DNA from: a virus
Virus record (IMG/VR): IMGVR_UViG_3300021371_000109
Location: 1 to 22,235 of that record
Length of the DNA: 22,235 nucleotides
Reading direction: 5' to 3' (one strand)
Of this stretch, positions 1-22,235 are shown in pieces. The notes under the pieces were generated by a model that was not told the DNA's origin, did not search any database, and saw only the letters and a program-made list of their open reading frames with translations. The position numbers and the translations under genes were made by a program. Numbering within the stretch: the first letter of the stretch is position 1; every line of letters starts with the position of its first letter.

Positions 1-85
1 ATTCAATTGCTGGATTTTCAACAACAGAAATAGCTTCTACTCCTATTGCTTCGTCATCATCTAAAATAAGTTCTATTATTTTCAT
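1..85 (-). CDS. N-terminus of an XkdF-like phage protein (partial)
   Basis: Only the first 28 codons are in the window; the frame is still open at position 1. The start ATG is at 85-83, about 37 bases after the tape-measure stop. The visible residues include a short acidic beta-strand-like start (MKIIELILDDDEAIGVEAIS) followed by VVENPAIE. From memory, this 'I-S-x-V-x-x-P-A-I-E' opening is typical of Bacteroidetes phage proteins annotated as XkdF-like prohead proteases or portal-associated proteins. That identification rests on about 15 residues and is an inference. If correct, head genes follow the tail genes in this phage. It is probably co-transcribed with the tail operon upstream. Confidence 0.45.
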   Translation of the reverse strand, partial: MKIIELILDDDEAIGVEAISVVENPAIE

Positions 86-121
86 AATTATATAATATTT
101 TTTTAGTGTTATTTTATATTT

Positions 122-1915
122 TTAACCTCCTATACTTGCATCTTCAATTATATTTCTATCTAATTCTTGTGCAGTTGATACTTCACTTGAAACTACAAAT
201 GCTTGTATTGGTTGTTGTGATTGTCCACCAATAGCTGATGCTAATTGATTCGTACCACTTGCACCAACTATATTAAATGCTGGAGGAATACTAGCTGCCA
301 CTGTTGGAGGTGCAGCAATTTTTGGACTAGTTTCTGAAACACCTAACTTTGATGTAGCTTGTTTAGATGCTTTCATCGCACCTCTTATAGCTGATACAAT
401 ACCTACTGCTTGTGCTGCATATCCTAGTATTAAAGGAATGTTAGCTGGGAAAGGTGCTGCCGATGCTGCTTTAGCTGCTCCAGAAGAAACATCTACTCCA
501 GCTTCTGCTGATTTTACAACAGTTTTAGTTGCTGATTGTTTAGCAGAAAACAAAGTACCTTTCATCTCCATTATCATTTCTCTAGCTTGTAATAATTGTT
601 TTGCTATAAGAATTGCTTTTCCTAATCTTGATTCAGCACCAGCTATCGTAATTGCATCTTGAAATGCTTTTTCTTTTGCAACAGTTTTTTCTTGTTCTAA
701 TTGTATTTCCCTCTGTGCTCTTAATTCATCATCTTTTAATTTTTGGTCTTTTCTTTGTTTCTCTTGTAAATCTTTTTCTTTTTGTTTTTCCTCTTTTTCT
801 TTTTCTTCTTCTGCTTTTCTAGCTTTTTCCTCATCATCAATAGCTTTTAGTCTTGCAACTTCTTCCCTTTTTGCTGCAACAATTTGACTTGTAACTAATT
901 TTTGTTTAGTTAGTCTAGCAGTTTCTAAATCAATTAATTTAGCTTTTAAATTAGCTTCATCATCTAAATCTTGTTTTGTTGATTTTGATAAAGCATTTTC
1001 AGCAACTTTAGCTTCAAACCTTAATCTTGCTGATTCTATTTCTTTTTTAGTAATTTCTTCTTCTATTTTACCAGCTTCTTCTAAAAAATTTATTCTCTCT
1101 TGTGCAGTGAACTTTTCTTTGTTAGCTGCTTTATCAAGTAATTCAGCTCTATCTCTATTTGCTTTTGCTCTTTCTATTATTAAACCTCTTTCTAATTTAT
1201 CAGCTTTAGCTCTTTGGTCTGCTATTTGTCCAGCAATTTTTGCTTCTTCTTTTAATTCCTTTACAAATCCTTTAGTAGCTTCTGTAACTTTATCAATACT
1301 ATTTTTTACACCAGTTAAAGAATCAACATAAGAACTACCAGCTTTTTTAGCATCCTCTAAAGCACCTTTAAAATCCCCACTAAATACCTTTTTAAATGCA
1401 CTACCTAAAAACCCAAGTGTATCAATAATAGCATTAAATCTATTTGTAATATTCTCTACAATTAAATTCTTGAAATCTATTAATGCTTGTTTAGGGTTTG
1501 TAAAAGCATTGATTATACCTTCCCCTAAATTAGCTAATATATCAACAAGATTACCAGTTACAGAACCAATAATACCCATTAATTTAGCAAACTTATTTTG
1601 CCCTTCTTCAGAGCTTGTAAAAGCAGTTCTTAAAGCAACAAGACCAATTACTAATGCCCCTATTCCAGTTCCAATAATAGCAACCCTTAAACTTTTAAAC
1701 CCAGTAGTTAATCCTTTAATAGATTTGCCAAAGTTTTTTATTTTAGAAACTGCACCACCACTAAAACTATCTAATGTGCTTGTTGCATCTTCTAAAGATT
1801 TATTAGTGTCTTTTACTTCTTTATTGGTAGTTTTTAGTTCTTTGTTTAACTTCTCTACTTCTTTAATACCTTTATTAGATTTTACCTCTAAATCTACTAC
1901 TATCTTTTTGCCCAT
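122..1915 (-). CDS. Tail tape measure protein
   Basis: This 597-residue protein has the architecture of a siphovirus tape measure protein, which sets tail length inside the tail tube and helps DNA entry. Residues 1-60 are Lys/Glu-rich and coil-like. Residues about 77-99 are a Gly/Ile/Val/Leu-rich hydrophobic stretch. Residues about 215-430 are a long charged helix with dense K/E/Q content, strongest around 360-420. A second hydrophobic, Ala/Gly-rich patch lies near 480-515, followed by a Ser/Pro/Ala-rich C-terminus. It is short for a tape measure, which would predict a short tail if length scales as usual. The ATG lies 14 bases inside the preceding small ORF, so expression is probably coupled. 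The position after the tail-tip-like genes agrees with a tail role. No lysozyme or peptidase motif was noticed. Confidence 0.8.
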   Translation of the reverse strand: MGKKIVVDLEVKSNKGIKEVEKLNKELKTTNKEVKDTNKSLEDATSTLDSFSGGAVSKIKNFGKSIKGLTTGFKSLRVAIIGTGIGALVIGLVALRTAFTSSEEGQNKFAKLMGIIGSVTGNLVDILANLGEGIINAFTNPKQALIDFKNLIVENITNRFNAIIDTLGFLGSAFKKVFSGDFKGALEDAKKAGSSYVDSLTGVKNSIDKVTEATKGFVKELKEEAKIAGQIADQRAKADKLERGLIIERAKANRDRAELLDKAANKEKFTAQERINFLEEAGKIEEEITKKEIESARLRFEAKVAENALSKSTKQDLDDEANLKAKLIDLETARLTKQKLVTSQIVAAKREEVARLKAIDDEEKARKAEEEKEKEEKQKEKDLQEKQRKDQKLKDDELRAQREIQLEQEKTVAKEKAFQDAITIAGAESRLGKAILIAKQLLQAREMIMEMKGTLFSAKQSATKTVVKSAEAGVDVSSGAAKAASAAPFPANIPLILGYAAQAVGIVSAIRGAMKASKQATSKLGVSETSPKIAAPPTVAASIPPAFNIVGASGTNQLASAIGGQSQQPIQAFVVSSEVSTAQELDRNIIEDASIGG

Positions 1916-2046
1916 TTTATTTCTTGTTTTTGTCTTTTAAATACTTCTTTAAAACTATCTGGAAACTTATTTTTTCCTTTTGCTATTTGTACAATCTCTG
2001 CATTGCAATCTGTATCTTTCAACAATTCTAATATTTCTTTTATCAT
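1900..2046 (-). CDS. Small 48-residue ORF between the FN3 tail protein and tape measure genes
   Basis: ATG at 2046-2044 shares one base with the TAA stop of the upstream 813-residue gene (TAATG), and its TAG stop lies 16 bases inside the tape measure gene. The product begins MIKEILELLKDTDCNAEIVQ and is Lys/Glu-rich, apparently helical, with one Cys and no hydrophobic segment. The exact fit between two structural genes, with overlaps at both ends, argues that it is translated. I do not recognise the family. It could be a small tail-assembly factor or simply a coupling cistron. Confidence 0.6.
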   Translation of the reverse strand: MIKEILELLKDTDCNAEIVQIAKGKNKFPDSFKEVFKRQKQEIKWAKR

Positions 2047-4487
2047 TATGGTAATGTATTAACTACTAATGCACCAGATGGTGTTGATTCATTTAATAAA
2101 ATATCAAATGCAACTACTGTTATTGAATATGATGTTGATGGACTTAAACCAGTAATGTCATCTGAATAAGTTGTTTGTAAAGGTTGTGCCATTGAACCAC
2201 CAACTGCTACACCATTCGCATAAACAACATAATAAGACATTGTAATGCCATCTGGAGATGTGCTTGGATTCCAAGTAACAGTAAATGATGTACTTGTTAT
2301 ATTTGATGCAACTAATCCAGTAACTTGTGTTGGAGTATTACCAGTTGATGTTAATATTGATGTAACGTCATTTAATAATTCAAAGTCTGATTTACCAGTT
2401 TTTAAATTAGTTTTTATTGAGTTTATTCTATAAGCATTATTACCGAATTTTACTAAATCATTTAACTTTAAATTATAATAAAGACCAAATGGTAAATAAG
2501 CACTTACTTTTGTTATTCTTCTTCTTGCATTAAAAACATCTTGAATATAAGTCTTATAATTAGTTTCAAATAAACTATCTGTAAAAGCTAAAGGGTCTAC
2601 TGCTGGTTGATTTGCTTGATACTCGTTTATCTCATTACCAAAATGTATATTAGATTTACTTGCAGTTGATGTTAAAGCAAGAGCATTTGATGGGATAAAG
2701 TAATCTGTAATATCTTCAATATCACTTGTTTCTGTATCTCTTATTCTTATTGACGTTGATGATGATTGTCTAATAGGGTAAAATAATAAAGGAGAACCAA
2801 AATAAGGCTCTTGATTGTCGTCTACAAAGTAACCCCATTGAACGCTAGTCGCACTACCACCATCTACATCGTAAAGTCTTTCATATTGTAAATGTTCAAA
2901 AGGTAATTCTACTTTATAAGATTTACTTGGTGCATCAAATATATCTGAATTTAAACTATAAGATAAAGACCCCCATTTTTGATTGTTTAACTGCTCAAAT
3001 TGTTTTGCTAAAAAAGTTCCTAAACCTTTGTATGTAAAATCAATGTGTTTAAAAGGTAATGCTACATCAACAGTTGAATTTTCTGTATCTATGTATTTAG
3101 TTATATCAATTGGTGTTGTTGAGCCAGATGCATAATAACTATCTAAAGTCTTTACAACAATAACTCCATCATTGTCTACATAAGCAGTTAAATTAAACAT
3201 TTTAAAAAGACCAGTTAAAAAATCTATAATAGTCATTTTAGGCATCTGCTCTTGAATATTAAATTCAGTAAATGCAGTTGTAGCAAATGGAGATGCATTT
3301 GAATAAACCATTTGTCCATTTTGTCCAAAACCTAAACCTCCTTGTGTCCAAGATACAGTCCATTGAATACTACCAGCAGCAAAAGTCATATTTGTTGATG
3401 ATGCAATTTGTACTGTGTATGTACTATTATTAAAAGGTACTATTATTAATTGTTTTGCTCCAGTACCAGTTGTTTCTCCTACTATTGTTGAACCATCTTT
3501 GATAACTCTAATTGTATATGCATCTGATGTATTTGGAGGTGTTACATTTAAATTTAAAAAAGATATACTATAAGGAGATTGAGCAGTTAATGCTAAAACA
3601 CCATTTAAAACATTTGATGTTGATGGCTGACAATTAGTAGTTGGTACACAAACTGTTGTTCCTAATTCTGTTACTTGTGTAAAGTTTTGTATTACTTGTG
3701 CTGGTGCATCTACGTGTCCTTTCTTTCTATGCAACCACAAAAACAAATTATCAAATTCTTCATTTGTATCATCATTGAAAAAGTCATCTGAAAAGGTTAA
3801 TGTTTGACCACCAAGAAAAGATTCTGATTGAATAGCATCTATTATAGCTTGTACTTTAATTGCATACTTAAACTGATTCCATTCAACACCATTTTGATTG
3901 TGTGTGCCAGTTCCGTGATGTGATATATTTCTTATTCCTAAATCTGGATTAGGAGGAAAATTAACGTGGCTAGAACTGTCGTAAATTAATCTGTTTGTAT
4001 GTGTGATTAAAGGCACTATAATATTACCATTTTCTTGTGCATTTTGTAGTGCATCATTAACATCATTAAAACTATAAATTTGATTATAGTCATTTAATTT
4101 TTGTAAAGATGATAACTGGCTATCAGCAAGAACATCTTTTAGATTTATAGTGTTTCCAAAAAAAGTAATATTGTATGTATGAGGTACGTTATTCTTTAAC
4201 TTAACACCATTTAGTTTTATCAACCCCTCTTTAAAAGAAAGATTGTTTAATTCTAATGTTGATTGTTTTTTAATTCTTGCATCGTAACCTTCTGCAATAC
4301 TAAAATTATAATAGTGTTTAAATATTTTATTATTTGTTTTTGATGCTGGTATTGCAAACGTTCTTGTAAATTCAGTAAATATTTTACTGATGTCTTTTAC
4401 GTTTTGAATAGATTGCGTTAACACAACACTTTCATCTTCAAATAAATCTAGTCTTTGACCTTCTATGTATAGTTGTATTTTTTGCAT
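2046..4487 (-). CDS. Large tail protein with C-terminal fibronectin type III domain
   Basis: This 813-residue protein lies directly upstream of the tape measure region and begins with a beta-strand-rich segment (MQKIQLYIEGQRLDLFEDES). Residues 1 to about 135 resemble the N-terminal part of large tail proteins seen in other Bacteroidetes phages, as far as I can recall. The middle is beta-rich and Ser/Thr/Asn-rich. Residues about 718-813 form a recognisable fibronectin type III domain: a VTGL start, a 'TSFTVTW' strand, a 'YYVVYANG' strand, 'ITGLSPSTSYSITVVAFD', and a final strand ending in NTLP. FN3 domains on phage virions are generally thought to aid weak surface binding. The likely location is the tail tip or baseplate, or possibly a side-tail structure. 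The gene abuts the upstream gene: its ATG begins one base after that stop. Confidence 0.7.
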   Translation of the reverse strand: MQKIQLYIEGQRLDLFEDESVVLTQSIQNVKDISKIFTEFTRTFAIPASKTNNKIFKHYYNFSIAEGYDARIKKQSTLELNNLSFKEGLIKLNGVKLKNNVPHTYNITFFGNTINLKDVLADSQLSSLQKLNDYNQIYSFNDVNDALQNAQENGNIIVPLITHTNRLIYDSSSHVNFPPNPDLGIRNISHHGTGTHNQNGVEWNQFKYAIKVQAIIDAIQSESFLGGQTLTFSDDFFNDDTNEEFDNLFLWLHRKKGHVDAPAQVIQNFTQVTELGTTVCVPTTNCQPSTSNVLNGVLALTAQSPYSISFLNLNVTPPNTSDAYTIRVIKDGSTIVGETTGTGAKQLIIVPFNNSTYTVQIASSTNMTFAAGSIQWTVSWTQGGLGFGQNGQMVYSNASPFATTAFTEFNIQEQMPKMTIIDFLTGLFKMFNLTAYVDNDGVIVVKTLDSYYASGSTTPIDITKYIDTENSTVDVALPFKHIDFTYKGLGTFLAKQFEQLNNQKWGSLSYSLNSDIFDAPSKSYKVELPFEHLQYERLYDVDGGSATSVQWGYFVDDNQEPYFGSPLLFYPIRQSSSTSIRIRDTETSDIEDITDYFIPSNALALTSTASKSNIHFGNEINEYQANQPAVDPLAFTDSLFETNYKTYIQDVFNARRRITKVSAYLPFGLYYNLKLNDLVKFGNNAYRINSIKTNLKTGKSDFELLNDVTSILTSTGNTPTQVTGLVASNITSTSFTVTWNPSTSPDGITMSYYVVYANGVAVGGSMAQPLQTTYSDDITGLSPSTSYSITVVAFDILLNESTPSGALVVNTLP

Positions 4488-5657
4488 TTACCTTATGTCA
4501 TTTAAAACACTGTAAGAATTTTCAAACTCAATTGTGTATTCAACTAATTTATCATTTAAGCTAGTCTTATATGTAATATCACTTGTCTTTATATTTATTG
4601 GTAATACTTGTTCGTCTGTATTTGTTAAGTTTGTTATCCATACTTTTTCAGATAACATTAATTGTTTAAATACCTCGTTGTAGGATTCACTTAAAAAGCC
4701 ACTGCTTAACGTCATTGATTCGTTTGCAGTAATGTTAAAATCTCTTTTTGTGTGTACACTTGTATCGTATTGATTAGTATAAGTTAAAGTATTTGCTTTA
4801 TAACTTTCTCTTTTAGTAGTCATTTGCTCGACTTTCTTTTTAAAGAAATAGATGTCTTGCAATACACCAAACTTGTTTACAAATGTTATTTTCTTTGGCT
4901 CGTATTTACATTCCTCAATAGTTTTTACTTTTATAATATCAAGTGTGCCATCAGTATTTCCAATATGTATAGCATCTACTTTACCAATACTTAAAGTATC
5001 TAAATATTGTGATATACACTTATTATCTTCAAATACACCAAGATAATTACTAGCTACTCTTGACTTAAACGAATCTCGTTCGCTCTTTCCATTTATACTA
5101 ATATGTGCTACTTGGTCTGTGGTATTTAAAGAATTATCTGTATTAACATAAGTACCAACAACTTCTCCATCTCTTAAAAAAGCAATACTGATATCTGTTC
5201 CAATATAAACTGGTATTCTGTAAACATTATCATCTAGTGCAAACACTTCTCTGTTTGTCATTAAAACATTTTTACCAGTATAAGAATAGTAACTACCTTC
5301 TTCAAAATAAGAATAACCATCTAATGCTAAATCAATTGATGTTGCTTGTTGTAATTGACCTCCGTTTGAATCAAAAGATGTCTTTATAATCCGCACCCAC
5401 TTACAAGTGTAATATTCATCAGCAGCAAAATAAAAACCAAAAAAAGGTACATCTAAATAATCTCTAATGAGTTCAGATATTTCAAAATTTATTCCAGTAG
5501 CATTTGGTAATATTTGTTTTCTTAAAGAATATTGAGGTGTGCCAGTATAAGCAGTATCTCTATCTCCAGTATATATTTCAATATCCAACGTAGCATAAGC
5601 CACATTTGTAACTGATGTCCTTACAAAATAGGGACTTCTTGTATTAATTATTGCCAT
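4488..5657 (-). CDS. Phage tail/structural protein, function unknown
   Basis: A 389-residue protein between a gp10-like gene and the FN3 tail gene. It is beta-rich with many Tyr, Asn and Thr residues, and has no signal peptide, transmembrane segment or catalytic motif that I can see. It begins MAIINTRSPYFVR and has a conserved-looking aromatic stretch YSYFEEGSYYSYTG near residues 134-147. Similar proteins occur at this place in other Bacteroidetes phage tail modules, so a distal tail or tail-tip role is inferred from context only. The ATG lies inside the end of the preceding gene (14-base overlap), and the next gene starts immediately after the stop. Confidence 0.6.
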   Translation of the reverse strand: MAIINTRSPYFVRTSVTNVAYATLDIEIYTGDRDTAYTGTPQYSLRKQILPNATGINFEISELIRDYLDVPFFGFYFAADEYYTCKWVRIIKTSFDSNGGQLQQATSIDLALDGYSYFEEGSYYSYTGKNVLMTNREVFALDDNVYRIPVYIGTDISIAFLRDGEVVGTYVNTDNSLNTTDQVAHISINGKSERDSFKSRVASNYLGVFEDNKCISQYLDTLSIGKVDAIHIGNTDGTLDIIKVKTIEECKYEPKKITFVNKFGVLQDIYFFKKKVEQMTTKRESYKANTLTYTNQYDTSVHTKRDFNITANESMTLSSGFLSESYNEVFKQLMLSEKVWITNLTNTDEQVLPINIKTSDITYKTSLNDKLVEYTIEFENSYSVLNDIR

Positions 5658-6153
5658 TTGTTGTAAATTTTAGTAGTTCTTCAACATCTAATTGATATGC
5701 TTTTATTATGTCTTTGTCTAAATTAGTAAATGCTTTTTTAAATGGCTTTGTAAAAAACAAACTTGGTTTAATACCATTGTTATAAATACTTCTTGCTATC
5801 ATAAATTGTAAAGACTTTCTTGATATGAATTTACCATCTTTACCTCTTACACCTTTTAAACCTTTTCTTACTATCCACTTATCCATTTTACTTGGAGGTG
5901 GCATTTTATTTGTATAGCTATAAGGTGTGTTATATTTCTTTTTTATACCACTTACACCCTTGTCTTGGAATACACCATAATCTTCCATTAAGAAACTTAA
6001 AGAGAAGCTATTTGGACTTACGTTTATATCGTAGTCTAAACTGTTATAAAGTGCTTTAGAACTATTCTTTTTACCTTTTGTTAGATTCGTTCTTGATTGC
6101 TGTATAACATACTTTGCAAATCTATTCAGCTCTTGTTGTACATTCTTTAACAT
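5644..6153 (-). CDS. HK97 gp10-like head-tail connector/tail component
   Basis: A 169-residue basic protein with features of the HK97 gp10-like family: an N-terminal helix with 'ARY/AKYVIQQSRTNL'-type residues, a Ser/Lys-rich 'TGxLxxSL'-like segment (KNSSKALYNSLDYDI, about residues 29-43), a beta strand followed by 'EDYGVFQDKGVSG' at about 57-69, and a C-terminal 'PSLFFTKPFKKAF'. The 'YGxFQDxGxxG' motif is the strongest cue. Family members act in joining heads to tails or completing the tail tube. It overlaps its neighbours by 7 and 14 bases, which suggests translational coupling within the tail operon. Confidence 0.7.
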   Translation of the reverse strand: MLKNVQQELNRFAKYVIQQSRTNLTKGKKNSSKALYNSLDYDINVSPNSFSLSFLMEDYGVFQDKGVSGIKKKYNTPYSYTNKMPPPSKMDKWIVRKGLKGVRGKDGKFISRKSLQFMIARSIYNNGIKPSLFFTKPFKKAFTNLDKDIIKAYQLDVEELLKFTTNGNN

Positions 6154-6602
6154 ATATTGATATCGTTATTTACAAGAACATCAAATGTCATTGCCCATCC
6201 AGCTAATTCATTTTCAAACCTATCATAGAAAGGTTCTAAATTTGGTGTGCCATCTAACTGATATAAATCTTGGTGTAATGTACCTCCTCTTAATACTTGT
6301 GCTAATTTATTAAGTACTGCTAATTGAGTATTTAATATGTCTTGCTCATTATCATTACCTCTAAAAATATCTACTGTTGCTTCTTTCGAAACATCAACAA
6401 TATCCATAGACAAAACAGATAAACTGAAACGTAATACATTATCTTCGTTATTTACATTATTTACTATTATGTGTGATAAAGGAAACATTGTTTGTTTACT
6501 TAAATCAATCTTTGTGATATCTCCAGTTGTTACATTATTAACGTTTACATCTGATAATAATTGATTCTTTATTGTTTCCGTTACTTGATAAAAACCCTTC
6601 AT
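6147..6602 (-). CDS. Putative tail completion/tail terminator-like protein
   Basis: A 151-residue soluble protein beginning MKGFYQVTETIKNQLLSDVN and ending in a 'GWAMTFDVLVNND'-like strand. The central part contains 'FRGNDNEQDILNTQLAVLNKLAQVL', where a polar loop leads into an amphipathic helix. The mixed alpha/beta pattern, size and place next to the gp10-like gene fit tail-completion or tail-terminator proteins, but no diagnostic motif is present. Its ATG (6602-6600) shares a base with the TAA stop of the -1 frame of the upstream chaperone gene, not with the zero-frame stop 83 bases upstream. That supports the -1 frame being translated to its end. Confidence 0.5.
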   Translation of the reverse strand: MKGFYQVTETIKNQLLSDVNVNNVTTGDITKIDLSKQTMFPLSHIIVNNVNNEDNVLRFSLSVLSMDIVDVSKEATVDIFRGNDNEQDILNTQLAVLNKLAQVLRGGTLHQDLYQLDGTPNLEPFYDRFENELAGWAMTFDVLVNNDINIC

Positions 6603-6856
6603 TAGAATTTACTTTTTATTTGTTTTGCTTCCAGCTCTGCTTTCTCTTTCATAAATGATAACATTGTAAAGCATTGATGAATATTTAATTTAGTGATATC
6701 TTCAAATCTTGTAATATCTCCGTTAGCGAGTCCATAAATTGATTGATACCAACCCCATTTGTTTCCGAAATTAGCTGCTCTTGATAAGCCTCCATCTCCG
6801 CTTGATTGTTGGAATAAAGTATCGTATGCTTCGACAGTTCCATTCCTAAATTGTAA
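6602..6856 (-). CDS. -1 frame extension of the tail chaperone (gpGT-like)
   Basis: This is the downstream part of a predicted -1 frameshift product; the whole fusion would run 7338 to 6602 and have 245 residues (161 from frame zero plus 84). After the T run the -1 frame reads LQFRNGTVEAYDTLF, later 'NKWGWYQSIYGLANGDITRF', then 'TKLNIHQCFTMLSFMKEKAE', and ends at TAA 6604-6602. The segment has no ATG, GTG or TTG before the internal ATG in 'FTMLSF', and the upstream TGA in this frame lies well before the T run. The KWGWY-containing part can therefore hardly be made without frameshifting. The Trp-rich and 'LSFMKEKAELEAK' sequence looks coding and resembles C-terminal chaperone domains in related phages as I remember them. 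The stop overlaps the next ATG, as elsewhere in this operon. Confidence 0.65.
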   Translation of the reverse strand, partial: LQFRNGTVEAYDTLFQQSSGDGGLSRAANFGNKWGWYQSIYGLANGDITRFEDITKLNIHQCFTMLSFMKEKAELEAKQIKSKF

Positions 6857-7338
6857 AAAAAAAACAAAGAACCAATTGCTGCATCTAAAGGCATATCTTT
6901 CATCTTCTCTGGATTCTCTACATTGTATTCAACTATATTGTATTTGCCAGATTTCTTTATTTTTATTTTTCTGTACAATACATTCATTGCAATGTGCATA
7001 TTGTTCCAATCACTTGCGCTACCATCCAAGTCTACATATTCTCCTAAACTCATTTCGTCCAAGTCTGGTATGAATCCATATTGAACACCATTCATTGTAA
7101 ATTGCTCTACTCTTTTTGGTGTTTGACTTAACAATTCATTCAGTATATCTATAATAGCAGTAACACTACTCATCTTTAATTTGTAGCTATCACTTAAAGG
7201 TATTCCACAAAATATTTCTATCATTTTAGCATTTAAGAAATTACCCTCTGGATTATCTTCTGCTATCTTTAAGAACTTTTGATATTGGCCTAATGTAACT
7301 TCACTTAATGATGTTGGTACGTTTATTTCAATCTTCAT
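6685..7338 (-). CDS. Tail assembly chaperone, zero-frame product
   Basis: A 217-residue soluble acidic protein starting MKIEINVPTSLSEVTLGQYQ. The N-terminal 'VPTSLSEVTLGQYQKF' segment and central 'LDEMSLGEYVDLD' resemble a Bacteroidetes phage family placed before the tail genes. I infer it to be the lambda gpG-like tail assembly chaperone from position, size and the second open frame behind it. Residues 159-161 are FFF, encoded by a run of ten T. From there a -1 frame stays open for 84 more codons and carries coding-like sequence. The zero-frame tail after the T run ('NGVGINQFMDSLTEILQDL') also looks genuine, so both frames may be used. The start is the ATG at 7338, 20 bases after the preceding small gene. 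Confidence 0.65.
   Translation of the reverse strand: MKIEINVPTSLSEVTLGQYQKFLKIAEDNPEGNFLNAKMIEIFCGIPLSDSYKLKMSSVTAIIDILNELLSQTPKRVEQFTMNGVQYGFIPDLDEMSLGEYVDLDGSASDWNNMHIAMNVLYRKIKIKKSGKYNIVEYNVENPEKMKDMPLDAAIGSLFFFYNLGMELSKHTILYSNNQAEMEAYQEQLISETNGVGINQFMDSLTEILQDLKISLN
6855..6864 (-). promoter_or_regulatory. Predicted slippery site: run of ten T in the tail chaperone gene
   Basis: The coding strand reads TTG TTT TTT TTT TAC, with ten consecutive T. The in-frame heptamer T TTT TTT fits the X XXY YYZ rule for -1 ribosomal slippage. A run this long could also cause RNA polymerase slippage. A shift here joins FFF to LQFRNG in the -1 frame. Confidence 0.6.
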
Positions 7339-7358
7339 ATATATATAATACTATTATC

Positions 7359-7511
7359 TTAATGTTTTATAAAAAAGCCTATACATTTTTCATATAGACT
7401 TGTAAGTAATAAAAACTGACTTGGTGTTTTTGGTTTCAATATTCTTATTTGCTTATTTGTTTTGTGATGTATAAAGCATTGAATAGTAGAAATCATTTCC
7501 TCATTACTCAT
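7359..7511 (-). CDS. Small 50-residue protein coupled to the terminase gene
   Basis: ATG 7511-7509 shares a base with the TAA stop of the large terminase gene (TAATG), and the ORF ends 20 bases before the chaperone start. The product begins MSNEEMISTIQCFIHHKTNK and ends with a mildly hydrophobic segment (CIGFFIKH). There are two Cys and two adjacent His but no clear zinc motif. I do not recognise the family. The coupling and good gene packing are the evidence for translation. Confidence 0.55.
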   Translation of the reverse strand: MSNEEMISTIQCFIHHKTNKQIRILKPKTPSQFLLLTSLYEKCIGFFIKH

Positions 7512-8677
7512 TACCTTATATTGTATTTACCTTTGTTTGGACTACTTAACTGTGATGTAATTGCATAACGTGCTGCATCAATACAATGATTAAAAGCATC
7601 AATTGGTTTATTAATAGTGTTACCCTCTCTATCTTTCATCCAACTATAACTCTGTAATTCTTTAATTAGATTTTTACTTGTTGAGGTTACATAGATATCA
7701 TTTTGATTTATTAAGTTGATACCATACACAATTGAATCTTTACCTTTTTTAACTGGCATTACTTTATGTCTGTATGTTCTTAATTCTGCAATTGATTTTG
7801 GCTCTGCTGAATCTGCATATATTATATCATCTATATTAAGTTGATTAAGTATATTTGATATATCTACGTTTAGTAATTTAGTTTGATGTATAACCTCATC
7901 TAAAATATAAGTGTTATTGTATTTGTATAAACCAATTAATGTTGTTGGGTCATTTGTATAACCAAAGTCCATTCCGTAACATAACAACCTTGCTTCTGCT
8001 GGTAGTTGTTTAATCTCTTTCCAATCTGGAATACATACACCATCTAAACTTCCTATTTGACCAAGACCATATACTTTCCACCAGTTGCTCCAGTAAGTAC
8101 TTGTCTTTGCTTTATCTCTTGCAGCTTCTATATCGTTTACAATAGTTTCTGGTAATGCTTCGTTGTCTTTGTATGTTAGTGTAATAAAGTCTGCATCATC
8201 GTTGCCTACAACTTCTTTATGCGCCCAAAAATTAGCAGTTGGATTAAAGTCAATCCATATATCGCCACTTGTTCTAATACTTAATTGTGTGTATGCTTCA
8301 AAAGGTACATTGTTTGCTTCATTCACATACAATACATTCCTTCTTGCACCTCTTAATTTATCTGGTTGTTCAACACTAAAAAACTCTATGTAACTACCAT
8401 TTGTAAATGTGTACTTTAAAGCAGACCTATTCCATTGACTATCTCTAAACCTATTGGTTGCTATCATAATCTTTAGAAAGTCCTTCATTGCACCTCTACG
8501 CAAATGTGGGATAGATTCAGATACTACACTTGTTTCTGTGTTTGGTGTTCTTATACATCTATCAATAAGTATAGGCAGTATACCAAATGTTTTACCAGCT
8601 GATGTACCACCTTGAATTACTTTCTTTCTTTTCTTTAACTTATAAAGTTTCTTTATTGCAGTTGTAACTTGAAACAC
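7511..8677 (-). CDS. terL: Terminase large subunit
   Basis: A 388-residue packaging motor ATPase and nuclease, of the PBSX/Terminase_3 type. Walker A is GGTSAGKT at residues 23-30, and Walker B is NVLYVNE at 114-120. The C-terminal RNase-H-fold nuclease shows its acidic residues: D237 in 'GMDFGYTNDPT', D289 in 'IIYADSAEP', and D360/D367 in 'PIDAFNHCIDAARYA'. The full set of motor and nuclease motifs is present, so the protein looks intact. The start is GTG at 8677-8675, overlapping the TAG stop of the small subunit (TAGTG); no nearby ATG gives a better start. The enzyme would cut concatemeric DNA and pump it into the prohead through a portal that is not encoded in this window. Confidence 0.95.
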   Translation of the reverse strand: MFQVTTAIKKLYKLKKRKKVIQGGTSAGKTFGILPILIDRCIRTPNTETSVVSESIPHLRRGAMKDFLKIMIATNRFRDSQWNRSALKYTFTNGSYIEFFSVEQPDKLRGARRNVLYVNEANNVPFEAYTQLSIRTSGDIWIDFNPTANFWAHKEVVGNDDADFITLTYKDNEALPETIVNDIEAARDKAKTSTYWSNWWKVYGLGQIGSLDGVCIPDWKEIKQLPAEARLLCYGMDFGYTNDPTTLIGLYKYNNTYILDEVIHQTKLLNVDISNILNQLNIDDIIYADSAEPKSIAELRTYRHKVMPVKKGKDSIVYGINLINQNDIYVTSTSKNLIKELQSYSWMKDREGNTINKPIDAFNHCIDAARYAITSQLSSPNKGKYNIR

Positions 8678-8925
8678 TAATCTAAATCAAATAAAGGTTG
8701 TTCTGATGTTATTGATATATCTTTTGTTTCTTTTGGTTTACCAGCATAATAATTATAAAACATTTGAACGTATTTAAAATTACCTTCTTCTACTCCTTTT
8801 TCAAGTGCTTTAAATGCTTTTGGCTCTAATGGTGTAAGTCTTTCAATCATCTTAACTTCCTCTGCTTTAGATGGTCTACCTCCTTTATTTCCTTTTGTTC
8901 CTTTGTTATTTGTTCTTCCGTCCAT
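8677..8925 (-). CDS. terS: Putative terminase small subunit
   Basis: An 82-residue protein directly upstream of the large terminase and overlapping it by one base. It starts with a basic, Gly/Lys/Asn-rich tail (MDGRTNNKGTKGNKGGRPSK), then a helical segment with 'MIERLTPLEPKAFKALEKGV' and 'YVQMFYNYYAGKPKET'. The 'GRPSK' opening and 'YxxYYxGKPxE' ending are like small Bacteroidetes phage TerS proteins that recognise packaging DNA. It is short for a TerS, but position and sequence agree. This is the first gene of the late operon in the window, after the terminator at 8959-8990. Confidence 0.75.
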   Translation of the reverse strand: MDGRTNNKGTKGNKGGRPSKAEEVKMIERLTPLEPKAFKALEKGVEEGNFKYVQMFYNYYAGKPKETKDISITSEQPLFDLD

Positions 8926-8958
8926 AATCAGTTTAAATTAGTTTACTAATTATATAAT

Positions 8959-8990
8959 AAAAAAAACCTAACATTTTACTGCTAGGCTTT
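8959..8990 (-). terminator. Rho-independent terminator ending the early operon
   Basis: On the minus strand the arms CCTAGC and GTTAGG pair with one G-U, around an AGTAAAAT loop. The stem extends with AAAG against TTTT, and eight T follow. It sits 8 bases after the stop of the last early gene and 33 bases before terS. It therefore separates the early operon from the late one and implies a late promoter between 8926 and about 8958, or antitermination. Confidence 0.85.
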
Positions 8991-8997
8991 AAATTAA

Positions 8998-9186
8998 TTA
9001 TATTAACTTTTCGTCAAGTTGTTGAATCCAGTTCCTTAACATCTTTTTGTTACAAGTACAAGGCTCACTATATTTATGATTAAAATACTTTGAATGTAGT
9101 TTACACATTATTTTAAAATCTTCATTTGACATTGTTGATGTTGTTCTTTCTTTTACACCTTGCCAAATAATTTTATCTTCTACCAT
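8998..9186 (-). CDS. Small Cys/His-containing protein, last gene of the early operon
   Basis: A 62-residue protein beginning MVEDKIIWQGVKERTTSTMS. The centre has 'MCKLHSKYFNHKYSEPCTCN', giving Cys, two His and a CxC in one short stretch, followed by 'MLRNWIQQLDEKLI'. The spacing might allow a metal site, but this is not a recognised zinc-finger pattern. I recall similar small proteins just before the terminase genes in other Bacteroidetes phages; their function is unknown. The ATG overlaps the stop of the 43-residue gene upstream (7 bases), so it belongs to the sigma-factor cluster. Possible roles are a late-gene co-activator or a DNA-binding accessory, both speculative. Confidence 0.7.
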   Translation of the reverse strand: MVEDKIIWQGVKERTTSTMSNEDFKIMCKLHSKYFNHKYSEPCTCNKKMLRNWIQQLDEKLI

Positions 9187-9311
9187 AGTTCAATATCATT
9201 TAGTTTTTCTTGTCTTTCATCACAACCACAATCATCTCCCCATATCTTTTTAACTATCCATTTGATACCAGTATAGTATGTAATTCTTTCAATAAGGTTT
9301 CCTAGCTTCAT
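9180..9311 (-). CDS. Small 43-residue protein coupled to the sigma factor gene
   Basis: ATG 9311-9309 overlaps the TGA of the sigma gene (ATGA), and the TAG stop falls inside the next gene. The product begins MKLGNLIERITYYTGIKWIV, then KKIWGDDCGCDERQEKLND. The 'GIKWIVKKIWGD-CGC' core with a CxC is a pattern I remember from other Bacteroidetes phage minigenes. No function is known to me. The basic/hydrophobic N-terminal half and CxC could support a small DNA- or membrane-associated protein. Confidence 0.7.
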   Translation of the reverse strand: MKLGNLIERITYYTGIKWIVKKIWGDDCGCDERQEKLNDIELW

Positions 9312-9781
9312 TCTTCTAATTTTTCTTTTAGTCTATCTTTTACTTTTCTGTATGTGTTGTATAAAGAATGGTATGTAATATTTGTTTTCTTTGATAGTTC
9401 AGTTATACTATATTCGTCTTGTATTAGATTATATACTTTTTTATCATACCAATGTAACTTTTGTAGTTCTTGTTCAACAATATCATTTGCATCATAGAAA
9501 TCAATATATTCTCCAGATTCTAAATCTAAAACTAAATCTAAAGATATTTTGTTTTGTTTCTTCTGCTTATTCTTCATTTGTAAAAAGGTAGAACGTAAAG
9601 TTAAATAGATATAATAATAGTTGACTTCATCTCCGTAGGCTATGTTTAAACCCTTTTTAAGCATCTTTCCAATAACAAGGTACATATGTGATACAATGTC
9701 CTCTGCTTCCTCTCTATTACACCCAAATTTTAGTGTGGTGTTTATCCACTTATTGTGAGATTGAAATATCTTCTCTAACAT
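9308..9781 (-). CDS. ECF-like RNA polymerase sigma factor, putative late-gene activator
   Basis: A 157-residue protein with the two-domain layout of a small sigma-70 family factor. Residues about 8-45 carry a region-2-like helix set ('CNREEAEDIVSHMYLVIGKM', with the typical 'EAEDIVSHMYL'). A Lys/Asn-rich linker follows. Residues about 107-155 form a region-4-like helix-turn-helix ('HWYDKKVYNLIQDEYSITEL' leading to 'TYHSLYNTYRKVKDRLKEKL'). Region 2 would contact host core polymerase and region 4 the -35-like element. The gene is near the end of the early operon and just before the terminase/tail operon, the usual place for a late regulator. Upstream lies a 276-bp gene-free stretch with two dyads. 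A non-sigma transcriptional regulator of similar fold is the main alternative. Confidence 0.75.
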   Translation of the reverse strand: MLEKIFQSHNKWINTTLKFGCNREEAEDIVSHMYLVIGKMLKKGLNIAYGDEVNYYYIYLTLRSTFLQMKNKQKKQNKISLDLVLDLESGEYIDFYDANDIVEQELQKLHWYDKKVYNLIQDEYSITELSKKTNITYHSLYNTYRKVKDRLKEKLEE

Positions 9782-9862
9782 AGTATTGTGTTTGCAACAA
9801 AGTAATATAAATAAGTTAAAGTTTATTAAGTACTTATACTATTTTATTAACACTTTTGAAAA

Positions 9863-9876
9863 GGGTATAGTTACCC
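9863..9876. repeat. Dyad GGGTA-N4-TACCC
   Basis: Perfect 5-bp arms, GGGTA and TACCC, separated by TAGT. It is one of the few GC-containing sites in an otherwise AT-rich intergenic region, about 82 bp upstream of the sigma start. It has no T tract, so it is more likely an operator than a terminator. Confidence 0.4.
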
Positions 9877-9922
9877 CAAGTACATAGAAATATATTTTTA
9901 TTTGATTATCTCTCAACGTTTA

Positions 9923-9938
9923 TGTATGAATGCATACA
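9923..9938. repeat. Dyad TGTATG-N4-CATACA, candidate operator
   Basis: Perfect 6-bp arms flank AATG. The same half-site pair, with a one-base spacer, occurs at 19150-19164 in the other major intergenic region, which suggests a shared regulator-binding site. Confidence 0.45.
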
Positions 9939-10057
9939 CAATGATAAATAGTTACTAAATAAACATATAATTATATAATACTTTTAAAACTACATTTTAC
10001 AAATAATTAACTATATTATTTTCTTATACAAAAATTAATTACTATAAGTTTTATTTA

Positions 10058-10606
10058 TTAATAAGCAAAATCACTTATACCACTTGATGCTTCTATTACT
10101 TCACACTTGTCTTTACTTTTCCAATCCCAGCTCTTTTTAAGTATGTTTATACGTTCAATAACCTCATCTATTTTATCTTCTGGTATATCTTTTAATACGT
10201 CAAGAATACGATTGTTTTTTATAGTGTCTTTTAAATCTTTATATTTCTCTTGTAGTTTATCGTAATTGTATGACAAGTATTGATTTTTTATATAAGAATC
10301 TTGATTAAATTCTAAATTGTTGAGTTCTTCAAAACTATCTTCTATCCATTCTAAACTAGAATTGTATTTCTTATATACTGGGTACATCTTAACAAGGTGT
10401 ATTACTGTTGCGTGATGCATTGTCTTCCCTTCTGATTGAAAGTATAAAGCTATGTTTGTTAAACCTATCCTCATTTTCTTTCTTAAAACATAACATACTA
10501 ATGCTCTCATTTCTACATAATCTCTTCTTCTTGTGTTGTCAAATATATCAAGTCCAGATGCTTCTTTTACACTATCTCCTATTTTTTTTATATCTTCTAT
10601 ATTCAT
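10058..10606 (-). CDS. DnaA domain IV-like replication/DNA-binding protein
   Basis: A 182-residue protein taken from the ATG at 10606, one base after the preceding stop; a TTG seven codons upstream overlaps the previous gene and is less likely. Residues about 24-75 resemble the DNA-binding domain IV of DnaA: 'DNTRRRDYVEMRALVCYVLR', an 'IGLTNIALYF' helix, then 'GKTMHHATVIHLVKMY', which parallels the DnaA signature 'xDHTTVLHA'. There is no AAA+ ATPase domain; the rest is a Lys/Asp/Glu-rich helical tail. Such stand-alone domain IV proteins are common in Bacteroidetes phages. It may bind phage origin sequences or repress a promoter. The AT-rich gene-free stretch follows directly. Confidence 0.75.
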   Translation of the reverse strand: MNIEDIKKIGDSVKEASGLDIFDNTRRRDYVEMRALVCYVLRKKMRIGLTNIALYFQSEGKTMHHATVIHLVKMYPVYKKYNSSLEWIEDSFEELNNLEFNQDSYIKNQYLSYNYDKLQEKYKDLKDTIKNNRILDVLKDIPEDKIDEVIERINILKKSWDWKSKDKCEVIEASSGISDFAY

Positions 10607-10607
10607 T

Positions 10608-10979
10608 TTATTTTGCTCCGTTATCAATTAATATTTTGTCTGTTACGTTTGTTACTTCTTCTTTGTTTAATGTATATGCTTTGCATACTTCTTGTATCTT
10701 ACAAAAATCATTAAAGTCAAATTCATTTAAGACCCACTTAACAAACTCTAATTTATTTGCAATTAGTTTATCTCCTAAACCTTTATCGTCTACATCTTCA
10801 ATCTTATTATAGTATTCAGATTCTATATGCATTAACTCTTTTATAGTTCTGTTTACGTTGTTCTTTACTCTGTGCCTAAATAGACCAGTACGCATTGCTT
10901 CTTCTAAAAAATGTTGATTTACAAATGATGTTATTATTGCACCACTAATCTTTTCTAAATTCTTTTTTGTTAGTTCCAT
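10608..10979 (-). CDS. Conserved-looking early protein, function unknown
   Basis: A 123-residue, mostly helical protein starting MELTKKNLEKISGAIITSFV. It contains 'FRHRVKNNVNRTIKELMHIE' and an acidic segment 'FDFNDFCKIQEVCKAYTLNK'. There are no transmembrane segments or catalytic motifs. It overlaps the end of the upstream gene by 10 bases and ends one base before the DnaA-like gene, so all three are probably co-translated. The basic 'RHRVKNNVNR' patch might contact nucleic acid, but I do not recognise the family. Confidence 0.6.
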   Translation of the reverse strand: MELTKKNLEKISGAIITSFVNQHFLEEAMRTGLFRHRVKNNVNRTIKELMHIESEYYNKIEDVDDKGLGDKLIANKLEFVKWVLNEFDFNDFCKIQEVCKAYTLNKEEVTNVTDKILIDNGAK

Positions 10980-11293
10980 ATTTGGTAATTGTAATTGTGT
11001 TCGTTGTAGTATTGTTTTGTTTCTTCTATCTTGTCTGCTAATAATTGTTCAAGATAGTTATAGATGTAATCTATCTCATCATCTGATGCTTTGTATATTT
11101 CTTCTCCTTGATAGAAATTAGTTTCTAATATCTCATTCTTTAAACTTACTTCTATTAAGTATTGTTCAGTATCTAGAATTAAAGTTACTTCATTTGGTAA
11201 TGAATTTATACAAAAATCAGTATTGAAATATTCTGGGTCTATTGTATTTATTAGTTTAATTAATTCCATATTATTTGTATTCTTGTTTTGCAT
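10970..11293 (-). CDS. Small acidic protein, function unknown
   Basis: A 107-residue acidic protein with a central beta-rich part ('PNEVTLILDTEQYLIEVSL') and a C-terminal Tyr/Asn/Glu-rich helix ('DYIYNYLEQLLADKIEETKQ'). The first ATG is at 11293, overlapping the upstream 43-residue gene by 23 bases. A second ATG at 11269, one base after that gene's stop and with an A-rich leader, would give 99 residues (MELIKLINTIDPE...) and is an equally good start. No domain was recognised. Confidence 0.6.
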   Translation of the reverse strand: MQNKNTNNMELIKLINTIDPEYFNTDFCINSLPNEVTLILDTEQYLIEVSLKNEILETNFYQGEEIYKASDDEIDYIYNYLEQLLADKIEETKQYYNEHNYNYQIWN

Positions 11294-11402
11294 TTTCTAA
11301 CTCTAATTGTATTTGAACTTCAAGTATTTCTACTTGTCTTTGTAGCCATAAATTGTCTGTTATGTTTACATAACTTTTAATTAAATCTAGTGTTTCTTCC
11401 AT
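11271..11402 (-). CDS. Small coil-like 43-residue protein
   Basis: The product begins MEETLDLIKSYVNITDNLWL and continues with an E/Q/L-rich helix (QRQVEILEVQIQLELENAKQ) that has coiled-coil-like heptad character. The ATG at 11402 is preceded by the A-rich leader AAAACAAAACAAA shared with several neighbours. It overlaps the next gene. Function unknown; it is supported by leader, packing and amphipathic composition. Confidence 0.55.
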   Translation of the reverse strand: MEETLDLIKSYVNITDNLWLQRQVEILEVQIQLELENAKQEYK

Positions 11403-11414
11403 TTTGTTTTGTTT

Positions 11415-11531
11415 TTAACTATTAAATAATATTAATATCATTGATATAAACCATAAGCACATATAAGCAACTATCATAATCATAAGTAGCACAAATAAGA
11501 ACTCTCCGAATCTTGTAAGCATCTTCTTCAT
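11415..11531 (-). CDS. Tiny single-pass membrane protein (38 residues)
   Basis: It begins MKKMLTRFGEFLFVLLMIMI, with basic residues first and then one continuous hydrophobic helix (about residues 11-36) to near the C-terminus. The ATG follows the stop of the 28-residue gene by two bases. A positively charged N-terminus followed by a transmembrane helix predicts insertion in the inner membrane. Function unknown; small early membrane proteins in phages may act in superinfection exclusion or host takeover, which is inference only. Confidence 0.5.
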   Translation of the reverse strand: MKKMLTRFGEFLFVLLMIMIVAYMCLWFISMILILFNS

Positions 11532-11533
11532 AA

Positions 11534-11620
11534 TTATACGTTAAAGATTAAACCTAATAACATTCTTGCTATAAAATAGCTTGGTGCTAAAATCAATACT
11601 AAAGTTTGTAATTTTTTCAT
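11534..11620 (-). CDS. Tiny hydrophobic 28-residue peptide
   Basis: It begins MKKLQTLVLILAPSYFIARM and ends LLGLIFNV. A lysine pair followed by a hydrophobic stretch looks like a membrane peptide. The ATG at 11620 has the AAAACAAAACAAG leader and lies 13 bases after a stem-loop. The leader plus the first seven codons are repeated at 11773-11801. Being so short, it could be a leader cistron for the 38-residue membrane protein. Confidence 0.4.
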   Translation of the reverse strand: MKKLQTLVLILAPSYFIARMLLGLIFNV

Positions 11621-11633
11621 CTTGTTTTGTTTT
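11604..11633 (-). repeat. Leader-plus-start repeat, copy 1
   Basis: This contains the A-rich leader AAAACAAAACAAG, the ATG and the first codons (M K K L Q T) of the 28-residue ORF. Nearly the same 30 bases occur at 11773-11801, which points to a local duplication. Confidence 0.6.
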
Positions 11634-11769
11634 AAAAGAGAGGTTTTACTCTCCCATTGTTTTTATTTTTTTTTCTCTCTGCATTTTTTTTAAGTAGTTT
11701 CTTAAATCTTTCATTTTCCTCCTTTGTAGGATTGTTTGCTCTATCTAGTATGCTTTTGTGTAACTTCAT
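11632..11769 (-). CDS. Small very basic 45-residue protein
   Basis: Taken from the ATG at 11769; a longer reading from TTG at 11820 overlaps the upstream gene and lacks a good leader. The product begins MKLHKSILDRANNPTKEENE, followed by 'RFKKLLKKNAERKKNKNN', so it is strongly Lys/Arg-rich. It could bind nucleic acid. The ATG overlaps the stop of a seven-codon mini-ORF (ATGA), suggesting coupled initiation. Its last codons run through the stem-loop at 11634-11653, which makes it possible that the 3' end is non-coding DNA read by chance. Confidence 0.45.
   Translation of the reverse strand: MKLHKSILDRANNPTKEENERFKKLLKKNAERKKNKNNGRVKPLF
11634..11653 (-). terminator. Stem-loop with short T tract between minigenes
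   Basis: On the minus strand, arms GAGAG and CTCTC flank the loop TAAAAC, and TTTT follows. It overlaps the 3' end of the 45-residue ORF and lies 13 bases before the next ATG. The T tract is short, so it may be a weak terminator or an RNA-processing/stability hairpin. Confidence 0.5.
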
Positions 11770-11789
11770 AATGTTTGTAATTTTTTCAT
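11766..11789 (-). CDS. Seven-codon mini-ORF (MKKLQTL), possible leader peptide
   Basis: ATG 11789-11787 follows the AAAACAAAACAA leader, and the TGA overlaps the ATG of the 45-residue ORF. It repeats the opening of the 28-residue ORF at 11620. It is probably a remnant of a duplication that now acts, if at all, as a translation-coupling leader. Confidence 0.3.
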   Translation of the reverse strand: MKKLQTL

Positions 11790-11801
11790 TTGTTTTGTTT
11801 T
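11773..11801 (-). repeat. Leader-plus-start repeat, copy 2
   Basis: A near-copy of 11604-11633, differing by one base missing before the ATG and by adjacent changes. The reading frame ends after seven codons here, whereas copy 1 continues for 28. Confidence 0.6.
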
Positions 11802-11810
11802 TATAGTTTA

Positions 11811-12041
11811 TTATTCGCAAAAGTCTACATCTAAATTAAAAGGATTATTATCTATTAATGCTTTTTCAATCATTTTAATAGATACTTTTAATGATTCTAT
11901 TTCAACTAATTGCCATAGAACATCAACTGTACTATGTTGTTCTTCCATTTGTTTATGTACTTCAATCTTTATTCTTAAACTTTCGTTAGATTCTCTTAAA
12001 TTAGTTATTAAGGCTTCTCTGTTTGATTTGTTAAATTCCAT
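11811..12041 (-). CDS. Small coil-like early protein (76 residues)
   Basis: It begins MEFNKSNREALITNLRESNE and continues as an amphipathic helical protein ('SLRIKIEVHKQMEEQHSTVD', 'LVEIESLKVSIKMIEKALID') with an acidic tail ending DVDFCE. No hydrophobic membrane segment or catalytic motif is seen. The ATG has the AAAACAAAACAAAAT leader after the stem-loop at 12060-12081. Function unknown; it may oligomerise. Confidence 0.6.
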   Translation of the reverse strand: MEFNKSNREALITNLRESNESLRIKIEVHKQMEEQHSTVDVLWQLVEIESLKVSIKMIEKALIDNNPFNLDVDFCE

Positions 12042-12059
12042 AATATTTTGTTTTGTTTT

Positions 12060-12081
12060 AAAAGGGAGGTTTTACCCTCCC
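12060..12081 (-). terminator. Stem-loop GGGAGG/CCTCCC with TTTT
   Basis: On the minus strand a perfect 6-bp GC-rich stem, GGGAGG and CCTCCC, flanks GTAAAA and is followed by TTTT. It sits between the 94- and 76-residue genes, about 19 bases before the latter's ATG. Like the hairpin at 11634-11653 it has a short T tract and a TAAAA loop, and may allow read-through. Confidence 0.55.
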
Positions 12082-12092
12082 GTTGTTTTTTT

Positions 12093-12377
12093 TTAAATCA
12101 TCATACTTATTCTCTCTATACTCCAGTCGTTTACATTTTTAGCACCACAACTTTCAGTAAAAGCTATTACTTCTTCTTTTGAATCAAATAAAAGAGCTAT
12201 ATTTTTAGAGGTTGCACCGTTTAAAAACACACCATTATGTTTTTCTTCTATTGAGTCCGTAACATTAATTATGCAACTTGCATAAACTCTAAAATTATTT
12301 CTAGCTAATTTAGATAATCCCCAAAAGCTACCTCTTCCTTGTTCCTTGTTTTCTAATCTGTATTCTGAAAATTTCAT
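12093..12377 (-). CDS. Hypothetical 94-residue early protein
   Basis: It begins MKFSEYRLENKEQGRGSFWG. It has mixed alpha/beta composition with two Cys residues (YASCIIN, TESCGAKN) and a 'LFDSKEEVIAFTESCGAKNV' segment that resembles a helix-loop of a small domain. No family was recognised. It is the first gene after the best-matching promoter in the window (12406-12435), so it probably starts a transcription unit of its own inside the early block. The leader between promoter and ATG is about 28 bases. Confidence 0.65.
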   Translation of the reverse strand: MKFSEYRLENKEQGRGSFWGLSKLARNNFRVYASCIINVTDSIEEKHNGVFLNGATSKNIALLFDSKEEVIAFTESCGAKNVNDWSIERISMMI

Positions 12378-12405
12378 ATATATTATATTTTTAATTAATA
12401 ATACT

Positions 12406-12435
12406 CAAATATAAAACAAATTATTTAATTAACAA
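12406..12435 (-). promoter_or_regulatory. Bacteroidetes-type promoter (TTG-N19-TATATTTG)
   Basis: On the minus strand TTG (12435-12433), a 19-base spacer and TATATTTG (12413-12406) match the Bacteroidetes primary sigma consensus TTG-N19-TAnnTTTG exactly. It lies 28 bases before the ATG of the 94-residue gene, in an AT-rich stretch without ORFs. Confidence 0.75.
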
Positions 12436-12468
12436 CTATGTTAATACATTTTAACATTTCTTTAACAT

Positions 12469-12570
12469 TTACGAAATTGTAATATAAACAATACCAATTA
12501 TAATATAAGCAACTATTGATGCCATTACTATAAATGATATCAATCCTTTTTCTGTGCTTGATTTATTCAT
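12469..12570 (-). CDS. Tiny single-pass membrane protein (33 residues)
   Basis: It begins MNKSSTEKGLISFIVMASIV and continues as a hydrophobic Ile/Val/Tyr-rich segment to ITIS. A polar N-terminus and one transmembrane helix (about residues 10-31) are visible. The ATG overlaps the TGA stop of the upstream 52-residue gene (ATGA). Function unknown. Confidence 0.5.
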   Translation of the reverse strand: MNKSSTEKGLISFIVMASIVAYIIIGIVYITIS

Positions 12571-12725
12571 AACTCTTTGTATTTGTTTTTTAATGATATG
12601 TAATGATAATCTGATTTACTTAACTTTAAATCCATTAAGTCATCCATTGCATCTTGTCTTCTAATGCAAGGTGGTAGTTTGTCAATTAGTTGTTGTAGTT
12701 TCTGTATTAATTTTCTTTTGTACAT
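12567..12725 (-). CDS. Small basic 52-residue protein
   Basis: It begins MYKRKLIQKLQQLIDKLPPC and continues 'IRRQDAMDDLMDLKLSKSDY'. It looks helical and Lys-rich, with a single Cys. The 5' end overlaps the MazG-like gene by 19 bases and the 3' end overlaps the 33-residue membrane gene by 4. Overlaps at both ends and a sensible amphipathic sequence support it. The family is not recognised. Confidence 0.55.
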   Translation of the reverse strand: MYKRKLIQKLQQLIDKLPPCIRRQDAMDDLMDLKLSKSDYHYISLKNKYKEL

Positions 12726-12940
12726 AATGTTTGTTTTAGTTTTTCAATATATAATGTTGCATCCATTAATTCTTCTTGTAGGTGTTGTAGCCATTCAAAG
12801 GTGCTTAAATCGTTTCTATCCATTGTTTTGTTGTATTTCTTTATACCAACTCTTGAGCGTTCTTTATATGAACTTACAACTGATTTAACAATGCTATCTT
12901 GTTCTTCTTGCATCTCTGCCCATTTTTCTCTTGTATTCAT
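12707..12940 (-). CDS. MazG-like / all-alpha NTP pyrophosphohydrolase-like protein
   Basis: A 77-residue helical protein. The core 'RVGIKKYNKTMDRNDLSTFE' followed by 'WLQHLQEELMDATLYIEKLK' matches a small phage family related to MazG/dUTPase-like all-alpha pyrophosphohydrolases. These proteins share a 'GxxKYGxTLDR-x-DLxxxxWLQHxxEELxDxxxYL' pattern, in which the acidic EExxD residues bind metal (here E56, E57 and D60). Such enzymes cleave non-standard or standard dNTPs to monophosphates and can adjust the nucleotide pool. The protein is short, so it may be a minimal domain acting as a dimer. The ATG overlaps the upstream stop (TAATG). The role here is inferred. Confidence 0.6.
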   Translation of the reverse strand: MNTREKWAEMQEEQDSIVKSVVSSYKERSRVGIKKYNKTMDRNDLSTFEWLQHLQEELMDATLYIEKLKQTLCTKEN

Positions 12941-13098
12941 TATTTCTCGTATATTTTAGTTACTATTATTTGAAAGATACCAATGTATAATACTATATCT
13001 TCTTCATACATTTCAACATCATCAAATGTATAATGTCTTATACCAAGCAGTAATCCTTTAAAAAATCCAGCTTTAATCTCGTATCTTATTAATGTCAT
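12940..13098 (-). CDS. Small 52-residue conserved-looking protein
   Basis: ATG 13098 lies inside the end of the 81-residue gene, and the TAA stop overlaps the ATG of the MazG-like gene (TAATG). The product begins MTLIRYEIKAGFFKGLLLGI, continues RHYTFDDVEMYEEDIVLYIG, and ends 'IFQIIVTKIYEK'. Two hydrophobic patches flank an acidic centre. I recall a small phage family with the same 'E-I-(K/R)-x-G-F-(P/F)-x-G-x-L-x-G-I-(R/K)' opening and 'EEDIVLYLG' motif, of unknown function. Not long enough for two clear transmembrane helices. Confidence 0.6.
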   Translation of the reverse strand: MTLIRYEIKAGFFKGLLLGIRHYTFDDVEMYEEDIVLYIGIFQIIVTKIYEK

Positions 13099-13318
13099 AG
13101 TTGTATATTTTTGTGTATAAATCCCAAATAGCTTGGAATGATTCTTCTTTATTAAATTCTTTTCCTTTCATATAGTAATTACCTTTTATTCTATTGCAAT
13201 AAACTTTAAACATCTTACCACATACAACTGGGTAAATAATAAAACCTTTTTTAAAACAATATTGTTGATGTTTATAATTCCATTTATTTGAGTTAATTTT
13301 TTTTTTAATCTTTGGCAT
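13073..13318 (-). CDS. Hypothetical Lys/Tyr-rich protein (81 residues)
   Basis: It begins MPKIKKKINSNKWNYKHQQY and is very basic with many aromatic residues. Three Cys residues lie in 'YCFKKGFIIYPVVCGKMFKV' and 'YCNRIKGNY'. The compact basic and aromatic composition could suit an RNA- or DNA-binding fold, but no known domain is visible. It overlaps the gene before it by 14 bases and the gene after it by 26. Confidence 0.5.
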   Translation of the reverse strand: MPKIKKKINSNKWNYKHQQYCFKKGFIIYPVVCGKMFKVYCNRIKGNYYMKGKEFNKEESFQAIWDLYTKIYNYDINKIRD

Positions 13319-13508
13319 TTAAATCTTCATATATATCAATTAGTTCAAGTGCTTTCTCTACTCCCTTTGCTTCACAAAATCTTTTCTGTTCAAATAGTTG
13401 TAGCCAATATTCCATAATGTCTTTTCTATCTCCATTACTAAAGTAGCTATCAACACAACTTCTGTAAGCAACAATCTCTTTATTCTTACAAAGTTCCTTT
13501 TGTAACAT
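13305..13508 (-). CDS. Hypothetical 67-residue early protein
   Basis: It begins MLQKELCKNKEIVAYRSCVD and contains three Cys (C7, C18, C44) with 'FEQKRFCEAKGVEKALELID' near the C-terminus. It is probably an all-helical domain. It overlaps the end of the RecE-like exonuclease gene by 23 bases, which places it in the recombination part of the operon. Function unknown. Confidence 0.55.
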   Translation of the reverse strand: MLQKELCKNKEIVAYRSCVDSYFSNGDRKDIMEYWLQLFEQKRFCEAKGVEKALELIDIYEDLNAKD

Positions 13509-14253
13509 AATCTTCTATATTTTCTGTTTGTAGGTAGTCATAATATCTTTCTGTGGCAATGTCTAGTTTTCTTCTACCACTATCAATAAAGTCTTGTGAA
13601 CATTTAAATATACCAACGTCAAGTGTATTTTTATCAACTACAATAAATTCAAAGTCAAATGCTCCAAACAATTCTAAATATAATGCAGCTTGTAGATTAT
13701 AAGAAAAGTGATGTGCAGACCTTTCAAAACCTTTTATGTCAGCAGTTGTTTTTAAATCTATTACAACACCATCTTTTAATATATCTGCTTTACCTCTAAA
13801 TGCTAAATCATTATAGGTATCAATTGCTGGTATTTCAAATCTTGCACCATCCAACATATTCTTTACATCAGTTACACTTCTTACCCTTTCTGATATCTTT
13901 TTAGCCTTATAGTATTCTGCATTAGTAAATACGTTGTGTGAGCCAACCTCTTGTACTGCTAACTTATATTGCTTTGATGCCTTTGTACCTTCTGTAAAAG
14001 TTAAGTAATCTACCTTTTCTGGCTCAAGCACCATAAGGTGTATTAATTGCCCATCTCTTAATGCTTGTACATTTGTTTGCTTTTCTGTTAGTGAACGATA
14101 ATAAGCATAAGGAGAATCTAAAAGTTTCTTTGATGCTGAACTTGATAACGCATTTACACCAAGATACCCATAGTAAAATTCATCGTCCATCATTTTGCTT
14201 AAAATGTCTTGCTTGTTAAATACTTCGTTGTTTAATAGTTTAATTGTTTCCAT
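13486..14253 (-). CDS. RecE-like PD-(D/E)XK exonuclease
   Basis: A 255-residue nuclease of the RecE/exonuclease VIII-like PD-(D/E)XK group. The catalytic core is visible: E140 in 'GARFEIPAI', G154-K155-A156-D157 in 'FRGKADIL', then D166-L167-K168-T169-T170 in 'VIDLKTTAD', and a conserved Q188 in 'SYNLQAALYLELF'. The N-terminal half has 'LSSSASKKLLDSPYAYYRSL' followed by 'DGQLIHLMVLEPE', the GxxxH-type motif typical of this family. The enzyme would resect duplex ends to expose single strands for the ERF annealing protein encoded about 4 kb upstream. Length and motifs suggest it is intact. The ATG is at 14253, immediately after the previous stop. Confidence 0.9.
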   Translation of the reverse strand: METIKLLNNEVFNKQDILSKMMDDEFYYGYLGVNALSSSASKKLLDSPYAYYRSLTEKQTNVQALRDGQLIHLMVLEPEKVDYLTFTEGTKASKQYKLAVQEVGSHNVFTNAEYYKAKKISERVRSVTDVKNMLDGARFEIPAIDTYNDLAFRGKADILKDGVVIDLKTTADIKGFERSAHHFSYNLQAALYLELFGAFDFEFIVVDKNTLDVGIFKCSQDFIDSGRRKLDIATERYYDYLQTENIEDYVTKGTL

Positions 14254-14646
14254 TTATTTTAGTTTTATAGCTTGTTTTATATTTATCTCTGTTACTTGTT
14301 TTTTAACCCACCTTCTGTTTTTAAATTCTGATGTTGCTGGTAATGATTTTTCAAACCATTTTAAATCTACTTTGTTTAAATTAAATAGATAGATACCTTG
14401 TGGTGTACTATTGATGTATATTGGCACATCAAAATGTTTGTTTGATTCTTTTATTAAAGCATCGTATTTAGACTTTTCAAGTATTAAAGTATCGTAATGT
14501 TTCTTTCTACACTTTAATTCTATTCTGCTTTGCGTTTCAATGTCGTAGCAATCCCATCTTGATATTGGATTTTTACTGTTTACTAATGTCTTGTAATGGT
14601 TTTTTGACAACCATTCAAATAAATCTTTTTCTTTCCATTTTAGCAT
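14254..14646 (-). CDS. Small PD-(D/E)XK nuclease-like protein
   Basis: A 130-residue basic protein with a possible nuclease core: D32/D35 in 'SRWDCYDIETQ', then E43-L-K45 in 'RIELKCRKK', and a following helix with K60 ('LILEKSKYDAL'). The D-x(8-12)-ExK spacing fits PD-(D/E)XK folds. The rest includes 'VPIYINSTPQGIYLFNLNKV' and a basic C-terminus. It could be a phage restriction-endonuclease-like or resolvase-like enzyme, or a non-catalytic relative. It lies directly upstream of the RecE-like gene and has a real ATG at 14646. Motif-based inference only. Confidence 0.55.
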   Translation of the reverse strand: MLKWKEKDLFEWLSKNHYKTLVNSKNPISRWDCYDIETQSRIELKCRKKHYDTLILEKSKYDALIKESNKHFDVPIYINSTPQGIYLFNLNKVDLKWFEKSLPATSEFKNRRWVKKQVTEINIKQAIKLK

Positions 14647-14670
14647 AAACGCAATATAATGTTTATTTAT

Positions 14671-15111
14671 TTAAAATAAAAGTTGTTGTTGTTTTATCTT
14701 TTGTTTGTACTCTAAATGATTTTCAACACTAAAAAAATGTTTTACTTCTTTATCATTACATAATATAAAAAAATCCTTTATATAATTAGATTTTTCAAAT
14801 TTATTTTTAACTTCATTAAAAGGTTTTATTTCATATATTTTTGTTTTGTTATTTAATATATCTCCTTTTTCGTCTAAATCATTAATAACTATGTAACAAT
14901 AAAAATCTTTTTTAGCAAATAAACTATAAGCTCTTAAAGATGCTATTGATGTTTTATCTGTTGATTTTTTATGGTCAAACATAATTTTAGTTTTACACCC
15001 TATTTTATAAAGTAAACAATCAATGTCTATTATAGTTCTTTTTTTATCTAGCAAATTACTTAATTTAGCATTAAAACAATTGTTTTGATATGTGTATTTA
15101 TAATCTTTCAT
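14671..15111 (-). CDS. Second possible PD-(D/E)XK-like protein
   Basis: A 146-residue Lys-rich protein. 'TIIDIDCLLYKIG' (D29, D31) followed by 'KIMFDHKKS' (D46-H-K48) is laid out like the D-x(n)-(D/E)xK core of Holliday-resolvase/nuclease-like proteins in which 'DIDxLxYD' precedes a '(E/D)xK' strand. A helix follows ('DKTSIASLRAYSLFAKKDFY') and then strands. The C-terminus ends KQQQLLF, which loosely resembles a clamp-binding peptide. The assignment is weak and the protein could be something else. It begins 12 bases after the ABC-GNAT gene stop and is likely co-transcribed with it. Confidence 0.45.
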   Translation of the reverse strand: MKDYKYTYQNNCFNAKLSNLLDKKRTIIDIDCLLYKIGCKTKIMFDHKKSTDKTSIASLRAYSLFAKKDFYCYIVINDLDEKGDILNNKTKIYEIKPFNEVKNKFEKSNYIKDFFILCNDKEVKHFFSVENHLEYKQKIKQQQLLF

Positions 15112-15123
15112 ATTTTTTATTTT

Positions 15124-16317
15124 TTATACTCCTTCGATGTCAAAGATACTGATTTGATTTTGAGCAACTTCTTTGTAAGCATTTGCATTAAAAGTTAATA
15201 TATCTATATCATCTTTATGTTCTTGTCCGATATACTTATAACTTTTAGTTACACTTTCTTTTCTTAATTTCAAACCATTATCTTTACCTTCTTCTAAAAG
15301 TTTTTTGTTTGTTTTTTTTATTTGATTAACATTATTATTTTCATTTGTTAAAAGCCAATGTTTATCATTTCTAACCATACCTTTAAATAATGATGGATTT
15401 GATGTCTTTATGTATAGTGTTTTTTTGTCTTTTTTATACATAGAGCCAAAAACATTAAGTATTTTAATACCTATGCCTAAACCTTGAAAGTCTGGTAAAA
15501 CAACTAATCTACTAACTCTAAAAGCATTTTGTATTGTTCCACTTGGCATTGGTAATATAGCCATAAAAGCAACTGGTTTATCATTAAACAACATTAAAAA
15601 ACATTTAGCTGCTTTGTTTAAATCTTGACTTAAATAATGATGTTGCTTGAATATATTCCAAGTTTCATATCTACATCGAAATATCTGTAATTCAATTTTT
15701 GGTCTTTGCCTTCGACTTGACGCTCTCTCAAGACGCCCTTTTAATGGTGAATAAGTCCAATCTGGTTGTAACCATTCCATAATATCGAAATGACAAGATG
15801 CTAGTATAATTTTTTTATTGTATTTTCTAATGTATTTTTGTAAAGCATTGCTCATTGCTTTTGCTACATCTCTATCTACAACAGACGTAAACTCATCAAT
15901 CAATATAACATCATTTTTAGATGATTTACCGACTTTATAAGCAAGAGATGCTCTGTATTGTTCTCCATTACTTAATAAACTAAATGGTCTTAACCAAGTT
16001 GGAACAGAAGATAAACCCATAGCTGATAATAAAAAAGTTGCTTCTTGTGGCTCTAACCAATCAAAATTGCTAATCAAAGGCTTTTCATTATCAAATTCAT
16101 CTAAAGTTAAATCTCCAAATTCTTTTAATAAAGTTGTTTTACCAGTACCAGAACCACCATAAATAACACCAATATTCCAATCAAATGTTTTACACTCACT
16201 AAAATTTATTGGTATTTTAACAGTTGTTTCTTCTTTGTTTTGTATGTCAAACGCTTCATATACATATTCTGTATATTTGTCATTTATAATTTTGTTTTTT
16301 CTTTCTATATATTTCAT
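15124..16317 (-). CDS. ABC-type ATPase fused to a GNAT (Mom-like) acyltransferase domain
   Basis: A 397-residue two-domain protein. Residues about 45-195 are an ABC ATPase: Walker A GGSGTGKT (54-61), signature LSNGEQ (115-120), Walker B VILIDE (137-142) and H-switch H176 in 'ASCHFDI'. There is no transmembrane domain, so it is not an ordinary transporter. Residues about 205-325 form a GNAT fold: 'FKQHHYLS' (223-230), a strand at 'PVAFMAILP', and the acyl-CoA loop 'LPDFQGLGIGIK' (274-285) with QGLGIG. The HHYLS and GNAT combination recalls Mu Mom, a DNA-adenine modification enzyme, as well as ABC/GNAT fusions in other phages. Residues about 325-397 are a charged tail ending in QISIF-DIEGV, like a sliding-clamp motif. 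The substrate is unknown; DNA base modification is the leading guess. It sits between the RecA-fold ATPase and two nuclease-like genes. Confidence 0.75.
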   Translation of the reverse strand: MKYIERKNKIINDKYTEYVYEAFDIQNKEETTVKIPINFSECKTFDWNIGVIYGGSGTGKTTLLKEFGDLTLDEFDNEKPLISNFDWLEPQEATFLLSAMGLSSVPTWLRPFSLLSNGEQYRASLAYKVGKSSKNDVILIDEFTSVVDRDVAKAMSNALQKYIRKYNKKIILASCHFDIMEWLQPDWTYSPLKGRLERASSRRQRPKIELQIFRCRYETWNIFKQHHYLSQDLNKAAKCFLMLFNDKPVAFMAILPMPSGTIQNAFRVSRLVVLPDFQGLGIGIKILNVFGSMYKKDKKTLYIKTSNPSLFKGMVRNDKHWLLTNENNNVNQIKKTNKKLLEEGKDNGLKLRKESVTKSYKYIGQEHKDDIDILTFNANAYKEVAQNQISIFDIEGV

Positions 16318-16329
16318 TGTTTTTGTTTT

Positions 16330-17181
16330 TTATAAATCTATATTATTATCTACAAATTCTGGCAAGCCTTTTTCGTTTATAGTAAAACTAAACGTTTCAA
16401 AACTTTTGTTTCTGCTTCTTTTACATTCAACAGATATCCATCCTAGATTTACACCATTTTTTTCTAACTTAATTTGTGTCTCCGCCTTTTTCTCGAGGAA
16501 AGACCCCAAATGTCCCGTTGGTTTGTCGGAACCATAATTACTATGTATAATTGTAACAATATGACACTGTAACTCATCTGTCCAACTCATTAACTTTTGT
16601 ATAGCTTCATTACATTGTTCTAAATTATTTACATCAGCAACTAAATCTGCAATACCATCAATAATAACTAAACCAATATCTTTACCTTCTAACTTGTCAT
16701 TTAAGATGTAATCAATAAAATCAACTCTATCTTTATAACTCATTGTTCTTAAAGCATAAGTATAATAATTATCATCATCTGGCATATCATTCATTAGTAT
16801 TGGTCTACGGAATACTTTTTGACAATGAAATTTTCCTTGCTCTGTATCAAAATGAATTATCTTTCTGCCTTTTCTATGTCCTTTTAATAAGCCACTATAT
16901 TTATTTGAATCACTTTGATATGCTGATACAAGTAAACTAGAAAAGAACGATTTCATACTTTTTGGTGGAGCTTGTATAAAGCTGAAATTACCATAAGTAC
17001 CAATTGGTATATGATATTCTACAACATCTCCATTATGATTTACATCGTTATAAGTGCCACAACTTATTGCAACTGGTGGATATTTAACATCTTCACTAAT
17101 ATCAACATAGGCATCATCCTCCATAAGTTGCATAAACATTCTCTTTGTATCATCATCTTGTATTTTTGTTTTGTTCGTCAT
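16330..17181 (-). CDS. RecA-fold ATPase / RepA-like helicase (AAA_25-like)
   Basis: A 283-residue RecA-fold protein. Residues 71-78 (APPKSMKS) are a degenerate Walker A, with K77 and S78 in the expected place and a Ser/Met replacing the usual Gly, as often seen in Bacteroidetes phage homologues. 'FDTEQG' (111-116) is a likely catalytic-Glu motif, LVIIDG (171-176) is Walker B, and 'VTIIHSNYGS' (209-218) is a sensor-like strand. A 'GSFLEKKAETQIKLEKNG' segment follows. It resembles RepA/DnaB-like hexameric replicative helicases of the AAA_25 group, and might load or unwind DNA for host polymerase, since no polymerase is encoded here. The start codon lies inside the previous gene. Confidence 0.75.
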   Translation of the reverse strand: MTNKTKIQDDDTKRMFMQLMEDDAYVDISEDVKYPPVAISCGTYNDVNHNGDVVEYHIPIGTYGNFSFIQAPPKSMKSFFSSLLVSAYQSDSNKYSGLLKGHRKGRKIIHFDTEQGKFHCQKVFRRPILMNDMPDDDNYYTYALRTMSYKDRVDFIDYILNDKLEGKDIGLVIIDGIADLVADVNNLEQCNEAIQKLMSWTDELQCHIVTIIHSNYGSDKPTGHLGSFLEKKAETQIKLEKNGVNLGWISVECKRSRNKSFETFSFTINEKGLPEFVDNNIDL

Positions 17182-17584
17182 CTATATATTTTTGTATTTT
17201 TTTCTTGTAAAATTTACCAAGTATATTATCATTTAAGAATTTATCATTTTCTAAAACGTTTTCGGTAAATTGTAGTTTTGTTTCATAATAACTCATCATT
17301 GTCTTGTTGTAGCAAATATATATAATTTCTCTATAACAATTTTCTATTTCCCATTTTTTACTTTCTTTATTGCTACCAGTATATTTCATCCAGTTACTTT
17401 CAACGTAGTCAATTCTTTTTCTTTTATATCCTTTTAAAGGTGGTCTTGTACGTTTATTAAGCAATATCTTTTTACCAATGTAAACTTGTTCTGTTCGTCT
17501 GTTAAGTATTCTGTAAACAAACCCAACTGCTTCTGCTGGTAAATCTTCTCTTGATTTTATTCTTTGTCCTTTATAGTTCCACAT
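17153..17584 (-). CDS. GIY-YIG-like nuclease family protein
   Basis: A 143-residue basic protein, taken from the ATG at 17584 (a TTG two codons earlier would also read). Residues 21-24 are GFVY and 34-39 are VYIGKK, matching the two strands of a GIY-YIG domain in the variant 'GFVYRI...VYIGKK' typical of phage proteins. 'ESNWMKYTGSNKE' (62-74) follows, as in the family. The remaining helical part ends in a Lys/Asn-rich tail. A homing-type or repair endonuclease is likely; the catalytic Arg and Glu cannot be assigned with certainty. The ATG lies only 5 bases after a strong terminator-like hairpin, so its expression may be reduced or regulated. Confidence 0.65.
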   Translation of the reverse strand: MWNYKGQRIKSREDLPAEAVGFVYRILNRRTEQVYIGKKILLNKRTRPPLKGYKRKRIDYVESNWMKYTGSNKESKKWEIENCYREIIYICYNKTMMSYYETKLQFTENVLENDKFLNDNILGKFYKKKIQKYIDDEQNKNTR

Positions 17585-17588
17585 AGTC

Positions 17589-17618
17589 AAAAAAAAAGGA
17601 GGCTTTTACACCTCCCTT
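17589..17618 (-). terminator. Terminator-like hairpin between SSB and GIY-YIG genes
   Basis: On the minus strand the arms AAGGGAGG and CCTCCTTT form an 8-bp stem with one G-U pair, around a TGTAAAAG loop, and a run of nine T follows. It begins 5 bases after the SSB stop and ends 4 bases before the next ATG. It should stop much of the transcription into the helicase and nuclease genes unless read through or antiterminated. Confidence 0.8.
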
Positions 17619-17623
17619 ATAAT

Positions 17624-17998
17624 TTAAAATGGCAAATCATCTGCTGCAACTGGTGTTGCTTTTTCTGCCTTTGCTTCTGACTTTTGAACAAAAGATTGTA
17701 AGTTGTCTGATGCATAGTAAATTTTACCATTGGCAACATATCTTTTCTTCTCTCCATTATCTCTTTGTTCCTTTGTTTGTGGAATTGTAAAAGAAACATT
17801 TTGACCATAGTTGCCTTCTTCAAAAATAGAAAAGTTTAATTTTAATTTCTTTAACTCTTTTCCATCTTCTCCTTTCTTTGCAACTAATTCTCTTTTTGCG
17901 TTGTAAGTTAAAACGTTTTCAAAATATTGTTTAAGACTTTTAATCTCATCCAATCTTAATTCAACATCTCCTAATAAATAACTTTTGTTTGTACTCAT
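17624..17998 (-). CDS. ssb: Single-stranded DNA-binding protein
   Basis: A 124-residue protein from the ATG at 17998; a TTG-started longer version overlaps the 48-residue gene and is rejected. The central beta-rich part ('LKLNFSIFEEGNYGQNVSFT', 'KKRYVANGKIYYASDN') fits an OB-fold SSB-like protein of phage type. The C-terminal tail 'ATPVAADDLPF' is acidic and ends in the DDLPF tip used by bacterial SSBs to recruit replication and repair proteins. It would coat ssDNA and work with the ERF protein two genes upstream. It directly precedes a terminator-like hairpin. Confidence 0.85.
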   Translation of the reverse strand: MSTNKSYLLGDVELRLDEIKSLKQYFENVLTYNAKRELVAKKGEDGKELKKLKLNFSIFEEGNYGQNVSFTIPQTKEQRDNGEKKRYVANGKIYYASDNLQSFVQKSEAKAEKATPVAADDLPF

Positions 17999-18017
17999 AA
18001 TTTTACTTGTTTTTAAT

Positions 18018-18164
18018 TTATATTCCAGTTGTAATTCCGTTATCAATCACTTCTATAATATGTCTAAAAGTGCTTCTTTCTTGTTCGCCAGTTACATCTA
18101 CTCCGTTTAAAAATAGTCTGTAATAGTCTTTGTTTTCTGTTGGTTTTAATTCTATACTATTCAT
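18018..18164 (-). CDS. Small 48-residue ORF between ERF and SSB genes
   Basis: ATG 18164-18162, two bases before the ERF stop codon region ends, and stop 19 bases before the SSB ATG. The product begins MNSIELKPTENKDYYRLFLN, then 'GVDVTGEQERSTFRHIIEVI', ending DNGITTGI. The length and neighbours suggest a small accessory protein. The sequence looks like one compact alpha/beta domain without Cys or membrane segments. Function unknown. Confidence 0.6.
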   Translation of the reverse strand: MNSIELKPTENKDYYRLFLNGVDVTGEQERSTFRHIIEVIDNGITTGI

Positions 18165-18165
18165 A

Positions 18166-18699
18166 TTATTTAGTTAAAAGTTCTTTTACTTCTTTTGATA
18201 TTCTGTACTTTTCTTCAACTTTAGAAATGTTACCACCACCTTTTAAGTATGTCTGTACTTTCTTAAATTCAGCAGTACCTTTATTTAACCAACTCTTTTC
18301 AGTTGATTTAGCACCTTTTCCGTGTGTGTTTGTAGAATCAGCATCTTTTGTATCATCAATCAAAAATAAACCATTTAAAGCGTACTTACGTGCATAAGAT
18401 GAACTACTACCAAAACTTTGTGCTATATCCATTCCTTTTCTGTTTGGGTCTATACCAGCTTGTGCTTTTGTATGTACTGAATCTATACCATCAGATATAA
18501 ATGCAATTGCTTCAACAAATAATACACCACATACTTCTCTTACTTCATCAGAGATTGTTAATGTACATTTGTGTTTATCCAGTAGAGGTTTAACTGCTTC
18601 TAGGATATCTTCACAACTTCTATAGTTGTACTTTCCAAAATTGTTTCTTTGGTTTTTTGGTGCTTTTAATTCGGCTTGAATCTTTCTTAATTTTTCCAT
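18166..18699 (-). CDS. erf: ERF-family single-strand annealing protein
   Basis: A 177-residue recombinase of the ERF superfamily. N-terminal 'LRKIQAELKAPKNQRNNFGK' and 'YNYRSCEDILEAVKPLL' match the conserved start; 'FVEAIAFISDG' and especially 'GMDIAQSFGSSSSYARKYAL' (89-108) match the core signature 'MxxAQxxGSAxSYARRYAL'. The C-terminal part is Lys/Ser/Gly-rich and less conserved. It would anneal complementary single strands produced by the RecE-like exonuclease and bound by SSB, supporting recombination-dependent replication or circularisation. The start ATG at 18699 is one base after the stop of the 51-residue gene. Confidence 0.9.
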   Translation of the reverse strand: MEKLRKIQAELKAPKNQRNNFGKYNYRSCEDILEAVKPLLDKHKCTLTISDEVREVCGVLFVEAIAFISDGIDSVHTKAQAGIDPNRKGMDIAQSFGSSSSYARKYALNGLFLIDDTKDADSTNTHGKGAKSTEKSWLNKGTAEFKKVQTYLKGGGNISKVEEKYRISKEVKELLTK

Positions 18700-18700
18700 T

Positions 18701-18856
18701 TTAATCTATTGTTACATTTAATTTAATAATATTTTTAATTCCATTATTCTCTTTAACTTGATAGTTAATCAACACATCTGTAATGTTGTGGTCTTGTTCA
18801 GTATGCATTTCAATTGTATTTTTTAATGCATCCCAAAGTGATTCGTTTACTCTCAT
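18701..18856 (-). CDS. Small 51-residue protein, first gene of the early operon
   Basis: It begins MRVNESLWDALKNTIEMHTE and continues 'QDHNITDVLINYQVKENNGI'. It is probably a small alpha/beta protein. The ATG follows an A-rich leader containing a TAnnTTTG-like box at 18875-18882, so it is the first early gene. It ends one base before the ERF ATG. No function is recognised. Confidence 0.6.
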   Translation of the reverse strand: MRVNESLWDALKNTIEMHTEQDHNITDVLINYQVKENNGIKNIIKLNVTID

Positions 18857-18874
18857 AATTATTATTTGTTTTTA

Positions 18875-18882
18875 CAAAAGTA
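18875..18882 (-). promoter_or_regulatory. TAnnTTTG-like -7 box upstream of the early operon
   Basis: The minus strand reads TACTTTTG, fitting TAnnTTTG, 18 bases upstream of the first early ATG. No TTG lies at the expected 19-base distance, so the -33 element is not supported and the promoter is tentative. Confidence 0.4.
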
Positions 18883-18925
18883 TGTAATAACAAAATAAAA
18901 AAGTGTTAAAGAAATGTTAAAATAT

Positions 18926-18952
18926 AAAAAGGAGAGCTTTTAGACCCTCCTT
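18926..18952 (-). terminator. Rho-independent terminator ahead of the early operon
   Basis: On the minus strand the arms AAGGAGGG and CTCTCCTT pair over 8 bp with one G-U, around TCTAAAAG, and five T follow. It lies 70 bases before the first early ATG. It may end the lysis operon or attenuate a leader from the TATATTTG box at 19018-19025. Confidence 0.75.
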
Positions 18953-19017
18953 CTTAATGCAAATGATAATTAAAACAAAACTAAAAAATACTTTATGGGA
19001 AAAAATAATCTAGTACT

Positions 19018-19025
19018 CAAATATA
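19018..19025 (-). promoter_or_regulatory. TATATTTG promoter-like box
   Basis: The minus strand reads TATATTTGAGTA, identical over 12 bases to the box of the promoter at 12406. The -33 TTG is absent at 19 bases; an AT-rich segment stands there. A transcript from here would meet the terminator at 18926-18952 after roughly 60-85 nucleotides. Confidence 0.4.
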
Positions 19026-19099
19026 CTATTTATATATGTATTAATAAAATATAGTTATTAACACAGATTAACAAATACAAGTTCTCCCAAGACTTATAT

Positions 19100-19138
19100 T
19101 TATTTTTAATCTATTTATTGTTTTATTTTTAATCTATT
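19100..19138. repeat. Two 16-bp direct repeats with 23-bp period
   Basis: TTATTTTTAATCTATT occurs at 19100-19115 and again, identical, at 19123-19138. The 23-bp period is about two helical turns. A partial third match (TTATTTTTAA) lies near 19212. They could be operator or iteron-like sites, although AT-rich sequence inflates chance repeats. Confidence 0.45.
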
Positions 19139-19149
19139 AATATAATTAT

Positions 19150-19164
19150 ATGTATGGCATACAT
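19150..19164. repeat. Dyad ATGTATG-G-CATACAT, candidate operator
   Basis: Perfect 7-bp arms with a single central G. The half-sites are shared with the dyad at 9923-9938. It lies about 70 bases after the holin gene stop and 290 bases before the early operon. Confidence 0.45.
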
Positions 19165-19234
19165 AAATATAAATACTTAAATAGTTACTTAAAAAAATGT
19201 AAAGTTATATATTTATTTTTAAATAAAAAAGTAG

Positions 19235-19696
19235 TTACTTATTTTTTCTTATTTTTTCTAATGTTCTTGCACCAAAATAACCTCCGTAAACAAGCATTAG
19301 TAAGTTACCAAGTAAAGATATCCATTGCTGGTCTATTTTAAAAGCATCTAAAGAACTATCAAGTATTATATAAGTAAACATACTTAATGTTAAAAAAGCT
19401 AGGCTTAATGGTCTTATATTCTTACTTAACCAACTATCAGACAACATATCAGATTGCCAACGTTTAGTAATCTCTTGCATCTCTATAACGTCTTGCTCTA
19501 GTTCTTTAACTAACATTTCTTTTTCTGCTTCTGTTAGTTCTTTATTGCTACTAATAGCTTTTATTATATCAGATACTTTACCACCAGTAATTGCATCAAA
19601 TATAGGAGATGCTTTTTTACCAGTCTTTACAAGACTTCTTAATAAATTGCCAAAGAAAGTACCTTTACCATTGTTTTTTAATTTCTTGCTATCCAT
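19235..19696 (-). CDS. Holin of the 3TM type (lysis)
   Basis: A 153-residue protein with a polar, Lys-rich N-terminal half, a charged helix ('KELTEAEKEMLVKELEQDV') and two hydrophobic segments at about 97-113 and 125-143. The hallmark 'DSWLSKNIRPLSL' before the first hydrophobic segment is as in the 3TM holin family (often described in gene-transfer-agent release). It would form the inner-membrane hole that releases the endolysin encoded 116 bases upstream. It is the last gene before the terminator. The ATG lies inside the end of the preceding tiny ORF. Confidence 0.75.
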   Translation of the reverse strand: MDSKKLKNNGKGTFFGNLLRSLVKTGKKASPIFDAITGGKVSDIIKAISSNKELTEAEKEMLVKELEQDVIEMQEITKRWQSDMLSDSWLSKNIRPLSLAFLTLSMFTYIILDSSLDAFKIDQQWISLLGNLLMLVYGGYFGARTLEKIRKNK

Positions 19697-19791
19697 AATA
19701 AAAGAATTATTATTAGTATTAGGTTAAGTGTAATTAGTAGTTTAGGATATTTTATTGTATCTAGTCTTATTAAACAACCACAAAGAAACAT
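19678..19791 (-). CDS. Tiny membrane protein in the lysis cassette
   Basis: From the ATG at 19791 the product has 37 residues: MFLCGCLIRLDTIKYPKLLI and then a strongly hydrophobic Leu/Ile segment ending WIARN. A TTG start at 19824, overlapping the endolysin stop, would add MDILIGLLHLT and give 48 residues. It overlaps the holin start by 19 bases. A Cys pair (LCGC) near the N-terminus makes a lipoprotein-like or spanin-like role conceivable, but evidence is thin. The membrane segment is clear. Confidence 0.45.
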   Translation of the reverse strand: MFLCGCLIRLDTIKYPKLLITLNLILIIILLLWIARN

Positions 19792-19811
19792 TGTTAAATG
19801 CAGTAAACCAA

Positions 19812-20135
19812 TTAGTATGTCCAAATTACTTGTTGAGATTTATCTTTATCATCATCAACGTGTATGAATGTATCTGCAATACCAATACGATTAAAACCAA
19901 CGTGTATAAGAGCATTTAAAACCTTGTATCTAGTTCTACTATCAGTTGTTCTTATATCTACTGCAAGACCTTTAATATGACTTGATGTAGGATTTTTTAT
20001 AGACTCTGGATGTTCTGGACTTCTATAAGCAGAATTAATTACAAATGGTACTTTAGCAAACTCTCTTGCCTTGTCTAGTTTAGCAAGAAAGTCTGCATCC
20101 ATTTTATATTCTACTTCTTTAAAGTATTTTGTCAT
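19812..20135 (-). CDS. Endolysin: zinc M15-type peptidase
   Basis: A 107-residue single-domain protein with the zinc-ligand motifs of the M15 peptidase family (VanY/D-Ala-D-Ala carboxypeptidase-like, including phage L-Ala-D-Glu endopeptidases). 'SAYRSPEHPE' (35-44) carries the conserved SxYRS, 'SSHIKGLAVDI' (51-61) gives H53 and D60, and 'FIHVD' (90-94) gives H92. It lacks a signal peptide, so it needs a holin to reach the peptidoglycan. It is compact compared with two-domain endolysins and has no cell-wall-binding domain, as expected for a Gram-negative host. The 5' end overlaps the small holin-like gene. Confidence 0.9.
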   Translation of the reverse strand: MTKYFKEVEYKMDADFLAKLDKAREFAKVPFVINSAYRSPEHPESIKNPTSSHIKGLAVDIRTTDSRTRYKVLNALIHVGFNRIGIADTFIHVDDDKDKSQQVIWTY

Positions 20136-20280
20136 CGTTTTTTTTACCTAGATTGTAAATCTTCATAATTGTGTACACAATAGATACTAAAAGTAGAGTT
20201 AATTTCAACCATTGCTCAATATCAGAAAAACTAACCATAAAGGTTATAAAGTTTAAAGCACCTAATTTAATATCTTGCAT
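20119..20280 (-). CDS. Small single-TM holin-like protein
   Basis: A 53-residue protein from the ATG at 20280: MQDIKLGALNFITFMVSFSD, then 'WLKLTLLLVSIVYTIMKIYN', then GKKNDDKIL. One membrane helix (about residues 23-43) and a polar C-terminus are visible, with a possible second weak helix at 7-19. Small proteins of this kind lie immediately upstream of endolysins in Bacteroidetes phages and are presumed holins or antiholins. The stop lies 16 bases inside the endolysin gene. The gene also contains a 14-bp perfect palindrome (ATTGTGTACACAAT, 20168-20181), taken as chance. Confidence 0.6.
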   Translation of the reverse strand: MQDIKLGALNFITFMVSFSDIEQWLKLTLLLVSIVYTIMKIYNLGKKNDDKIL

Positions 20281-20290
20281 ATCCACTTTA

Positions 20291-20692
20291 TTAGATTTTG
20301 TGTGATTCGTAGTCTAATCCAAAGAAAGAATGTACACCATTACCTTCAATATCAACTGCGTAAGTTTTCCAACCATAAGGATGGTCTACTGATGTTACTT
20401 CTGGAGTTACTATCATACCATCTTCATCTAAAACTGCTTCTTGTTCTATTGTAGTAATATCTGCATCGTTCCAACATACGTCAATATGCCAACCTTCTGA
20501 TAATACTGGAGCAGTTACTTCTTCTCCATCTTCGTCATATTCTCCTTGTTCAAGAACAATATTTCCTAGTTGTACAATAGTACTTTTGTGAGTTGGATAT
20601 TGGTTTCCATCTTCATCAGTTGCAGTTCCTAAAGCATCTATTTTACTTTGTGCTGCTTCTCTACTATCGAATTCGTATTTTGCTATTCTCAT
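20291..20692 (-). CDS. Conserved-looking small acidic phage protein
   Basis: A 133-residue, very acidic (Asp/Glu-rich) soluble protein starting MRIAKYEFDSREAAQSKIDA, with 'DEDGNQYPTHKSTIVQLGNI', a 'GWHIDVCWND' strand, and 'VDHPYGWKTYAVDIEGNGVH' near the end. It reads like a small beta-rich domain, and I recall similar proteins next to tail fibre genes in other phages. It could be a fibre-associated chaperone or minor structural protein. No catalytic motif is seen. It lies between the fibre genes and the lysis cassette, 11 bases after the fibre gene stop. Confidence 0.55.
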   Translation of the reverse strand: MRIAKYEFDSREAAQSKIDALGTATDEDGNQYPTHKSTIVQLGNIVLEQGEYDEDGEEVTAPVLSEGWHIDVCWNDADITTIEQEAVLDEDGMIVTPEVTSVDHPYGWKTYAVDIEGNGVHSFFGLDYESHKI

Positions 20693-20703
20693 TACTTATT
20701 TAT

Positions 20704-21903
20704 TTATATTGTTGTTAATTTTTGTAATTCGTTGTCTGTTAATGCTGTGTTGTAAAGTTTTGTGTCTTTTATGTTGAAATAACCATAATTTCCTAAACCA
20801 TCATAATTACTTAAATTAGATAAAGAGTTACTGAAAGAAAAAGTAGTAGAATTAGAATGTACTTCAACACCATTTATCCATAAAGAATTTTCTCCACTTT
20901 TATATTTTAACGCTATTTTTATAAACCCATTATATGTATTTGAAACATTTACATTTATAGTTGTTACAGAATTTGCTCTTAAATACATATTGATTAATTG
21001 AGAACTATTAAATCTTATACTAATTAAATCCGAACCATTATTTAGTGAACTTTGCAAAACCCAACCTCTTGTTGATGTTGATGGAGATGAGTTTTCTACC
21101 TCTGCATAAAATACACCCTCTGTTGAATTTATTACTTGCTCATTACCTCCATTATTACAAGCATCAGCCAACCTCGTTACTGCACTTCCAGATGTAGGAA
21201 TATAAGATGTAGCGTAGCTGCCTTGTTCTAGTTGTGTGCCATATACAAACAAACTATTCGTACCACTTGAAGAACTACCACTTGATGCTGGATATATTCT
21301 CACATAACTTGCAGCGGTGCTATTTACACTCATTGAAACTCTAAACCAACCATTTCCGTAATCAATAATAGATTTATCTGTTATATCACTACCAACCTCT
21401 GTTTCTATTGTACCATTAACAATATCAAAGTAAACAGTATTATTTGCAGCATATAATCTTGCAAAATTTGAACTATCTTTTTTTACAAAAGCACTAAATG
21501 TTTCGTTTCCAGTAAACGTTCTTGAAAGCCAAGCATAACCACCACTTGATGTTTGTGTTAATTTAGAGCCACCCAAAACACTTGATGGATTAATTAAATC
21601 ATCAACAAAAGTTCTTGTCATAGCTGCACCATTCCAAGTAGTTAGATTATTTGAATTTGTTATTAAATTAGTCCTACTAGGCTCTAACAACAAAGCACCT
21701 TTAGTATTATCCTTAAAATCAATTCTTGGCTCCCCACTACCAACTGTTTCGATTAAACCAGCTTTGTTTACCCTTGTAGCACTTGATGCTCTACTAAAAT
21801 CAAATGGTAAAGGTTTGTAATTGTTATTCTCATCATTATAAGCAAGGATAGTATCTTTCTTTCCATACCATTCTCCGTTACCAAATTTTAATGTGTTAGC
21901 CAT
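20704..21903 (-). CDS. Tail fibre/receptor-binding-like protein with LamG-type end
   Basis: A 399-residue Ser/Thr/Asn-rich beta protein. Residues 33-82 include 'FDFSRASSATRVNKAGLIET' and 'LLLEPSRTNLITNSNN', a combination found in many phage tail-fibre and carbohydrate-binding-like proteins. The middle is repetitive beta strands. The C-terminal part ('ALKYKSGENSLWINGVEVHS', then 'LYNTALTDNELQKLTTI') is a concanavalin/LamG-like tail with a 'YNxxLxDxEL' motif. It likely forms part of the adsorption apparatus at the tail tip. The gene follows a related, partly visible gene after one base, which suggests tandem fibre paralogues. Confidence 0.7.
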   Translation of the reverse strand: MANTLKFGNGEWYGKKDTILAYNDENNNYKPLPFDFSRASSATRVNKAGLIETVGSGEPRIDFKDNTKGALLLEPSRTNLITNSNNLTTWNGAAMTRTFVDDLINPSSVLGGSKLTQTSSGGYAWLSRTFTGNETFSAFVKKDSSNFARLYAANNTVYFDIVNGTIETEVGSDITDKSIIDYGNGWFRVSMSVNSTAASYVRIYPASSGSSSSGTNSLFVYGTQLEQGSYATSYIPTSGSAVTRLADACNNGGNEQVINSTEGVFYAEVENSSPSTSTRGWVLQSSLNNGSDLISIRFNSSQLINMYLRANSVTTINVNVSNTYNGFIKIALKYKSGENSLWINGVEVHSNSTTFSFSNSLSNLSNYDGLGNYGYFNIKDTKLYNTALTDNELQKLTTI

Positions 21904-21904
21904 T

Positions 21905-22235
21905 TTATAATGCTTTTAAGTTTAATTCTGTTACTAATTCGTTTAATGAGCGATAGCTTGTAAGTGTTTCTAATTCAAGGTCTGTTAGTGCTGTATTGTA
22001 GTACGCTAGTTCTTTTGTGTTTCCGTAGAAGTCTTCTGCTCCATCAAACCTATTGAAGTTTAATTTATTTAATCCACTTGGCATATTTGCAGATAAACCC
22101 GTAGCAACCTCAAAACCATTTACATAAAGACTTGTATTATTTGATTTATATTTTACAGCAAGTTTATTATTTAACGTAATATCAGACAATATATGTTGTA
22201 TATTAACTTCAACAACACCACTTGATTTTATTAAG
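21905..22235 (-). CDS. C-terminal part of a second LamG-like tail fibre protein (partial)
   Basis: The frame is open to the window edge, so the N-terminus is missing; a TTG at 22189 is internal rather than the start. The visible 109 residues read like a LamG/concanavalin-like end: 'ITLNNKLAVKYKSNNTSLYV', 'GFEVATGLSANMPSGLNKLN', and 'LAYYNTALTDLELETLTSYR'. The 'YNTALTDLELETLT' motif matches the end of the next gene (YNTALTDNELQKLT), showing that the two share a domain. Probably a receptor-binding or fibre protein, and the first of a tandem pair. Confidence 0.65.
   Translation of the reverse strand, partial: LIKSSGVVEVNIQHILSDITLNNKLAVKYKSNNTSLYVNGFEVATGLSANMPSGLNKLNFNRFDGAEDFYGNTKELAYYNTALTDLELETLTSYRSLNELVTELNLKAL

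Follow-up and report, generated by a model that had tools for sequence, protein, structure and literature searches.

A phage ABC ATPase-GNAT fusion protein with a clamp-binding-like tail as a candidate DNA base acyltransferase

A marine flavobacterial phage, represented by a 22,235-base IMG/VR virus record (this whole stretch of DNA is called the window here), encodes a protein in which an ABC ATPase is followed by a GNAT domain. On balance, comparison of the sequence with its relatives favours reading it as a soluble, ATP-dependent acyltransferase of nucleobases, which would modify the phage's own DNA and would here be tethered to the β sliding clamp. We infer DNA as the target because ParB-like genes neighbour the ABC-GNAT gene, because the gene can occupy a position like that of mom, and because its clamp-like tail is also found on phage DNA methyltransferases. 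A GNAT-ABC ATPase pair had already been predicted to modify DNA by base acylation (Iyer et al. 2021, citing Iyer 2013; PMC7824862). The ParB-like partner, the mom-like position with its formyltransferase, and the clamp-like tail give this prediction new support, and the consulted parts of that paper mention neither the ParB/tail partner, nor the formyltransferase, nor the clamp tail. No experimental work on the fusion was found in the literature.

The ABC-GNAT gene and its domains

The initial annotation read an ABC ATPase fused to a GNAT domain at 15124-16317, and this region is indeed one intact 397-aa open reading frame, which matches phrog_11143 over nearly its full length (E 1.3e-143). 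The plus strand of the same interval contains many stops. Conservation was scored in 85 aligned relatives with identities down to about 30%, and Walker A, LSNGEQ, Walker B, the H-switch, QGLGIG and HHYLS, all listed in that annotation, are each present, their key residues invariant or nearly so (Table 1). The list was thus correct, but the strand was absent from it and the C-terminal QISIF had been overlooked.

Table 1. Features of the ABC-GNAT gene and its immediate neighbours in the window
Feature	Position	Strand	Basis
146-aa downstream gene, function unassigned	14671..15111	minus	conserved mostly at +1, 28 related loci
ABC ATPase-GNAT fusion gene, 397 aa, ATG start	15124..16317	minus	ORF; phrog_11143; AlphaFold2 model
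Clamp-binding-like C-terminal motif QISIF, residues 388-392	15142..15156	minus	motif match to β-clamp consensus
GNAT domain, residues 200-365	15223..15720	minus	GNAT-only model, fold matches, Pfam Acetyltransf_1
Acyl-CoA loop QGLGIG, residues 278-283	15469..15486	minus	Q278, G279 invariant; G281, G283 >=90%
HHYL, residues 226-229 (HHYLS 226-230), probable acceptor-side motif	15631..15642	minus	Y228 invariant; H226/H227 >=90%; aligns with Mom HY motif
ABC ATPase domain, residues 1-199	15721..16317	minus	model and VIA-align; profile matches to ABC ATPases
H-switch His176	15790..15792	minus	invariant, n=85
Walker B VILIDE, residues 137-142	15892..15909	minus	D141, E142 invariant, n=85
ABC signature LSNGEQ, residues 115-120	15958..15975	minus	L115, S116, G118 invariant, n=85
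Walker A GGSGTGKTT, residues 54-62	16132..16158	minus	G54, S56, G57, G59, K60 invariant, n=85
AAA_25 ATPase gene, upstream, 12-nt gap; slot held by ParB-like genes in other lineages	16330..17181	minus	Pfam AAA_25 E 7e-8

Structure prediction, proposed as a check in the initial annotation, agrees with the fusion: the AlphaFold2 model, built with the 85 relatives, has two folded domains (mean pLDDT 89.7) and a low-confidence C-terminal tail. It contains no transmembrane helix, as expected from the earlier reading that the protein lacks a membrane segment. Pfam Acetyltransf_1 (E 1e-4) and ATPase_2 score above their cut-offs and ABC_tran (E 0.001) falls under its own. NCBIfam returns weak matches to ABC-F ribosome-protection ATPases and to RimI, and PADLOC returns nothing beyond weak generic ABC matches.

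The N-terminal domain has every hallmark of the ABC ATPase superfamily, namely Walker A, an LSGGQ-like signature, Walker B with the catalytic Glu, and the H-switch, along with a D-loop, SVVD, at residues 145-148. The initial annotation drew a parallel with Rad50/SMC, UvrA and MutS-like ATPases, but the fold is closest to transporter-type nucleotide-binding domains and ABCE1, not to Rad50/SMC. VIA-align of residues 1-202 gives Z of about 15 to MJ0796 (1l2t) and PmtC (6xji), the match to MJ0796 having Z 15.1 and rmsd 3.3 over 176. Only about 50 residues separate Walker A from the signature, with no long coiled-coil insertion of the Rad50/SMC kind, and assignment as an ABC transporter fails in its turn, since the model lacks transmembrane helices and none of the recognised neighbours is a permease.

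A model of the GNAT domain alone (pLDDT 85.7) finds its closest solved folds in RimI, Naa50 and NatA/Ard1, which are generic and N-terminal protein acetyltransferases; in VIA, the comparison with RimI/Naa50 gives Z of about 13 and rmsd of about 3 over about 135 residues. The conserved QGLGIG, a [Q/R]xxGx[G/A] loop within a GNAT fold, places the domain in the GNAT superfamily. Its description as Mom-like stands only in part. Aligned by hhalign to the Mom family, the GNAT profile matches in the HHY region only (probability 71%, E 3.7e-5, 47 columns), but the Mom family, phrog_1384, is absent among the families that match the protein at E up to 1 (Mu Mom itself, as a positive control, scores 8e-84), and the PKNSES of Mom is replaced by QGLGIG. 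The Mom structure, 8bv8, is not among the Foldseek and VIA matches listed, and similarity to it could still exist.

Relatives and the published family

Nonlabens phage P12024S supplies the closest protein in the databases (71.6% identity), and its record notes both an ATPase and a GNAT domain. Relatives occur in 76 phage records from many hosts, in at least 590 IMG/VR stretches, and in 432 GTDB genome stretches that are rich in Planctomycetes and Bacteroidales. The fused form is the rule; Lactococcus and Streptococcus phages have both parts as separate genes, and because these split versions stay adjacent, ABC and GNAT would be expected to act jointly. Salmonella phage SSU5 (3377-6521 of locus L088) and Rhizobium phage RHEph10 (2747-6858 of L089) each combine an ABC ATPase gene with a pair of ParB-like genes and a protein of phrog_886, the latter with a weak GNAT match in RHEph10. 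This arrangement is probably a split, diverged version of ABC-GNAT in phage-plasmids and Rhizobium phages.

Whether the architecture had been described was left undecided in the initial annotation; it has been, as the GNAT-ABC family predicted to modify DNA, and the consulted parts of that account report the pair from a small subset of jumbo phages and name Tenacibaculum phage pT24 as a carrier (PMC7824862). The pT24 protein is 52% identical to the window protein over residues 3-365, which span both domains, and the window protein thus belongs to the published family. The accession that the paper prints, QAX98348.1 (PMC7824862), was not found in the part of the pT24 record that was examined. 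In that record (L082, 4992-6164), an in-frame stop lies inside the GNAT domain and the sequence is annotated as two genes; this split reading frame may be a broken copy, a case of read-through or a sequencing error. COG2401, described as an ABC-type ATPase joined to a domain predicted to be an acetyltransferase, presumably has the same architecture. No paper using COG2401 as a name was found in the literature, and the terms searched for in the MetaGPA paper (PMC8670742) are absent from it.

Neighbouring genes

In the window, genes for an ERF annealing protein, an AAA ATPase and an exonuclease lie near ABC-GNAT, and the gene's placement in a phage early operon, read from its sequence context, is plausible. 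A gene for a SegE-like GIY-YIG homing-type endonuclease (17153-17590, minus strand) adjoins the AAA ATPase and ERF genes. A search around ABC-GNAT in the window found no modification gene, whether ParB, formyltransferase or any other, and none of the 75 close relatives in its clade that have an upstream gene has ParB at -1.

Across distant lineages, a survey of genome neighbourhoods, another check proposed in the initial annotation, yielded a recurrent partner. Of 71 genome loci, 45 have a ParB-like gene directly upstream of ABC-GNAT (position -1), as do 9 of 18 phage records; ParB matches at other positions are few. The ParB-like gene often overlaps ABC-GNAT by 4 or 22 bases, and its product matches Pfam ParB_N and phrog_498, which consists of ParB-DNA-methyltransferase fusions. 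The C-terminal segment of these ParB-like proteins, about 40 residues, also exists by itself in a Bacteroidales clade, encoded by a small ORF immediately before ABC-GNAT, suggesting from sequence that it may be the piece that contacts ABC-GNAT. In this clade a PurN-like formyltransferase then follows ABC-GNAT (14 genome loci and two phages); these ParB and formyltransferase counts are rough, since the profiles were built from few sequences. The formyltransferases of loci L094 and L095 rest on record annotation and Pfam, the ORF-based count for phage records being 0. Arthrobacter phage EastWest (L093) has an annotated DNA polymerase III sliding clamp gene (5801-7036) a few genes from its ParB-ABC-GNAT pair.

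A mom-like position was seen in two phages. Porphyromonas phage009a and Pseudomonas Komp_PAO1_1 are Mu-like, with Mu-type transposase, MuB and Gam genes, and in both ABC-GNAT comes after the tail genes, a placement comparable to that of mom in Mu; the formyltransferase comes next.

The C-terminal tail

Bacterial clamp clients carry QL[S/D]LF or, more generally, QxxLF (PMC12309361), and the β-clamp-binding motif is usually C-terminal (PMC9690074, PMC4549789). The QISIF of the window protein, with I in place of L at position 4, is a variant of this consensus, identified as a motif match only. Other tails in its clade are QISLF, QISMF, QLSIF and QTRLF (within NQISLF, NQISMF, NQTRLF, etc.), which fit the pattern Q-x-x-[LIM]-F. 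A clamp-like tail ends 68 of 109 non-redundant ABC-GNAT proteins versus 8 of 779 neighbouring ORFs, counts uncorrected for shared ancestry. The 146-aa protein encoded downstream had been considered as a further case, and was discarded: besides the window copy, only a few close relatives have its QQLLF, which is not conserved across the family.

These loci also hold 805 other ORFs of 130 aa or more, of which 9 end in a clamp-like motif: six have DNA-methyltransferase motifs, one is Mom-like, and two are of the 146-aa family. The enrichment for methyltransferases has a P of 4e-9, which overstates the evidence, as ancestry is ignored; the argument is carried by the pattern of tails and not by the exact P value. 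Within the amino-methyltransferase family, collected with a query that itself bears the motif, a slightly relaxed form of it is present in 54 of the 61 distinct tails. Tails of phage DNA methyltransferases include QQLTMF, AQIRMF, QQRLF and NQTELF, and small enzymes of this kind with clamp-like tails were seen at L109 (7967-8602), L061 (145-816), L025 (3625-4224), L111 (8917-9558) and loci L283-L362. The Mom-like protein (L145, 8074-8709; phrog_1384 E 2e-36) has the tail NQTKLF and shares its locus with an ABC-GNAT gene; most other Mom-like relatives do not have a clamp-like motif.

The ParB partner and the tail never coincide. ParB or its tail domain occurs in 63 loci versus 52 with the clamp motif, none has both, and 46 have neither, again without correction for ancestry.

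A proposed mechanism and its alternatives

In the mechanism that we propose, binding of ATP would close an ABC dimer on DNA and bring a base before the GNAT domain, there to receive an acyl group from CoA on an exocyclic amine. The group might be acetyl, or glycyl, which is the group proposed for Mom. In the window clade the tail would bind the host β sliding clamp and thereby hold the enzyme where phage DNA is being synthesised, for modification of the new strands, much as PCNA recruits DNMT1; in other lineages, the DNA-binding, ParB-like product of the adjacent gene would take the place of the clamp tail. Most simply, the purpose would be to block host restriction. A bolder version, which we consider possible but doubtful, is that phage DNA-modifying enzymes as a class, among them ABC-GNAT, amino- and C5-methyltransferases and at least one Mom-like protein, gained the same C-terminal host-clamp tag and thus mark phage DNA during replication, and that ABC-GNAT makes an undescribed acylated base. 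Where the PurN-like formyltransferase is present, this base may carry a formylated glycinamide, a guess made because PurN normally acts on a glycinamide.

The ATP-driven DNA modifier suggested in the initial annotation agrees with the prediction in the consulted parts of PMC7824862, and gains support from the ParB neighbours, from the mom-like position and from a tail like that of DNA methyltransferases. Counting against it are the transporter-like ABC part, the window's own lack of a nearby modification gene, the 46 loci with neither ParB nor clamp motif, the I at position 4 of the window's motif, and the protein acetyltransferases that are the closest GNAT folds. The main rival, which we judge unlikely, is built on these last: ABC-GNAT would acylate a host or phage protein, such as RNA polymerase, a ribosomal protein or a replisome component, with the ABC part as a regulatory or docking switch. 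RimI, Naa50 and NatA/Ard1 as fold neighbours and the weak NCBIfam matches would suit such an enzyme, and a phage GNAT, Rac, acts on RNA polymerase according to the consulted parts of PMC7824862. However, fold does not set substrate, and DNA is favoured by the methyltransferase-type tail, the position like that of mom and the ParB partner. The neighbours are DNA proteins, which also weighs against acylation of an RNA such as tRNA, in the way that TmcA makes N4-acetylcytidine, and no RNA-binding domain or association with tRNA genes was seen. The top Foldseek matches are all ABC folds except TmcA (2zpa), which aligns over both domains, and the GNAT profile weakly matches RNA cytidine acetyltransferases (E 0.014 and 0.034), but the TM-score is 0.26 and the ATPase class is ABC, not RecA-type helicase, leaving this reading quite improbable.

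The tail invites another reading, that its main function is to sequester the host sliding clamp and so to stop host replication. The toxin SocB provides a precedent (PMC9690074), and the window protein does end in a clamp-binding-like motif. Yet many relatives lack the tail, and conservation of the ATPase and acyl-CoA sites reaches further than that of the tail; this reading is very unlikely. Least credible of all is a plain transporter ATPase or an acetyltransferase of small molecules. The transporter-like ABC fold and names in databases, such as 'ABC transporter', point that way, but the model has no membrane segment, no permease was recognised next door, and the two domains are fused or side by side in phages of very different hosts.

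The published prediction thereby becomes testable as to which base and which acyl group are involved, whether ATP is needed, and whether phages use the host clamp to couple modification with replication. A new enzyme of DNA acylation would extend the known anti-restriction chemistry and might serve as a DNA-labelling tool.

Relation to known systems

The closest counterpart is the GNAT-ABC family of Iyer et al., which has the same domains in the same order and includes the pT24 protein; the consulted parts of that paper place it in a few jumbo phages, whereas here it is seen hundreds of times, in small phages, in prophages and at host loci. Mu Mom (phrog_1384; 8bv8) belongs to the same GNAT superfamily, has an HY region that aligns with HHY, and has a comparable late-genome position in Mu-like phages, but it has no ABC domain and carries PKNSES where ABC-GNAT carries QGLGIG. 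TmcA and NAT10 likewise have an ATPase followed by a GNAT domain and perform ATP-dependent base acetylation, and the Foldseek alignment spans both domains. Their substrate, however, is RNA, the TM-score is low, and their ATPase is a RecA-type helicase, not the ABC type of ABC-GNAT. Finally, in the Dpd system of 7-deazaguanine DNA modification, DpdA works with the ParB-like ATPase DpdB (PMC12839542). Although DpdA is a transglycosylase and its chemistry is different, Dpd resembles the ABC-GNAT loci in pairing a ParB-like protein with a DNA base-modifying enzyme.
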